From: Cytophagaceae bacterium
GTDB lineage: Bacteria > Bacteroidota > Bacteroidia > Cytophagales > Flexibacteraceae
Length of the DNA stretch: 64,000 nucleotides
Assembly (NCBI GenBank): GCA_027490155.1
Contig: JAIXYP010000007.1
Span: 1-64,000 of the forward strand
Reading direction: 5' to 3'
Under the pieces are notes generated by a model. The model did not search any database, had not been told where the DNA came from, and saw only the letters and a list, made by a program, of their open reading frames with translations. Every line of letters begins with the position of its first letter. The first letter of the stretch is position 1. The translations under genes and the position numbers were made by a program. Positions 1 through 64,000 of the stretch are shown piece after piece.

Positions 1-120
1 GTGCCTGCCTCTCCATCAGCCGATGGTACCCAGCCAATCGATATCACCGCATTGCCTGCTGGTCGCTACATGGTTAGCCTCAAGGGTAGTGGTAGTTATC
101 AGGCGCTGGTGGTGCAGTAA
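1..120 (+). CDS. C-terminal end of a T9SS cargo protein (partial)
   Basis: The reading frame is open from base 1 and stops at TAA 118-120, giving 39 residues of an incomplete gene. The tail contains IDITALPAGRYMVSLKGSG and ends in ALVVQ. This is the usual ending of a type A T9SS sorting domain: a 'hydrophobic-D-h-h-LPAGxYhhxh' strand, a basic turn and a last short beta strand. The protein is therefore probably exported and sorted to the outer membrane or medium. What it does cannot be told because the functional part lies upstream of the window. A hairpin that could end its transcript follows at 153-190. Confidence 0.8.
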   Translation: MPASPSADGTQPIDITALPAGRYMVSLKGSGSYQALVVQ

Positions 121-152
121 TTTCTGCCCCATTTTGCTAGATTCTAAATCCT

Positions 153-196
153 AAACCGCCTTTGTCACGTTAGTATGATAGGGGCGGTTTTGGTTT
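153..196 (+). terminator. Probable intrinsic terminator
   Basis: An 8-bp inverted repeat (AAACCGCC at 153-160 and GGCGGTTT at 183-190, loop of 22) is followed by a T-rich stretch. It lies 33 bases after the stop of the partial cargo gene. The T-tract is interrupted by G, so termination may be incomplete. Confidence 0.5.
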
Positions 197-328
197 TGTT
201 TGCATCTGTTGGGGCTACTTGACCTTTGTTCTTGCTAAGTGACCTAACACAAAACATGCCCTTATGATCTGGTTTGACAAACCATTAACATCCTGATCTG
301 GTTACTATTATTACCTTGCTTGTATCAA

Positions 329-718
329 ATGCTAAGTGGGTCAGCCGAAGTTTGTTTTACTCAGTTTGGCGGGCAATGGCTAGTCCATTTCTTTCGACCC
401 ATAATCCCTGTTCTGACTAACATGAAAGTCCCCTTCAAACTCTGTAACCGAACCAAAGCACTGCTTTTTGCAGACGTTATCGGCATGGAAGGGGCAGCAG
501 AGCAGTTGGCACCATCGGACAGTCAGGATGTGATAGCGGTCAATGCATTGTTACCCGCGGATCAGATATCGACACAGGTTAACGCCGTCAATTATCAGCT
601 TGAAGAAGATAGGCTGTTGCTAAAAGGGCGTATCAAGGAGCTCGATCATATCATTATGCCTATTGTGCTCCGCCTAAACCCTAAGGTCCGGTCCACACCT
701 AGCCCCGAATTGGTATAG
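329..718 (+). CDS. Hypothetical protein, doubtful
   Basis: This open frame of 129 codons from ATG 329 has no family I recognise. A TTG at 320 and an ATG at 422 are alternative starts. The second half (from about residue 50) looks more protein-like, with a predicted helix containing LEEDRLLLKGRIKELD. The first half is unremarkable, and there is no signal peptide or clear membrane segment. The gene stands alone between a terminator-like hairpin and a gene on the opposite strand. It could be a real small gene or chance open frame. Confidence 0.35.
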   Translation: MLSGSAEVCFTQFGGQWLVHFFRPIIPVLTNMKVPFKLCNRTKALLFADVIGMEGAAEQLAPSDSQDVIAVNALLPADQISTQVNAVNYQLEEDRLLLKGRIKELDHIIMPIVLRLNPKVRSTPSPELV

Positions 719-798
719 GGAATTTGTTCCTATGGTCCCTGACAAATCAACTTGGGTTGCTTTGTTGGTTCTGGTTTTTCTGAAAAGGGAAAGTGCTG

Positions 799-1428
799 CT
801 AGTTTTTTCTGTTGGCTTGCCTGCCCGCTTCATGCTTATAATACTGCTGCATCCGGAGGATCAAGGCAGGGAAGGATAGGGGAGAACTTGGAGCCATGAA
901 TCTGGCTTTAGGGCCGCCTTCTTGGGCCTGCCATCGCTCGAGTACATTAGCTATTTTGACCGTGTAAAGTAAGGTTGATTTTAGGGCTGGTATCATCGTC
1001 AAGAGACCGATAAGGCAAAAGACGCCGTTAAGGATCAAGTTGGCACTATGTAGCGAAATAGCCCGTGCCACTGCAACCGAAACACAGAAGTACACAAAAA
1101 AACCAACTGTATAGTTTCCGCAAAACCGAAACCAGCTGTATTCGTCGTTACGGATATTGGCAGCTAACCGTGTGCACTCGGTGCCAATGGTGGTGCTGAT
1201 AAAGGCTAGGTAGGCCATCAGGGCGGCGATAGCGACAAAATAATCCAGAAAACTAAACCGATCTGGTCCTTGGCTTGGACCCAAGGAAATCAGGCCAATG
1301 GCCAACAAAGGAGCCAATACGGTGCCCAAAGCCAGTAACCATAGTGGCCTAGTCGCTATCCAGGTAAAGGCTGGCCGATGTTTGACGGTCAGATCTGAGT
1401 CGGCTTGTGAGGATGAATTGCTTGGCAT
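799..1428 (-). CDS. Hypothetical integral membrane protein
   Basis: This 209-residue protein has four strongly hydrophobic segments: about 28-50, 64-82, 107-126 and 131-150. Its N-terminus is polar and its C-terminus short and basic (KHEAGRQANRKN). I do not recognise a family. It is a single gene on the - strand, with its 5' end facing the CHASE2 gene across 240 bases. The two may share a regulatory region, but no promoter is clear on this side. The consistent membrane topology makes it a likely real gene; its function is unknown. Confidence 0.6.
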   Translation of the reverse strand: MPSNSSSQADSDLTVKHRPAFTWIATRPLWLLALGTVLAPLLAIGLISLGPSQGPDRFSFLDYFVAIAALMAYLAFISTTIGTECTRLAANIRNDEYSWFRFCGNYTVGFFVYFCVSVAVARAISLHSANLILNGVFCLIGLLTMIPALKSTLLYTVKIANVLERWQAQEGGPKARFMAPSSPLSFPALILRMQQYYKHEAGRQANRKN

Positions 1429-1669
1429 GATGATCGGCCTACAAACCTACTAAAGGCCTGTCGTGTTGTGGGTCAAACTGGAAGGATCATCCTAAAATAA
1501 CTTGATTTGCCCCTAACAAGTTCGTATCTAGTGACGCCTAACTACATTGGGTTAGGGCTTTTGACTCTGGAATCGGGTCGGTTATTGTCAGAGTCTTACG
1601 CTGAATAGCTGACTTACTATTTACGATTGCCCTAGTGATTGCGCCCTTACCCACACCCTCAGGACCGTA

Positions 1670-2923
1670 ATGGAAAGCGAAATAGCTGATAAATCATCCA
1701 AACGTAGTCTGCGGCACTATATGCGCCATGCGTTCTGGTGCACTACGTTCGTCTATGCGGGTTTGGCTTTGTTGTTTTGGCTCCCTGTCCAATTCGAGGG
1801 TCTTAATCCGCTGAGCGATGCCCTAAAGGACTTTGAGTTCACGGATGTGATCTATAGCCAGATCAAAGATCCTGCCCCTGCGGATACCAATATTGTGATT
1901 GTGAACATTGGGGAGTTGGATACTTACGGAATGGCAATGTTGGTTAACCGCATCGCAGATGATGACCCAACAGTAGTCGGTATTGATGCCATCTTTAATA
2001 ACCCCAACCGAAATTTGCCTGCTGACAGTGCCCTAGCCATTGCATTTGGACGCCTTCGTTGTTTGGTGTTGGCCTGCAAAGCAGATCAGTATAATGCGCA
2101 GACCGGTCAGTTTGACTCGGTAGTTGGCCCTGTGCCCAGCCTTGGTAATGGTGCGCACCTGGGCTTTGCCAACTTCATCACGGAAGAGCAAGATTACGGT
2201 AACACCAGCCGTGATTTCACACCCGCTGTGCAACTAGCAGGTGGAAAACCCCTCTATGCCCTCAGCCTCGAGATGTGCCGCCATGCCTACCCTGGGCAAG
2301 CCAAAGTCCTGATTGATCGAGGCACAGCTGTCGAAACGATTGACTATAGCAGGCGCGAGTCTGAATATTATTACCTAGACTGGCAGCAGGCTACTGATTC
2401 TGAGAATCAGTTTAGCTTTCGCAATAAAGTGGTGCTGCTGGGTTTTTTGGGTAGGTATCTGGGTGACCCTAGCATACAGGATAAGTTCTTCACGCCGATG
2501 AATCCGAAGTATGCGGGCCGTTCAGTCCCAGATATGTTCGGAGTAGTGGTTCATGCCAATATCATCTCCCAAATCAAGGAAGGGCGGTTTATCAACCAAT
2601 TACCAGACTGGCTTGGGTTACTTTTGGGCTTTATTGTCGTATATATCAACGTCTTGGGCTTCTACTACGTCAATACCCAGCTTTCGGCTTGGTATGACCT
2701 GGTGACCAAGACGATCCAGCTATTGGAGACCATCCTGATTTTGTACCTCGTAATTGTGGTTTATCACCTCTACAACATCCATCTAGATCTGACCGTTGCT
2801 ATCGGTGCGTTAGTCTTGAGTGGAGACCTATTGGAGGTATATACAGGTGCTTTTACACTGATAAATCAGTATTTGACAAAAAAATTCGCCAACTTTAATC
2901 TTGGTTTCCGGACCAAAGCTTGA
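1670..2923 (+). CDS. CHASE2-domain membrane sensor without an output domain
   Basis: The 417 residues have one membrane helix near 24-41, a long extracytoplasmic domain (about 45-300) and two or three membrane helices near 310-335 and 345-390. This is the CHASE2 arrangement. Family features visible are a beta strand with NIVIVNIGELD, then LVNRIADDDPTVVGIDAIF, and a later strand with NKVVLLGFLGRY. CHASE2 is normally the input half of adenylate cyclases or histidine kinases. Here the protein ends about 25 residues after the last helix, so no kinase, cyclase or other output domain is present. The next gene is FecR-like, a common CHASE2 neighbour. The signal sensed is unknown. Confidence 0.75.
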   Translation: MESEIADKSSKRSLRHYMRHAFWCTTFVYAGLALLFWLPVQFEGLNPLSDALKDFEFTDVIYSQIKDPAPADTNIVIVNIGELDTYGMAMLVNRIADDDPTVVGIDAIFNNPNRNLPADSALAIAFGRLRCLVLACKADQYNAQTGQFDSVVGPVPSLGNGAHLGFANFITEEQDYGNTSRDFTPAVQLAGGKPLYALSLEMCRHAYPGQAKVLIDRGTAVETIDYSRRESEYYYLDWQQATDSENQFSFRNKVVLLGFLGRYLGDPSIQDKFFTPMNPKYAGRSVPDMFGVVVHANIISQIKEGRFINQLPDWLGLLLGFIVVYINVLGFYYVNTQLSAWYDLVTKTIQLLETILILYLVIVVYHLYNIHLDLTVAIGALVLSGDLLEVYTGAFTLINQYLTKKFANFNLGFRTKA

Positions 2924-3073
2924 CGGCAAGTCAAAGTGCGACGATGAGGCACAGCCAAGGCTTGATATCTTCTCTCCCCATCTGACAACTGTTCGGTTAA
3001 TCCAGCTCATGGCCCTTAGCATAATCACACTAAGGTACTGGCAGACAAAACCTGAATACAACCATCACTGACA

Positions 3074-4066
3074 ATGAAGCAGTTTTCTACACCAATCTTC
3101 AAGCTGACCGCCTCCTTTCTGGGTATCCTGGCACTGGTCTTTTCTAGTTCGGTGGCGATGGCCCAAAGCCCAGCCACCACTACAGAGGTCTTATTCAAGG
3201 TCCTAGCCGCTCAAGGAGATGTCGCAACCTCAAAGGCAACCGAGGTGACTAAACTAGCAGCGGGTAAGTCCTTGTATCGGGACCAGATTGTTACTGTTAC
3301 AGGCAAAAGCTACCTAGGCCTGGTGCACAAAACGGGCAAAGCCATCGAGATCCGTGAGCCTGGCACTTATAAGGTCTGGGACTTAGATGCGGTCGTGACT
3401 AACACGGCCAGCACCAGCCTAACCAAAAAGTATGCAAAGTACGTCTTTGGCGAGCTCCAACGAGAGGACGACAAGGGGATGCGCAAAAATCACCAACAGT
3501 ACATGGCTGTGACGGGAGCCGTGAGTCGCGCTGCTGCCAAAACGGGTGTCGTCAAGGCTTATATCCCTGCCAGTACTACTATTAGTGATGGTATCCCAAC
3601 CAGCTTAAGCTGGGCCCCAGTTGCTAATGCTGGTGGATATGTCGTTACCATTCAGGATATGTTCGACACCATCGTGTGGCAAAAAGAAACCACTGACACC
3701 ACCTTGGCAGTTGACTTTAACGAGCTCAAAGGCTTGGCCAACACACGCACTGGCATCATCAAGGTTGGCACCAAGGCCCGAGGTATGAAAAATGCCATCG
3801 GCTACCCGATCAAACTATTGCCTGAGCTAGAGGCCACCAAACTCAAACAAGAGCTGGACGAATACAGCAAACAAAACAACCCGAACGACGAGTCCACCCC
3901 GCTTAATGACTTGGTGCAGGGTTACTTCTTCGAAAGTGCTGGGCTGAACCTCAATGCTCTTGCCTCGTTCCGTTCAGCTATGGTCAAAGCCCCAGAGGTT
4001 GAGGATTATAAACTCCAGTACCAAGACTACCTGATGCGTACCGGCCTACTAGTCGTTAAGGAGTAG
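3074..4066 (+). CDS. Secreted FecR-like domain protein
   Basis: The 330 residues begin with a signal peptide (hydrophobic core about 12-28, likely cleavage after AMA at 30). Residues about 37-110 match the FecR-type beta domain, with an opening strand FKVLAAQGDV, then LAAGKSLYRDQIVTVTGKSYLGLV and a G-x-x-hEIREPGTY turn. Residues 170-245 look like an Ig/FN3-type sandwich, and the last 70 are helical and TPR-like. It follows the CHASE2 gene by 150 bases and ends at a strong terminator, so the two probably form one unit. A role as periplasmic partner of the CHASE2 sensor is inference. Confidence 0.7.
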   Translation: MKQFSTPIFKLTASFLGILALVFSSSVAMAQSPATTTEVLFKVLAAQGDVATSKATEVTKLAAGKSLYRDQIVTVTGKSYLGLVHKTGKAIEIREPGTYKVWDLDAVVTNTASTSLTKKYAKYVFGELQREDDKGMRKNHQQYMAVTGAVSRAAAKTGVVKAYIPASTTISDGIPTSLSWAPVANAGGYVVTIQDMFDTIVWQKETTDTTLAVDFNELKGLANTRTGIIKVGTKARGMKNAIGYPIKLLPELEATKLKQELDEYSKQNNPNDESTPLNDLVQGYFFESAGLNLNALASFRSAMVKAPEVEDYKLQYQDYLMRTGLLVVKE

Positions 4067-4097
4067 GTTCAATTTACGATCCTGACTAATCAATCTT

Positions 4098-4146
4098 AAT
4101 CCACCTTTTGTCGCTAGAATGCTGGCCTCAGGAGGTGGATTTTTTA
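4098..4146 (+). terminator. Intrinsic terminator after the FecR-like gene
   Basis: AATCCACCT at 4098-4106 pairs perfectly with AGGTGGATT at 4133-4141, followed by a run of T to 4145. An ATG at 4119 inside the loop opens a frame into the next gene, but its position in a terminator loop argues against it as the true start. Confidence 0.8.
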
Positions 4147-4229
4147 TGCCTTTGGAGTTATATGGTGCCAATGGTGCCAAACCGTTGTGCCCTGATTGCT
4201 GTTATTGCTACAGATCAACCCACCTGCTC

Positions 4230-4913
4230 ATGACTTACTTTTCGCCCAAGTTCATTGCCTTCTTTAAGGGCCTGCAAGCCAACAACACCAGCGAGTGGTT
4301 TGCCGATCATAAGCGTGATTACGAGAATGAAGTCAAGAAGCCCTTTATTGCTTTCCTGACTGACCTTATCGCCAGGGCGCAAGTAGATGAGCCAGAGTTG
4401 CAACAACTGCCTAAGGATGCCGTCTTCCGGATCAATCGGGATGTGCGGTTCAGCAAGGACAAACGGCCTTACAAAGAGCATGTGTCAGCCATCATCAACC
4501 GGTACGGCAAGAAGAGCCCGCTGCCAGGTTTTTACCTACAGTTTGGTGGGTCTGAGGCTTGGATAGGTGGTGGGGCTTATGAGATCGAGAAGGAGGCATT
4601 GGCCAACATTCGGTCCGAAATCCATTATAACGGCGCTGAGTTTCGGGAGCTTTTGGCTGCCGATCCCTTTAAGCAGCACTATGGTGGTGTCCTACTAGGT
4701 GATCGGAATAAGATATTGCCAGAGCCCTACAAATCAGCTGTGGCGGATGAGCCTTATTTAGCCAACAAGCAGTTCTATTATATGGCAACCTTGCCGTCAC
4801 AGGAGCTTTTGTTGCGGCCAGACCTGCTGGACTATGTATATGCCCACATGATAGCTGCAAGGCCGATAAATGCCTTTCTGACGCTTGCTATGCAGCCCGG
4901 GCAAGAAGGGTAG
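4230..4913 (+). CDS. DUF2461 / TIGR02453 family protein
   Basis: The 227-residue protein begins MTYFSPKFIAFFKGL, the normal start of this family. Family features are the opening 'FxxFFKxLxxNNxxEWFxxHKxxYE' segment and RINRDVRFSKDKRPYKEH around residues 70-87. The frame is open upstream to 4119, but that start lies inside a terminator hairpin and would add 37 unrelated residues, so ATG 4230 is preferred. The family is widespread and its biochemical role is not established. The gene converges on yidD, with only eight bases between the two stops. Confidence 0.85.
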   Translation: MTYFSPKFIAFFKGLQANNTSEWFADHKRDYENEVKKPFIAFLTDLIARAQVDEPELQQLPKDAVFRINRDVRFSKDKRPYKEHVSAIINRYGKKSPLPGFYLQFGGSEAWIGGGAYEIEKEALANIRSEIHYNGAEFRELLAADPFKQHYGGVLLGDRNKILPEPYKSAVADEPYLANKQFYYMATLPSQELLLRPDLLDYVYAHMIAARPINAFLTLAMQPGQEG

Positions 4914-4921
4914 GGGTTTCG

Positions 4922-5176
4922 CTATGGAACAGGGTCATAGCCATGCCCTCCCCAAGGGTGGCAACGCCCGATGCGTTTGAGCCCAAGTCCCAGGCCTTTG
5001 ATGGGGCCATGTTTCTGGAGAGCCTCTTGCATGTATCGGCTACAAGTAGGTTGATAGCGGCAGTTAGCTCCCAAGTAGGGTGATATCAGGATCTGATAGA
5101 GCCGCACCAAAAGGAGTAACACCTTTACGATTGCCCATTTGACCCAGCCTAGCACTGACCGATTTGCCATACCCAA
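4922..5176 (-). CDS. yidD: Membrane protein insertion efficiency factor YidD
   Basis: The 84-residue protein has the whole YidD signature: an N-terminal amphipathic segment ([20 protein letters not shown]), the Cys pair in [15 protein letters not shown], then [22 protein letters not shown]. YidD helps YidC/Sec insert inner-membrane proteins and acts at the cytoplasmic face. Two in-frame ATG codons lie two residues apart, and either could start it. On the - strand a TACCTTTA box lies near 5220 and is a possible -7 element. It is not linked here to yidC or rnpA, its usual partners in many bacteria. Confidence 0.93.
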
Positions 5177-5643
5177 ATATCGGTCCTTTTGCCTAGATTC
5201 TAGTCGTGGTAACTAAGCTAAAGGTACAGCTGGACTAGTTGGATCACCTTTATGGCCAAATGAGGGCCGTTTAGTCAGAAATTTGAGCAGAAACTAGGAA
5301 TTTATTTGATTAGTATTTGGTCATTTGGTTTTTTGGTGCCTAATTAGAGCATCGGGTGTTTGACGGAAATCTAATCAAAGTTCTGACGGATAATCTGATG
5401 GTGGCATAAGCAAGCCTACCGAATATCACCAGCATATTACTGGCCAGTGCTATTTATTTTGCCTAGCTTGCCTTTGGTCCATCCGCCTTTGTAACTTGAC
5501 CCAGTCATCTAATTGCACGGCCTAGCAGGCCAGACCACCCACCAACATCAACCTTCTCGTCGCCAAACGAATACCTCCTTGGCGCTCTATTAGGACCAAC
5601 AACCGACATACCTTCACCTTACTAATATAGACCGCATCCGCCC
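5177..5643. other. Intergenic region between yidD and recA with inverted and direct repeats
   Basis: No gene is seen in these 467 bases. They contain a perfect 9-bp inverted repeat (TTTGATTAG at 5305-5313, CTAATCAAA at 5371-5379). They also hold an imperfect direct repeat, TGACGGA-AATCTAAT at 5361-5375 and TGACGGAT-AATCTGAT at 5384-5399. Both could be protein-binding sites for recA control. No canonical -33/-7 pair for recA was found. Confidence 0.45.
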
Positions 5644-6732
5644 ATGGCAGCCGCAGAAAAAGTAGTCAAAGACACCGCCAAAGACCAAGCCGAAAAAGAG
5701 CGCAACGAAAAGCTCAAGGCCCTCCAGCTCACGATCGACAAGATTGACAAAGCCTATGGCAAGGGCACTGTCATGAAGCTGTCTGACAACAAGGTGGTGG
5801 ACATCGGAGCTATTTCCACAGGCTCACTAGGGTTGGATATCGCCCTAGGTATTGGTGGTTTGCCGCGTGGCCGTGTAGTCGAGATCTATGGCCCAGAATC
5901 TTCAGGTAAAACAACCTTGACGCTCCATGCCATTGCTGAGGCGCAGAAGTTGGGTGGCCTAGCTGCCTTTATTGATGCGGAACATGCCTTTGACAAAACC
6001 TACGCCGAGAAACTAGGCATCGATACCGAAAACCTCCTGATTGCCCAGCCAGACAATGGTGAGCAAGCCCTAGAGATTGCCGAGCACCTGATTCGCTCTG
6101 GTGCCATTGACATCATCGTGATTGACTCAGTAGCGGCCCTAGTGCCTAAGGCTGAGCTCGAAGGTGATATGGGTGATAGCAAGATGGGTCTGCAAGCTCG
6201 TTTAATGTCACAAGCCCTGCGTAAACTCACAGGTGCCATCAATAAAACTAACTGTACCTGTATCTTCATCAACCAGTTGCGGGACAAGATAGGCGTTAGC
6301 TATGGCAGCCCAGAGACCACCACAGGTGGTAATGCGCTGAAGTTCTATGCCTCCGTGCGCCTAGACATCCGCCGCCTAGCCCAGCTGAAGGATGGTGACA
6401 ATGTATTTGGTAACCGGACCAAGGTCAAGGTGGTCAAGAACAAGGTAGCACCACCGTTCAAAGTCGTTGAGTTTGATATATTGTACGGCGAAGGCATCAG
6501 CAAAGTTGGTGAGATCATCGACCTAGGTGTAGAGCTGGAGATCATCAAGAAGTCAGGTAGCTGGTATAGCTACGAAACCAGCAAACTAGCCCAAGGCCGC
6601 GACTCCGTCCGGACCATGCTGCTAGACAACCCAGAGCTCAGCCTCGAGATCGAAACCAAGGTGCGCAACAAGGTCAAGGAGTTGACCGCCGCCGGTCCTA
6701 TTGCCGCCCCATTTGAGGATAATGACGAGTAG
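5644..6732 (+). CDS. recA: Recombinase A
   Basis: The 362-residue protein is full length and colinear with RecA. It forms ATP-dependent filaments on single-stranded DNA for strand exchange and stimulates self-cleavage of LexA-type repressors. Walker A is GPESSGKT at 83-90, Walker B is in [11 protein letters not shown], and the L2 region holds [20 protein letters not shown]. The N-terminus carries about 25 extra charged residues, as often seen in this phylum, and the C-terminus is acidic (FEDNDE). It is a single gene ended by a strong terminator. An XRE-S24 regulator with a possible RecA-stimulated cleavage site lies 8 kb downstream. Confidence 0.99.
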
Positions 6733-6756
6733 TGGTTAGTTATTTATTTTGATTGG

Positions 6757-6782
6757 AACCCGTCGGAAGGCGGGTTTTTTTG
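6757..6782 (+). terminator. Intrinsic terminator of recA
   Basis: AACCCGTC (6757-6764) pairs with GGCGGGTT (6769-6776) around a GGAA tetraloop, with one G-T pair, and a run of seven T follows. It starts 25 bases after the recA stop. Confidence 0.92.
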
Positions 6783-6931
6783 TTGGGGAAGGTGGTTTTT
6801 TGTTAACGAGGTATCTCGGTAATTGTATTTTTCATTTGGAGGTTATTAAGACATACTACTGCCATGTTTCTTAATTAACCCAAATTCCGCCACCCTTTTG
6901 CAACTGCTTTGTCTCGCAAATTAGAAGCTGC

Positions 6932-7168
6932 TCATTTTTGGGCTCCTTTGCTCGATAGGTTATCATAATCAATAGAAGCATGACCTTCAATGGGTAAGTT
7001 ATCTTCAATGACTTTTAGGTTTTCTTCATCATATTCAGACTTAGTAACGGCTAGTACACCTGCTGTTTTATTACTGATTACTTCGGTGTAATGTCAGTGG
7101 GCATCTGAGGGGCCCAAATAGGTAATATTATAAACAGACAAGTACCCATGGTCATTATCATTTGGCAT
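6932..7168 (-). pseudogene. Remnant of a small unknown gene with one in-frame TGA
   Basis: Read on the - strand from ATG at 7168, the frame encodes about 79 codons ending at TGA 6934-6932. It is interrupted by one TGA at 7096-7094 within LGPSDAH*HYTEVISNK. Both sides are convincingly protein-like, for example ITYLGPSDAH before the stop and KSEYDEENLKVIEDNLPIEG after it. A single G-to-A change from TGG would explain the stop. Upstream (7169 to about 7260) a different frame reads LVFEIISSFIYAK, which suggests an additional frameshift. I do not recognise the family. The DNA looks richer in A+T than its neighbours, which could reflect transfer. Confidence 0.5.
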
Positions 7169-7284
7169 AAATGAAAGAGCTAATAATCTCAAATACTAGC
7201 TGGGATACTATATCACCTTTGACATGTGTAGGATGTATTTGCCTTTTGACTAAGCCAAGTCTTTGCCGTTGCCACCAAGCTCAA

Positions 7285-8130
7285 TCAAATCCCCATCCAC
7301 AACAAATAAGCGCCTGCCACTATTCCACTAATCACCCCGCTTACAAGCCAGAAGCTTAACAAGCCACGGGCAATGGCGCCCCAGCGTTTGCCTGGGCTGC
7401 CATAGACCTGACCAAAGGCATAAGGTATATAGATCAACGAAATAACGCCAGTCCCGGCTTGCAGCAAAAAGCCTAGGTCTGAGTTCTGCTGAGAGATTAG
7501 TAAACAGATCAGTGTATAGGGTAACACGATGGCAGAGCTACCTGCTTGGATATAGGTGAAGGCTACCAAATGCTCCGCATAAGTGAGGCGTAGGTATTTA
7601 AACAATTGGTAAAGCGCCAAGCCAAACAATGGCAAAAACATCAAGTTGGCGATACTCATGATATTGCCATTGGATAGGATATCACCAATTTCTTTAATGA
7701 TTTGTTGGCTCCGCTCGGCATTGCCAATCTTTAGGTCAGGATCACGCCCTATTTGGCGCATCAGCTCGTCTACCATAAAGGTGGCTAGGTAGGTCGAGAT
7801 TGCTAAGATCAGGGCCAATAACCGAAGTGGATTGGTATAGGTACGGGTGTTACCCATCCAATAGGTGTGGACTACTTTCCCTGGCCTGAGGACAAGATCA
7901 AGGGCGGTGCGCAGGATGCCTTTGTCCAGATCGAACACATCAGTAACGGCCTCAAAAACCATGGCATTGCTAATACGACCAAGGCGTTTCTGGCCACAGT
8001 TGGGGCAATAGGCGTTGTTGTGTTTGGTTTGGCACGTAACACATGGTCGCACCCTGATATCATTTTCGGGAACAGCATGTTCTGCGCCTTGGCCAGAAGT
8101 GGTCAAATTGGGAGGCATTCCGATGGCCAT
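7285..8130 (-). CDS. DUF3667-type membrane protein with N-terminal zinc ribbon
   Basis: The 281-residue protein starts with a cytoplasmic zinc ribbon: Cys30 and Cys33 (CVTC), Cys42 and Cys45 (YCPNCGQ). A segment like 'TALDLVLRPGKVVHTYWMGNTRTYTNPLRLL' in family pattern follows. About five hydrophobic helices come after it, at roughly 100-120, 150-172, 183-215, 220-240 and 255-278. This architecture matches DUF3667 proteins, which are common in Bacteroidota and whose function is unknown. It stands on the - strand upstream of the broken gene, and its last codons end right beside the remnant. A Met five residues in is an alternative start. Confidence 0.8.
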   Translation of the reverse strand: MAIGMPPNLTTSGQGAEHAVPENDIRVRPCVTCQTKHNNAYCPNCGQKRLGRISNAMVFEAVTDVFDLDKGILRTALDLVLRPGKVVHTYWMGNTRTYTNPLRLLALILAISTYLATFMVDELMRQIGRDPDLKIGNAERSQQIIKEIGDILSNGNIMSIANLMFLPLFGLALYQLFKYLRLTYAEHLVAFTYIQAGSSAIVLPYTLICLLISQQNSDLGFLLQAGTGVISLIYIPYAFGQVYGSPGKRWGAIARGLLSFWLVSGVISGIVAGAYLLWMGI

Positions 8131-8213
8131 AGGTGCTTAGGTTGTAATAGCTGTCGCCATACAATCTTAGCCAATTGTCCTGAACTATCGTAAGGTGCCT
8201 GCGAATTTGTCGG

Positions 8214-8738
8214 CTATTCGCCCCCAGCGGCCCATGCTTTGATGGGGGCTAACTGTGCAGTTTTAGCTGATGTTTCGCCATAGTAGGTGACTTCGCCTTC
8301 TTTGCGCACCCCAACGAATACTTGATCCGTTTTTTGTTCTACCACCACGATGAAGTTGGTAACGTCGCAATTGTGTTGCTCGCAGGCACGGGCGATTACA
8401 AATCCGTCTTTGACCTCAATGGGGGACTCTACCTTCCAAACACCTAGCATATAGTCATACTCGGCACCCATCAGTGCTTGCAGGCGACGTGCTAGTCTTA
8501 TATCGTCAAATAGCCGAACGCCCTTAGGGTATTTTTTGTCGTAGGCCACCAGATAGGCCAGTTCGTGCTCTTGGATATTGCCAGCTTTGTCCACTCCAAC
8601 GGCTACTGAGTCGATTGGTGGGCTGAGGGCTTCGATGGTGGCCTCGTCCGTTTTGCGCTCGGCATCGCAGCCCGCAAGGGCGTAGGCGAAGGCCAGTATC
8701 ATGATGGAGGCAAGTAGATTGGTGGTTTGGCTTGTCAT
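8214..8738 (-). CDS. Lipoprotein with an Ivy-like CxxHxC motif
   Basis: The 174-residue protein begins with a lipoprotein signal peptide, hydrophobic up to the lipobox LAGC with Cys24, so it should be membrane-anchored. The C-terminal half has a short helix (RLARRLQALMG), a strand-rich region and Cys119-E-Q-His122-N-Cys124, followed by NFIVVVEQKTDQVFVGV. The CxxHxC loop followed by a hydrophobic strand is the hallmark of Ivy, the periplasmic inhibitor of C-type lysozyme (CKPHDC in E. coli). The rest is not clearly similar, so the match is to the motif and likely fold, not a firm family call. It is separated from the DUF3667 gene by about 80 bases. Confidence 0.6.
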   Translation of the reverse strand: MTSQTTNLLASIMILAFAYALAGCDAERKTDEATIEALSPPIDSVAVGVDKAGNIQEHELAYLVAYDKKYPKGVRLFDDIRLARRLQALMGAEYDYMLGVWKVESPIEVKDGFVIARACEQHNCDVTNFIVVVEQKTDQVFVGVRKEGEVTYYGETSAKTAQLAPIKAWAAGGE

Positions 8739-8952
8739 AGGTAGGGCAGCAAACAGGCTTGGAGATAGCGCCTGCGTTTATTGGTACTAAGGTAGCCAAT
8801 CTGGATCAGCCTGCGCCTGATTTTATGCAGCTATCGGGCTGATATTATAGGTTTCAGGGCATATGTATCTGTTGTTGGCATTGCCTTTTGCCTCATCCAA
8901 TTGATGGCTAAACATAACCAGCCCATCCAGTTCTGAACTTGATGCGAGGATA

Positions 8953-8997
8953 TAAAAAAACACCCCTCTAACAAGCCAAAACCTGTAGGAGGGGTGT
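8953..8997 (-). terminator. Intrinsic terminator of trxA (- strand)
   Basis: ACACCCCTC (8960-8968) pairs with GAGGGGTGT (8989-8997). On the - strand the hairpin is followed directly by a run of seven T (8959-8953). It lies about 30 bases after the trxA stop. Confidence 0.9.
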
Positions 8998-9029
8998 ATT
9001 GTAACTGGCCAAAATTGCCAGCGGTGTGC

Positions 9030-9353
9030 TTAGTTCATTTGGGCCTTGATCTTGGCTTCGAGGACGTTGCGACCTACGGCCCCAACTTGTTTGTCCACCA
9101 ACTGACCGTTCTTGAAAACCAGGAGGGTCGGGATGCTCCGGATGCCAAACTTAGCAGGTACCTCGCTGTTGAGGTCCACATTAAGTTTGCCAATCACGGC
9201 TTGACCGTCTAGGTCTGCAGCCATCTCTTCGACGATCGGGCCGATCATTTTGCAGGGGCCGCACCACTCTGCCCAGAAGTCGATCATGACTGGTTTGTCG
9301 CCGCTGATGATTTCAGCAAAGTTGGCGTCGGTTACTTCAATTGCTTTTCCCAT
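9030..9353 (-). CDS. trxA: Thioredoxin
   Basis: This is a 107-residue classic thioredoxin, the cytoplasmic dithiol reductant. The active site WAEWCGPCK has Cys31 and Cys34, the buried Asp is in VMIDFW, and the cis-Pro motif is IRSIPTLLVFKNG. Length and sequence match TrxA throughout. There is no signal peptide. It is a single gene with its own terminator and a long, hairpin-rich upstream region (9354-9540). Confidence 0.97.
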   Translation of the reverse strand: MGKAIEVTDANFAEIISGDKPVMIDFWAEWCGPCKMIGPIVEEMAADLDGQAVIGKLNVDLNSEVPAKFGIRSIPTLLVFKNGQLVDKQVGAVGRNVLEAKIKAQMN

Positions 9354-9540
9354 GATAATTACAAAGGGTGAAAAAGAGGTTTAATGATGTTGCAAAAGCA
9401 ATTCGCCTTCCGGACAAGGTCCGATGACGACGATCGCATCTTGGGCTGGGCCTAGGCCATTATCCCGCGAGGGGAGCCTGACAAAAGTCAGGGCCAAGGT
9501 TAAGACTCTAGGTGCAGGTCTTACTTCATGGGCGTAAAGG
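9354..9540 (-). promoter_or_regulatory. Possible structured 5' leader of trxA
   Basis: No gene is seen here. Three self-complementary elements lie between trxA and the upstream terminator: CGGAC/GTCCG at 9411-9423 (3-base loop), the palindrome GGCCTAGGCC at 9449-9458, and CCTGAC-AAAA-GTCAGG at 9477-9492. On the - strand a TAACCTTGG box near 9500 resembles a -7 element. Transcription from there would give a leader of about 140 bases with two of the hairpins. This is a weak regulatory call. Confidence 0.3.
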
Positions 9541-9542
9541 TA

Positions 9543-9584
9543 CAAAAAGGAGGCCAAAAGTACCGATTGGTACCCTGGCCTCCT
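9543..9584 (-). terminator. Intrinsic terminator (- strand)
   Basis: AGGAGGCCA (9548-9556) pairs perfectly with TGGCCTCCT (9576-9584). On the - strand a short T-run follows. It lies downstream of the SPOR-like gene that ends at 9666. Confidence 0.85.
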
Positions 9585-9665
9585 GCTATATAGCCATAGG
9601 CTATGTTTATACGTTGCTTGGTATGCCCAGCGCTATTGCTTTGGCCTGGATAAGCTAGTCTTAGC

Positions 9666-10412
9666 CTAGCGGCTAGCGGTAGCCTCGGCGGTTTCGACGC
9701 CCATTGAGGCAAGGGCAGACTTGATGCTGCAGCGTTGGCCGTCTTTGTAGGCTACGACCCAGGCAGTTTTGATGCCAAGCTCACGCATTTGCTCCTTCAG
9801 GTTATCGGCTTGGGCAAAGGCGCGGAAAGTACCCATCATGATACGTTGCAGGCCATTTGACTCATCCTTAACCAAGATGACGCTTTTGTTGAACTTAGGG
9901 GCTACGCCAGCACGCTCGATCACACCGACCTGCACGCTGAACATCACACCTTTGCTACTGGTCAGGAGCTCTCCTTTGAGCATCTCGCGGAAGCCACCGA
10001 TCTGGGCTTTGCCTTTTTTGCCTTTAGGGGCTGGCATCGACTCCACGATCTGGGCGGCACGCTCTAGCTGTTGGTTGGATTGCTCAAATTTACCCATCAG
10101 CTCGTTGTAGGCCTCTTTCTGGACGTCAACGGTGTTTTTGAGGGTCGCAACCTCTGCTTTGAGGCTATCCACATCCTTGGCTTGGGTCAACATATCTGTT
10201 GTGAGGCGGGTAGACTCAGCCTTGAGCATCTCATGCTCTTCGGTCAGGGCCTTAAACTCCATAGGGTTCATCGCACGTTGGCGTTTTTTCCACTCACGGG
10301 CGATCTGGCGTTCGGTTTTTTGCTCCTGAGCCGTGGCATGCATACTCATCATGCTGAGACCTAAGATGGCGACTGATAACATCAGCCTAGTCATTACGGT
10401 GTTCGTTTTCAT
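9666..10412 (-). CDS. Exported coiled-coil protein with a C-terminal SPOR-like domain
   Basis: About 248 residues from MKTNTVMTR, or eight more from an upstream Met. A signal peptide of about 28 residues ends at ATAQ. Residues about 40-125 form a charged heptad-rich coiled coil with EEHEMLKAESTRLTTD. A GK-rich linker follows, then a domain with FSVQVGVIE, RIMMGTFRAFAQADNLKEQM and TAWVVAYKDGQR. This is the pattern of a SPOR domain, which binds denuded peptidoglycan glycan strands at division sites. The protein probably sits in the periplasm attached to peptidoglycan. The upstream Met is less likely because it would put a polar stretch before the signal peptide. Confidence 0.7.
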   Translation of the reverse strand: MKTNTVMTRLMLSVAILGLSMMSMHATAQEQKTERQIAREWKKRQRAMNPMEFKALTEEHEMLKAESTRLTTDMLTQAKDVDSLKAEVATLKNTVDVQKEAYNELMGKFEQSNQQLERAAQIVESMPAPKGKKGKAQIGGFREMLKGELLTSSKGVMFSVQVGVIERAGVAPKFNKSVILVKDESNGLQRIMMGTFRAFAQADNLKEQMRELGIKTAWVVAYKDGQRCSIKSALASMGVETAEATASR

Positions 10413-11040
10413 TTTAGAGATGGGTGCCTGATGCATTGCTTAATTCAGGCGGGGAAAGATAGGAATGGGGTTTGGATCTTCTTCTGGAACTCATCATGAC
10501 TAGGATGCTAAGTCTAGTCAGACAAATATGGTCAACTTGATTGGGTATGGGCTGACAATCTGGCGCAATGGACAACTAGGCTCAAGGCTCCGGATTATTT
10601 TAATCCCGAATGTTCGACAAAGTTATTGGGTCCTTAGCCAAGGACTGCAATCAAGTTGAGGGCAATCCTTACACCAAACGGCGTAAGTTTAGCATTTTTG
10701 GCAAAAAAACTTACATCGGCCTGCTTTTTTCTTGCAGAAGCAGCATTCTGCGGGCCTATCATGGAGCTGTCCTAGCCAAGCGTCAACTGTCTTTTGTCTT
10801 TGCTTGACAGGGCCTATGGGAGCGGCTTTCAGCCTCCAAAATGTCGCAAGTCGGTCCATAAGGCCCCAAGTGTCGGCCAGATGCACTAACTTGCTGGCCT
10901 AACTATTGACAAGGAGTTGTCACGACAACCTAAGGTCGATAGTAGGGTCGGACTATGCCATTTTGCCACTAATATATAAAGGCAGGCGCAGTTCACGATC
11001 AAGAGATTAAGATAATAGTCCTCCAGCGCATCAGCACATC
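10413..11040. other. Intergenic region upstream of secA, with palindromes and candidate hairpins
   Basis: No convincing gene is present in these roughly 630 bases; short open frames look like chance. There is an inverted repeat TGACTAG/CTAGTCA at 10497-10520 and a hairpin GTCCTT-AGCC-AAGGAC at 10630-10645. A second hairpin GTAAGTTT/AAACTTAC lies at 10683-10714, with a T-run at 10725-10730. A 14-base palindrome GTTGTC-AC-GACAAC at 10916-10929 is a possible operator for secA. The hairpin pair could belong to a small RNA, but no promoter supports it. Confidence 0.35.
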
Positions 11041-14000
11041 ATGCTAGACCTGATTACCAAAAGTATAGCCAAGGTATTTGGCACCAAATCTGACCGTGAC
11101 GTCAAGGAGCTCATGCCTTATGTCGGCCTCGTGAATGCGGAGTATGACAAACTAGGCAGCCTTAACGATGACGAGCTTAGGGGCAAAAGCCAAGCCTTGC
11201 GTGCCCAGATCAAACAGGAGCTATCCGAATACGAAGGCAAAATTGCCGAATACCAAGCCAAAACCGCCCCTGGCAGCACAACCACTGCCACAGAAAAGGA
11301 GCAGATTTTTGCAGCCATCGACAAGCTTTATCTGGACCGTAACAAACGGCTAGAGGAGGTTCTTCTCGCTATCTTACCAGAGGCATTTGCTGTTATTAAG
11401 GATACCGCCCGTCGCCTTAAGGAGAACGGCCAGCTGGTCGTGACCGCCACCCCGCACGACGTCTGGATGGCTACTAACCGTGGCCATGTCACGATCCATG
11501 ACGGCAAAGCTACTTGGGCCAACCAGTGGCAAGCTGCTGGTACGACCATCGTCTGGGATATGTTGCACTATGACGTCCAGATTATTGGCGGCGTCGTTTT
11601 GCACAAAGGCAAAATTTCCGAAATGGCTACTGGCGAGGGTAAAACCCTTGTCGCTACCTTCCCTGCCTTCCTAAATGCTTTGGCGGGTTATGGTGTCCAC
11701 ATCGTGACCGTCAATGACTACCTCGCCAAGCGTGATAGCCAATGGATGGGGCCTTTGTTCGAGTTCCATGACATGAAGGTCGATTGTATCGATCAGCATG
11801 AGCCCAATAGCGAAGAGCGTCGTGAGGCCTATTTGGCTGACATTACCTACGGTACCAACAACGAGTTCGGCTTCGACTACTTGCGGGATAATATGGCCCG
11901 TGAGCCTGAAGAGCTGGTGCAGCGCAAACTGCATTATGCAATGGTTGATGAAGTGGATAGTGTCTTGATCGATGACGCCAGGACACCACTCATTATCTCT
12001 GGCCCAATGACTGCTGGCGATCAGCAGGAGTTTGAGGCCCTGCGCCCTCGTGTCAACAAACTTTATGAGGCCCAGCGTGCCATCACCAACAAGTTCCTGA
12101 CCGATGCCAAACGCCTATTAGCCGAAGGCAACACCCAGGAAGGTGGTTTGGCCCTGTTCCGTGCCCATCGTGGTTTGCCGAAGTACAAACCATTGATCAA
12201 ATTCCTGAGCGAGACTGGCAACAAAGCCATCATGCAGAAGATCGAGAACCATTACCTAGCTGACAACAGCAAGGCGATGCCAGAGGCTGACAAGCCGCTG
12301 CTCTTCACGATCGACGAAAAAAATAACCAAGTAGACCTCACCGAGGCGGGCATCAACTACATGACCACCGAGAATGAGGATCCTAACTTCTTCATCCTGC
12401 CAGATCTGTCCACGACACTCACAGCAGTTGACAAAGACAAGGCCCTGTCAGAGGATGACAAGCTCCGGCACAAAGACCAGATCATTGCCGAGTACACCGA
12501 CAAGACAAAACGGATCCATACCATCCAGCAATTGCTGAAGGCCTTTACCTTGTTCGAGAAAGAGGTGGAGTACGTCATCATGGACGGAAAGGTCAAGATT
12601 GTGGATGAGCAAACAGGTCGTATCCTAGACGGTCGTCGCTATTCGGACGGCTTACACCAAGCCATCGAGGCCAAAGAAGGCGTTAAGGTCGAGGATGCTA
12701 CCCAGACTTATGCTACCGTCACCCTCCAGAACTATTTCCGGATGTACCACAAGCTCTCGGGCATGACCGGTACTGCCGAAACTGAGGCTGGCGAATTCTG
12801 GACAATCTATAAGCTAGATGTGGTCGTAATCCCGACCAACCGTCAAGCAGTCCGTAAAGATCACCAAGACAAGGTTTATAAGACAGTCCGTGAGAAATTT
12901 AACGGTGTGGTGGATGAGATCGTTCAGCTAACCGAAAAAGGCCGCCCTGTCCTAGTCGGTACCACCTCGGTCGAGATTAGCGAGCTCCTGAGCCGTATGC
13001 TTAAACTCCGCAACATCAAACACCAAGTACTGAATGCCAAATACCACCAGAAAGAGGCAGAGATTGTAGCCGAAGCTGGTAAGCCTGGCACCGTAACCAT
13101 TGCAACCAACATGGCTGGCCGTGGTACGGATATCAAGTTGTCACCAGAAAGTAAAGCTGCTGGAGGCCTCGCGATCATCGGCACGGAGCGTCACGAAAGC
13201 CGCCGGGTTGACCGCCAGTTGCGTGGTCGATCTGGTCGCCAAGGAGACCCAGGTACCAGCCAGTTCTTCGTTTCGCTCGAAGATAACCTGATGCGTCTAT
13301 TTGGTTCTGACCGTATCGTCAGCCTGATGGACAAAATGGGTCTTGAAGAAGGCGAAGTGATCCAGCATAGCATGATCACGAACAGCATCGAGCGTGCCCA
13401 GAAGAAGGTGGAAGAAAACCACTTCGGTAGCCGTAAGCGCCTATTGGAGTATGACGATGTCATGAACGCCCAACGTGAGGTGATCTACAAACGCCGTCGG
13501 AATGCCCTCTTTGGAGATCGGTTGGAGCTTGACTTGCTCGGCATGACCTACGACAGCTGCGACCGCATCCTGCAAGAAGCCAAAGCGAGCCGCGACTTCG
13601 AACAGTACAAACTCCAAGCCCTACATTGGTTCGGCCTTGCCCCACATAGCATCACACCTGATGCGTTTGAAAAACAGAAAGCCGCTGAGCTGACACCTAT
13701 CTTCTATAAGGAGGTGATGGCTTATTACCGTGAGCGACTCGCAGCCCTGAATGCCGGTGCCTTGCCTGTATTTGAACAAATGCATGCCCAGTTTGGCGAC
13801 CAGCTCGAGAACGTTGTCGTGCCACTCACAGATGGTAAGCGCACTTACCAAGTAGCTGTCGAAATCAAAAAGGCGCTTGCTTCTGGCGGTGCCGAGCTAT
13901 CCCGCACCATCGAGAAGATGGTAACCCTTGGCTTCATTGACCAGCTCTGGAAGGAACACCTCCGAGATATGGATGACCTTAAGCAGGCTAGTAACAATGC

Positions 14001-14412
14001 CTACATCGAGCAAAAGGACCCATTGTTAGTCTATAAGTTCGAGGCACTGCAGCTGTTCAAGACCTTGGTTTACAGGATTAATGAAGATGTCCTGACCTTC
14101 CTCTTTAAGGTGGAAATTCAGCAGGCAGAAGATGCCCCAGAGGTCATCGTGCCACAACGCCAAGCCCCACCCCGCCCAGCTGATAATGCCCGCATCCGGA
14201 CCAGCCGTGACGAAGAGGAAGCCCTAACTGCCGTAGCAGAAGAGCCTGCTCCGCCCGTCAAACGTGCCCCTATCCGTACTGGCCCCGTCATCAACCGCAA
14301 TGACCGTGTCAGCGTGCGCTATGCCAACGGCGAGCTCAAGAAGGACGTCAAGTACAAAACCGTTGAGGACGACATCCTGAACAACCTTTGTGTGGTTGTG
14401 GATATGGCGTAG
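11041..14412 (+). CDS. secA: Preprotein translocase ATPase SecA
   Basis: The 1123-residue SecA drives Sec-dependent export with ATP at the inner membrane. Walker A is MATGEGKT near 195-202, and the DEAD-like motif is in MVDEVDSVLIDDART. The second helicase half has TNMAGRGTDIKL and RQLRGRSGRQGDPG. Two insertions, after the N-terminal helices and after the DEAD region, explain the extra length relative to the E. coli protein of about 900 residues. The C-terminus ends in a basic/acidic segment, RNDRVSVRYANGELKKDVKY, and VVVDMA. The usual CxCxSGxxxxxCC/CH zinc-binding tail is absent, an ending I associate with SecA in this phylum. A strong terminator follows. Confidence 0.99.
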   Translation: MLDLITKSIAKVFGTKSDRDVKELMPYVGLVNAEYDKLGSLNDDELRGKSQALRAQIKQELSEYEGKIAEYQAKTAPGSTTTATEKEQIFAAIDKLYLDRNKRLEEVLLAILPEAFAVIKDTARRLKENGQLVVTATPHDVWMATNRGHVTIHDGKATWANQWQAAGTTIVWDMLHYDVQIIGGVVLHKGKISEMATGEGKTLVATFPAFLNALAGYGVHIVTVNDYLAKRDSQWMGPLFEFHDMKVDCIDQHEPNSEERREAYLADITYGTNNEFGFDYLRDNMAREPEELVQRKLHYAMVDEVDSVLIDDARTPLIISGPMTAGDQQEFEALRPRVNKLYEAQRAITNKFLTDAKRLLAEGNTQEGGLALFRAHRGLPKYKPLIKFLSETGNKAIMQKIENHYLADNSKAMPEADKPLLFTIDEKNNQVDLTEAGINYMTTENEDPNFFILPDLSTTLTAVDKDKALSEDDKLRHKDQIIAEYTDKTKRIHTIQQLLKAFTLFEKEVEYVIMDGKVKIVDEQTGRILDGRRYSDGLHQAIEAKEGVKVEDATQTYATVTLQNYFRMYHKLSGMTGTAETEAGEFWTIYKLDVVVIPTNRQAVRKDHQDKVYKTVREKFNGVVDEIVQLTEKGRPVLVGTTSVEISELLSRMLKLRNIKHQVLNAKYHQKEAEIVAEAGKPGTVTIATNMAGRGTDIKLSPESKAAGGLAIIGTERHESRRVDRQLRGRSGRQGDPGTSQFFVSLEDNLMRLFGSDRIVSLMDKMGLEEGEVIQHSMITNSIERAQKKVEENHFGSRKRLLEYDDVMNAQREVIYKRRRNALFGDRLELDLLGMTYDSCDRILQEAKASRDFEQYKLQALHWFGLAPHSITPDAFEKQKAAELTPIFYKEVMAYYRERLAALNAGALPVFEQMHAQFGDQLENVVVPLTDGKRTYQVAVEIKKALASGGAELSRTIEKMVTLGFIDQLWKEHLRDMDDLKQASNNAYIEQKDPLLVYKFEALQLFKTLVYRINEDVLTFLFKVEIQQAEDAPEVIVPQRQAPPRPADNARIRTSRDEEEALTAVAEEPAPPVKRAPIRTGPVINRNDRVSVRYANGELKKDVKYKTVEDDILNNLCVVVDMA

Positions 14413-14439
14413 GCCTTTGTTTAACAACAGCTACTAATG

Positions 14440-14482
14440 CCAAACCCCCTTTGCCAGAGATGGTGGAGGGGGTTTGGTGTTT
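14440..14482 (+). terminator. Intrinsic terminator of secA
   Basis: CCAAACCCCCT (14440-14450) pairs perfectly over 11 bp with AGGGGGTTTGG (14467-14477), followed by TGTTTAT. The T-run is short but the stem is very stable. Confidence 0.85.
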
Positions 14483-14856
14483 ATATAGGCACGTTTATGA
14501 TTGGCCTATACCTTGCTGAGAAGATACACTATGATAAGCCTATTTCCGGTCTCGGCTTTATTTGCTTTCCTACCAGATAGGCTATTCGTTTTTGGTGATT
14601 TAACGTACTTGATAAACCCCAATAGGTACTATAAGTTAAACTTGGAGTACCCTTTTAGGTGATAAGCAAAGTCATACTGTTAGAAAGGCGGCTCAATTGT
14701 TTTTACTGATTTTGTTGACGCCTCCATAGCTTATTACGGTGTTTGTTATTGGTACCAATTGCAATAATGAACGGCTTAATTTATGGACCAACCCTTGTCA
14801 GCCTCATTTGTTATATAGGCTTCAAAGTCAAGAATGGTATTTAAGTTACCATCCCC
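14483..14856. other. Intergenic region with nothing recognised
   Basis: This A+T-rich stretch separates the converging secA and XRE-S24 genes. I see no open frame with protein-like content, no tRNA and no strong hairpin beyond the secA terminator. Confidence 0.4.
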
Positions 14857-15690
14857 CTACACCCCCTGCGCGGCCTTCAACCGGCCGACATCCTCTTGCA
14901 GTTTCATCAGGTAGTTGACGATGTCCCCACTGGCCATTTGCGGATCAGGGATTTCGTGCTGCATAAAATAGACGAACTTCCAGATCTCCTTCACCTCATT
15001 GGCTGGTACACTATACGGCTGGTATGCTGGGTTCAGGCTACGAAGCGTGAATGAGCGGCTCCCTGCTAGGTCACTATCTACCAGCTTGAATACGATGCCT
15101 TCTTCCATTGTGAGGAGGATACAAGCCTGGCCTTTCTTGATCTCGGTCCAGTCCATAATAAACTCACCGATGACATAGGCCTTGTCCGGGATTGGTAGCA
15201 TACTGTCCCCGCTCAGTTGGAAACAACGGTAGTTACGCTCCTTTGCCAAGAAGGGCATCTGAAACTTGGGCAGAGTAGCGACAAACTCAGGATCAGCAAA
15301 GCCAGTGGTGTATCCTGCCTTGGCACGCTCTGGTACTAGCTCGATGTTTTCGCGGTTCCGGCTGTCGATTGTTGTGCTCAGGATACGGAGGTGTGTGCCC
15401 TGCATGTAGGCATCATGGCCGAGCTCTAGCTCCAGCAGTTGGCGTTCGCTCATGCGGGCCATCTCGACCTTGATGAGAGTGTCGATGCTTACCTTGAAAT
15501 AGGCCGACATTGCTAGCAGTACCTCGATGCTTGGCTGGGCAACCCCGTTTTCATATCCACTTAGGGTGCTGCGCTTCATTTCGAGGGCTACGGCCATCTC
15601 GTCCTGCGTGCGTTTTTTGCGCATCCGCAAAAACTTGATGTTCTGGTTGAAGTGCGACGGGGGCAGCTGCTTAATATTGATGACGGCCAT
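14857..15690 (-). CDS. XRE-family repressor with S24 (LexA/CI-like) peptidase domain
   Basis: The 277 residues have an N-terminal helix-turn-helix (RTQDEMAVALEMKRSTLSGYENG, about 28-50) for DNA binding. A linker follows, then a C-terminal S24 domain. The self-cleavage machinery looks complete: Ala125-Gly126 in ERAKAGYTTG, nucleophile Ser163 in LSGDSMLP, and Lys202 in GIVFKLV. Their spacing is close to that in LexA. The protein could therefore be inactivated when RecA filaments form, or could simply use the fold for sensing. It is a lone gene on the - strand with no prophage genes near it. Its targets are unknown. Confidence 0.88.
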   Translation of the reverse strand: MAVINIKQLPPSHFNQNIKFLRMRKKRTQDEMAVALEMKRSTLSGYENGVAQPSIEVLLAMSAYFKVSIDTLIKVEMARMSERQLLELELGHDAYMQGTHLRILSTTIDSRNRENIELVPERAKAGYTTGFADPEFVATLPKFQMPFLAKERNYRCFQLSGDSMLPIPDKAYVIGEFIMDWTEIKKGQACILLTMEEGIVFKLVDSDLAGSRSFTLRSLNPAYQPYSVPANEVKEIWKFVYFMQHEIPDPQMASGDIVNYLMKLQEDVGRLKAAQGV

Positions 15691-16007
15691 AGGAAGTGGT
15701 ACTGTTAAAAGGATACGGAATCGATGCTGGTTGATTGGACCCTGGTGAACTTGTTAGGGTGCAAAGGCGAGCCAATTAAATTGATTAGAAACTGGTCATA
15801 TCATGGGCTAGAAATAAAGCAAGGCTATTTGAGACTTCCAAACTTTGGGTCAAAATTGACCGCAAAACTTTTTTCTGGCAGCGTCAGGTAGTGCGTGTTG
15901 CTTGGGTCGTGGTTGTGCTTAACGTCTTGGGCCTAAGTATCAAGTAGTCAGGCAATGTGGGCAATAATAAGTAGTCAGATCCTGCGTTTTGACTGTAAAT
16001 TGCGGCC
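15691..16007. other. Divergent intergenic region between the XRE-S24 gene and the DivIC-like gene
   Basis: No gene is seen. A perfect 10-bp direct repeat AAGTAGTCAG occurs at 15942-15951 and 15969-15978, 27 bases apart, just upstream of the DivIC-like gene. A TAAATTGC box lies about ten bases before that gene's start and could be a weak -7 element. On the - strand, CGCCTTTGC upstream of the repressor gene resembles a -7 box. Confidence 0.4.
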
Positions 16008-16310
16008 ATGCTTAACTGGATTAAACGTCAAACCTGGATGCGTAATTTCTATGTCTGGACAGGTGCGGCTTGGGTGTTCTGGATGATCTTTTTCGACGGT
16101 AACAACTGGCGTATGATGGTCCGGACTTACTACAACCTGACAGTCGCTCGGGACGAAAAAGCCTATTACCAACAACAGAAAGAGGCGGTACTGAAAGAGC
16201 GCAACGAGGTGATGGGTAGCCCAGAGCTCCTAGAGAAATTCGCCCGGGAACGCTATTTGATGAAAAAGCCCACCGAAGACCTTTTCTTAGTCGAGGAAGT
16301 TAAGAAATAG
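16008..16310 (+). CDS. Septum formation initiator (DivIC/FtsB-type) protein
   Basis: The 100-residue bitopic protein has a short cytoplasmic start and one membrane helix (about 14-31, NFYVWTGAAWVFWMIFF). A coiled coil runs over about 42-72, and a C-terminal segment reads ELLEKFARERYLMKKPTEDLFLV. That last segment, 'hExxARExYxMxxPxExhhhV', is the family signature. These small proteins bridge FtsL/FtsQ and the septal synthase during division. It stands between a regulator and a phosphate-binding-like lipoprotein, with no other division genes nearby. Confidence 0.88.
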   Translation: MLNWIKRQTWMRNFYVWTGAAWVFWMIFFDGNNWRMMVRTYYNLTVARDEKAYYQQQKEAVLKERNEVMGSPELLEKFARERYLMKKPTEDLFLVEEVKK

Positions 16311-16390
16311 AAGGTCTATCGGATCTCGGCCTTTCCTGCCCCGCCCTTCAAGTAGCATCCCAACACTGTTTTCTTTATCTCGATACCATT

Positions 16391-17464
16391 ATGCAGTCCG
16401 CACCCAACCCTGATTACGTCGTAGCGCCAATCCCGAATCAGTCAACATTGCTGATCCTTGTCAAGCGGCTTTGGTCGCAGACTTTATTAGGGATCGTACT
16501 TGGTCTAGCCTTGACCCAGTTGAGTGCTTGTAGCAGTGGTCCACCACCAAAATACAGCGATACCTATAGTACAGGCACTATCAAGGTTGCTGCAGACCAC
16601 AGCTTTATGCCTCTCTTGGACCACAGCTTAGCACCGTACACTGCCACCTATCCAGAAGCACACCTTAACATCAGCGCCACGACTGAGGACTCTGCTTTGC
16701 GTTTGTTATCGATCGATAGTGTCCAGCTTGCCATCGCAACTAGGCCACTCAAACCTGCTGAGCTTGAGGCCATGGCAAAGGACAAGGTGACACCAATCTA
16801 TACCAAAATCGCCCTTGATGCTGTTGCCTTGGTGGTCAATAAAGCCAATGCTGATAGCCTACTAGCTACGGATGTCATTGCCAAAATCCTGAAGGGTGAA
16901 ACTAAAAATTGGTCCCAACTGCCAACCCTTGACCTTGGCGAAGGCAGCAAAAGCGGTCCGCACCAAACAGGGGACATCGTCTGCGTGTTTGACAATGACC
17001 GCAGCAGCAACCTGACCTATATGCAGACCCAGTTTGGCATCAAGGACGAGGACCTCAAAAACGCTAAGATTTTTGCTGTAGGCAACAACAAAGCCGTCAT
17101 CGACTATGTGGCTACCCACCCAGATGCCTTGGGTTTTGTTGGTGTGGGATGGGTGTTTGACACCACTGGCGACAACAAATGGATCAATAAGGTGCAGGTA
17201 GTCGCCGTGGGCAAATCGCCTAGCAAACCAGAGGCCGAAGCCCTCAAGTCTTATGATTACTACCAGCCCTACCAGGCGTATTTGGGAGATAAAAGTTACC
17301 CTTTCCGTCGTGACATCAATTGGGTTTATCGGAGTGGGCGCACTGGTCTTGCGATGGGCTATGCTGCCTACATGGCTAGCGACAAAGGCCAAAGGCTGGT
17401 GCTCAAACTCGGCATGTTACCGACAAACGTACCTGTCCGGATGGTCCAGATGAATAAGGAGTAG
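16391..17464 (+). CDS. PstS-like phosphate-binding lipoprotein
   Basis: The 357 residues have a membrane segment at about 33-46 ending at a lipobox-like LSAC (Cys47). A long 30-residue N-terminal region precedes it. The mature part has the PstS-type periplasmic-binding fold: GTIKVAADHSFMPLL, then SVQLAIATRPLKPAE, VALVVNKAN, and DVIAKILKGETKNWSQL, a family hallmark. The C-terminal part includes LGFVGVGWV and YRSGRTGLAMGYAAYM. No pstCAB permease genes follow, so it may serve a distant transporter or be a stand-alone anion-binding protein. The real start could be a later codon, which would shorten the unusual N-terminus. Confidence 0.8.
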   Translation: MQSAPNPDYVVAPIPNQSTLLILVKRLWSQTLLGIVLGLALTQLSACSSGPPPKYSDTYSTGTIKVAADHSFMPLLDHSLAPYTATYPEAHLNISATTEDSALRLLSIDSVQLAIATRPLKPAELEAMAKDKVTPIYTKIALDAVALVVNKANADSLLATDVIAKILKGETKNWSQLPTLDLGEGSKSGPHQTGDIVCVFDNDRSSNLTYMQTQFGIKDEDLKNAKIFAVGNNKAVIDYVATHPDALGFVGVGWVFDTTGDNKWINKVQVVAVGKSPSKPEAEALKSYDYYQPYQAYLGDKSYPFRRDINWVYRSGRTGLAMGYAAYMASDKGQRLVLKLGMLPTNVPVRMVQMNKE

Positions 17465-17666
17465 TCTTCTTGTTCTGGTCATCGTGGTCAAGTTCATACT
17501 AGCATAAGCCAGATGATCAAACCATGATATTCGCTGTCCAGAGCTTGCCTTCGCCCCCAGATTTGACTACTTTAGGGTCAGTATTGGTTGTTGTCTTTTT
17601 AGGCAAGGCCAGTTCTGATCCTTTATTGCTTTAGTCCGCAAACCCCACCCCAATCTTCCTACCCGA

Positions 17667-19037
17667 ATGGACTCACTTGCTTTGCCTGCCCTGATCGGCT
17701 TCATCGGTGGTCATGTTGCCTTGGTCATTGGCACCATCCTCAACATCGTTAAGCCAGCGGCCATACGGGTTCGAGATGACAAAGGAGCCCCACACACCCG
17801 TTACACTGACTCAGGAAAGATCAATTTGGTGTTGTTTTTTGCTGGGATGGCCTTTGTGCTGGCCTGCAATTTCTACTTGCCTTATCCTTGCCCTCAGGGC
17901 CTGACTGGGGCCGAAACTTGCTTCACGTTCAGCGACTACATCCTGAACCTATCGGGTTTTCTGATCCTGATCCCGACCTTTTTCTTGCCCATCGTGTCCG
18001 ACATTTCGGGCTATGAGGTGCATAGCGCTGGCACCATGTTGCCTACCACCTCGCTAGATAGGGTTACCTACCTGTTTATGTTCTGCGGCTTGGCGCTTGG
18101 CGTGCTCAACACGTTCCACCTTCCTGAGGTGCCCTTGCTAATTGACTTCATTGCGAATATCATCGCCTTTATGGCTACCAGCTTTGCTCTCTTGGGTGAT
18201 ACTGTCGAGCACCATGCTGAAGCAGACCCCGAACCAACAGGTAGTTTCAAACGCTTCACACCTGTTGGGCTGCTTGTCGGTTCGGTGGCTTTGATCGGTT
18301 TTTTGCTTAGCTGCAGTACCCTGATCTATACCAACAAAGAGCAGGACAACTTGGCGCGCAACATCGAGGCCGCCAACGCCACCTTGCGTACCTCGGTCAC
18401 CCCCTTGATCGACAAAGTAAATCTCACGCTTGGCACAAGCATCAAGTCCAGCATCGCTGACATTGATCGCCAAAGTGATAGCATAGCGGGCAAGATGCAG
18501 CACATTGAGCAAGGCTTTGCTGACCGTGTGCGCCTCTTGCTAGATGACCCCAAGAACTTACTGGCCAAACAAAACCACTTCCTGCACGAGACCATGGTCA
18601 GTGGGCAGAACTACCTCAAACCCGTGATCGACTCGATGCCGAGGATCCAGCGCAGGATAGCCCTACAGACCATGAACGTTAGGGAAGATCTGATTGACCT
18701 AGAAGAGGAACTGCCAGGCAAAATCGCTGGCGAAGTCACCAAATCTGGCACCATGCAGGCCTTAGAGCGCAACACCCGCGACTTGCCCAGCAAACAAGAC
18801 ATCACAGACATGAACCGGGACATGCTGCGCAGGAACGAGCTTAAACCTGTGCTGGATGGCCTCAGTAACACCCAAGCAGAAACCCGCAAGGAGCTCAACG
18901 AAACCCAACAGGCCGTTACCCGCATGGCCACTATCATCGACAAACACATCTTGCTACCCAAAACCAAATACCGCCCTGGTGACACCCTCTACATCGATGA
19001 TGACGGGGATATCATTTTGGTAGGACGTAGTAAATAG
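17667..19037 (+). CDS. Unknown protein: six membrane helices plus long coiled coil
   Basis: Of the 456 residues, about the first 222 hold six predicted membrane helices: about 3-27, 51-70, 91-110, 136-153, 157-177 and 200-222. A long charged helical region (about 225-425) follows, with features such as TRKELNETQQAVTRMATIID, and then a short beta-like tail YRPGDTLYIDDDGDIILVG. I do not recognise the family. The shape suggests a membrane-anchored scaffold or receptor-like protein whose coiled coil could dimerise. It is a single gene upstream of nhaA, with no terminator between them, so co-transcription is possible. Confidence 0.65.
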   Translation: MDSLALPALIGFIGGHVALVIGTILNIVKPAAIRVRDDKGAPHTRYTDSGKINLVLFFAGMAFVLACNFYLPYPCPQGLTGAETCFTFSDYILNLSGFLILIPTFFLPIVSDISGYEVHSAGTMLPTTSLDRVTYLFMFCGLALGVLNTFHLPEVPLLIDFIANIIAFMATSFALLGDTVEHHAEADPEPTGSFKRFTPVGLLVGSVALIGFLLSCSTLIYTNKEQDNLARNIEAANATLRTSVTPLIDKVNLTLGTSIKSSIADIDRQSDSIAGKMQHIEQGFADRVRLLLDDPKNLLAKQNHFLHETMVSGQNYLKPVIDSMPRIQRRIALQTMNVREDLIDLEEELPGKIAGEVTKSGTMQALERNTRDLPSKQDITDMNRDMLRRNELKPVLDGLSNTQAETRKELNETQQAVTRMATIIDKHILLPKTKYRPGDTLYIDDDGDIILVGRSK

Positions 19038-19131
19038 TAGTTGCTTTATAGGTCATTGCCTGATTTAGACACTACTTTAGCACACCACTAGCAGTCCCGC
19101 ACTTGGTATTTGCTGCTAATTATCTTGACCA

Positions 19132-20442
19132 TTGAACCGACTAAAAGCATTTATCCATACCGAGCAAAGTGGTGGCATCATCTTGCTGACTTGTGCTATC
19201 GTTTCGTTGGTGTTGGCCAACAGTGCCGCGGCCGACTGGTTTCATCATCTGCTTTACACCCCAGTTGGTTTTCGGCTAGGGGATTATGCCATGTCTTGGC
19301 CATTCGAGAAATGGGTCAATGATGGTTTGATGGCCATTTTCTTTTTGGTCGTTGGCCTTGAGATCAAACGTGAATTGCTGGAGGGGCACCTCAGTAGCTT
19401 TAAGCAGGCCATTATGCCCATAATTGCTGCAGTAGGCGGGATGTGTGTACCGGCAACCATCTATAGCCTTATGGGCCAGTCGGCAGATAGTGCTAGTGGA
19501 TGGGGTGTGCCTATGGCCACGGACATCGCTTTTTCGTTGGCCATCCTGAGTCTGTTGGGCAAACGGGTCCCGATCGCACTCAAAGTCTTCTTGACCGCCC
19601 TTGCCATAGCGGATGACCTTGGTGCCGTAGTGGTCATTGCGTTGTTCTATACCTCTGGCGTGCAGCTGATCTATCTAGGATGGATGGCGGCCTTGGTTGT
19701 GCTGATGTTACTCTGCAATCGGTATCGGGTTGGGGGCGGCTGGCTTTACCTCATTGGTGGGGTTGCCCTCTGGTATGTTACCTATAAAAGTGGAGTCCAT
19801 GCCACGATAGCGGGCGTGTTACTAGCACTTTGTGTCCCGTTCCGTAGTGAATATACCCAGGCTGAGCTGGAAGAAATGCTGAGCGACCGCCGGCAAGACC
19901 TAGAGCGGGAAATTGCGGCAGGTACCCTCAGCAGTGCTGGTATGCGGACCGAGATGCAGGAGTTCGCCCATAATTTACAGAGTATGAGCCACCGCATCAT
20001 TGCTGATCTGCATGTAGCGGTTTCGTTTTTGATCATGCCCCTGTTTGCCCTCTGCAACACTGCCGTACATATCGATGGCAGCCTGCTTGGCCAACTTGCG
20101 GCTGCACCTAGCCTCGGCATCATCTTTGGCCTGTTGTTGGGTAAACCGATCGGGATTGTGCTTAGCAGTTGGCTGGCCGTTCGGTTTGGGTTGGGTAAAA
20201 TGCCAGAGCGCAGTACTTGGCCTACCATGATCGGTGTGGGTTTGCTTGCTGGTATCGGTTTCACAATGTCATTCTTCGTGTCGATGTTGGCATTCCCATC
20301 CCATCCTGAGTTGCAAGATCTGGCCAAGATTGCCATCCTGATTGGGTCTGGTGTAGCGGGCTTGGCTGGATTTATTTGGCTAAGCGTGACCCTAAAACCA
20401 GCGGCAGCACCTAGCAACGATTCTACTCTCGAAGACGAATAG
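19132..20442 (+). CDS. nhaA: Na+/H+ antiporter NhaA
   Basis: The 436-residue inner-membrane antiporter exchanges protons for sodium for pH and salt balance. Transport residues align with E. coli NhaA at a constant offset of two: Thr130-Asp131 (PMATDIAFS) and the ion-binding pair Asp161-Asp162 (LAIADDLGAV). A charged loop at about 243-290 is longer than in E. coli. The start is TTG: the N-terminal segment FIHTEQSGGIILL is needed for the fold, and the first in-frame ATG comes too late. TATCTTGA just upstream is a possible -7 box. Confidence 0.95.
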   Translation: MNRLKAFIHTEQSGGIILLTCAIVSLVLANSAAADWFHHLLYTPVGFRLGDYAMSWPFEKWVNDGLMAIFFLVVGLEIKRELLEGHLSSFKQAIMPIIAAVGGMCVPATIYSLMGQSADSASGWGVPMATDIAFSLAILSLLGKRVPIALKVFLTALAIADDLGAVVVIALFYTSGVQLIYLGWMAALVVLMLLCNRYRVGGGWLYLIGGVALWYVTYKSGVHATIAGVLLALCVPFRSEYTQAELEEMLSDRRQDLEREIAAGTLSSAGMRTEMQEFAHNLQSMSHRIIADLHVAVSFLIMPLFALCNTAVHIDGSLLGQLAAAPSLGIIFGLLLGKPIGIVLSSWLAVRFGLGKMPERSTWPTMIGVGLLAGIGFTMSFFVSMLAFPSHPELQDLAKIAILIGSGVAGLAGFIWLSVTLKPAAAPSNDSTLEDE

Positions 20443-20557
20443 ACTACCTATATTGGTTATTACAGGTTTTGGATTGGACGCACTGCCCTTGATAGCCCAT
20501 AATAGGAATAGGGCAGAGGCAGTGTTGATGAAACCTAGAAGGTAAGCTGGGTAAATT

Positions 20558-20647
20558 GGTATGCCATAGTATGCCGAGGTGGTATGCCTATAAAAGCTAA
20601 GTTGCAATGCGATTGGTATGCTAGGCAGACCCAATCATTGCATACCA
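20558..20647. repeat. Cluster of GGTATGC repeats upstream of a lamin-tail gene
   Basis: GGTATGCC at 20558-20565 and 20581-20588, AGTATGCC at 20568-20575 and GGTATGCT at 20615-20622 are direct copies. An inverted GCATACC at 20640-20646 can pair with the last copy (TGGTATGC/GCATACCA, 20614-20621 with 20640-20647). Five half-sites in 90 bases, ending just before the gene starting at 20673, suggest a protein-binding array. Confidence 0.45.
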
Positions 20648-20672
20648 CCACAAATAACCAGATCAGATAAGG

Positions 20673-21512
20673 ATGAAATTGCTACTCACAGCCCTTGTGG
20701 CCTTGCTTGTTACCTACGGAGCTCAGGCACAGCTCAAGATAAACGAGGTCTTGTATGACCCATCCAACACGGCCCTAGCAGGTGATGCTAACGGTGATGG
20801 TGTTTATGACCAAGTTCAAGACGAATTCATTGAGTTTGTCAATACCTCTCCTAACACCCTTGATGTCAGCAAAGTCAAGATTTATGACTTTGTGATTTCG
20901 TCAGGTCTTAAGACCCTCAGGCATACCGTCCCCAATGGCCTAACCGTGCCAGGTCGTGGTGCATTGGTTGTTTTTGGAGGAGGCACTGCTACGGGTACTT
21001 TTGGTGGGGCTGTTGTCGTGGTGGACCTTGGCACAGCAGGCCTTAGCCTTGGCAATAGTGGCGAGGTCATCATTGTCGAAGATAGCCTAGGCAACGTACT
21101 GGACTCGCTCAATACTGATGCCTTGTCTGATAATCCGAACGAGTCTTACACTCGCAACCCAGACTTTACTGGTGCTTATGTCCAGCATGCTTCGGTTCGG
21201 GCAGGCGTTTTGTTTTCGCCAGGGGTTATGACTACTGGTATGCCTTTCAATACCACAAACTTGGTCCGGACCTCAGCCTCAAGGGCAGCTATGCGCATTG
21301 CACCAAATCCGACAACTGGCCAGATCCAGCTTGAGGGTAATCTGGCCAATGGTCAGACATTGAACGTGTATAGCCCTATCGGTAGCCTAGTAAGTCAAAA
21401 GGCTCTGGTAGCCAATTCGGCTGACCTATCTGACCTTGCCAACGGCGTTTATTACTTATTACTTGATGGTGTGCAGGACCGAGCTGCTACCAAAATAGTT
21501 GTCCAGAAATAA
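20673..21512 (+). CDS. Secreted lamin-tail-domain protein, T9SS cargo
   Basis: The 279 residues begin with a signal peptide (MKLLLTALVALLVTYGAQAQ, cleavage near 20). A lamin-tail domain (LTD) at about 21-185 follows, with INEVLYDPSN, DANGDGVY, QDEFIEFVNT and LSLGNSGEVIIV. After a short linker comes a type A T9SS sorting domain from about 205 (MRIAPNPTTGQIQLEGN through DLANGVYYLLL to KIVVQK). Bacterial LTDs often accompany secreted nucleases or hydrolases, but no enzyme domain is present here. A shorter paralogous LTD is in the next gene. The acidic DANGDGVY stretch could bind calcium. Confidence 0.85.
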   Translation: MKLLLTALVALLVTYGAQAQLKINEVLYDPSNTALAGDANGDGVYDQVQDEFIEFVNTSPNTLDVSKVKIYDFVISSGLKTLRHTVPNGLTVPGRGALVVFGGGTATGTFGGAVVVVDLGTAGLSLGNSGEVIIVEDSLGNVLDSLNTDALSDNPNESYTRNPDFTGAYVQHASVRAGVLFSPGVMTTGMPFNTTNLVRTSASRAAMRIAPNPTTGQIQLEGNLANGQTLNVYSPIGSLVSQKALVANSADLSDLANGVYYLLLDGVQDRAATKIVVQK

Positions 21513-21749
21513 GGCGATTGATCCTTGAGGCCTTGACTGCCTTTCTGTATTAAGTCATTTCTATCTATTGCCAGAATCACCTAAATGGATGCCATTCGGT
21601 GGCCAAGCCATATATGGTAGTTCCGTCGATTGCCTATCAGCTTTTAGGATTAGCTGGATTGTAACCATAAAGCAATCGCACAGCTCCTAAGCCCAAAGAG
21701 CTACCTCATTTGATCTTGACCAATACACCACGCTGACCTCCTACTAACG

Positions 21750-22829
21750 ATGTCAAATACTCCATTTCTTTGCCCCTGTCCTGCAAAGGTTGCGCCCATC
21801 CTGACCAGTCTTTTGGGTATAGGCCTTGGTCTGTCCCTTCTGATCGGGATGCCGAGTTGCACCACGCAGGATATTGACCCAGTGGTCACGATCGGCATTG
21901 ATAGTTTGCTCACTGGCAGGATCAGTGAAAACAACAAATCGGCAAAGTTGACGGCAAGGCTCAATGGTAAATCCAAATCTGATATCAAGATTTCACTGAG
22001 TATTAGCGGTACCGCGCTTCGCGATCAAGATTTTATGATTAGCGGCAATGAAATTGTTATCCCTGCTGGCGAGCTATCTGGTGTGGTGACCATCACAAGT
22101 AAAGACGATAACCTCATAGAAGGGGATGAAACGATCATCATCAACTTTGGTCAGGTTGACAAAACTACTGCTGTCACACCCAATACCCAGACACTTATCA
22201 TCTCAGATGACGACACCGATACCGACGGTGATGGCCTAACTGATGCGCTAGATCTTTGCCCCCTAGACCCAGGTACAGCCGCTAATCAAGGTTGCCCCGA
22301 AGGATTTGGGCTCCTGATCAATGAGGTATTGTATGATCCGTCCAACGTTGCCCTAGACGGCGATGCCAATGGCGATGGCGTATATCTTCAGGCCCAAGAC
22401 GAGTTTATGGAGTTCTATAACACCACTGACCAACCTAAAAACATCGGTGGATATACCATCAGTGACAGTGTAATAGCTTCAGGGTTGACCACCTTGCGAT
22501 ACACCTTCCCGACTGGCACTCAGCTGCAAGCACGTAAGGCTCTGGTCCTGTTTGGTGGCGGGACTCCTGTCGGCACTTTTGGTGGCAGTACCATCCTGAC
22601 CTGTAGTACTACGGATGGGCTTAGCCTAGGCAATTCGGGCGAGATTGTTGTGATCAAGGATGCCAACGGCAAAACGATACTGACCTATAACACGGATGCT
22701 TTATCGGACAACCCAAATGAGTCCTACACTCTAAGCCCAGATATTACTGGAGTCTTTGTGCAACATACGTCGGTCAACCCAGCTAAGAAGTTCTCTGCTG
22801 GCACACGTCTGGACGGCACTTCCTTCTAG
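21750..22829 (+). CDS. Calx-beta plus lamin-tail-domain lipoprotein
   Basis: The 359-residue protein has an N-terminal hydrophobic segment ending in a lipobox (IGMPSC, Cys37). A Calx-beta-type domain at about 45-150 contains LISDDD-like and DDNLIEGDETIIINFG features. A thrombospondin-3-like calcium loop (DTDGDGLTDALDLCPLDPG, about 155-175) follows, then a lamin-tail domain at about 190-345. The LTD closely resembles that of the gene just upstream, including INEVLYDPSN, the DGVY..Q.QDEF.EF.NT pattern and TDALSDNPNESYT. It lacks a T9SS tail and should be lipid-anchored in the membrane. The 237-base gap to the upstream gene has no terminator I recognise. Confidence 0.8.
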   Translation: MSNTPFLCPCPAKVAPILTSLLGIGLGLSLLIGMPSCTTQDIDPVVTIGIDSLLTGRISENNKSAKLTARLNGKSKSDIKISLSISGTALRDQDFMISGNEIVIPAGELSGVVTITSKDDNLIEGDETIIINFGQVDKTTAVTPNTQTLIISDDDTDTDGDGLTDALDLCPLDPGTAANQGCPEGFGLLINEVLYDPSNVALDGDANGDGVYLQAQDEFMEFYNTTDQPKNIGGYTISDSVIASGLTTLRYTFPTGTQLQARKALVLFGGGTPVGTFGGSTILTCSTTDGLSLGNSGEIVVIKDANGKTILTYNTDALSDNPNESYTLSPDITGVFVQHTSVNPAKKFSAGTRLDGTSF

Positions 22830-22874
22830 TAGCCTATTGCTCCTATTCTTGATCACCAAAATCCGACAGCTATC

Positions 22875-24278
22875 ATGCTATTCCTAGGCCCAGTCCTTGC
22901 CGTCTTTTTTGTCGGGGTGGTGATCTACCTCTTAGTCAAAAAATATAGCCCGATAGCGGTATTGCTATTCAGTGGCTTGGTGATGCTGGTCGTGGCCTAC
23001 TTTCTTGGCCTACATCTGCCTAAGCTTAAACAACCGACTGGCCTTCCAGCCTTTGATTTTGTGGCTTACATCATCGAGTCCCTACTGGACACAAATGCCA
23101 GTGTCGGCCTCGTGATCATGATCATTAGCGGATTTGTAGCCTATATGGACAAGATAGGGGCCAGCGATGCCTTGGTGTATCTTGCTATGAAACCCCTTTC
23201 TGTATTCCGGAAACACCCTTATATATTGGCCTCCTTAGTGGTGCCATTGGGTCAATTCTTGTTCATCAGCATACCGTCTGCAGCGGGCCTTGGCCTGTTG
23301 TTGATGGCGACCATCTTCCCGATCATCGTCAACCTTGGGGTTAGCAGAGTAGCTGCCGTGTCCTTGATTACAGCCACAACAGCCTTTGGCATTGGCCCTG
23401 CTTCGGCCATTGCGCTCAGCGCAGCCTCGGTGCTGGAGCTTGACATTACCAAGTTTTTCTTTGGGTACCAAATACCGATGTCGGCTATGCTTTCCGCAGT
23501 CCTGACCGTGACCTACTTTTTTGTCAACCGCCACTACGACAAAAAGCTCCCCGCCGATGCCTTTGTGACAGCCTTAGAGACGGACCCCAAAACAGAGGGC
23601 ATAACTAGTAATGGACCCCACAAAGTCCAACTGAAGGCCCCGATGATTTACGGGCTATTACCATTGCTACCCTTGGTATTGCTGTTGGCTTTTTCGGACT
23701 TTATTGGTCTAGTTCCCTTCAAAGTTAAGGTCGATACCAATGTTGCGATGTTGGTCGGCCTACTGGTTGCCCTCGTGGCCGAGCTGATCAGGACCCGTGA
23801 TTTGGTTGCAGTCTTCAAATCTCTGGATGTATTCTGGGCTGGCATGGGCGATATTTTCAAGTCTGTCGTTGTGCTGATCATTGCCGCGGATATCTTTTCT
23901 AAAGGGCTTATCAGCCTAAGCTTTATTGACGGGTTGCTGCAGGTGGCCCAACAGGCTGGGCTTGGCGGTATAGGCATAGCCGTCGTGCTGACGGTCATGA
24001 TCTTCTTGGCCTCTATCCTGATGGGGAGTGGCAATGCGGCATTTTTTGCCTTCGGGCCGTTGGTGCCACGCATAGCGGCCCCACTCGGGATGCCTGCTGT
24101 CAAGATCATCCTACCCATGTCCCTTGCCGCATCTATGGGCCGGACGGTATCACCCATTGCGGGCGTTGTTGTTGCAGCGGCAGCCTTGGCCAAGGTAACC
24201 CCGGTAGATGTTGTCAAACGCAACTTGATACCCTTTGTGGTCGGGCTGATTGTGATGCTGACCTACAACTTCCTATAG
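22875..24278 (+). CDS. dcuC: C4-dicarboxylate transporter, DcuC family
   Basis: The 467-residue inner-membrane protein has about 12 hydrophobic helices. It matches the DcuC/YfcC-like layout, with IPSAAGLGLLLMATIFPI and ATTAFGIGPASAIALSAA in the first half. LMGSGNAAFFAFGPLVPRI and MGRTVSPIAGVVVAAAALA are in the second. These paired re-entrant motifs are typical of the family, which moves aspartate, fumarate or succinate. The direction (uptake or exchange) cannot be told. The start is at ATG 22875. Isoaspartyl dipeptidase follows 58 bases later, so aspartate released by that enzyme is a logical substrate or product. Confidence 0.88.
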   Translation: MLFLGPVLAVFFVGVVIYLLVKKYSPIAVLLFSGLVMLVVAYFLGLHLPKLKQPTGLPAFDFVAYIIESLLDTNASVGLVIMIISGFVAYMDKIGASDALVYLAMKPLSVFRKHPYILASLVVPLGQFLFISIPSAAGLGLLLMATIFPIIVNLGVSRVAAVSLITATTAFGIGPASAIALSAASVLELDITKFFFGYQIPMSAMLSAVLTVTYFFVNRHYDKKLPADAFVTALETDPKTEGITSNGPHKVQLKAPMIYGLLPLLPLVLLLAFSDFIGLVPFKVKVDTNVAMLVGLLVALVAELIRTRDLVAVFKSLDVFWAGMGDIFKSVVVLIIAADIFSKGLISLSFIDGLLQVAQQAGLGGIGIAVVLTVMIFLASILMGSGNAAFFAFGPLVPRIAAPLGMPAVKIILPMSLAASMGRTVSPIAGVVVAAAALAKVTPVDVVKRNLIPFVVGLIVMLTYNFL

Positions 24279-24336
24279 TTATTACCGATTACAGACACTA
24301 CCAGAATTCAATCGTTACGATCCCCCTTATTTGCCG

Positions 24337-25482
24337 ATGCTAACGCTAATCAAAAATGCCAATGTCTTCGCCCCAGCGCCACTTGGTTTGCAGGACATCC
24401 TGATCGGCGGCAACAAAATAGTTGCCATGGCCGATCATATCGACCTGCCAGCCTCAGTAGCGACCGTTTGGGATGCAGCAGGCCGGACGACTACCCCAGG
24501 TCTGATCGACCAACATGTGCATATCATTGGGGCTGGTGGCAAACATGGTTTCTCGTCCATGACACCCGAGATCATGATGGGTGAGTTTATCGCCTGTGGC
24601 ACAACCACGGTGGTTGGTTTGCTCGGTACGGATGCCAGTGCTCGTAGCATCAAAACACTATATGCCAAAACCAAAGCCCTTGATAGCGACGGGATTACCG
24701 CCTATATGTTCACAAGCTATTTTGGCATCGAACCCATCACAATTACGGGTAGTATCCAGGAGGATCTGATCTTTGTTGACAAAATTATCGGTTGCAAACT
24801 CGCCATTTCAGACGAGCGATCATCCTATCCGACCACCCTCGAGATACTGAGGCACCTGCGCGAAGTCCATGTGGGCGGGATGGTTTCGGGCAAGGGTGGA
24901 GTCCTCCATATACACCTTGGAGGGTTGCGCACCAAAATGGACATTCTGTTTGATCTGGTCCAACAACATGAGTTTCCGATCAGGCACATCTCGCCAACGC
25001 ATGTTGGTCGATCTAAGGATTTGTTTGACCAGGCCCTAGACTTTGCCCGCCTCGGTGGGATGATCGATATCACGACGGGCGCTTCAAAATATACCGATCC
25101 CTATAAGTCAGTCCTGTATGCGATGGAGCAAGGGGTCTCGATCGACCAACTAAGCTTTAGTAGTGATGGGCACGCTGGCATCGGCAAAAAGGACGCTAAT
25201 GGCAAGGATATTGGCTTCACAAAGGCGCCTATCTACCAGAACTTGGATCAGGTTCGGGCATTGGTTCAAGATGGCCAAGTGCCAATTAGTGAGGCCTTTA
25301 AGCTTATCACGCTCAACCCTGCCCGCAATTTATCCCTAGCGCATAAAGGCCGTGTGATGGTCGGGGCTGATGCAGACCTCTGTTTCTTTGACGAGGGTCT
25401 GCAGCTGACAGATGTCTTTGCGATGGGGCAGCAGATGATGAAAGCTGGTATGGTCGTGGTCAAAGGAGCATTCGAAAACTAG
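24337..25482 (+). CDS. iadA: Isoaspartyl dipeptidase (beta-aspartyl peptidase)
   Basis: The 381-residue amidohydrolase cleaves beta-aspartyl dipeptides such as those from aged proteins or from beta-Asp-Arg. All six metal ligands align with E. coli IadA at a constant offset of eight: His60 and His62 (DQHVHII), carboxylated Lys154 (GCKLAISD), His193 (HIHLGG), His222 (SPTHV) and Asp277 (FSSDGHAG). It has no signal peptide, so it is cytoplasmic. A TTG six bases upstream is less likely than ATG 24337. The porin gene starts nine bases after its stop, so the two should be co-transcribed. Confidence 0.94.
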   Translation: MLTLIKNANVFAPAPLGLQDILIGGNKIVAMADHIDLPASVATVWDAAGRTTTPGLIDQHVHIIGAGGKHGFSSMTPEIMMGEFIACGTTTVVGLLGTDASARSIKTLYAKTKALDSDGITAYMFTSYFGIEPITITGSIQEDLIFVDKIIGCKLAISDERSSYPTTLEILRHLREVHVGGMVSGKGGVLHIHLGGLRTKMDILFDLVQQHEFPIRHISPTHVGRSKDLFDQALDFARLGGMIDITTGASKYTDPYKSVLYAMEQGVSIDQLSFSSDGHAGIGKKDANGKDIGFTKAPIYQNLDQVRALVQDGQVPISEAFKLITLNPARNLSLAHKGRVMVGADADLCFFDEGLQLTDVFAMGQQMMKAGMVVVKGAFEN

Positions 25483-25491
25483 GTATTGGCC

Positions 25492-26826
25492 ATGAAACGA
25501 ACCTACCTGATTTTTGGGGCCATGAGCTTGTTTTGCGCCTTGTCGGCTATGCCAGTGGCTGCACAAGACAATTCCCAAAGCAATGCCCAACCTGAGCCAT
25601 ACGCACCAGGCGAGGGGATCTCCCTCACGGGCAAAAACAACTACAATATCCGCCTCAGCGGGATATTGCAGCCCATGGTCGAGACCCGATCTTACCCCGA
25701 GATGTCCGAACAGGCCGCTACACAGCGGTTCAGGATGCGGCGTATGATCACGAAGTTGACAGGTAATGCTGCCAACGAGAAGATCAGATACCAGTTACAG
25801 GTAGACCTCACAGGTTCATCAGATGGTGGTGGGGATGCTGGCACCAACAACTACCTGATGGATGCTTGGATATCCTACCGACCTGTCAAACAAATTGAAT
25901 TTACTTTCGGACAAGAGACCTCGCCAACCGACGGACGCGAAATGGGTATGCTGTCAAATGGCCTGCAAATGATCGAACGGAGCCCTGTAGCCTTGGCTTT
26001 TGCAAGCATCCGTGAGTTTGGCGTCATCGTCGAGACTAAGTTCAAGCTTGGTAAAGGAATGGCCCTACATCCTACGCTAAGTGTTAGCAACGGCGACGGC
26101 GCCAATGTCGGTCGCAAAGACCATGGTGGCCTCAAAGTCGGTGGTCGGCTAGATTTTTTGCCCTTCGGCACCTTCAGTAACGGTGGGCAATATACCCAAG
26201 TAGATATGGAGCGTGAGCTGACACCCAAGTTGGTGATTGGCATTACAGGCAGCCACAACCAAGGCATCAGCGATAGGCGGGGTCGTGAGTCTGGCTCCAT
26301 CCTTTACCTTGATAGCTTAAACCAAGAGTCGTTGCCGTCTTACACCAAGGTAGGTGCAGACCTGTTGTTTAAGTACAGAGGTTTTAGCCTCTTGGCAGAG
26401 TATGTCAATGCCACGGCTTCCGTGCCAACAGATATTACCCAACGGGTCAGGAATGATGGGACCACATCGAAAGCTCTTTTAGTAAATGGTATTCAGGATG
26501 TGGATGCCTATGTCAAGGGGCGGATCATGCTCGGTTCTGGCTACAATGTACAGGCCGGCTACTTGTTCCTAAATGGCTATGGCATCGACGGTCGATATGC
26601 CCGGTTGATGCCGGCAGCTAATTCGTTCCTGAACAACCCGACCTTCTACAATCGGTCTGAGTACTTCACACTTTGTGCCAGCAAGTACCTAGGACGCCAC
26701 TTTGGAGCCAAGATCCAGGCCTCGGTAACCTATACGAAGGCCGAAGTAGGATCCCGCACCGTACTTGATACCCCTCAGCGAGGAAATGAAGTCTCTGGAC
26801 TACTGATGTTAACGATCGCCCTCTAA
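25492..26826 (+). CDS. Outer-membrane porin-like protein (OprP/OprO-like)
   Basis: The 444-residue protein has a signal peptide of about 24 residues (MKRTYLIFGAMSLFCALSAM, cleavage near AAQ). The mature part is a long series of amphipathic beta strands with periodic aromatic residues, ending in LLMLTIAL. An early strand pair reads NIRLSGILQPMVETRSY and RFRMRRMITKLTGN, as in phosphate-selective-type porins. GQETSPTDGREMGMLSNG lies in a loop. An upstream TTG is rejected because ATG 25492 gives a clean signal peptide. It is preceded closely by iadA and followed five bases later by the carboxypeptidase gene. The substrate specificity is unknown. Confidence 0.8.
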   Translation: MKRTYLIFGAMSLFCALSAMPVAAQDNSQSNAQPEPYAPGEGISLTGKNNYNIRLSGILQPMVETRSYPEMSEQAATQRFRMRRMITKLTGNAANEKIRYQLQVDLTGSSDGGGDAGTNNYLMDAWISYRPVKQIEFTFGQETSPTDGREMGMLSNGLQMIERSPVALAFASIREFGVIVETKFKLGKGMALHPTLSVSNGDGANVGRKDHGGLKVGGRLDFLPFGTFSNGGQYTQVDMERELTPKLVIGITGSHNQGISDRRGRESGSILYLDSLNQESLPSYTKVGADLLFKYRGFSLLAEYVNATASVPTDITQRVRNDGTTSKALLVNGIQDVDAYVKGRIMLGSGYNVQAGYLFLNGYGIDGRYARLMPAANSFLNNPTFYNRSEYFTLCASKYLGRHFGAKIQASVTYTKAEVGSRTVLDTPQRGNEVSGLLMLTIAL

Positions 26827-26831
26827 CCACT

Positions 26832-28415
26832 ATGCGCACCTCAGCTCTACTTTGTTGTTTGCTCCTGATGGCCTCTGCGCTATTGGTGCCTGCTATGGGT
26901 TGGGCACAGTTCAACCCCCAGCCTGATGCCATCACACGGCAGTTTTTTCCTGACCCAGAGCTAAGCATTCAGACACCTGCTTTTGCCAAGGCTGATGGGT
27001 TCACGAACTATCAGGAAATGATGAGCTGGATCGAACCCTTGGTGCAGCAACATGGCAAGTTGGTCAAGCTCAGCTACATAGGCCATAGCCAAAAGGGTAA
27101 ACAAATCCCGATGTTAGTCCTGACACAACCCAACGGCAGGCCCAAGATCCGGGTCTGGATGCAAGGCGGTCTTCATGGTGACGAACCTGCCGGGACCGAA
27201 ACCATGCTTTACCTGTTGCAGCAGCTCCTGACTGACCCCAAGCTGACGTATTTGTTGGATGAGTTAGAGGTTGGCATTGTGCCTATGGCCAACATCGATG
27301 GCTACGAAAAACAACAACGCGAGTCTGCCAACGGGATTGATCTAAATAGGGATCAGACTCGCTTAAAAGCCCCTGAAAGTATTGCACTCAAGCAGGCCTT
27401 TAGCCTGTTTGGCCCAGCCGTTGCGCTAGACTTTCATGAATATCGCCCCTTCCGCAAGGACTTCAGCCGATTAGGAATGGCTGGCATCACGAGCCGCTAT
27501 GATGCGATGTTCCTCTACAGCGGGAATCTGAATGTGCCGGCTGCATTACGTGCTTATACTGCCGACCGCTTTGTGGCCCCAGCTAAGGCAGTACTCAATG
27601 CCGAGCAACTATGCAACCATGACTACGTCACGACCCAAAAATATGGTGGTCAGGTCCAGTTCAATATGGGGTCGGTACATGCACGGTCCAGCGCCACGTC
27701 ATACGCCCTGACCAATGCCGTTTCCACTTTGCTTGAGATCAGGGGTGTTGGTATAGGTCGCACCTCGTTCAAGCGGAGGATCAAAACCTCTTATCTGATT
27801 GCCCTGTCATACCTAGAGTCGGCTTTCCAAGATCGGCAAAAGCTACAGGAAGTCCTGATACGAGCCAGCCAATCAAATCAGCCAGTTGTTGTCCTGAGTA
27901 AACGCAAGACCTACAAAGACAGTATCGATGTCATTGACCTAGCCAACAACAAGGCGATCAAAATGCCATTTGTGCTGCACAATGCACTCCAAAGCAGCCC
28001 AACCCTTGAGCGCCAACGCCCGATGGCTTACTTAATAGGGACTAGTGCAACCACCGCTATCCAGAACTTGAGACTATTGGGCCTTCGTATCGATAGCCTT
28101 GCATCAGACCAAACGCTAGAGGTTCAGGTCTATCGCATAGGCAAGCAGCCAGACCAGTCAGCCGAAGAAAATAAACCAGGTGATGACGAAGAGGCCACCA
28201 CTGGCCCATCCGAAGCCAATACCCTGACCGTTAATAAAGCCTTCCTGAAGGGAACTTACATCATCTACGAAGACCAACCAAGGTTTAACCTCGCTGCCGA
28301 AGTTCTGGAGCCTGAAAATCCAAACGGCTTTGTGGCCCTGAAGGTAATCAAGCTTAGTGCCGACACCGAGTTGCCTATCTACCGATATCTAAAACCCGAA
28401 CGCATTAGTCCATAA
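26832..28415 (+). CDS. Secreted M14-family zinc carboxypeptidase
   Basis: The 527-residue protein starts with a signal peptide (cleavage near AQ 26). The M14 domain spans about 55-335. Zinc ligands are His115 and Glu118 (GGLHGDEPAGTE) and His202 (ALDFHEY). NGIDLNRD with Arg173 is the substrate-carboxylate motif, and the general base is probably Glu302 (LLEIRGVGIGR). A C-terminal extension of about 190 residues is acidic in part (EENKPGDDEEATTGP) and ends in a beta-rich section. The enzyme is probably periplasmic and trims peptides that enter through the adjacent porins. It follows the first porin by five bases, so it shares that operon. Confidence 0.9.
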   Translation: MRTSALLCCLLLMASALLVPAMGWAQFNPQPDAITRQFFPDPELSIQTPAFAKADGFTNYQEMMSWIEPLVQQHGKLVKLSYIGHSQKGKQIPMLVLTQPNGRPKIRVWMQGGLHGDEPAGTETMLYLLQQLLTDPKLTYLLDELEVGIVPMANIDGYEKQQRESANGIDLNRDQTRLKAPESIALKQAFSLFGPAVALDFHEYRPFRKDFSRLGMAGITSRYDAMFLYSGNLNVPAALRAYTADRFVAPAKAVLNAEQLCNHDYVTTQKYGGQVQFNMGSVHARSSATSYALTNAVSTLLEIRGVGIGRTSFKRRIKTSYLIALSYLESAFQDRQKLQEVLIRASQSNQPVVVLSKRKTYKDSIDVIDLANNKAIKMPFVLHNALQSSPTLERQRPMAYLIGTSATTAIQNLRLLGLRIDSLASDQTLEVQVYRIGKQPDQSAEENKPGDDEEATTGPSEANTLTVNKAFLKGTYIIYEDQPRFNLAAEVLEPENPNGFVALKVIKLSADTELPIYRYLKPERISP

Positions 28416-28545
28416 TGCCAACCTAGGTGCCATTTCCAGTTGTGCATGGCGCATTTCCTTAACCCTACATCGATTAACAAGTACCCAGTTAGTTCACCAC
28501 AATACGCCAACTAATCCAATACCCAGCCCGTAACTTCTAGGTTCT

Positions 28546-29808
28546 ATGTCAACATCCCTATCCCGTTTCTGGATGCCCCTTTTTGCCGTCGCTGTTTGGT
28601 GTATGGCCCAGGGCATCGCTGTTGGCCAAACGCAAGACGGTAATACCACTACCAACGACCCTACTAAATCTGGCCTTGGGGATGGCCTGAACTTTTCGCT
28701 AAACGAAGGGGACTACCAATTCCGCATTGGTGGATTTTTACAGCCTTCTTGGCAGTACAGCAAACTGGATAATCAGCCAAGGGCCGAGAACATATTCAGG
28801 TCCAAACGTACCTACCTCAACTTTGGGGGCAGTGCACTAAAGGAAAAGGTGAGCTTTTTTGTGCAGGCGGACTTTAGTGCTTCTACGCCCTTACTAGATG
28901 CTTGGTTGGCTTATCACATCACACCCAACTGGACCATCTCTGCTGGGCAACGACGCACCTTCACCAACAACAGGGAGATGACCTTTAACGAGGATCAGCT
29001 TCAGTTTGCAGATCGCAGCCTAACCAGCAATACCTTCGCAGGTAACGGGCGTGAGTTTGGCCTCTTTGTCGAAGGCAAAATAGGCAGCTCGCTTGTTTTG
29101 GTCCCCCAGCTTGCGATTACCTCTGGTGACGGCCCAAACTCCTTCGGCGTCAACAGCACCGATGTGGATCTTGGCGGCTTTAAGTATGGAGGTCGCTTGG
29201 ACATTTACCTGCTGGGTGAGTTTTCTGAAGGCAACCGAGGTCTATCTGCTGATCTAGTCCATGAGACAAAACCCAAAGTGCTGATCGGCCTTGCTGGTAG
29301 CTTCAACCGTGGTGCCAGCAATGCCAAGGGCGAAGGGCACGGTGACTTTTTGCTTTATGGCGAGGACAAAAAATCCAAACTGCCAGATCTCCGTAAGTTC
29401 AGTGTGGATGTCTTGGCCAAATACCAAGGTTTCTCCTTCTTGGGCGAATACATCAATACCTCGGCAGCCAACCTTGCAGGTGTCAGGCTTGATACCTCGG
29501 GCCAAATAACATCTATCCTGCGGCCAGGTCAAATCAGTCAGTACCTCACCCTTGGCAATGCTGTTTCGGCACAGTTAGGCTATGTCACCAAGTCTGGCTA
29601 TGCCCTCGATGTCCGGTACGAAACCCTGAACCCTGAGTTCAAGGACGAACAAGCCTCTATACTTCAGCAGACAACGGCTACCACAGTCGGCCTCAGCAAG
29701 TATTTCAACGGAAATAAACTCAAAGTACAGGCATCAGTCAGCAGCATTATGTATGGCAGTGGCAGGTCTGCCCTCAATACCGAGCTGATGATGCAGGTGG
29801 TCCTCTAA
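28546..29808 (+). CDS. Second outer-membrane porin-like protein
   Basis: The 420-residue protein has a signal peptide (cleavage near VGQ 27). The barrel region resembles that of the porin two genes upstream: an early YQFRIGGFLQPSWQYSK, then RSKRTYLNFGGSALKEKVSF. FAGNGREFGLFVEGKI sits in the middle, and it ends LMMQVVL. Both porins also carry a GxFxxxNGGQ/GEFSEGNRG-type strand. They are paralogs that diverged considerably. It is separated from the carboxypeptidase by 130 bases, and the hydrolase gene starts 53 bases on. Two different porins in one locus suggest two substrates or size classes. Confidence 0.8.
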   Translation: MSTSLSRFWMPLFAVAVWCMAQGIAVGQTQDGNTTTNDPTKSGLGDGLNFSLNEGDYQFRIGGFLQPSWQYSKLDNQPRAENIFRSKRTYLNFGGSALKEKVSFFVQADFSASTPLLDAWLAYHITPNWTISAGQRRTFTNNREMTFNEDQLQFADRSLTSNTFAGNGREFGLFVEGKIGSSLVLVPQLAITSGDGPNSFGVNSTDVDLGGFKYGGRLDIYLLGEFSEGNRGLSADLVHETKPKVLIGLAGSFNRGASNAKGEGHGDFLLYGEDKKSKLPDLRKFSVDVLAKYQGFSFLGEYINTSAANLAGVRLDTSGQITSILRPGQISQYLTLGNAVSAQLGYVTKSGYALDVRYETLNPEFKDEQASILQQTTATTVGLSKYFNGNKLKVQASVSSIMYGSGRSALNTELMMQVVL

Positions 29809-29861
29809 CTATAAAAACCAAGTCAGTACGGCGCCAGCTCTGATCCAATTCTATTTAGTTC

Positions 29862-31061
29862 ATGACCCAACTCACCCACTTATTTTACGTTCGCCCCCTG
29901 CTGCTGACCGTGTTAGCACTGGTGTTTGGTGGGACTTTTTGGGTGGAAGATTGTCACGCACAATCCTTAACGGCGGGCACGGGAGTATATCAGTTCAGTG
30001 GGCATTCACCCCTGCGCACCAAACCAATCTCAGTATTTTACCATATTCCAACTGGCGGGAACCCTGCCAAGATGCCTATTTTGTTGGCATTCCATGGTGA
30101 GGACCGTGATGGCAATTCCTATCGGCAGGATTGGGTAGCTGCGGCCAACCAGCATCAGTTTATGGTGTTTGCCCTCCAGTTTGACGATAGCTTTTACCCT
30201 GGCGGCGATGGCTATAACCTTGGCAATATGTTCCGTGATGGAGATGCGCCAAGTGCAAGTACCCTGCAGCCAGACTCCGTTTGGACCCTTGCGGCCATTG
30301 ATCCACTATTCAGGGATATTAAGTCTCGCACTGGCTCGGTTGCTAATAGTTATGTGGCATTTGGCCACTCGGCAGGGGCGCAATTTTTGCATCGTTTTGT
30401 GCTATACCAGCCTAATAGCTTGATGCGTAAAGCCATAGCTGCCAATGCGGGTTGGTACACGGTGCCTATCGCATCCCAGACTTATCCTTATGGCCTTGGC
30501 CTCAGCCCGATGACATCAACCCAATTGACATCGGCCTTTGCCAAGCCTCTGTTGGTCTTCCTAGGCAAGCTAGATACCAACCCCAACTCGCCTGGCTTGC
30601 GGCATAATAGCCAGACGGATGCACAAGGACTTTATCGGTTAGCACGTGGCCGCTATTTCTTCAATCAAAGTCGGGCACAAGCGCAGCAAAGCACTGCTGT
30701 TTTTGGCTGGTCCTTGGCAGAAGTTGCGGGTGTGGGACATGACCATACGCTAATGGCCATCAATGCTCTGCCCTACGTCCTAGATGCCTTTGAGCCTAGC
30801 CAGCTATCACCTTCGATCCCAGCTTTACGGCTCTGTTGGTTAACTGACGGGGGCATCCAATTATCTGGTCTTCAGCCAGCTGAGACTTACTCGATCCAGT
30901 TGTTTGATAGCTATGGTAGGTTGGTTGGGCAGTTTACAGGTCAGGCACCAGATGCTGATGCCAAGGTTATACCATTCGTGCCACGCACCAGCACCTTATA
31001 TATTGCCCAGATCAAGGCTAGCGGCCATGCTGATCAGTGCTTTAAGCTTATTACCTATTAG
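29862..31061 (+). CDS. Secreted alpha/beta hydrolase with T9SS-like tail
   Basis: The 399 residues start with a signal peptide (cleavage near HAQ 34). The catalytic domain (about 55-310) has a hydrolase fold: the oxyanion loop is near LLAFHGEDRDGN, the nucleophile Ser170 is in FGHSAGAQF, Asp238 is in LGKLDTN and the His is in GVGHDHTLM (His293 or His295). This most resembles PHB-depolymerase- or feruloyl-esterase-type hydrolases. From about 315 a beta-rich segment with YSIQLFDSYGRLVGQFTG and KLITY resembles a T9SS sorting domain, so the enzyme is probably surface-bound or secreted. The substrate cannot be told; its place in the transporter cluster suggests an ester or amide. Confidence 0.72.
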   Translation: MTQLTHLFYVRPLLLTVLALVFGGTFWVEDCHAQSLTAGTGVYQFSGHSPLRTKPISVFYHIPTGGNPAKMPILLAFHGEDRDGNSYRQDWVAAANQHQFMVFALQFDDSFYPGGDGYNLGNMFRDGDAPSASTLQPDSVWTLAAIDPLFRDIKSRTGSVANSYVAFGHSAGAQFLHRFVLYQPNSLMRKAIAANAGWYTVPIASQTYPYGLGLSPMTSTQLTSAFAKPLLVFLGKLDTNPNSPGLRHNSQTDAQGLYRLARGRYFFNQSRAQAQQSTAVFGWSLAEVAGVGHDHTLMAINALPYVLDAFEPSQLSPSIPALRLCWLTDGGIQLSGLQPAETYSIQLFDSYGRLVGQFTGQAPDADAKVIPFVPRTSTLYIAQIKASGHADQCFKLITY

Positions 31062-31086
31062 TCTAATCTATTTTTATACCTGACCG

Positions 31087-32298
31087 ATGTCTACCTTCCT
31101 GAAACGCATACTTACGCACCTAACATTCTATGTATTAGTGGCCATCATTGCGGGCATCTTGTTGGGGCATTTTGCACCTGCAGAGGCCGTCAAGATGGAG
31201 TGGATTGGTAAGTCGTTTATTGATCTGATTAAACTATTCATTGCCCCCATTATTTTCCTGACCATTGTGCTTGGAATAGGGTCAATGGGTAACCTTAAAA
31301 AGGTAGGCAAGATAGGCCTCAAATCATTGATCTATTTCGAGGTTGTGACGACTGTCTCCTTGGCCATTGGTGTGATCGTGGCCTTGGTGCTCCAACCTGG
31401 CAGTATTGATAAGTCTGCCCTTATGATGCAGGATGCGACCAAATATACCAGTAGGGCAGGGGAGGCCTTTAGCTGGTGGAACTTTCTGAAATCCAACACG
31501 ACAATCCAGATTTTACTAGTTGCGATCATAGTAGGGGTGGGGCTGAGCTATGCCAAAAATCGCATCCAGATCGTCAGCAAACTGGAAGTCATTTCTAAGT
31601 TCGTTTTCAAGGCCCTCAAGTACGTGATGTACCTCGCACCAGCTGGGGCTTTTGGCGGTATGGCCTACACGGTTGGCAAGTTCGGCCTAGCCACCATCGT
31701 CCCATTAGGTAAACTCATGGGCTGTATGTATATCACGATGGCGGTGTTTATCTTTTTCATATTGGGTGGGATCATGCGGTACAGCGGCCTTAGTATCGGC
31801 AAGTTTTTGCGCTACATCAAGGAAGAAATTTTGGTTGTACTAGGAACCTCTTCATCTGAGACAGCTATGCCTGGCCTGATGTTCAAACTGGAGCGTTTGG
31901 GATGTGATAAATCGGTCGTGGGATTGGTGGTCCCGACTGGCTACTCGTTTAATTTGGACGGCACCTCGATCTACCTATCAATGGCTGCTATCTTCTTGGC
32001 CCAGCTATATGACGTCCCGCTCAGCTTTGGTGAGTTGGCCTTATTGGTTGGCATCCTGATGCTCACGAGCAAAGGTGCGGCTGGTGTCACAGGCTCTGGT
32101 TTCATCGTCTTGGCATCTACCTTGGCCTCCATGCATACGATCCCGCTAGAGGGCTTGGCTTTCCTGCTTGGCGTTGACAAGTTTATGTCCGAGGCAAGAG
32201 CCATCACTAACATTATAGGCAATGGGGTTGCCACCTTGGTTATCGCCAAAAGTGAAAATGAACTAGACGCCGAGTTGGTATCAGTGATTGCGAAGTAG
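31087..32298 (+). CDS. Dicarboxylate/amino-acid:cation symporter (DctA/GltP family)
   Basis: The 403-residue member of the DAACS family couples uptake of glutamate, aspartate or C4-dicarboxylates to Na+ or H+. Visible signatures are the serine-rich hairpin VVLGTSSSETAMPGLM, the unwound helix region VPTGYSFNLDGTSIYLSMAA and the second hairpin LLTSKGAAGVTGSGFIVLA (in part). MSEARAITNIIGNGVATLVIAK closes the core. Length and helices match the family. It is 25 bases after the hydrolase gene. With dcuC it frames the locus with two unrelated dicarboxylate carriers. Whether it takes up aspartate, glutamate or a C4-acid is not determined by the sequence. Confidence 0.92.
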   Translation: MSTFLKRILTHLTFYVLVAIIAGILLGHFAPAEAVKMEWIGKSFIDLIKLFIAPIIFLTIVLGIGSMGNLKKVGKIGLKSLIYFEVVTTVSLAIGVIVALVLQPGSIDKSALMMQDATKYTSRAGEAFSWWNFLKSNTTIQILLVAIIVGVGLSYAKNRIQIVSKLEVISKFVFKALKYVMYLAPAGAFGGMAYTVGKFGLATIVPLGKLMGCMYITMAVFIFFILGGIMRYSGLSIGKFLRYIKEEILVVLGTSSSETAMPGLMFKLERLGCDKSVVGLVVPTGYSFNLDGTSIYLSMAAIFLAQLYDVPLSFGELALLVGILMLTSKGAAGVTGSGFIVLASTLASMHTIPLEGLAFLLGVDKFMSEARAITNIIGNGVATLVIAKSENELDAELVSVIAK

Positions 32299-32508
32299 GG
32301 AGGCAGAACTCTGATTGAGAAAGCCACTTTCGCCTTCGGACACGAGTCTGTAGGTAGGTTATGATTTCATTATGATCTGATCTATCCACTCGTTGATCAT
32401 CTACCAATAGGGTCAGTGGATTAGTTTTGTGCGTTTAGGTAAGGATCAGTTGGTAGGTACTCAATATCTATGTGGTCCTATGTCCTCAAAATCCTAAACT
32501 GCTCCACA

Positions 32509-35100
32509 ATGCGCTTGATGATTGCTAGGACTACCGACCACAGATATATTGTCCAACTAACTAGGCACTCATGGGCAATCTGGATATCGCTCTTCGCATT
32601 TGGGGGCCTAGTTTTGCCAGCAACAGGACAGGAAGTTGATACCACCTTATGGCAAACCAATCGCCCTGTTAATGCCATTGTCAGATCAGGCAATACGGTT
32701 TATGTTGGCGGATCCTTTAGCTACGTTGGCCCAAATACCGGCAATGGTGTCCCACTTAGCTTAACCACGGGAGCGCCAGAGCCCGCTTTCCCTAAGGTCA
32801 ATGGTTTTGTCCATGTAACCGTTCCAGATGGTTTTGGTGGATGGTACATCGGCGGTGAGTTCACTGCTATTGGCAAAGTGCCGCGAAACCGCCTTGCGCA
32901 TTTGAACCCTGATTTTACTCTAGATATGGCTTGGGATCCCAACCCTGATGCCTTGGTGAGGTCTATCGTCCGGACAGGTGGGATTGTCTATGTTGGTGGT
33001 AACTTCACAACCATTGGTGGCCAATCAAGGACGGCCTTAGCTGCGCTCGATGCTGTGACTGGTCAGGCAAGCCTCTGGAGCCCGAACCCAAATGGTGCAG
33101 TGTATGCCTTATCTGTAAGTGGCAATGTGCTTTATGCCGGGGGTGACTTCACTAACCTCAATGGGCAACCACGTGAGCGAATTGCTGCCATTGATCTGAC
33201 CACCAACCTCAATACAAGCTGGAATCCTGGCTGCGGCGGCACAGTTTACACCATACTCCCAAACGGAAACGCAGTTTATGTCGGTGGGTTCTTTGGTGCG
33301 ATTGGTGGCCGGGTCTTGAGCTGCCTTGCCGGCCTTGATGCCACCACTGGCCAGTCCATCAGTTGGATCCCCGAGGCTGATGGTCGCGTGCTGGGTCTTG
33401 TCCTCAATGGTAATATCCTCTATGCCGTTGGTGAGTTCGGTACCGTTGGCGGGCAGCCTCGCAACTATATTGCAGCCATAGATATTAGCTCTGGGTTTGT
33501 CCTGAGCTGGAACCCCAACGCCTCAGGTTTTGTAAGCACCTTGGTCGTAAGCGGGAACACTGCTTATGTTGGCGGTGAGTTTACCGATATCGGTGGGCAG
33601 AACCAGTCGAACCTAGCGGCGCTAGATCTGACAACAGGACAGGCTACTACTTGGGGTGTCAACGTCGGTGGGCCAGTATCAGCGATGGCTATCAGTGCCA
33701 ATCATGTATATGTAGGCGGGGGATTTGGGAGCCTTGGTGGGCAGCCACGGCGAAACTTAGCTGCGTTTGATGTAACCACAGGGCAGGCCACCGGTTGGCG
33801 CCCTGACCCTGATGGTGTTGTCAGGGCCTTGGCTGTTAGTGGCAATACTATCTATGTCGGTGGACGTTTTGATGCCATTGGGGGTCAGTTTAGGCGCAAC
33901 CTTGCGGCCCTCAATCTGTTTTCTGGGCAGGCCACAGCATGGGATCCGCGTCCCGATGACCTTGTGCATACAATTGCCATCAATAGAGAATTGGTTTACG
34001 TGGGTGGTAGTTTTGACTCGATAGGAGGGCAAATTCGTCAGCAAATCGCGGCAGTTGACGCCGTTACCGGTTTGGCCAAAGCTTGGGATCCTCGCGCCAG
34101 CAACACTGTCAATATGATTGCCATTGGACCCGGCAAGGTCTATGCAGGAGGCCAATTTTTTAGGTTTGGTGGTGCCTCTCGATTTTCCGTTGCCGCTACT
34201 GACTCGGGTAGCAATAGTGCCTCGACATGGAACCCGTCCGCCAATAATGTTGTCACCTGCTTGGTAGTCGATCGAAACCTCATTTACGTTGGTGGATATT
34301 TCAGCCAGATTGGGGGGCTGAATCGGTTCTGCGCTGCTGCTATTGATGCCACTACGGGCCTTGCCACTAGCTGGAACCCCAACCCCAATGGTGATGTTCG
34401 TGCGATGGTCCTCGGCAATAATACCATGTACTTAGCAGGTACCTTCACAGCAATTGGTGGGCAAAACCGCAGTCGCATTGGTGCTGTTGACCTTCGGACT
34501 GGCACCGTTACCAACTGGAGGGCCAATCCGGATGTACGTGCCACAGCCATCGCTAAGGTCGGTAATACCGTCTATGTAGCTGGCGAGTTTCGGACTATTG
34601 CTGGTCGTAGTCAGCAATATTTTGCAGCCATCCATGCGACAGACTGTATCACCTCACCCGTCATAACCCGTACCGTTGATACCCTCAGCATTGCACAGCC
34701 TCCAGCTGGGTCCTCCATCACTTGGTTGTTGAATGGCAATCCCATCATCGGTGCTGAAGCAACTAAACTAGTCGTTACGACGGTTGGTAACTACCAAGTA
34801 GAGGTCACCTCACCAACTGGTTGTACCGTGACTTCTGTACCGTTTTCGGTGGTGACCACCTTACCCTCGAACTTGGCACCGACTATATCCCTATATCCTA
34901 ATCCTACTAATGGCTTTGTCACCTTCGTGGGTGGACCTAACTTCACTAATAGTCCGTTGACGTTAACTAACATGGTCGGCCAAATATTGCTGACCACCAC
35001 TTTGACAGATAAGCCCTTAAGCCTAGATCTGTCTAGCTGGCCTAAAGGGGTGTACTTGGTGCGTGGGGCAGGCAAGGTGATGCGGTTGGTTGTGGGGTAG
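32509..35100 (+). CDS. Secreted T9SS cargo with fourteen 48-residue repeats
   Basis: About 863 residues from ATG 32509 (an upstream ATG at 32470 adds 13). A signal peptide ends near ATGQ. From about 48 residues into the mature protein come fourteen repeats of 48 residues. The consensus is V..L..SGNTVYVGG.F..IGGQ.R..LAA.D..TG.A..W.PNP.G, and repeats 3 to 13 are each exactly 48 long. The sequence resembles delta-60/DUF5122 repeats and would form beta-propeller blades. An Ig-like domain follows (from DCITSPVITRTVDTLSIAQ) and then a type A T9SS tail (ISLYPNPTNGFVTF to RLVVG). No enzyme motif is seen; a surface-exposed binding role is likely. Confidence 0.85.
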   Translation: MRLMIARTTDHRYIVQLTRHSWAIWISLFAFGGLVLPATGQEVDTTLWQTNRPVNAIVRSGNTVYVGGSFSYVGPNTGNGVPLSLTTGAPEPAFPKVNGFVHVTVPDGFGGWYIGGEFTAIGKVPRNRLAHLNPDFTLDMAWDPNPDALVRSIVRTGGIVYVGGNFTTIGGQSRTALAALDAVTGQASLWSPNPNGAVYALSVSGNVLYAGGDFTNLNGQPRERIAAIDLTTNLNTSWNPGCGGTVYTILPNGNAVYVGGFFGAIGGRVLSCLAGLDATTGQSISWIPEADGRVLGLVLNGNILYAVGEFGTVGGQPRNYIAAIDISSGFVLSWNPNASGFVSTLVVSGNTAYVGGEFTDIGGQNQSNLAALDLTTGQATTWGVNVGGPVSAMAISANHVYVGGGFGSLGGQPRRNLAAFDVTTGQATGWRPDPDGVVRALAVSGNTIYVGGRFDAIGGQFRRNLAALNLFSGQATAWDPRPDDLVHTIAINRELVYVGGSFDSIGGQIRQQIAAVDAVTGLAKAWDPRASNTVNMIAIGPGKVYAGGQFFRFGGASRFSVAATDSGSNSASTWNPSANNVVTCLVVDRNLIYVGGYFSQIGGLNRFCAAAIDATTGLATSWNPNPNGDVRAMVLGNNTMYLAGTFTAIGGQNRSRIGAVDLRTGTVTNWRANPDVRATAIAKVGNTVYVAGEFRTIAGRSQQYFAAIHATDCITSPVITRTVDTLSIAQPPAGSSITWLLNGNPIIGAEATKLVVTTVGNYQVEVTSPTGCTVTSVPFSVVTTLPSNLAPTISLYPNPTNGFVTFVGGPNFTNSPLTLTNMVGQILLTTTLTDKPLSLDLSSWPKGVYLVRGAGKVMRLVVG

Positions 35101-35309
35101 TGGGGGCTTTCTGAACTCGAATTTCTCCGAATTGAAAGGAGTTTTAGAACAGTGTTTGCTATTTTGCTCAACATAATCGCCGCCAGGACATTAGTTGATT
35201 CGTAGGCCTATCCCAAAAGTCCTTAGATCACATTTTTATATTCTGAGTTCAGACAAAGCGCAAAGGAGCCATTTAACCCGCACCTTTGCCCTAAGATTTT
35301 TCTAATCAA

Positions 35310-35759
35310 ATGCCCCTAGCCCTACCAACCCACGAAGACTACATGCGCCAAGCCCTAGCCCAAGCGCAGTTGGCTTATGATGCAGGTGAGGTGCCTGTTG
35401 GGGCGGTGATGGTGTTAGATGGTCGGGTCATCAGCAGAGGGTATAACCAAACAGAAACGCTGCGTGACCCCACTGCCCATGCCGAGATGCTAGCCATCAC
35501 GGCGGCAACACACTACCTCGGGGCTAAGTACTTAACTCAATGTACGCTTTATGTCACGCTTGAGCCCTGCCTGATGTGTGGTGCCGCACTAGGCTGGGCA
35601 CAACTAGGAGGATTGGTCATCGGGGCGGCTGATTTCAAGAAGGGTTATCAGGTGATGCAGCCAAAGGCATTGCACCCCAAGACCAAGGTCCTGACAGGTG
35701 TTTTGGCTGACGAATGCCAAGCCATGTTGCTGTCTTTTTTTGGTCAGTTGCGGAAATAG
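35310..35759 (+). CDS. tadA: tRNA(Arg) adenosine deaminase
   Basis: The 149-residue TadA converts the wobble adenosine of tRNA-Arg(ACG) to inosine. The zinc and catalytic motifs are complete: His57-Ala-Glu59 (PTAHAEM) and Pro86-Cys87-x-x-Cys90 (LEPCLMCGAAL). The N-terminus reads YMRQALAQAQLAYDAGEVPVG, as usual. A CACCTTTG box near 35280 resembles the phylum's -7 element. The GH27-like gene starts only about 25 bases after its stop, possibly in the same transcript, but there is no functional link. Confidence 0.95.
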   Translation: MPLALPTHEDYMRQALAQAQLAYDAGEVPVGAVMVLDGRVISRGYNQTETLRDPTAHAEMLAITAATHYLGAKYLTQCTLYVTLEPCLMCGAALGWAQLGGLVIGAADFKKGYQVMQPKALHPKTKVLTGVLADECQAMLLSFFGQLRK

Positions 35760-35782
35760 CCTTTTGATTCCTAATTTTCGCC

Positions 35783-37966
35783 TTGGCAGTCTACATCCAT
35801 TTTGGCTATGCTACTGCTTGCGCGTTGATATTGAACAGATTGATACACAAACCTGAATTCCTGTTGGGCGATATACGAAGGCTAACCTATTGTGGTTGGC
35901 TGATGATAATTTTTACCTGTTTGGTAGCCAATGCTTGTTTTGCCCAAACTAAAGTGGCAAGGTCATGGTACTTGGACTCAATGAATGTGCAACTCTGGCA
36001 AACGGAGGGTAGGGGACAGGTAGTAGGTTTGACGGCACCTTTCCCGAAGGCAGCAGTTCAGACCCGTCGTGGATTGCTAGGCTCAGTGCCATCGGCGGCT
36101 CGATATGATTTACATGGCAAAGCAATCAGGTTTTTGGCATGGGTGGGTCTCCGATCTACTGCAGCCAACAAAGCTGTTTTCTCGGTTTTGGCGGATGGGC
36201 AGGAGCTTTTCAGAAGCGACTCTTTGCTGCCTAGTGCTACCCCTTTACTGATTGATCTTGACCTCACAGGTAAACAGAACCTAGAGCTACTGGTCGATGC
36301 TGGTTGGGCCACAGAGCTCAAACCATGTGCCTTTTGGGCTGATGCGCGGATCGTGGTCCAACCATTGGCGTCCTATCCACAAGACCAGCCTGTCATCATT
36401 CCGTTCCTCAACGAAGCAGATGCCCCTGCCGTCGGTGAGATTTTCAGCCGCCCCTATTGTGCGCTGCCTAAAACCTTAAGCTACCGTCCAGGCCAGATCA
36501 TTAGGCAGCGTTTGATGGTAACAGGTCCTAGGCCAATTTCCGTTAAAGTTGTTGGTTTGCCCGCCGGAATCACCCATGATCCTGAAACGCAAACCCTAAA
36601 TGGCCGTATCGAGAACATGGGTAACTACCCCTTCGCCATTGTGGTCAATGCGGGTGGTACGACCCTCAAACATTACGTTACACTCCAGATTGGCCTAGCC
36701 CCCCCACCTCAATTGCCATTACGTGGCTGGATAAGCCCTCGACTATTAGGTCCCATCCTGCGCCAGACCGATGTGCAACAAGCTGGGATGGGCCTGATCA
36801 ACTCGGGCTTGGCAGATTTGGGCTTTGACTGGCTTGTGATTGGCGAAGGTTGGCAGGGTCAGCGCGAAGGTCGATACCATGCCTTGCAACCAAACGAGCG
36901 ATTTAGGGAGCTGCCCGGTCTAATCAACAAATCAAGGCAACTGGGCCTCAAGGCTGGGCTATGGCTCAGCACCGAACGCTATTCGGCCAGTGGGTATATT
37001 GGCAGCCATGCTGACACTTGGATTGGTGCTCTGAAAGATGAGTTTAATGGATTGCCTCGGGGCAAGTTTAGCTTTGCTGCTGAGGACGTCAAGCAGTGGA
37101 ACGAATGGAGGGTGGATGGACTTTGGCTTTATGGGCCAGACCTGGAGCCTGCCGATGTTGCGACCTATAACGCCCAAATGGCCAAGGCACTCCCTACCCG
37201 TTTGCTATCTCTGGAACATAACAAACTCCGACCTACGAGCTTTAAACTTCCCTCTGGACAGGCCCAGCAACAGTTGTTTGAGTCCACCACTCGCCCGACG
37301 GACTCGTGGTTTGTGTTACGACAGCAGGTTTTGGCTGCCACCAAAGGCCTAAATCCTGATCTTCCCATAACAGGTCGCCTCATCTTATCCGAGCCGATCG
37401 GTATGACGGGTCCCAATGGCCAGGTTATCAAAGGACGCCGTGCAAGACTATCAGCCCATACCCGGCGGTTACAGTTTGGGCTATATTCCTTGCTCGGCCT
37501 ACCCCTCTGGCTTCAGGATAACCCACTTTGGTTGCTCAAGCACAACCCTAATGACCTTTATTGGCTTACCAATCAGGAGGTGCTGGCCATACAACGGGAC
37601 CAAAGCTCCGTGGCAACCTGTGCGCAATGGGATCAACAGCATCAAACAGGTATCTGGGCCCGCCACCTAGAGAATGGCAGTACTGTCGTAGGATGGCTCA
37701 ACATGACAGGGCAGGTTCAGACTATCCCTTTTCAGATAACGGGTACCTTTGCTGTGCGTGACCTTTGGCGTCATGAGTCAATTGGTGATGTGCCTGGAAC
37801 AGGGGAGATCAGCTGTGAGGTGGCACCTTATGGGCTTGAGCTTTGGCTCCTGACCCCAATCAAAGCCAAGGTCAAAGGTGTCAAGGGTAAAATCAGCCCA
37901 GCTATGTTTAAGTCTGCTCAAAGCCCGAGACGCAAAGTCCCAGCAAATCCAAATCTTAAGCGTTAA
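35783..37966 (+). CDS. GH27-like protein with NPCBM domain, catalytic motifs lost
   Basis: The frame gives 727 residues from TTG 35783; later starts near residues 28 or 41 are possible. A hydrophobic signal region ends at CFAQ (about 55). An NPCBM-type carbohydrate-binding sandwich lies at about 57-195, with YDLHGKAIRFLAWVGL. A putative-Ig domain is at about 225-300, and a GH27/GH36-like barrel with a C-terminal sandwich runs from about 300. Barrel landmarks remain: LRGWISP for PPMGWNSW, GLADLGFDWLVIGEGW for GLxxxGYxYVxIDDgW, and NQEVLAIQRDQ. The nucleophile motif KYD reads LYG, the DD pair reads GE, and WNDPD is absent. Only RPTDSW keeps an Asp in the acid/base region. It is probably a secreted, non-hydrolytic glycan-binding protein. 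Confidence 0.7.
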   Translation: MAVYIHFGYATACALILNRLIHKPEFLLGDIRRLTYCGWLMIIFTCLVANACFAQTKVARSWYLDSMNVQLWQTEGRGQVVGLTAPFPKAAVQTRRGLLGSVPSAARYDLHGKAIRFLAWVGLRSTAANKAVFSVLADGQELFRSDSLLPSATPLLIDLDLTGKQNLELLVDAGWATELKPCAFWADARIVVQPLASYPQDQPVIIPFLNEADAPAVGEIFSRPYCALPKTLSYRPGQIIRQRLMVTGPRPISVKVVGLPAGITHDPETQTLNGRIENMGNYPFAIVVNAGGTTLKHYVTLQIGLAPPPQLPLRGWISPRLLGPILRQTDVQQAGMGLINSGLADLGFDWLVIGEGWQGQREGRYHALQPNERFRELPGLINKSRQLGLKAGLWLSTERYSASGYIGSHADTWIGALKDEFNGLPRGKFSFAAEDVKQWNEWRVDGLWLYGPDLEPADVATYNAQMAKALPTRLLSLEHNKLRPTSFKLPSGQAQQQLFESTTRPTDSWFVLRQQVLAATKGLNPDLPITGRLILSEPIGMTGPNGQVIKGRRARLSAHTRRLQFGLYSLLGLPLWLQDNPLWLLKHNPNDLYWLTNQEVLAIQRDQSSVATCAQWDQQHQTGIWARHLENGSTVVGWLNMTGQVQTIPFQITGTFAVRDLWRHESIGDVPGTGEISCEVAPYGLELWLLTPIKAKVKGVKGKISPAMFKSAQSPRRKVPANPNLKR

Positions 37967-38017
37967 CGCTAAGCCATTTCTGTTGCACCTTTACTTTCTC
38001 AACCAAAACGCAAGGTC

Positions 38018-38341
38018 ATGAAATCAAACCGCATAGGTGTCGTCTACAGCACTGATCCCGACTTTAAGTACACCGATGATAAAGTAGAGGAAGCAGCAAC
38101 CCTACCACCACAGCAACAACAGTTACGCGTAGCCATTGACCGCAAACAGCGTGGAGGCAAGGTCGCCACAGTCGTGACTGGCTTTATTGGCACGGTTGCG
38201 GATCTAGAGACGCTAGGCAAAAAACTCAAGACCAAACTTGGGGTCGGTGGTGCTGCTAAGGATGGTGAAATCGTGATCCAGGGCGAGCTTAAGGATAAGG
38301 TGATTGCCTTGTTAGTAGCTGATGGATACAAGGCCAAATAA
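38018..38341 (+). CDS. SUI1/YciH family translation-initiation-like protein
   Basis: The 107-residue protein is a bacterial eIF1/SUI1 homolog of the YciH family. From about 35 onward the SUI1 fold is clear: LRVAIDRKQRGGKVATVVTGF, then LGKKLKTKLGVGGAAKDGEI and VIQGELKDKVIALLVADGYK. The N-terminal 30 residues are a flexible segment ending in a run of glutamines. In E. coli YciH is non-essential and linked to start-codon discrimination under stress. It is a single gene in its own unit. Confidence 0.93.
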   Translation: MKSNRIGVVYSTDPDFKYTDDKVEEAATLPPQQQQLRVAIDRKQRGGKVATVVTGFIGTVADLETLGKKLKTKLGVGGAAKDGEIVIQGELKDKVIALLVADGYKAK

Positions 38342-38494
38342 GGTCGGTTTTTTTAGCTCTTCTGAGGGCTAAATTGCCCATTGTTGATGCCGAACTTGCA
38401 TTTCACGAGGGCGTATTTAATTGATTGGAAATACTGATTGCTACTGATTAATTGGTTGATAATAAGTACATTCAGCCTCACAACGAACGCTTTT

Positions 38495-39886
38495 ATGATT
38501 AAAACACTTCGCCTAGGCTTGTTCATTGGATCAATCATGATGTATGCCTGCCTGCTGGACGCCCGGGCTCAATCATCCAGATCCATTGCAGATATTGCCC
38601 ATAACTATCGCATCGGTAGGGTAGTGGCCGCAAAGGCCCTTCCGAACGCAAGGACGCCGCTCACTGCCTCCAATCTCTATACTTTGTCAGTTAGCTCTGG
38701 CAGCCGCCCAGCCGAAAATTATGAATGCAAGGTGACGGCTAAAGGGTACATCACGAACATCAATCAGGTGAACCCAAATGACAACTCAGACACACTTTTT
38801 AAGGTCAACCTGACCTATGCCTCTGACAGCCTACTGACCCACTATAATGAGATGGTGGTGGCCAGCACCGGAACCAATGGTTATGTTGAGTACAAATATG
38901 ATCTGCAAGGACGGATGATGTTTGGGAGGGTCATGGACACTACCAGAGGTGAGTTAATGCGAAGGACCAATACTTGGGCCACGACAGGCAATCATGCGAT
39001 GGTAGGCAACCTGCAAGCACAAGATGGTTCTGGCCAGCAAGTGTCTTACATCATTCGGTTGAATCGCTATCTGGACGTTCAGGGTAAAGTGGTGCGTGAC
39101 TCGGCCCTGAAGCTACACCCTAGGTTGGGGACATTTGAGCGCTTTAAATCCCTCTATCAGTACGACCAGCAAGAAGACCTCGTCGGCATCGTTAACTACA
39201 ACCGCAACCTGCCTGCAAATAGTTGGGATCTGAGTGACTCGGTCGCTTTCCAGTACCGTAACGACACGGCCTACGTGCAGCGTTGGGAAGGGCCCGCCCT
39301 TGGCAATGCCTATTCGTTAAGCCAGACACTAAAATACTATCCAGCCAGTGCCCTACGTGGCTATCAGGACAGGACAATGGGGATCAGCAGAGCCACAGAG
39401 TTTGATGACGATATGGACCTGTTCGGCAATAATTTTTATGGCAGTACTTTTAGGGCAAGCACCAGACCGACTGACGGTAATCGTGTCATTACCTACTGGA
39501 CAACCCACCCGACGAATGGCAACCCTAGGCGTGTTTTGACTTACAATGCCTATTTCCCTCGCCCCTCGACAGGTGCTGTCGATTCGTTGGTTGGTCAAGA
39601 GTCGATTTTTTATGACTTTAGTCCGATGATTGTAGGTTTGGCAAAGGCTCAGGTAGCCAAGGTCAGCATCTACCCCAATCCTACGCAAGACTACCTATTC
39701 GTTAAAGGGAATGACTTGGCCAACTTTGCCTCGGCTACGGCCATCAATACCCAAGGCCAGTCAGTTGCCTTGGCTATTGACCCTAGTCGCAATTGCCTTG
39801 ATGTTAAGGCCTTGCCTGCTGGTTGTTACCAATTGCTCTTGACTGATCAGCAAGGAATACCTATGCGTGCTACATTTGTCAAGTAG
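38495..39886 (+). CDS. Secreted T9SS cargo of unknown function
   Basis: About 463 residues from ATG 38495 (MIKTLRLGLFIGSIMMYACL); a further upstream start at 38438 would put a second hydrophobic stretch ahead of the signal peptide. Cleavage is near ARAQ. The body (about 40-385) is rich in beta strands, with repeated tyrosine patterns such as YVEYKYDLQGRMMFGRV and FKSLYQYDQQEDLVGIVNY. These recall YD-like or RHS-like strands without the full repeat. The tail is a type A T9SS sorting domain (VSIYPNPTQDYLFVKG to LPAGCYQLLLT, ending in ATFVK). A terminator follows. No enzymatic motif is seen. Confidence 0.75.
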   Translation: MIKTLRLGLFIGSIMMYACLLDARAQSSRSIADIAHNYRIGRVVAAKALPNARTPLTASNLYTLSVSSGSRPAENYECKVTAKGYITNINQVNPNDNSDTLFKVNLTYASDSLLTHYNEMVVASTGTNGYVEYKYDLQGRMMFGRVMDTTRGELMRRTNTWATTGNHAMVGNLQAQDGSGQQVSYIIRLNRYLDVQGKVVRDSALKLHPRLGTFERFKSLYQYDQQEDLVGIVNYNRNLPANSWDLSDSVAFQYRNDTAYVQRWEGPALGNAYSLSQTLKYYPASALRGYQDRTMGISRATEFDDDMDLFGNNFYGSTFRASTRPTDGNRVITYWTTHPTNGNPRRVLTYNAYFPRPSTGAVDSLVGQESIFYDFSPMIVGLAKAQVAKVSIYPNPTQDYLFVKGNDLANFASATAINTQGQSVALAIDPSRNCLDVKALPAGCYQLLLTDQQGIPMRATFVK

Positions 39887-39917
39887 ATTCGCAACCAAGG
39901 TATGCTTTGATTTTTGG

Positions 39918-39959
39918 GGCAGGAAGCAACTCAACAAGGTTGTCTTTCTGCCTTTTTTC
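39918..39959 (+). terminator. Intrinsic terminator
   Basis: GGCAG (39918-39922) pairs with CTGCC (39948-39952). The inner arm GAAGCAAC pairs with GTTGTCTTTC through a bulge, and six T follow. It starts 32 bases after the stop of the T9SS cargo gene. Confidence 0.8.
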
Positions 39960-40101
39960 AGGGATTTCTAGGATTCGCTGCCCTAATATTGACTACCTTG
40001 AGGTATCTGAATTCAGGTCAGACTCCGAGCATCTAGGCTATAATACATGATTATGGTAGCGGATTGATCGGAAGTCTATCCCGCCGCCGCTTTGCCACTT
40101 T

Positions 40102-40902
40102 ATGAATCCTGCACCCAAATCAATCCTTACAGTTGCCCTAGTTCAGCCCTCCACCTATCAGCATGATGTGACGGCCAACCTGGCTAATCTGGAAGAGATG
40201 CTTGCCACCATATCGCCTAATACAGACATTGTTGTACTGCCCGAGATGTTCAACACAGGGTTCACCAATGATGTGTCCTTGGCCGAGCGTAGCAACCAAC
40301 AAACGCATCGGTGGATGTGCCAACAGGCTTCACGTCTTGGGGCACTTTTGGTAGGGTCGGTCATGTGGCGCGAAGGAGATGTTGTTACCAATCGATTGCT
40401 TGGCATCACACCAGAAGGGCAGACCTGGGGCTATGATAAACACCATTTGTTTTCGCTAGCTGGCGAAGGGGAGCGAATTACCGCAGGGCAAATGCAGGTC
40501 GTCTGGCAATACAAAGGCTGGGCCTTACGCCCCATTGTTTGTTATGACCTAAGGTTCCCGGAGTGGCTAAGGCGGACCCAAACCACTGCGGCGGATTGCT
40601 ATCTGATCGTAGCCAATTGGCCTGCGAGTCGGCAGCCAGCATGGGATGCGCTACTAGCAGCTAGGGCGATCGAGAACCAGGCATACCTTGTTGGGGTTAA
40701 TCGGGCGGCAGATCCAGATGGCCACCCGAGTGGATTGATCTATGGTGGGGGTAGTGCTGCCTACCATCCCGAGGGGCACCAACTGACCAAGCTTAGGGAG
40801 GAGCAAGCAATTAAGGTAGTACTGCTTTCGGCTGCTAACTTGCAGACCTACCGAAGTGATTTTCCGTTCTGGAAAGATGCCGGTGGTTTCGGAAAAGCCT
40901 AG
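40102..40902 (+). CDS. Omega-amidase-type carbon-nitrogen hydrolase (YafV/Nit2-like)
   Basis: The 266-residue nitrilase-superfamily enzyme has the complete Glu-Lys-Cys triad: Glu48 (VVLPEMFNTGF), Lys113 (YDKHHLF) and Cys147 (IVCYDLRFPEWLR). The MFNTGF and YDKHHLFSLAGE segments point to the omega-amidase (YafV/Nit2) branch. That branch deamidates alpha-ketoglutaramate or ketosuccinamate and also clears deaminated glutathione. It is cytoplasmic, with no signal peptide. It stands alone upstream of the TetR gene, with no functional link seen. Confidence 0.9.
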   Translation: MNPAPKSILTVALVQPSTYQHDVTANLANLEEMLATISPNTDIVVLPEMFNTGFTNDVSLAERSNQQTHRWMCQQASRLGALLVGSVMWREGDVVTNRLLGITPEGQTWGYDKHHLFSLAGEGERITAGQMQVVWQYKGWALRPIVCYDLRFPEWLRRTQTTAADCYLIVANWPASRQPAWDALLAARAIENQAYLVGVNRAADPDGHPSGLIYGGGSAAYHPEGHQLTKLREEQAIKVVLLSAANLQTYRSDFPFWKDAGGFGKA

Positions 40903-40946
40903 GTGTTTTTTTTGTGCCCAACCTCTAAAAATATTTGTTTGAGCCC

Positions 40947-40976
40947 TTGCAACATACTAATTGGTATGTACCTTTG
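40947..40976 (+). promoter_or_regulatory. Promoter with embedded TetR-type operator
   Basis: A -33 TTG at 40947-40949 and a -7 TACCTTTG at 40969-40976 are spaced by 19 bases, a close match to the Bacteroidota consensus. Between them lies an 18-base near-perfect palindrome at 40952-40969 (ACATAC...GTATGT, one mismatched pair). It abuts the -7 box, so repressor binding would block transcription. The transcription start would fall near 40983. Confidence 0.75.
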
Positions 40977-41090
40977 TTCCACCAAATGACAACAACTGCT
41001 AACACTGTGCTGGATTACAAACCACTTGAAAAGGTGGTGCAAAACTCCTTGTCTACACAGGCAAGTACTAGTTTGGGTGCATCGGGTAAA

Positions 41091-41690
41091 ATGAGTCGTG
41101 CTTCGGAGCGTGGACAAGAGACCCGTCAGCTGATTTTGGAGGCCAATTTTAGGGCTATCTGGAAACATGGATTTCAAGGTGTGCGTGCAGATAAGGTGGT
41201 GCAGGAGCTTGGCATTACCAAAGGCGCCCTCTACCACTACTTTCCGACCAAACAGGATCTTGGCTATGCCATCGTGGATGAGTTGATCAGGCCAATGTAC
41301 CTGAAGTCTTGGCAACAGCTGGAGACTGCTGATGGATCGTCGATCGAAAGGCTCAGTGCCCTTTTGGCCTATCTCGGCAGCATGATCAATAACGAGAACG
41401 TAACCCTTGGCTGTCCGCTCAACAACCTGATGCAGGAGATGAGTCCCTTGGACGAAGGTTTCCGCATTAGGCTTAGTGGTATCCTAACGACCCTGCATGG
41501 CTATAGCAAACGCTGTATCCTTCAGGGACAAGCAGAAGGAAGCATTCGGTCAACACTCAATGCTGATAGCCTTGCTTGGATGCTGATTGCTACCGTTGAG
41601 GGTGGGTATAGTATGAGTAAAACCATGGCTGATCCTACGGTTTTTGGTATGTGTGCACGCCTGTTGCTCAAAACAATGATTACAGTTTAG
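41091..41690 (+). CDS. TetR-family transcriptional repressor
   Basis: The 199-residue protein from ATG 41091 has the usual TetR start: SRASERGQETRQLILEANF, then the helix-turn-helix VRADKVVQELGITKGALYHYF (about 31-51). A C-terminal ligand domain of TetR_C-like type follows, with a conserved LGCPLNNLMQEMSP. An ATG at 40986 in the same frame adds 35 unrelated residues, and an even earlier TTG lies upstream of the promoter itself, so it is excluded. The gene follows a promoter containing an operator and precedes an NmrA-like reductase with a related operator. The two genes therefore appear to form an autoregulated pair responding to a small, perhaps electrophilic, ligand (inference). Confidence 0.92.
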   Translation: MSRASERGQETRQLILEANFRAIWKHGFQGVRADKVVQELGITKGALYHYFPTKQDLGYAIVDELIRPMYLKSWQQLETADGSSIERLSALLAYLGSMINNENVTLGCPLNNLMQEMSPLDEGFRIRLSGILTTLHGYSKRCILQGQAEGSIRSTLNADSLAWMLIATVEGGYSMSKTMADPTVFGMCARLLLKTMITV

Positions 41691-41707
41691 TTTTTTATTT
41701 ACCCAGT

Positions 41708-41731
41708 AACATACCGACTAGTAGGTATGTT
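41708..41731 (+). promoter_or_regulatory. Second TetR-type operator, upstream of the reductase
   Basis: This 24-base near-perfect palindrome is centred on ACTAGT (41717-41722), with outer arms AACATACC and GGTATGTT and one mismatched pair. Its arms match those of the operator at 40952-40969, but the spacing is four bases wider. A possible -7 box, TATGTTTT (41726-41733), overlaps the right arm. Confidence 0.7.
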
Positions 41732-41780
41732 TTTAGTTCCGCATTTTTTCAAACCCTTTTCTCAATCCCCATTTACCATT

Positions 41781-42677
41781 ATGAAATATGTAATCTCAGG
41801 TGCCTCAGGGCATATCGGCAGTTTGACTGCCAAACATCTCTTGGCCGCTAAACACGAGGTGGTCGCTATCGGTCGTGATGCCACTCGCCTTGCAGAGCTT
41901 GAGGCAGCAGGTGCCACGCTTGCCATCGGTGACCTAGGCAATGAGGCCTTCATGACTAGCACCTTGGTAGGTGCTGACGCATTTTTTGCGCTGATCCCAC
42001 CCAATATGGTCACTGATGACTTTGGTGCCTACCAACGCCAAATGGCTGATGCCTTCATCGGTGCTACCAAAGCATCTGGTGTCAAAAATGTCGTGATTCT
42101 GAGCAGCATTGGGGCTCATCTTGGCAAGGGAGCTGGTGTAGTCGATGGCCTAGGGTACTTGGAGCAAGTTTATGCTGCTCTGCCAGGGGTCAATGTGCTT
42201 TCCCTAAGGGCTGCCTACTTCATGGAAAACCTGTTCAACAACATTGGTCTGATCAAGCAGCACGGAATCCTAACGGGCTCCACCTTGAATCCTGATGTCA
42301 AATTGGCGCTCGTTGCAACCTCGGACATCGGAGATGTGGCTGCAAAACGCCTTGCGGCGCTGGACTTCACTGGCTTTGGCTATACCTACATTGCAGGGCC
42401 GGCAGACCTATCGTTTACGGAAGTTGCCACCATTTTGGGTCAGGTCTTTGGCCTGGAGCACCTGCCATTTGTGCCAGCAACACCTGAGCAGTTCACGGCT
42501 GGGATGTTAGGTTATGGCCTGAAGCAGACCATTGTCGATGGCTACCTCATGTTATTTGATGCCATCAACACGGGCAGCTTCAGTGGTGACTATACCCGCA
42601 CAGACGAGTATAGCACGCCAACTACCTTGGCTGACTTTGCTACGCAGCAACTGTTGCCTTATTACCAATCCTTGTAA
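41781..42677 (+). CDS. NmrA-like NAD(P)-binding oxidoreductase
   Basis: The 298-residue protein from ATG 41781 starts MKYVISGASGHIGSLTAKHL, with the dinucleotide-binding GxxGxxG at about 7-12. The family is the NmrA/YtfG type of atypical short-chain dehydrogenases. Other landmarks are VVAIGRD (cofactor ribose region), GADAFFALIPP and VKNVVILSSIGAHL. An upstream in-frame start at 41727 lies in the operator-promoter region and is rejected. YtfG-like enzymes reduce quinones; the real substrate here is unknown. It is probably controlled by the TetR protein encoded just upstream. Confidence 0.88.
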   Translation: MKYVISGASGHIGSLTAKHLLAAKHEVVAIGRDATRLAELEAAGATLAIGDLGNEAFMTSTLVGADAFFALIPPNMVTDDFGAYQRQMADAFIGATKASGVKNVVILSSIGAHLGKGAGVVDGLGYLEQVYAALPGVNVLSLRAAYFMENLFNNIGLIKQHGILTGSTLNPDVKLALVATSDIGDVAAKRLAALDFTGFGYTYIAGPADLSFTEVATILGQVFGLEHLPFVPATPEQFTAGMLGYGLKQTIVDGYLMLFDAINTGSFSGDYTRTDEYSTPTTLADFATQQLLPYYQSL

Positions 42678-43611
42678 TGCCAGCTTGCGGTTATAGGCTA
42701 GGCAAAGTAATAGGAGCACCTAGCCCAGGACTTGTGGGAAGTTGGTAGGTCGTTCATCCATGACCATAAAGTAACCAAAGCCAACCCGATATTGCGCTCT
42801 TTGCTAGTACCAACCGGATCCGATCGTCAACCTTTTAGAGGCTAGGCGGTCTGGTCCGGTTTGCGTTTAGGGGATAGCAATGCTTTCTGCTGATCTGCGG
42901 ATGGGCCAAAGTATGCAGGAAACTTGGCGCAGCTAACTAGGAGTATGTCCCTTGTTTTGTGATTGCGTTATACTGACCTAAGATGAAGGTAAAATCAGGT
43001 AACGACTAGGAAATCTAAGGGGATAAACTTGCAGTTTTTTGTGTCAGGCTATTCGGCCTTTTCCATAGTTAGCAAAAATATAGAGTTGATCTTGAAAAGG
43101 TATGTATAGTGGTTTCGATATGTATAATCGTTATTTTGAAGCTATTTTGAGTGTATGGACATATTTTGTGCGGAATAGTACAAATTAGATTTCGGTCTGC
43201 TCGCTAACTTTTGAGGTTGCCTTACAATAGGTTTGGTTTGATGTTTTTGCCAAATAATATTCTGTTTTTGTCTTTTGTAGCCATAGTCCTTGCTATGAAA
43301 ATTGAGCAGCCATGTTAAGTTTTCTGGCCTCGACGTAAGTGGTGTGGCAGATGTGGGAATTGGCGAAAGTGGCGTTTCTGATCTCGTAGGGCCAATTCTG
43401 AAGCTGGATATCATCAGATATATCCTCTTGGGCTGCCCTAAGCACTGTTTTGTTGCCAAATCGGTCTTCCTTTTTTTTGACCTGCAAGCAGGACGAGGCG
43501 CTACAAGTCTTAAATTTACTACGGTATTGCTGCTGGTATTGCCTAGTAATAAGGTGGTTTTGGTTGTAGTATTTTTAGATTCACAATATTTCAATAACCG
43601 TCACTTGCTTC
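42678..43611. other. Long intergenic region before the giant cargo gene
   Basis: These 934 bases become A+T-rich toward the 3' side. They hold an inverted repeat GGCTAGG/CCTAGCC (42696-42702 and 42719-42725). Overlapping open frames on both strands occur between 43142 and 43742, but none has convincing composition. A short - strand frame (43293-43487) contains the protein-like SDDIQLQNWPYEIRNATF and could be a gene remnant. No tRNA or clear terminator is seen. A TATTTTTA box at 43570-43577, about 35 bases before the giant gene's start, is a possible -7 element without a well-placed -33 partner. Confidence 0.35.
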
Positions 43612-46600
43612 ATGGGACATACGTTTACATCAACGAATTTAGGCAAAGGATTATGGCTAGGCTTGGTCATGATTTGCGCAATGCTCTTACCAGACCTAGT
43701 GCAGGGGCAAGGGGCTGTGGTTTGGTCCACGGCCACCACTAGTACATCTGGCACCTATCTTACAGGTACCTCCTCAAGACGCAATCAGGTTCTGTATCCT
43801 GCCTCTGAGCTTACAGGCGCCTTGAGTGGGTCTATCACCAAGATATACTTCAAGCGTGGATCTACCGCTACTAACGCTTTGTCTATGGCTAACCTCCAGA
43901 TTAGGATGGGCCAGACGGCGAATACGGCATTTCCTAACTCTACCCTCGCGACTGGCCTAACAACTGTTTTCACAAGCGCAACCTTCACTCAGGGTACAGG
44001 TACTATCGATACTTGGTTTTCGATAACCCTCGACACGCCTTTTCCATACAATGCAGGTCAATCGCTCATTATAGAAACTGAGTATACCGGAACGCCAACC
44101 AACGGGATTACCATAAGATCCACTGCAACATCAACGCCTTTGCGGCGTTTAACCTCTGCTGGCAGCGCAAGCTTACCTTATTCCACTGCCACTACAGGTA
44201 CGACTTCTGGTTTTGTACCAGCTTTCAGTTTTGATGTTACCACTGTTGCCCGTGACGCGGCTCCTATCAACGTGGTTAGTAGCCCAGCCATTAGCTCCTT
44301 GATCTGTAGCGGTGGTACCACAGCTTTGTCTGCCACAATCCAGAACGTCGGTAGCAGCGCTATGACTAGCGTCAAGTTTAACTGGTTTGTTAATGACGTC
44401 CTGCAGGGAAATATCTCAGCCACAGGGCTCAACGTAGCACAAGGTGCGTCAACAGATGTAAGTTTAGGCAATTACAACTTGCCAGCATCATTGCCACGCA
44501 ACGTACGTTTCAAATTTGTCATCACAGAGATCAACGGAAGCACCGACCAAAACGCAAATAACGATAGCTATAACTCGACCTTTTTCAAAAGCGGGTACTC
44601 TGGCACCATTAGCGCAGGCAGTGGTGGCACCTTCCCGACCATACAAGCGGCTATTGACTCGCTTAATTCGCGAGGACTGTGTGGTGCATGTACGCTCAAT
44701 ATCAAACCAGGTACTTACACCGGCCAGTATCAGATTAATGCCTTAACAGGATCAAGCGCTACCAACAGATTGACCATCAAGCCAGAGTCGGGCACTGCCA
44801 CCCTCGCATTTGATGCATCAACAACGGGCAACAACTATATCCTATCGCTCAACAGTGCAGATTATGTAACCATCCAAGGCCTAACCTTTGACAGGAGTAC
44901 TGCAAGCGTTACACCGACCTTGTCACGTATTCTGGACATTAGTGGTGGCTCTGATTATGCTATCGTGACGGGTAACACCTTTAACGGGTTTAACTACGCC
45001 ACTGGTGCAACCTCCAATGCTTTTGCTAGTATCTATAGCAATACCACTATAGACCTCGCCACGACCATCACCAACAATACTTTTAACAACAACGGTGCAG
45101 GTATTGCTCTTTCAGCTGTAGCTGCAGCAGACGAAGCTGGACATACAATTACAGGCAATACGGTCAATACCTTCTATTACGGGATTTGGCTCCTGAACAT
45201 AGCTGGCGGTGCTACGATTACTAATAACACTGTTAACCGATATGATCAAACGCCAAGTACCACACTTTTCCAAGGCATAGTCTGTAGCGGTGTCGATGGT
45301 TATTTACAGATCAATAACAACACAGTCAATACCTATACCTCTGGTTATGGTATCTATTTAACAGGTTGTGAGGGTCTATCAGGCAACCGCAGTAAGGTCT
45401 ATAACAACCTACTTTCAGTTGGTGGTACAGGCACTGCCTACGCCTTGTCTACTTTGGGTACAACCAACAATGTTGATATCTACTTCAATAACTGTAGGGC
45501 TGGTAGCTCAAATGCCACAGCCTCTGGCAACAATGCTTGGTACAACACCACAACGGTTGCCACGTCTGCAATTGTCGTGAGGAACAACAACTTTGCTGTT
45601 TATGGTACCGCTGGCTATGCTGTCTATATTTCGAACGCAACAGGCGGCACCGGGATTACCACGAGCAATAACAACTTCTACTCGACTACAGCTCAGTTTG
45701 GTTTTTATGCAGCTGCAGTAGCAGATCTTGCTGCCCTCAACTCAACGTCAGGCAATAGGTTCCCTACCAGCTTTACATTGGACCCTGACTATGTATCTGC
45801 TACCAATCTACATATCCAGAACAGCAATCTGGCTTTCAAAGGCGCTTCAGGCACAGGGATCACAACAGACTTTGATGGCCAAACCCGTGATGCCAGCCAG
45901 CCGACAATTGGTGCTGACGAGATATTCCCTGTGACTCGTGACATCGCGGTATCTGATGTCATTTTAGGCCAAGCCTCACTTTGTGGTTCAGGTTCAACTC
46001 CTGTTAGTTTCTCTGTGACCAATGCGGGTCTATCGACTGTCACTCAGGCTTCGGTGACCTATTTTACAACCGTCAATGGGGTCGAAGGCACAGGTACAAC
46101 TCAGGTATTTTCAGGTCTCAGCCTTGCTACTGGTGCATCGACTACTTTGTCATTCACGACGCCAATGTCTTATGCTAGCACAGGATCTTATCAAGTCCGG
46201 GTGACTAGTGCAGGCGTCAATGGCGAGTCAGATCAGGTAGCTAGCAACAACACTGCCCGCAGCATCACGACGCACCATGGTTATACCGGTGTGTTGACAA
46301 TGAACCCTGGTGCTGCTGCATCTGCTACCAACTTTACCTCGATGCAAGCAGCACTTGACTCAGTGGTTTCTCATGGCCTTTGTGGCGCGACGACACTCAA
46401 CATCGCTGCAGGCACCTACAATGGTCAGTATGCCCTGTCACCAATCCCAGGTTCTAGCGCAACGAACACACTCTTGATTAAACCATCTTCTGGCACCGTC
46501 ACCCTTGCTTTTGATGCAGGCATCGGCGGGCAGAACTACATCTTGGCTATGAACGGTGCTGACTATGTTACGATCCAGAACATCGTTTTTGACCGGAGTA

Positions 46601-49600
46601 ACTATGCAGGTACACCAACACTGTCTCGTTGTCTTGATGCGAGCAACGGCACCGATTACCTAACCGTTACGGGCTGTACCTTTAATGGTTTTGCTTATAC
46701 CGCATCAGCCACGACAAATCTAACTGCCTCGATTTTTAGCAATGTCTCCATTGACCTCGCCACCACCATTACAAACTGTACCTTCAACAATAATGGCATT
46801 GGAGTTAGCCTCAATGGCATTGCAGCAACGCTAGAAGGGCCACATGTAGTGACCGGAAATACCGTAAATACGTTTAGTTATGGCATTTACTTCGCCTCAA
46901 TGACTGGCGGAGTGACAGCAAGTAACAATACCATCGACCGTTATGACCAAACCCAGACCACATCTTTCTACGGCATCTATTTCACTGCTGTAGATGGCAA
47001 GCTCTTAGTCCAGAACAACAAAATCAATGGGTACACCTCAGGTTATGGCATCTACATGACCAACTGCGATGGTATCCCTGGCGATAATGGTGTCGTCTCT
47101 AATAACCAGATCAGCTTTGGAGGTGCAGGTACAGTTAACGGCATCTATACTTTAGGCAGTACAGCCAATCTTGATATTCTGTTTAATAATATCAGGGCTG
47201 CAAGCTCAACAGCTACTGCAGGTAGCAACGTTTGCTATTATCAGTCTGCAACCACAGGTACAACCAATAGCATTAAGGTCCATAACAATAACTTTGTTGT
47301 CTCCGGAACCAATGGCTATGCTATTTATGTTTCATCTGCCACTACTTCTGGTTTGGTGATTTCAAGTGCAACACATAACAACTTGTATAGCACGACTGCT
47401 AACTATGCCTTTTGGGGTGCTGCAGTTGCAGACCTTGCAGCACTTAATACCGCTAGCAGCAACAAGTTCACCAATACCATATCGGTTGACCCAGGGTACG
47501 TATCGGACAATGACGTTACCTCAACCAACTTGGCCTTAGCATTTACTGGCAAGTCAGGCACCGGCATCACGACCGATTATGCCAATGTAAGTCGGAATGC
47601 CACCCTGCCAACGATTGGTGCAACCGAGCTTTTCCCACCTACCGATGATGCTGGTGTTACAGCCATCAATCCTAGCATGTCAGTAGTCTGCGCCAACGGT
47701 AGCTCAACGCTTAGCTTTACGCTTATCAACCAAGGTCTGGCAACATTGACCTCTGTCAGGGCTACTTATTATGTAACAGTTAATGGTGTAGAGGGTACTG
47801 GTGTCGTCCAGAACTTTACAGGCCTCAATATCCCGAATGCAGGCGGGACTGCACAACTTTCGTTTACGACACCTTGGGCTCATACCTACGGATCTTATTA
47901 TCAGTTCCGTGTCGTGACAAGCTTGCCAAACAACGCTGCAGATGCAAATGCTGCCAATAATGAACTGATCTCGAGGACCTATCGTCCAGCTTTCTTGGCT
48001 AATGCGACGGTAAATCCAGGACTTGCACAGTCAACAACCAATTTCCAGACGATTCAGCTAGCCTTTGACTCTTTAGCAGCACGCGGTATTTGTGGCAACA
48101 CAACCTTGACAATTGCACCAGGTACTTATACTGGCAAAGTCCAGCTACGGGATATCCCGGGTACTAGTCCTGTTGCTCGCCTTACCATCCTTGGTGGTGG
48201 TACAACACCTAGCCAAACCTTATTGACCCAGCCTGGATCAACTACGGTGGGAAGTAACTGGGTCTTCTCTGGCCTAGGCATACACGATGTTACAATTCAG
48301 AAACTCAGCTTCGAACGTACCGGAGATTCGGTCCAGACCTACAGTACTTGTTTGGACCTAAGCGGTGGTGTGTCAAACGTTGTTGTCAATAACTGCAACT
48401 TCCAATCGGTGGCAATTGCCACTGGTAGTGCCACTGGTAACTCTTCTGGTGTATATAGTGGCACTGCTGGTATTGACAGCGATGTTACAATTCAGAACTC
48501 GTTCTTCAACGGGGTATCGGCAGGTGTACACTGGGCGGGTATCAGTGCCGCCTCACCAGATCCTGGCCTACATGTTCTCAACAACGTGATCAATAACGGT
48601 AGCTACGGTGTTTACCTCACAGGTTGTACTAACCCTGAGGTTTCGGGCAACAAAATCCGCAGGACGTATCAAACCAAAACCGGTGTTACCGCCTACGGTA
48701 TCTATATGACCGCTGGTGCTAACGGGTCTGACCTGCAACGGAACGAGATTCGGTATTATGGTGGTACCATCTACGGTATTTATTACACGGGTGTTGCTGG
48801 TACTAGCACCAACCCTAATAATTTGGTCAACAATTATGTCTATGCAACTGGCACTGGTGCCAACTACCTGATTTATCACACAGGCCTGTCGCATTACCTA
48901 CAAGCATACCATAACACGATTGTTACCTCTACAGTCGGTGCCAATTATGGATATTATGGCATCTCTACTACGGCGACCAATATCACGTTAAACAATAACT
49001 TGTTCGTGAGCCTCGGTTCTGCTGCTGCAACGCAATATCCATTCTATATAGCTGCTGCTGGTGTGGCTAATATTATCTCGGCACAGAACAATACAATCCA
49101 TAATGGCAAACCAGGGACCTTTGGGTTCTTTGGTGCCATCCATGCCGATATGGCTGCGTTTGTGACGGCTGGTGCAGGAAAAACAGACGGAACAACAAGT
49201 GTCAATCCGCTTTTCCTTACCGAGGACTCATATCAGTTTACTAATCCTACGCTTGACGGATCTGGTCTGACAACATTGGGCATCAATACCGACATTGAAG
49301 GCAATAGCCGTACCGGGGCACTTGATAATGGTGCCTATGAGTTCACACCACCAGCACGTGACGTAAACCTTGTTTCATTGGTTTCGGAGCACATATGTAT
49401 TGGTGGTAATCAACCCGTTGTTATCAGGATTAGTGATGTTGGTACTGATAACGTGACGAGTGTCCGTATCAACTGGTCTGTTAATGGTGTTTCTCAACCA
49501 CAAGCCAATATTACTGGCCTTTCGATGACTAGTGGTTCATCCACCAACGTCACGCTTGGCAATTATACTTTTGCGGCAGGAACCTATACCATCGATGCTA

Positions 49601-52600
49601 CAGTTGCTGGCGTCAACGGAAGTAATGACCAAAATCCGCTAAATGATGCCCTTGCAACGGCAACCGTTGTTACTGTAGGCAATTCTGCCATGGCTTTGCC
49701 TTACGTCCTTGACCTAGAAAGCACAACTGTGAACACAGGTATCCCGACCTTCTGGACTGCAAGTCCGATTCAGTCAGGTACCGCTTACCGTTGGGCAGTT
49801 GGCGAAGGACCATTAGGTTCTGCCTCTTCGGGCCCTAACGTTGATAACACTCTCGGGACCGCCATAGGTAATTATTTATACACTACCGCGGCCAATGGTG
49901 TCAGCGGTGATGTGGCAACCTTTACGTCCGACTGTATCAACCTAGGTTCGATCAACACGCCCGCAATTAGGTTCTTCTACCACCGTTACGGAGCTACCAC
50001 TCCTGTCCTTCATATCGACGTTTACAGCAACGGTAGCTGGACTAATGGTGTCTATACCATGACTGGTCAGGATCCGCAGCAAACTGCTGCTACCTCTGCT
50101 TGGAAACAAGTGACCGTGCCACTAGGTACCTATAGTGGCGTAATCAAAATCAGGTTCCGTGCTATCCGTGGTACTAGTACTACTGGCGAGACTGCCATTG
50201 ACGATATCCGGATATTTGATGGCTCGGTTGCTGATCTTACCCTGACCGCAATCACTAGGGCTAGCACAAGCTGCCCTACAAGCAGCGAAATGATCCAGAT
50301 GACTGTCCAGAACCTGAGCAGCAACGCACACAACTTTGCGCTAAGGCCAGCTACTTTCGTCTTGACGGCAACAGGTGCTGCTACATTCACCCGGACGATT
50401 GTTTGGAATGGCGGCACTTTGGCAGCCGGAGCTACTTCAGTGCTTAATGTATTCGCTAATATTAACGGCACAGCTGCAGGCACCTATACCTTTAACGCTA
50501 CAATGGCATTGCCTGCTGGTCAGGATGACAACCCGACCAACAACAATGCAGCCTCTCCTTTGGTATTGGTTAACGCTGGTACGCAAGCACTCCCTGTGTT
50601 CTTCAACGGTGGTAGATTTACGGGTGCCAACCTTTCTACAGTCCGTCCGGGATGGTCTGAAGCTACAGGAGCTACCATCCCAACAGGCACAACCTCTAGC
50701 TGGTTACAAGGCACTGCCTTTACTGGCGATACCGTTGTTAGGATCAATTTGATTACTGCTACCAAACGCGAATGGTTAATCTTACCACGGATCAATGCCA
50801 GTGCCAATACCAAACTTAGGTTCCGGACTGCCCTTACGAATGCCGCCGCAACCACGGTAGATGACCACAATGCATTCGCTGGTACTGATGACTTTGTCGA
50901 GGTACGCGTCAGCACTGACTGCGGTACTACCTGGACTGGCGTTTATACCATGAACGAAGCTTGGCAGAATGCCAACAGCGTGTCCAACGCTTTCAAACCG
51001 TTTACAGTGAATTTAGCTGCATATGCTGGTCGTCAGCTGATCGTGGCCTTCTTCGCAAGCGAGGGTACTGTTGACAACATCAATAGCTATGACGTTCTGC
51101 TCGATGATATTGCCCTCACAGACAATGACTTCTTGACTTGGACGGGTGCACAAAGTAACGTGCCGACTAACAAGTACAACTGGACACCTTGGTTTGCACC
51201 ACAAGAAAACTGGATCTGTAATATTGCAAATGCCACTACCAAGCCGACCTTTAGTGCATACACTACGGTTGGTGGGTTCAACATGGCAAACGGTGGTACT
51301 GTTAACTTCACAGGCAATCCTGCTATTCGTATCCTGCATAACTTTAGCACAACAAGTGATGTCTATACCATCAATGGTGGCTACAAGTTGATCGTGAGCG
51401 GTAATACAGCTCAATCTATCGGCGCCAAAGGCAGACCACTTAGCCCATTGAGCTTGACAATCAATAACCCGGCTGGTGTTACTCTGACCTCAGAGGCTCG
51501 TGTGACTGATACGCTCAACCTTTACAATGGTGTTTTCAACCTCAACAATAACAAGTTGACCATGGTTAGCACCTCAACTACAACCGCCCGGATTGCCCCA
51601 ATTACTAGTGGGTCATTGGCTAATGCTAGCAACTTTACCTACCAACGCTATATCGCCCCTCCTGCTGGCAACCTGCAAGGTGGATGGTATTTTGTCGGTA
51701 CTGGTGTCAATAACAACACGGTCAATGCTTGGGCTAACAGGACTACGTATTCACCAAGTACGTATTTGCCAACAGGGTCGTCACAACTTTGGTTGTATGA
51801 CAATGCAAACAACACCGTGCCTGCCAACAATGGCTGGGTTAAGCCAACGGCTCCGTCTCAGGCATTAGCAGTAGGTCAGGGTGCACGTTTCTACTTCCAG
51901 TTCTACTTCTGGTCGCAACATGGTGGTGTCTACGAGACTAAAGGTGTGCCACACACAGGCAACTACAACTTCACCCCGCTGCTCAACTACTGTACATCTG
52001 GCTGCGCCTGGACTGCCACAAATGGTTGGAGCCTGCTAGCTAACCCGTATGTCAGTACCATCAACTGGGACTCGCCGTCTTGGACAAAATCTGCAGCCAT
52101 TGCTGATGAAGTTAAAGTCTGGAACAACAGCATTGGTAACTATGCTAGCTACGTAGCTGGTGTTGGTACGCTTGGTGGTAGCAACTTGTTAGCTTCTGGT
52201 CAAGGTTTCATGGTACGTGCCCTAAGCACAATCACGAGCAATGACCTAGTTGCGACCGAAGGTGTTAAGGTCACCAGTGCCAACTTCTTGCGCCAAGCCG
52301 CCCTGACCCAGATTATGCGCATCAATATCAAGGATGCAGCTAACCATCAGGACGAAGCAGTAGTTCGCCTAGTTCCAGGTGCTACTTCTGGCTATGATGC
52401 TGCCCTAGATGCCACGTATCTCGAAGGTACCTACCTCAACGTCTATACCGCACCAAGGCCTGACACCAAGTTGTCTATCAATGCGCTCGATGTCCCAACA
52501 AGCACTGTTTATGTCCCGATGGGACTTAAAACCTCTGAGCTTGGTACACATACCATGACCTTCAGTGGCTTAAGTGACTGGACTGGTAGCTACCAAGTCT

Positions 52601-53010
52601 ATCTAGATGACAACTACCTCGGTACTCGTCGTCAGCTACAAGAAGGTAGCATCGTATCGTTCAACGTCAGCAACGTCCCTAATACTACCGGTCTAGGTCG
52701 TTTCACCCTCGTGATGATGCCTGGTGCTGTTACTGCACTTCCAACGCTTAATCCTGCCGCTGTCTTTACTGCCTATCCAAACCCAGGCAAATCATCTGAC
52801 ATCCGTTTGATGGTATCTGGCATGGGTGCTGGCAAAGGCAAAGTGATGGTAACGGATGTTGTCGGTAAAGTCGTTGCAACACAAGTTGTTGACCTATCTG
52901 GCCAAGACGACCAAGCCTTTAAATTGGCTTCTGAGTTATCATCTGGCATCTATCACGTCAGCATACAAGCTAACAGCACCCACAAGACCATCAAGCTAGT
53001 GGTCGAGTAA
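43612..53010 (+). CDS. Giant T9SS cargo with three tandem CARDB plus beta-helix modules
   Basis: The 3132-residue protein starts with a signal peptide (cleavage near VQGQ 33) and a beta-sandwich domain of about 170 residues. Three tandem modules follow, starting at 44251, 45937 and 47641, each about 1.7 kb. Each has a CARDB-like domain, then a right-handed beta-helix opening with a pattern like TIQAAIDSLNSRGLCG and closing with PTIGADEIF or similar. A fourth CARDB-like domain at 49355 leads to a MAM-like domain, another CARDB, and a choice-of-anchor-J-type domain to about 51120. The last 630 residues are beta-rich and end in a type A T9SS tail (FTAYPNPGKSSDIRLMVSG to IKLVVE). It is probably an adhesin or matrix protein; no enzyme motif is evident. 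Confidence 0.9.
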   Translation: MGHTFTSTNLGKGLWLGLVMICAMLLPDLVQGQGAVVWSTATTSTSGTYLTGTSSRRNQVLYPASELTGALSGSITKIYFKRGSTATNALSMANLQIRMGQTANTAFPNSTLATGLTTVFTSATFTQGTGTIDTWFSITLDTPFPYNAGQSLIIETEYTGTPTNGITIRSTATSTPLRRLTSAGSASLPYSTATTGTTSGFVPAFSFDVTTVARDAAPINVVSSPAISSLICSGGTTALSATIQNVGSSAMTSVKFNWFVNDVLQGNISATGLNVAQGASTDVSLGNYNLPASLPRNVRFKFVITEINGSTDQNANNDSYNSTFFKSGYSGTISAGSGGTFPTIQAAIDSLNSRGLCGACTLNIKPGTYTGQYQINALTGSSATNRLTIKPESGTATLAFDASTTGNNYILSLNSADYVTIQGLTFDRSTASVTPTLSRILDISGGSDYAIVTGNTFNGFNYATGATSNAFASIYSNTTIDLATTITNNTFNNNGAGIALSAVAAADEAGHTITGNTVNTFYYGIWLLNIAGGATITNNTVNRYDQTPSTTLFQGIVCSGVDGYLQINNNTVNTYTSGYGIYLTGCEGLSGNRSKVYNNLLSVGGTGTAYALSTLGTTNNVDIYFNNCRAGSSNATASGNNAWYNTTTVATSAIVVRNNNFAVYGTAGYAVYISNATGGTGITTSNNNFYSTTAQFGFYAAAVADLAALNSTSGNRFPTSFTLDPDYVSATNLHIQNSNLAFKGASGTGITTDFDGQTRDASQPTIGADEIFPVTRDIAVSDVILGQASLCGSGSTPVSFSVTNAGLSTVTQASVTYFTTVNGVEGTGTTQVFSGLSLATGASTTLSFTTPMSYASTGSYQVRVTSAGVNGESDQVASNNTARSITTHHGYTGVLTMNPGAAASATNFTSMQAALDSVVSHGLCGATTLNIAAGTYNGQYALSPIPGSSATNTLLIKPSSGTVTLAFDAGIGGQNYILAMNGADYVTIQNIVFDRSNYAGTPTLSRCLDASNGTDYLTVTGCTFNGFAYTASATTNLTASIFSNVSIDLATTITNCTFNNNGIGVSLNGIAATLEGPHVVTGNTVNTFSYGIYFASMTGGVTASNNTIDRYDQTQTTSFYGIYFTAVDGKLLVQNNKINGYTSGYGIYMTNCDGIPGDNGVVSNNQISFGGAGTVNGIYTLGSTANLDILFNNIRAASSTATAGSNVCYYQSATTGTTNSIKVHNNNFVVSGTNGYAIYVSSATTSGLVISSATHNNLYSTTANYAFWGAAVADLAALNTASSNKFTNTISVDPGYVSDNDVTSTNLALAFTGKSGTGITTDYANVSRNATLPTIGATELFPPTDDAGVTAINPSMSVVCANGSSTLSFTLINQGLATLTSVRATYYVTVNGVEGTGVVQNFTGLNIPNAGGTAQLSFTTPWAHTYGSYYQFRVVTSLPNNAADANAANNELISRTYRPAFLANATVNPGLAQSTTNFQTIQLAFDSLAARGICGNTTLTIAPGTYTGKVQLRDIPGTSPVARLTILGGGTTPSQTLLTQPGSTTVGSNWVFSGLGIHDVTIQKLSFERTGDSVQTYSTCLDLSGGVSNVVVNNCNFQSVAIATGSATGNSSGVYSGTAGIDSDVTIQNSFFNGVSAGVHWAGISAASPDPGLHVLNNVINNGSYGVYLTGCTNPEVSGNKIRRTYQTKTGVTAYGIYMTAGANGSDLQRNEIRYYGGTIYGIYYTGVAGTSTNPNNLVNNYVYATGTGANYLIYHTGLSHYLQAYHNTIVTSTVGANYGYYGISTTATNITLNNNLFVSLGSAAATQYPFYIAAAGVANIISAQNNTIHNGKPGTFGFFGAIHADMAAFVTAGAGKTDGTTSVNPLFLTEDSYQFTNPTLDGSGLTTLGINTDIEGNSRTGALDNGAYEFTPPARDVNLVSLVSEHICIGGNQPVVIRISDVGTDNVTSVRINWSVNGVSQPQANITGLSMTSGSSTNVTLGNYTFAAGTYTIDATVAGVNGSNDQNPLNDALATATVVTVGNSAMALPYVLDLESTTVNTGIPTFWTASPIQSGTAYRWAVGEGPLGSASSGPNVDNTLGTAIGNYLYTTAANGVSGDVATFTSDCINLGSINTPAIRFFYHRYGATTPVLHIDVYSNGSWTNGVYTMTGQDPQQTAATSAWKQVTVPLGTYSGVIKIRFRAIRGTSTTGETAIDDIRIFDGSVADLTLTAITRASTSCPTSSEMIQMTVQNLSSNAHNFALRPATFVLTATGAATFTRTIVWNGGTLAAGATSVLNVFANINGTAAGTYTFNATMALPAGQDDNPTNNNAASPLVLVNAGTQALPVFFNGGRFTGANLSTVRPGWSEATGATIPTGTTSSWLQGTAFTGDTVVRINLITATKREWLILPRINASANTKLRFRTALTNAAATTVDDHNAFAGTDDFVEVRVSTDCGTTWTGVYTMNEAWQNANSVSNAFKPFTVNLAAYAGRQLIVAFFASEGTVDNINSYDVLLDDIALTDNDFLTWTGAQSNVPTNKYNWTPWFAPQENWICNIANATTKPTFSAYTTVGGFNMANGGTVNFTGNPAIRILHNFSTTSDVYTINGGYKLIVSGNTAQSIGAKGRPLSPLSLTINNPAGVTLTSEARVTDTLNLYNGVFNLNNNKLTMVSTSTTTARIAPITSGSLANASNFTYQRYIAPPAGNLQGGWYFVGTGVNNNTVNAWANRTTYSPSTYLPTGSSQLWLYDNANNTVPANNGWVKPTAPSQALAVGQGARFYFQFYFWSQHGGVYETKGVPHTGNYNFTPLLNYCTSGCAWTATNGWSLLANPYVSTINWDSPSWTKSAAIADEVKVWNNSIGNYASYVAGVGTLGGSNLLASGQGFMVRALSTITSNDLVATEGVKVTSANFLRQAALTQIMRINIKDAANHQDEAVVRLVPGATSGYDAALDATYLEGTYLNVYTAPRPDTKLSINALDVPTSTVYVPMGLKTSELGTHTMTFSGLSDWTGSYQVYLDDNYLGTRRQLQEGSIVSFNVSNVPNTTGLGRFTLVMMPGAVTALPTLNPAAVFTAYPNPGKSSDIRLMVSGMGAGKGKVMVTDVVGKVVATQVVDLSGQDDQAFKLASELSSGIYHVSIQANSTHKTIKLVVE
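44251..49354 (+). repeat. Three tandem ~1.7-kb coding modules within the giant gene
   Basis: Units at 44251-45936, 45937-47640 and 47641-49354 each encode a CARDB-like domain plus a beta-helix. Units 1 and 2 share long stretches, such as the conserved DLATTITN and NTVNTF segments. Unit 3 keeps the plan but has diverged. The spacings are 1686, 1704 and 1714 bases, which indicates successive duplication of a whole module. Confidence 0.8.
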
Positions 53011-53072
53011 TCGTATAAACGGATCAGGAGCACCACTGCTCTAGGTCTTATAACTTTGATTCTGATACGCAG

Positions 53073-53107
53073 AAGACCTCACGTCTATGATGTGAGGTCT
53101 TTTTTTT
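53073..53107 (+). terminator. Intrinsic terminator of the giant cargo gene
   Basis: AAGACCTCAC (53073-53082) pairs perfectly with GTGAGGTCTT (53092-53101) around a 9-base loop, followed by a T-run to 53107. Confidence 0.95.
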
Positions 53108-53124
53108 GACCCTTTGGGCAACTA

Positions 53125-53158
53125 TTTTGGTCTGTGGGCTGTCATTACTTTATCTTTA
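53125..53158 (+). promoter_or_regulatory. Promoter of the FG-GAP/VCBS gene
   Basis: TTTTGG (53125-53130, TTG at 53127-53129) lies 21 bases before TATCTTTA (53151-53158), close to the Bacteroidota -33/-7 pattern. It lies downstream of a GTG at 53134, so that GTG cannot be the start; the gene should start at ATG 53218. Confidence 0.6.
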
Positions 53159-53217
53159 TTGTCGTTCCAGTCTGGTCTGATTATCAAGCCCACGATCAGG
53201 ACCTTTCTCCCGCTGAC

Positions 53218-55506
53218 ATGCCTCACGTTTTACGATCTGTATTGCCATTTGCGCGCCAGTGGGTCTTCCTTGTCCTTATGTTGGTCGGTGTCCGCCCTGC
53301 TTTTGGCCAAGCCCCATTTTCGCTCTGGCCATGGGATGGTGCTGGTCAGCCAACACTTGAGGTAACGAAGGCTGGGGTCCAGAAACTGCTCAAATCCGCA
53401 TGGGCTGGGGGGCTTAATATGCCCCAATTTGCTCATTTCAACTTTAGGGGCACGCCCAACCCCGATCTCATCGTTTTTGATAGGGCTTCGCAGCAGGTCA
53501 ATGTTTGGTCTTGGGACGGTAATACCCTGCAATGGGTGCCAAATCTGGAGCTTACGATGACATTACCGACGCTCAACAACTGGTTTAGGGTAGGGGACTG
53601 GAATGGGGATGGCCGTCCTGACTTGTTCACCCACTCCATGACAGACCAAACTGGGGTTGCGATTTATACCAATGTCCCCGGCCCTACCAATCTACCATTT
53701 TGGCAATTGGTCACGGATACACTGAGCATAAGGACCATGTTCGGGGTCAGACAGCAGATGCTGTTCAACCCCGCTGATCTACCCGCCATTGGTGACTATG
53801 ATGGAGATGGGGATGCTGACTTGTTACTCCTACTATTTGGTGCCAGTACCATCAATCTGATCAGGAACTATGCTGTCGAGACTGGTAATCCTACCGTGCC
53901 AGACTTCCGTGTGATCAGTAACTGCGCTGGGCAGATAGCAACTAGTAATGTCTGCGGGCAGTTTTCGGTTGCCACCTGTCGGTCGGGCCCAGCTGACACT
54001 ACGGCCATGCCCACTCGGCCAATGCACCTTGGTACTACGCTATTTTACGAAGATCAGGATGGTGATCGTATTCCTGATCTTGTGGTTGGGGATATTAGTT
54101 GCGCTAATGCTAGCTACTTCCGGAATCTGGGTACAGCCATGGCCCCGGCTTTCAATACATCACCCCAGACAGTAGTAGCACACGTAGATCGGCCATTGGT
54201 CAAACCTACATTTCCTTCATTTTTCGGGATTGATGCTGACCAAGATGGTGTCCAGGACTTGGTGATGGCCAGCAACGAGGGCAGTAGTCCTGACTTCTCG
54301 GTAGATCTGCAGCAAACGGCCACACTTTTTAAAGGGCAGGCAGGCGCTATACCTAGTTACAGGTATTCAACGTCGGAGTTCCTTGGTGCCGAAATGATCG
54401 ACCTTGGGTCGTATAGTAGCGCTGCATTTGGTGATATCGATAATGATGGGGACCTCGATATGGTGATGGGCAAGGCGGGCGAACGATTACCACCAAATGT
54501 TTTCAGATCATCCTTGACGTTGTTCCTTAACCAAGGTAGCAGTCAGCAAGCAAGATATGTATTGGCGGACAGCAATTGGCTCGACCTTCGCGCAACTTCC
54601 CTAATGAACCTGCACGTCAGTTTTGGGGATCTTACCCAAGATGGTAGGCCCGATTTGGCTATTGTAGGTAGTACTTTTTCTTCCGGTACTGGTGTAGTCT
54701 GGATCCTGAAGAACTCCTCTGCAGCTGGGCAGCCTTGGCAGTTTTCGGTGTCCAACAAGCAGGTATTGACAGGTATTGGCATTTTGGCCGACAGCCCTGC
54801 AATAGGAGATGTGGATAACGATGGGGATCTAGATTTGCTCATCGGAAGTTTTGACGGTACGTTAGTTATGTTACAGAACCAAGGTGTTGTTAACAACTTT
54901 ACTTATACCAAACTTGTTAATGTTGGTAACCTCAACCCGAGTAATCAGACCTATGGCCTCCGGATTGCCCTCGGTGATATGGACCGGGACGGTCGGCTCG
55001 ACCTATTATCGAGCAATAACACCGGCCGCTTAAGCTGGTCTCCAGATATTGCTAGTTGGTATACAGGGACGGCTCCTAATGGGCAGACCGATTTGTTGCG
55101 GCAGGTGCCGATGCCTGGGGGGAGGTCTTATGTCTTTTCCAATGACGTATGCCCCGCTATTGCCGACCTAGATGGCGATACCTACCCGGACGTAGCTGTT
55201 GGACTCGGTGCAGGTGGGTTGCTGATGCTACATAATAATAGTCCGGTCACCAACTTAGGTACAAGGCTATCCGGATACAACAAAGTCGGTTTGCATGTCT
55301 GGCCTAACCCAGCAAATAGGTCCGATTTGGTAACCATCGAGACCAATGAAGAGGCCTACGTGACGGATATTTTGGGGCAAAAACGAGAGGTCCGGATGAT
55401 CAGTGCCAATAGGCAAAGTCAGCAAATTGATGTCAGTTTCTTAGTACCAGGGGTGTATCTTTTCAGGACTGCTAACAAGCCGCCAATAAGGTTGATTATT
55501 CGGTAA
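53218..55506 (+). CDS. Secreted FG-GAP/VCBS-repeat protein, T9SS cargo
   Basis: The 762-residue protein has a signal peptide (cleavage near AFGQ). At least nine calcium-type repeats of the FG-GAP/VCBS form follow, spread along the protein: DWNGDGRPDLF, DYDGDGDADLL, DQDGDRIPDLV, DADQDGVQDLV, DIDNDGDLDMV, DLTQDGRPDLA, DVDNDGDLDLL, DMDRDGRLDLL and DLDGDTYPDVA. Together they probably form one or more seven-bladed integrin-like propellers with calcium in each blade. A type A T9SS tail closes the protein (LHVWPNPANRSDLV to RLIIR). It lies between two other T9SS cargos and has its own promoter. The likely role is surface adhesion or binding. Confidence 0.9.
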   Translation: MPHVLRSVLPFARQWVFLVLMLVGVRPAFGQAPFSLWPWDGAGQPTLEVTKAGVQKLLKSAWAGGLNMPQFAHFNFRGTPNPDLIVFDRASQQVNVWSWDGNTLQWVPNLELTMTLPTLNNWFRVGDWNGDGRPDLFTHSMTDQTGVAIYTNVPGPTNLPFWQLVTDTLSIRTMFGVRQQMLFNPADLPAIGDYDGDGDADLLLLLFGASTINLIRNYAVETGNPTVPDFRVISNCAGQIATSNVCGQFSVATCRSGPADTTAMPTRPMHLGTTLFYEDQDGDRIPDLVVGDISCANASYFRNLGTAMAPAFNTSPQTVVAHVDRPLVKPTFPSFFGIDADQDGVQDLVMASNEGSSPDFSVDLQQTATLFKGQAGAIPSYRYSTSEFLGAEMIDLGSYSSAAFGDIDNDGDLDMVMGKAGERLPPNVFRSSLTLFLNQGSSQQARYVLADSNWLDLRATSLMNLHVSFGDLTQDGRPDLAIVGSTFSSGTGVVWILKNSSAAGQPWQFSVSNKQVLTGIGILADSPAIGDVDNDGDLDLLIGSFDGTLVMLQNQGVVNNFTYTKLVNVGNLNPSNQTYGLRIALGDMDRDGRLDLLSSNNTGRLSWSPDIASWYTGTAPNGQTDLLRQVPMPGGRSYVFSNDVCPAIADLDGDTYPDVAVGLGAGGLLMLHNNSPVTNLGTRLSGYNKVGLHVWPNPANRSDLVTIETNEEAYVTDILGQKREVRMISANRQSQQIDVSFLVPGVYLFRTANKPPIRLIIR

Positions 55507-55510
55507 AAAG

Positions 55511-55529
55511 CAGATGATAACTTCATCTG
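55511..55529 (+). other. Small hairpin after the VCBS gene
   Basis: CAGATGA (55511-55517) pairs with TCATCTG (55523-55529) around TAACT. It starts six bases after the stop codon but lacks a T-run, so it may act as an mRNA 3' stabiliser rather than a terminator. Confidence 0.4.
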
Positions 55530-55568
55530 GGCAGGTAGTGTTAAAACTGCTGTGTTTTCAGTAAAATA

Positions 55569-55600
55569 TTTGGTAATCCCTTAGTTTATCGCTACTTTTC
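55569..55600 (+). promoter_or_regulatory. Promoter of the type B cargo gene
   Basis: TTTG (55569-55572) is 20 bases upstream of TACTTTTC (55593-55600), matching the Bacteroidota -33/-7 arrangement with a C in place of the last G. A transcript from about 55606 would have a leader of about 95 bases to ATG 55700. Confidence 0.6.
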
Positions 55601-55699
55601 GGCCTTATTTACGGGTAGTGTGTGGATGTTAGGAGGTTCCTCATCGAATTAAATTGCTCCGCATTACTTACCATAGGTCTTAGACAACCAGGACAAAAC

Positions 55700-58015
55700 A
55701 TGTTTACGAACTTTTACAACAGAATGCGACTGAAGCTTTGGCTGATTGCGCTACTTTTTATGGGCTCGGGGCTTGGCTTCGAGGCTGCAGCCAGTCACCT
55801 TGCTGGTGGTGACCTTTTTTACGTTCACCTTGGTGGTCTACGCTACCGTGTGACCTTGCGTCTCTATCGTGACTGTTCTGGTATTAACCTGACAAACGAA
55901 ACCCTCCAGGTGAGCGAAGGCCGTTGCGGTCCTGCAGCTGGTGGTGCTACTGGTGCTGGTAGTGCCGCACCTGCACGTCGTGATACCCAAGACATCTTCT
56001 GTGCGAGGTATTCGTCTCGCTTTCAATGTACCTCAGCCACTGATCCGCAGAATCCTACCCGGCCTTCCAATTTTGAGGCTGTTGATTACGTATTTAACGT
56101 GACATTGCCTGGCCGTAGGCGTAACTGGTGTTTCTACTGGACTTCTGGTGCTCGTCCTGATATTGGTAACCTAGGCACGGGTAGCAATGGCAATGTTTAC
56201 ATTGATGCCATCCTGAATAATCAAGACTTTGACGGTAACAACTCGGCCTCATTCAACCCGATTGACGTTCCGTTGCCGTACGTTTGTGTGAACGATCCGT
56301 TCACCTACTCTTTCAATGCCATCGAAGCTGACGGTGACTCTTTGAGCTTTTCGTTAGAGGCCCCAATGCTTAGTTGCTCTACAAGCACAACATATGCAAC
56401 TTATAGCCCAGGTGTTTTGCTTGACACTACACCAAAGCCGCCGCTACCAATTCGTTTCGGCGCTTATGCGGGTGGTACCTATTCTCCTACCTTTCCGATC
56501 TCATCGTTCAACTTAGTGCTTAACCCAGCAACTGGTCGTTACAATGGTGTGCCATTCACTTTGTTTGACCCGAAGACTGGTTCATTTAGCTTTATCCCGC
56601 GGGTTTATACAGCTCCGGCCAATACCGCCGATGGGGTAAACAAGTATTCGATGGTGGTCAGGATTACTGAGCGTCGGCGCGATTTAAACAATAGAAACAT
56701 TTGGCGCATAGTGGGCGAGACCCAACGTGATATCTTAGTCACAGTTGTGGATTGTGGTGGTAATAAAGCTCCAAGTCTACCTACAGGTTCTGTTCCGCCT
56801 AACACAAACGGTAACGTAATTGGCCGTCGCGACTCATCTCAGTTAGAGGTTCAGGCCCAGACCTGTACCTACACATTGGCTACAGTCAATTTTAGTGACA
56901 GCAACGCTAATAGTGTACTCAAGGTAGTTTATCCAGGTTTTGGAGCCCCAGGCAGATTGCCTTTCCCATCATCTCTAGCTACTTTTAGGATGGTAGGCAA
57001 CAATACCAGAACGCCTAAGGGTTTTTTCTCTATCACAGCAAGTGCCTCTGACCTTGGTAAAGAGTTTTCTTTCCCAGTGCGTGTTGAGGATGACAACTGT
57101 CCTGTTAAAGGTGTGCGGACAATCACTGTCAAGCTAAAGATTATACAAGGTAACTTTGCCAATATCCTGAAGCCGGGTGGCATCAAGACCCAAAAGGATA
57201 CTATTTGCCTTGGTGATAGCACCCAAATTGAGGCCAAAGTAATGAGGCCAGATACTACCATAGGTGGTGCACCGATCACGTATACTTACGTTTGGAACCC
57301 AGCACCTGGTCTTAGTGAAGATACCGCTGCTATTGTTACGGTCACACCACCTGCAACGATGCGCTACCGTTTCACAGCCTATAATGACAAATTCTTGGGT
57401 TGTACTGATACCGCCTCTGTGTTGGTTGTTGTCAGGAGTCCAGTCACGCCACTGATCAGGAGTTTCTATAGTTCACAGCGTCAAGGCGTTACGACTGAGG
57501 CTCCGGTTGATGTTCGGCTTGCCAATGGGTCCTATCCTTTGATCGACTCCGATAAGTGTACTTGGTACCTAAAACGATATGTCCAGAGTGGTGATACCCT
57601 TGCGCTTGACCTAGATAGCGGTGTGATTTCGCGTCAGCTCAACCCTGATACATTGGTAACACTGCGCAAGCCTGGTACTTATGTTATCCGCCTAGACGTT
57701 GACACACGTACCAAGTCAAGCCTGCGTTGCTTTGCTTCGACTTATGATACCATTGTGGTACCAGAGCCTGTTTACTATTACCCGAATACTTTCACGCCGA
57801 ATGGCGATAGCCAAAACGATAAGTTGGTCTTCAAGGTCCCTGGTGACAATATCTCCTTGACGATCTTCAATCGTTATGGTGTTGCGATCAAGGACTGGAC
57901 CAAGTATGACAATAGTTTTGATGGCACTGGCCTACCTGCTGGTCTATACTACTACCTCGTCAAGGACAATACCAAAGGTGATGTCCGGAAAAGTTGGTTA
58001 GAGATTGTTAAGTAG
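55700..58015 (+). CDS. T9SS type B (CHU_C-like) surface protein
   Basis: The 771-residue protein from ATG 55700 has a signal peptide ending near AAAS. The mature protein begins SHLAGGDLFYVHLGGLRYRV, with YRDCSG soon after. This 'HxxGGxLxY...YRVTLRLYRDC' opening is common to large Bacteroidota cell-surface proteins. The body is made of beta-sandwich domains, and several Cys pairs suggest disulphides. The tail (PNTFTPNGDSQNDKLVFKV through FNRYGVAIKDW to SWLEIVK) is the gliding-motility-associated type B sorting domain. Type B cargos usually depend on a SprF-like partner; none is seen in the window. A GTG at 55622 is an unlikely start because it gives a poor signal peptide. Confidence 0.88.
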   Translation: MFTNFYNRMRLKLWLIALLFMGSGLGFEAAASHLAGGDLFYVHLGGLRYRVTLRLYRDCSGINLTNETLQVSEGRCGPAAGGATGAGSAAPARRDTQDIFCARYSSRFQCTSATDPQNPTRPSNFEAVDYVFNVTLPGRRRNWCFYWTSGARPDIGNLGTGSNGNVYIDAILNNQDFDGNNSASFNPIDVPLPYVCVNDPFTYSFNAIEADGDSLSFSLEAPMLSCSTSTTYATYSPGVLLDTTPKPPLPIRFGAYAGGTYSPTFPISSFNLVLNPATGRYNGVPFTLFDPKTGSFSFIPRVYTAPANTADGVNKYSMVVRITERRRDLNNRNIWRIVGETQRDILVTVVDCGGNKAPSLPTGSVPPNTNGNVIGRRDSSQLEVQAQTCTYTLATVNFSDSNANSVLKVVYPGFGAPGRLPFPSSLATFRMVGNNTRTPKGFFSITASASDLGKEFSFPVRVEDDNCPVKGVRTITVKLKIIQGNFANILKPGGIKTQKDTICLGDSTQIEAKVMRPDTTIGGAPITYTYVWNPAPGLSEDTAAIVTVTPPATMRYRFTAYNDKFLGCTDTASVLVVVRSPVTPLIRSFYSSQRQGVTTEAPVDVRLANGSYPLIDSDKCTWYLKRYVQSGDTLALDLDSGVISRQLNPDTLVTLRKPGTYVIRLDVDTRTKSSLRCFASTYDTIVVPEPVYYYPNTFTPNGDSQNDKLVFKVPGDNISLTIFNRYGVAIKDWTKYDNSFDGTGLPAGLYYYLVKDNTKGDVRKSWLEIVK

Positions 58016-58154
58016 CGACTAACATAAGCTTTTGGTTCACGATTTTAACATCTTGTTCAAATAGGTTTAATAGTCCAGAGTAGTTATTCCTTACCTGTTC
58101 GACCTCTTGGTTACTTATAAGGAATGTTCGCCTCATAAAGTTCCCCTCATATAT

Positions 58155-58197
58155 AAAGGCACCTACTCAGTATAGCGAGTAGGTGCCTTTTGTTTTT
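58155..58197 (+). terminator. Intrinsic terminator of the type B cargo gene
   Basis: A perfect 14-bp stem (AAAGGCACCTACTC at 58155-58168, GAGTAGGTGCCTTT at 58177-58190) has an 8-base loop and is followed by TTGTTTTTG. It is the strongest hairpin in the window. Confidence 0.95.
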
Positions 58198-58403
58198 GAG
58201 CATTCTGTATTTGATCAATCCCTATTGTAATGGATTACATACTGTCCGCTCTTATACTTGATTGAGGTCGATTGAAAATCTGGATGTTGGAGATACAACA
58301 GTCCGTCAAATAGGAGTTTTGTGGTCTAATCTTGATGCGAATTGTACAAAATATATTTAGTTGCCGCGCTTTGTATTGGAAAAGTACAAGGCAAAATATT
58401 TCT

Positions 58404-58435
58404 TTTGCGTGTTGGCAATTCCTTGTTATTTTTGA
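58404..58435 (+). promoter_or_regulatory. Consensus promoter of the second beta-helix gene
   Basis: TTTTG at 58404-58408 and TATTTTTG at 58428-58435 are separated by 19 bases. The -7 box is an exact TAnnTTTG match. Transcription would start near 58441, about 25 bases before the ATG at 58466. Confidence 0.8.
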
Positions 58436-58465
58436 TTTGGTTCCTGAAACTAACCTACTCGGCAC

Positions 58466-61400
58466 ATGCTACGTACCTTTACTAGACTCCTAACTTTAAT
58501 TTTAGGCTTAAGTCTATCTTACTTTTCTGGGGCGCAGAATTTTGCCCTTCTAGGCAATCAATCCTCCATTACAGCCTCAGGTCTTAACGGATGGGTTAAT
58601 ACCAACAACAGTACAAGCAGGTTTACCCGATCCCTGATCGTGTACAAAGCAGAGGAGCTTAAAGCTGCCGGCTTCTATGCTGGTACCATCACCAGCATTA
58701 GCTTCTTCAAGGCAGACACCCAGACCTATACACAGGATTGTATTCTGGAACTTAGCCTTGGCCGTAAGGCAAATGCCGATAGCCTCTTGGTTGGCACACG
58801 GAACTGGAAAGCGGATAGTGCCGCTAATCAGCTAATGCGCGTTTTTCAGTCTAGCACCGTGACTTTTACTTCAGGTACAGGTTGGGTTGACTTTCAGCTC
58901 ACGACTCCTTATGTCTGGAACGGGATTGATAACCTTGTCATTGGTACCCAATTTACACGCCCGACCACACCTCCACGGGCCTTGCCGTGGCGTGTAACCA
59001 ATCAGCCAACTGGTTTCTTTAAGTCCGCCTTGACCTACTCGACCGCCACCTTGCCAGCTACAATGACTTCTCAGGCTTCGCGTGCAAACGTTCGCTTAGG
59101 TTATCAGCCTTTTCAGGTTGACGCAGCATTGGCAGGTGTTTTAACCCCGGTTAGTGGCAATGCACCAGGATCCCTAGCCATTTCAGTCGGGCTGGTCAAT
59201 TCAGGTGTCAGTAACATCGCCACAGCCGCATTTGCGAGTAGCATCAACGGTGTTGCTGGTCCAACATTTACCTATAATGGCAACATTGTGCAAGGAGCGG
59301 CTCCTGTTGCTGTGTCAATCGGGAGCTATAACTTTCCTGTAGGTACAAATGTGATAAAGGTTTGGCTCACATCCGTCAACGGCGGACCAAGTGCTCAGTT
59401 TAGTAATGATACCGCCCAGAGATCGGTGTTTATCTGTGGCTCTACCCTGTCTGGTACCTATACCCTTGATAATCGCCTACCAGCATCGGCGACCAATATC
59501 ACATCCTTTACGGATTTGGCTCTTGCATTGAATCAATGTGGCGTAGCTGGTAGTGTCACGATCAACGTGGCCGCAGGTTCAGGTCCTTACATCAATCAAC
59601 CAGTACTGCTCACAAACGTTACTTCCCTTACACCTACCCAAACACTTACGATTAACGGGAATGGAGCTAAGATAACTACCTTAGGGTCAGGAGGGGTTAA
59701 TCGTTCGGGGACATTTATTTTCCAAAATACAAGCAACATTACACTACGCAACCTACGCATCGAGCTTGACTCATTGTCCACAGCTGGTTTTGGTGTAGGT
59801 ATGATTGGCAGCGCCAGCAACATCACTGTCGAAGATTGTTACCTCTACAGCAGATACAGGACCACAGGACAAGCCGGTTTCTATGGTATTGCAGCCTCAG
59901 CTACTGCGGCCAATGTCCCAACTATTGGTGGTGCCTTTAGTAATTGTTCCTTCCGTAATAATACGGTAGATGGTTGGTTGGCTGGTATCTATGTTGGCTC
60001 TGATACCTCAGTCAACAATGGCGGCTTCAATATTAGCAACAACCAGGTACGTAACTTTTATTCCTTCGGGATTTACCTTACGCGGTCAAATGGTAGTATC
60101 GTTGACAACAATAGCATCTACAGGACTTCGGCATTCAGCCCTGCAGCAACGTGTTATGGCATCTATCAGAGTGGTGTGCACCGCAATCTTGTCCTGAGCA
60201 ACAACAAGATTAATAATTTCTTTAGTGCGACAACGACCTCAGCAACCTATGGCATTTACTTTACTGGTAACGGATTGCCTGGAGGCGAGGCTAGGGTCTT
60301 TAATAATGTCATTGGTCGGTTTGACCATGCTGGTAATGCGGCTGTTTATGGAATTTACGTTTCTGCACGCACCTTTATTAATATACTGCATAATACCATC
60401 GTTCTCGATGGCCCTTCGGCAAGCACTGCTGCTGCTTATGCTATATTCGCTGGTACAGGAGCTCTCAATCGGATGCGGATCCAGAACAACATCATCTCTG
60501 TTATTCGTCCCGGTACTGGCACTCGCTACATCTATTACGGTAATGCGAGCTCCACGGGTGTTGTATTGGATAACAACGTCTACTTCCTAGACACACTTGC
60601 TGGTGCCAATCGTTTTTTTGGTTTGCAAGGGACCCTTGGTGTTAGTCGTCTTGCTGACTGGAAACGTGGCCCATTTGACAACCAGACCGAGTTTGCAAAT
60701 CCATTGTTCCGCGCCCCTGCCACCAATGATTTTACACCCACTTATGCCAATATTGACAACTTGGGGCTAACCCTAGGCATCACAACTGATGTAACTGGTG
60801 CACCTAGATCTCTATCTACACCAGATATCGGGGCTTATGAGTTCTCGGCGCCTGGTGCCTGTACTCGTCCTACTAACGTACGGTTTGCAGGCCAAACTGG
60901 TAATGATGTATTGATCCGCTGGAATGTTCCCATTGCCAATGCTAACGCGATCGTTGAATATGGGCTAGAAGGCTTCGTCCCAGGCACTGGTACAATCCTG
61001 AATGTTAATAATGCTGACTCTGTTTTTATACCAAACCTAGTAAGTGGTGTTCGTTACAGTGTTTACGTAAGGCTTGTTTGTTCTGGCGGATCGGTCCAGA
61101 GCCGTTGGACAGGTCCTATCCAGATCGTCCGGCCTATCCTGAATGACGAACCATGTGGTGCTACCGAAATGCAGGTAGGATCAGGTTGTAATTTTATTTC
61201 TACAAGCAATGTCGGCGCCACAACCACCAATGCTAGCTCTTATGGATATAGCCTGCCTGGCTGTGCATCTGCCACCACGCCAAATGATGTGTGGTTTAAG
61301 TTCAGAACCAACCAAACAGGTGCAGGTAGTGCGGATGTTGTGATTGGTAATGCGGGTTTTGCAGTTGGTCAGGTGCGGGTTTTCTCTACCAACGCTGCAG

Positions 61401-61837
61401 GCACATGCGCAGGTCCGTTCAATGAGATTAGCTGTGGTGTCCGTCCTGGTGGCATCATGCCAACCGTGGTGGTCAGTAGCTTGACCCCTAACACGACCTA
61501 TTTCATTTACATTGCTGGGGACTTCAACAACGACCCAACTGATCAGTTTAGCTTGTGCGTCAGTGCTGATATCACTAATGGTGTAGGACCGGCTCAGCAG
61601 AGTTCATCCCTTCATATTGCACCAAATCCAGCGTCGGGTATGGCCTTACTATCAGGTGGATTAGCTAAAGCTGGAGCGCATTTTATGTTGCTTAATGCCA
61701 TTGGCCAGGTCATGATTTCTAACACACTGACAGACGACCAAACAACACTTAACCTTCAGGGCCTTCCTGCGGGGATGTATAGGCTACTGGTGCATGCTGA
61801 TGGCCAGACCCAGTCCACAAATCTTGTAGTTGAGTAG
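58466..61837 (+). CDS. T9SS cargo with beta-helix and fibronectin III domains
   Basis: The 1123 residues start with a signal peptide (cleavage near SGAQ 24). A beta-sandwich domain resembling the first domain of the giant protein follows (LYxAxEL-, ITSISFFKAD- and TSGTGW-type strands), then a CARDB-like domain. A beta-helix of about 450 residues with repeated N-N-T strands ends in TPDIGAYEFSAPG. A fibronectin III domain (CTRPTNVRFAGQTGNDVLIRW) and a beta domain of pre-peptidase type (DEPCGATEMQVGSGC) lead to a type A T9SS tail (LHIAPNPASGMALLSG to NLVVE). It looks like a smaller relative of the giant protein with a different C-terminal half, and is probably an adhesin-like surface protein. 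Confidence 0.88.
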   Translation: MLRTFTRLLTLILGLSLSYFSGAQNFALLGNQSSITASGLNGWVNTNNSTSRFTRSLIVYKAEELKAAGFYAGTITSISFFKADTQTYTQDCILELSLGRKANADSLLVGTRNWKADSAANQLMRVFQSSTVTFTSGTGWVDFQLTTPYVWNGIDNLVIGTQFTRPTTPPRALPWRVTNQPTGFFKSALTYSTATLPATMTSQASRANVRLGYQPFQVDAALAGVLTPVSGNAPGSLAISVGLVNSGVSNIATAAFASSINGVAGPTFTYNGNIVQGAAPVAVSIGSYNFPVGTNVIKVWLTSVNGGPSAQFSNDTAQRSVFICGSTLSGTYTLDNRLPASATNITSFTDLALALNQCGVAGSVTINVAAGSGPYINQPVLLTNVTSLTPTQTLTINGNGAKITTLGSGGVNRSGTFIFQNTSNITLRNLRIELDSLSTAGFGVGMIGSASNITVEDCYLYSRYRTTGQAGFYGIAASATAANVPTIGGAFSNCSFRNNTVDGWLAGIYVGSDTSVNNGGFNISNNQVRNFYSFGIYLTRSNGSIVDNNSIYRTSAFSPAATCYGIYQSGVHRNLVLSNNKINNFFSATTTSATYGIYFTGNGLPGGEARVFNNVIGRFDHAGNAAVYGIYVSARTFINILHNTIVLDGPSASTAAAYAIFAGTGALNRMRIQNNIISVIRPGTGTRYIYYGNASSTGVVLDNNVYFLDTLAGANRFFGLQGTLGVSRLADWKRGPFDNQTEFANPLFRAPATNDFTPTYANIDNLGLTLGITTDVTGAPRSLSTPDIGAYEFSAPGACTRPTNVRFAGQTGNDVLIRWNVPIANANAIVEYGLEGFVPGTGTILNVNNADSVFIPNLVSGVRYSVYVRLVCSGGSVQSRWTGPIQIVRPILNDEPCGATEMQVGSGCNFISTSNVGATTTNASSYGYSLPGCASATTPNDVWFKFRTNQTGAGSADVVIGNAGFAVGQVRVFSTNAAGTCAGPFNEISCGVRPGGIMPTVVVSSLTPNTTYFIYIAGDFNNDPTDQFSLCVSADITNGVGPAQQSSSLHIAPNPASGMALLSGGLAKAGAHFMLLNAIGQVMISNTLTDDQTTLNLQGLPAGMYRLLVHADGQTQSTNLVVE

Positions 61838-61869
61838 GCCTAATTAGGCTAGGCCCTTTGCTGTTATTG

Positions 61870-61922
61870 CTGATTACCAACAAGGTTACTCGTTTGGGTT
61901 GCTTTGTTGGTAATCAGTGTTT
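61870..61922 (+). terminator. Intrinsic terminator of the second beta-helix gene
   Basis: A perfect 14-bp stem (CTGATTACCAACAA at 61870-61883, TTGTTGGTAATCAG at 61904-61917) has a 20-base loop and is followed by TGTTTT. The T-run is short. Confidence 0.8.
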
Positions 61923-61960
61923 TAGGGTACTTGTGTTAAAGTAGGCTAGAGGTTGGCCTT

Positions 61961-61995
61961 TATTGCGGCTTTGTGCCAGCAAAACTTTATCTTTG
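61961..61995 (+). promoter_or_regulatory. Promoter of the lytic transglycosylase gene
   Basis: TATCTTTG at 61988-61995 is an exact -7 TAnnTTTG match. A TTG at 61963-61965, 22 bases upstream, is the best -33 candidate. The gene starts 44 bases after the -7 box. Confidence 0.7.
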
Positions 61996-62039
61996 CAGAC
62001 AGGCAGGTGGTTGCCTCCTGATTAGCAAGTAACAAGACT

Positions 62040-63935
62040 ATGGGTATTCGTGGTGGCTATTCGGTTCAGAAGGTAGTTTTAGCCTTTTTGATCTTCGCTT
62101 TAGGCTCCGTTTCTGCGGCTATGGCGCAGACGACGCAGCCTGAGGTTGGTCAGCCACAGCAGTTTTTGTTTGAGGATACTCTTGGCGATCCAACCGATGC
62201 GCTGGACTTTACTGCAGACGACAGCAGTAGCATCGTAACCAAACAGGTAACTGATAGTCTGCTGAGCCTACCAGCCAGTTTTGTCCCAAAAGTTAGCATG
62301 GAGCTACTCGCTGATCGGCTAAGCTGTATTGAAGGCAAAATCCCGCTGACATTAAACCCCAAGGTGGCTGGCTTTATCGACTACTTCACGGTCCGGAACC
62401 GAGCCTATACCAAAATGGTACTTGAGCGGAAGGACTTTTACTTCCCGATCTTCGAGAAGTACCTCAAGAAGTATGACCTGCCCGAGGAGCTGAAGTATTT
62501 AGCAATCGTCGAGAGCGGGCTTAACTTTACAGCCATCAGCAGGGTAGGGGCTGTAGGTCTTTGGCAGTTTATGCCACCAACTGGTAAGGAGGTCGGCCTA
62601 AGTATCGATCATTATTTTGACGAAAGGTTGCATGTTGAAAAGTCAACAGAGGCTGCCTGCAAATATCTAAAACGTCTATATAGGGTCCTTGGAAACTGGG
62701 AGCTTGTGCTGGCCAGCTACAACTGTGGTATGGGCAAAGTCAAACGTACCGTCGAGCGCACTGGCAAACGTACCTTTTGGGAAGTATATCCTTACCTGCC
62801 ACAAGAGACCCGCGCATACGTGCCTCAGTTTGTGGCCCTGACTTACGCTATTAACTATTACAAAGAGCATAATATCTACCCTGATGCAGATAGTCTCTTA
62901 GTACCGATTCCGTCCGACTCGGTCTTGGTTGATAAGCATATAAGCCTGCCAGCCTTTGCGCAATACATAGGTGTTTCGCACAAGGATCTCAAACAGATCA
63001 ACCCTACACTTAGGCGGCATAGCACGCCTCCAGGTCAGCCATATTACCTCAAGTATCCATCCGCGGTGAAGGACTTTGTGGGCCTCAATGTGCAGGAGCT
63101 ACTGGATAGTGCTGCAGTGCCCGTGCCCGATCATTACTTGGCGGCCTACCTCCTCAAGGCTGACAAACGCAACAAGCATAAAGTCTTATTGGCTAGCAAT
63201 GCCAAAGGAAAACGTGGCAAACGAGGTCGTCGTCAACCAGAGCAGGCCCAAGACAATGCCAAATTGCTAGCAATGGCTAAGGCAGCGCCAAGCAACCTGA
63301 GTGCTCCAGTTACTACTAATGCAAGCCAGGAGGTAGCGTCTTATGGTAGCCAAACAGATGTAGCGCCAAAGTCTGCTGCGCCGGATACAAACACCGAACC
63401 AGAGCTGCCCGCAGCAATCCGTGCTAGCCTCGGTGCTACGGCGATGGGGGTTACGTCCGCAACGGCTGACCATGGCGAAACAGCCGAACTTGAAAATCAG
63501 ACGCTAGTACCAGAAATCAAAAAATACAAAGTGGCAGCTGGACAAGGCTTGTTCACGATCGCTCGAAAATTTGGTGTCACGACAGAGCAGTTATGCCTCT
63601 GGAATAACATCAAGTTAGGAGCCACGATCCTGCCTGGTCAAGAGCTATTGGTCTGCTCCCCTGATAATGCCACAACGGCTGGGGCTTTGGCTGATGCAGA
63701 TGTAAACAATGGTAAGACTAAGGCTTTGGCACATCAGGTGGCGAAAACCGGCACCAAAGCTGTTGGTCGTAAACAGAGCCCCAAAGTGCGTCAGCGTACC
63801 TACCAAGTACAGCCAGGGGATACCCTTTGGGCCATTTGTCAGAAGCATGAGGGTATATCAGTCAATGATATCATCAAACTTAATGGCCTCAAGAATCGTA
63901 AGCTCACACCCGGTCAGAAGTTGATATTGGGGTAG
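62040..63935 (+). CDS. MltD-type lytic transglycosylase with LysM repeats
   Basis: The 631 residues start with a signal peptide (cleavage near AMAQ 30). An SLT catalytic domain spans about 115-275. The catalytic Glu is Glu158 in YLAIVESGLN, followed by VGAVGLWQFMPPTGKEVGL, ASYNCGMGKVKRTVERTG and a C-terminal ETRAYVPQFVALTYA. These match the MltD/Slt70 family 1 lytic transglycosylases that cut peptidoglycan. A degenerate LysM-like segment (about 307-350), a long basic/Ala-rich linker and two LysM modules follow (KYKVAAGQGLFTIARKFGV; TYQVQPGDTLWAICQKHEG). There is no lipobox, so the protein should be periplasmic. It ends 65 bases before the window's end. Confidence 0.92.
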   Translation: MGIRGGYSVQKVVLAFLIFALGSVSAAMAQTTQPEVGQPQQFLFEDTLGDPTDALDFTADDSSSIVTKQVTDSLLSLPASFVPKVSMELLADRLSCIEGKIPLTLNPKVAGFIDYFTVRNRAYTKMVLERKDFYFPIFEKYLKKYDLPEELKYLAIVESGLNFTAISRVGAVGLWQFMPPTGKEVGLSIDHYFDERLHVEKSTEAACKYLKRLYRVLGNWELVLASYNCGMGKVKRTVERTGKRTFWEVYPYLPQETRAYVPQFVALTYAINYYKEHNIYPDADSLLVPIPSDSVLVDKHISLPAFAQYIGVSHKDLKQINPTLRRHSTPPGQPYYLKYPSAVKDFVGLNVQELLDSAAVPVPDHYLAAYLLKADKRNKHKVLLASNAKGKRGKRGRRQPEQAQDNAKLLAMAKAAPSNLSAPVTTNASQEVASYGSQTDVAPKSAAPDTNTEPELPAAIRASLGATAMGVTSATADHGETAELENQTLVPEIKKYKVAAGQGLFTIARKFGVTTEQLCLWNNIKLGATILPGQELLVCSPDNATTAGALADADVNNGKTKALAHQVAKTGTKAVGRKQSPKVRQRTYQVQPGDTLWAICQKHEGISVNDIIKLNGLKNRKLTPGQKLILG

Positions 63936-64000
63936 GGTTATATTAGGCTGATTATTCGGTATTGTCTGAGTGCGTATTGCCTTCCCATTCTTATTTGATT

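Follow-up and report, generated by a model that had tools for sequence, protein, structure and literature searches.

A GH27-derived protein with a predicted loss of the acid/base residue is maintained by purifying selection in two Cytophagaceae genomes

The window, which is the whole stretch of 64,000 nucleotides of DNA analysed here, comes from the genome of a Cytophagaceae bacterium (3.99 Mb in 69 contigs) and contains, at positions 35783 to 37966 of the forward strand, an open reading frame of 727 amino acids with a TTG start, which was confirmed as a real gene as the initial annotation had described it. A cytidine-deaminase-type gene, for which the name tadA-like was assigned by us, ends 23 bases upstream on the same strand, and a SUI1 gene, also on the + strand, begins 51 bases past the end of the ORF; the ORF and its neighbours are alike in G+C. 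Scans for promoters and terminators gave no more matches than were found in shuffled sequence, and an NCBIfam search of the protein returned nothing at E 1. Other genes in the window include those for a protein of 3132 aa at 43612-53010, in which MAM and CARDB domains are accompanied by a type IX secretion tail, and for SecA (1123 aa, 11041-14412), in which a DEAD-like domain match covers aa 10-587 for a model of 290 positions, part of this span belonging to the cross-linking domain (aa 409-543). For the ORFs at 28546-29808 (420 aa), 29862-31061 (399 aa), and 17667-19037 (456 aa), Pfam returned nothing at the thresholds applied. The features identified in the gene are as follows.

35783..37966, + strand, whole ORF, 727 aa, a GH27-derived, probably exported protein
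35864..35947, + strand, likely signal peptide, aa 28-55, identified by eye
36065..36352, + strand, NPCBM domain, aa 95-190 (Pfam PF08305, E 4.2e-14, 53.2 bits, cut-off 23.9)
36455..36697, + strand, Ig-like (He_PIG-like) domain, about aa 225-305, limits set by eye
36698..37612, + strand, GH27-type barrel from alignments, about aa 306-610, limits set by eye
36842..36847, + strand, G354-E355, replacing the substrate-binding DD in all alignments
37115..37141, + strand, presumed strand b4 region, D445-D453, DGLWLYGPD in place of D-x-L-K-Y-D
37280..37294, + strand, E500 to R504, where the alignments replace R227 with E500 and the acid/base D231 with R504 (human numbering), a charge swap
37352..37360, + strand, N524-P525-D526, a possible WNDPD remnant, with a rival match at LSEPI, aa 535-539
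37643..37849, + strand, Melibiase C-terminal beta-sandwich, aa 621-689 (Pfam PF17801, E 1.1e-10)
37853..37963, + strand, basic C-terminal tail, 11 K/R and 0 D/E in 37 aa

The TTG start listed for the ORF is doubtful when compared with the TTG at 35864 (aa 28), which is associated with a more usual signal-like sequence and may be the true start; cleavage would then probably occur near CFA/Q. The ATG at aa 41 of the ORF is GTG in the orthologue described below. The signal-like N-terminus, as read by eye, suggests that the protein is probably exported or secreted. It is followed, in this order, by the NPCBM domain, the Ig-like domain, the GH27-type barrel, and the melibiase C-terminal domain, the last of which was absent from the initial annotation. 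Both the NPCBM and the Ig-like domains precede the barrel as had been claimed, the He_PIG match being a weak one (aa 250-303, 17.3 bits, below the cut-off of 24); the Ig-like region is also supported by hhalign and by phmmer alignments that begin at aa 232 for 4ogz and at aa 236 for 4nzj. The five canonical homologues aligned lack the basic tail.

The Melibiase_2 Pfam match in the barrel scored 16.6 bits, below the cut-off of 23. The protein could be aligned over its full length with two canonical GH27 paralogues of the same genome at 27-28% identity, an HMMER profile of 32 fetched ORFs scored 192.6 bits against it, and hhalign against seven canonical rows gave a probability of 100 and an E of 4.5e-45 over 561 columns. 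In the alignment with the canonical paralogues, the GH27 framework starts with GW (aa 315-316) and ends with NQEVLAIQRD (aa 597-606), in agreement with the initial annotation. These comparisons, together with a Melibiase_C match that exceeds its cut-off, show GH27 family homology across the catalytic barrel and the C-terminal domain. Among solved structures, the closest in sequence carry the annotation alpha-galactosidase and are headed by 4ogz and 4nzj, which are probably the two uncharacterised Bacteroides fragilis group I proteins mentioned in PMC4598101. These putative alpha-galactosidases have, like the window protein, an Ig-like domain followed by a GH27 barrel, but their chains hold the DD, KYD, R...D, and WNDPD motifs, unlike the window protein. 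AlphaFold models from two runs on two-row alignments only (the window protein and its orthologue) had mean pLDDT values of 32.1 and 32.0 and were not used.

The two paralogues, located on contigs C62 (L011) and C41 (L014), share with the window protein, as do other canonical GH27 proteins of this architecture, the order of NPCBM, Ig-like, barrel, and C-terminal domains and the homology over the full length. They differ from it in keeping DD, KYD, R...D, and (W/F)ND-x-DM; in the window protein, GE replaces DD and E...R replaces R...D, and both the Lys and WNDPD are lacking. The C62 paralogue adjoins an ATP synthase gamma-like gene, as identified by eye, in both species (L011:1429-4501 and L010:286-3354).

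An orthologue that is 89-90% identical, with the same gene order and neighbours, was found in one other genome of the genus (G001), at L002:1322-3511, with the same coordinates in L023, and is open over 729 codons. L023 is the contig CANHWS010000175.1 of a metagenome-assembled genome, 'Cytophagaceae bacterium isolate RE-27jun17-70', a name placed by NCBI in Cytophagales. A third orthologue was not found in overlapping draws of 59 relatives and of 395 genomes of the class, 390 of the order, 11 of the family, and 395 of the phylum. Matches at the cut-offs used were found in 9 of the 59 relatives and in 5/395, 12/390, 2/11, and 6/395 genomes of the other draws, respectively, and the cut-offs of 1e-15 and 1e-20 applied in three draws could hide a strongly diverged orthologue. 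A contig scan with two short peptide patterns, which would pick up close relatives only and from which records very near the window were possibly excluded, returned L023 alone, and no GH27 relative was found in the viral contigs searched. At the SUI1 loci of other genera of the family (three of nine, L114-L116, with about 1.5 kb on each side read by eye), no such deaminase or GH27-like ORF adjoined. A DNA pattern for WNDPDM matched 59 stretches, and the 33 ORFs with NDPDM that were tested were rejected, since at E 1e-3 none of them had a match to the window protein or to the C62 paralogue.

The window protein grouped with its orthologue in a tree of 29 rows, and the C62-type paralogues were nearest to this group by path. 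The stem of this pair measured 4.46 changes per column, compared with 0.78 for the C62-type pair, in a tree whose midpoint root serves for drawing only; with the long branches and odd composition, the exact placement of the pair is unsure. Only these two sequences of this form are known, and therefore, as they are 90% identical, the conservation of any single pocket residue carries little weight.

Selection was estimated from the comparison of the window gene with its orthologue. The dN/dS was 0.086 for the whole ORF, 0.062 for the barrel, and 0.063 for the mature part (bootstrap 0.044-0.084), with 223 synonymous and 67 non-synonymous differences in the latter. As yardsticks, the same two genomes gave 0.068 for the tadA-like gene, 0.057 for SUI1, 0.050 for the C62-type pair, and 0.028 for the atpG-like gene, so that the mature protein resembles its neighbours in this respect. 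By segment, aa 306-445 gave 0.025 and aa 446-610 gave 0.119, and the values of the NPCBM region and the C-terminal domain were 0.071 and 0.047, respectively; bootstrap intervals for the N-terminus and the tail, which are very short segments, were unreliable and were not used. Since dN/dS is low overall and lowest, at 0.025, in aa 306-445, the protein is maintained, and its first barrel half most of all, while the second half, in which the nucleophile and acid/base positions lie, shows a looser but still clear constraint. The very long stem of the pair and the drifting tail (dN/dS of about 1.1) could be taken to indicate a pseudogene, or early decay after the loss of an enzymatic role. However, in both species the frame is uninterrupted, over 727 and 729 codons, and the mature part is constrained (dN/dS of 0.063), so that this explanation is hardly credible and was rejected on dN/dS: the gene is not decaying and is maintained by purifying selection in both species. 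In the tail of the orthologue, the sequence drifts and the charge is kept (13 K/R and 0 D/E in 39 residues).

It has been reported that the nucleophile and the acid/base of the rice GH27 enzyme (1UAS) are Asp130 and Asp185 (PMC2670981), the latter being, by its number, the Asp of the RTTGDI motif, and that those of human alpha-galactosidase A are D170 and D231, with W47, D92, D93, Y134, C142, and K168 as other active-site residues and E203, L206, Y207, R227, D266, and M267 further listed (PMC8234732). According to PMC12137362, conservation of the catalytic Asp residues across GH27 is strong. For the window protein, sites were mapped by profile alignment to 1UAS and to the C62 paralogue. The human residue numbers were transferred onto the aligned columns by motif, a correspondence that we take to hold. 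The canonical set for comparison was derived from 56 hits, 32 of which were left after removal of duplicates and 27 of which were used; the window protein, its orthologue, L006 and L007 (NPCBM match only), and L015 (a fragment) were left out, and L008, a short NPCBM match with stops, was likewise unused.

Nine of the active-site positions (W47, D92, D93, Y134, K168, D170, R227, D231, and D266) are kept in all 27 canonical homologues, and seven of these nine differ in the window protein in every alignment made: W47 is replaced by P319, D92 by G354, D93 by E355, Y134 by W394, R227 by E500, and D231 by R504, and K168 is lost. With such retention in the canonical homologues, the pattern of replacements is beyond chance. 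The replacements were read from MAFFT and HMMER alignments of the window protein and the orthologue, with which hhalign agrees for the pair; the orthologue has the same residues. When compared with other near-invariant barrel columns, 19 of 40 of which are kept, the active-site columns are kept in one of nine cases (Fisher p 0.064, only suggestive), or in two of nine if D453 is the nucleophile. The GE that had been aligned by eye to the DD pair was recovered as G354-E355 in all alignments, the D93-to-E change being a conservative one.

The acid/base column is occupied by R504 in the MAFFT, HMMER, and hhalign alignments of both species. In a pair-HMM posterior analysis of 24 combinations (three profiles, two targets, and four gap settings), with a model that has uniform gap costs and no secondary structure, R504 was the top residue at this column in all 24 runs, and no acidic residue was among the candidates listed. 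Its posterior ranged from 0.19 for the orthologue with loose gaps to 0.97 for the window protein, and a gap was more probable than R504 in 4/24 runs. The GH27 acid/base Asp of the RTxxDI motif appears, therefore, to be missing from the window protein, and the galactose-binding residues D92, D93, K168, and R227 appear not to be retained. The WNDPD motif had been said not to be found; it is indeed absent as such, but it may partly survive as the NPD of N524-P525-D526 (T-P-D in the orthologue), which competes with L535-S-E-P-I539 for the same columns.

The nucleophile position is more complex. In the orthologue, the presumed strand b4 region is DGLWLYGSD. KYD is deleted by HMMER and by MAFFT under three settings. 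Under a high gap cost, MAFFT places Y450 at the nucleophile column, and hhalign places D453 there after an insertion of three residues. In the posterior analysis, this column received 0.62-0.89 for D453, no more than 0.18 for Y450 and D458, and no more than 0.05 for G451. The alignment of KYD to LYG in the initial annotation consequently finds little support, the alternatives being a deletion, Y450, or D453. The segment PDLEPADV of the window protein resembles YDWAPLDV of its own paralogue with equal spacing. However, the spacing from the first Asp of the strand to the nucleophile is 5 in 27/27 canonical homologues (25 rows by pattern, with L042 counted by its nearer Asp, and the rows L020 and L009, which were read individually) and would be 8 with D453, and the three-residue insertion in the barrel strand that this needs was found in 0/27. 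D453 is thus a possible counterpart of the nucleophile, favoured at the level of sequence and yet requiring an insertion in strand b4. Of the initial claim that the catalytic residues are lost, the part that concerns the acid/base Asp holds in every alignment, and the nucleophile may be either lost or retained as D453.

This bears on the possibility that the protein is a working glycosidase or another carbohydrate-active enzyme with an altered mechanism, in which D453 (or Y450) would act as nucleophile or base and E500, E537, or E355 as acid, E500 having been brought in by the charge swap of R227E and D231R. Such an enzyme is conceivable because both species have acidic residues (E355, D453, E478, E500, and E537) on or close to the aligned motif positions and because the GH97 family demonstrates that the nucleophile can be replaced among the relatives of GH27: inverting GH97 members have Gly in place of the GH27 Asp nucleophile and use a Glu base. 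One of them, the alpha-glucosidase BtGH97a, which is structurally related to GH27, has Gly469 at this position and uses Glu439 as base, with Glu532 at the acid position and a calcium site (PMC2670981). The posterior of D453, the resemblance of PDLEPADV to the paralogue, and the first barrel half as the most constrained part of the protein would also be consistent with an altered enzyme. In contrast, the acid/base position is occupied by Arg, the counterparts of K168 and R227 are lost, D453 needs the insertion in strand b4, and the second barrel half is less constrained. Furthermore, BtGH97a keeps Glu at the acid position, where the window protein has Arg, and with G451 so poorly placed at the nucleophile column the GH97 pattern of Gly at the nucleophile position, Glu base, and Glu acid does not appear to be present. 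An altered enzyme is, for these reasons, somewhat unlikely, though to be taken seriously. It is distinctly unlikely that the charge swap, a D453 displaced by the insertion in strand b4, and E355, E478, and E537 make up a new catalytic or metal-binding constellation; if true, this would be a mechanism undescribed in the GH27/GH36/GH97 group.

Alternatively, binding could be the task of the NPCBM domain, in a structural or cell-surface glycan-binding protein whose barrel is mainly a scaffold. The NPCBM match is well above its cut-off, a basic tail has been added, and the second barrel half is the least constrained mature segment. However, the first barrel half is under tighter constraint than the NPCBM region (0.025 and 0.071, respectively), which a mere spacer would not need, and a scaffold role of this kind is very unlikely. 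Contact of the protein with glycans is argued for only by the NPCBM domain, and binding of alpha-galactosides in the barrel pocket seems unlikely because most of the galactose-holding residues of GH27 are missing.

Since the acid/base and the sugar contacts appear lost while the gene is conserved, we favour a repurposed barrel: a GH27-derived protein without the GH27 acid/base, whose pocket has been rebuilt for another ligand and which would most likely bind this ligand without hydrolysis, a view that we hold with slightly better than even confidence. It would descend from a bacterial GH27 enzyme with the NPCBM-Ig-barrel-Melibiase_C architecture. The double-displacement reaction of GH27 would have been lost with the replacement of the acid/base Asp by Arg504 and of most of the galactose-holding residues, and the pocket would have been rebuilt with E355, W394, W448/Y450, E500, and R504, among others, and kept by selection. 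The canonical paralogues on C62 and C41 may supply GH27 activity. The initial suggestion of a pseudoenzyme or an enzyme with an altered mechanism can be retained, because the alignments show the loss of the acid/base and most sugar contacts in the orthologue as well and purifying selection acts on the gene.

Pseudoglycosidases have been described in several GH families, and YKL-39, klotho (GH1-like), and CyRPA (GH33-like) have glycosidase folds that are without catalysis and are kept for binding (PMC7828330), a fate that the window protein may share. These three proteins belong to GH families other than that of the window protein. YKL-39 is presumably GH18-like. That review nowhere uses the word galactosidase, and no GH27 pseudoenzyme was found in the open-access literature searched, including PMC2670981, PMC4598101, PMC12137362, PMC8234732, PMC10976572, and PMC7828330. 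A pseudoglycosidase is characterised by the loss of an essential catalytic residue and by maintenance of the gene; by alignment the acid/base appears to have been lost, and the gene is maintained by selection. The best reading is that the window protein is a GH27-derived case of this known kind. Annotation by Melibiase_C or GH27 homology would label the gene an alpha-galactosidase, probably wrongly. As a conserved exception beside two canonical paralogues, it would represent a natural experiment in the repurposing of a barrel glycosidase pocket.
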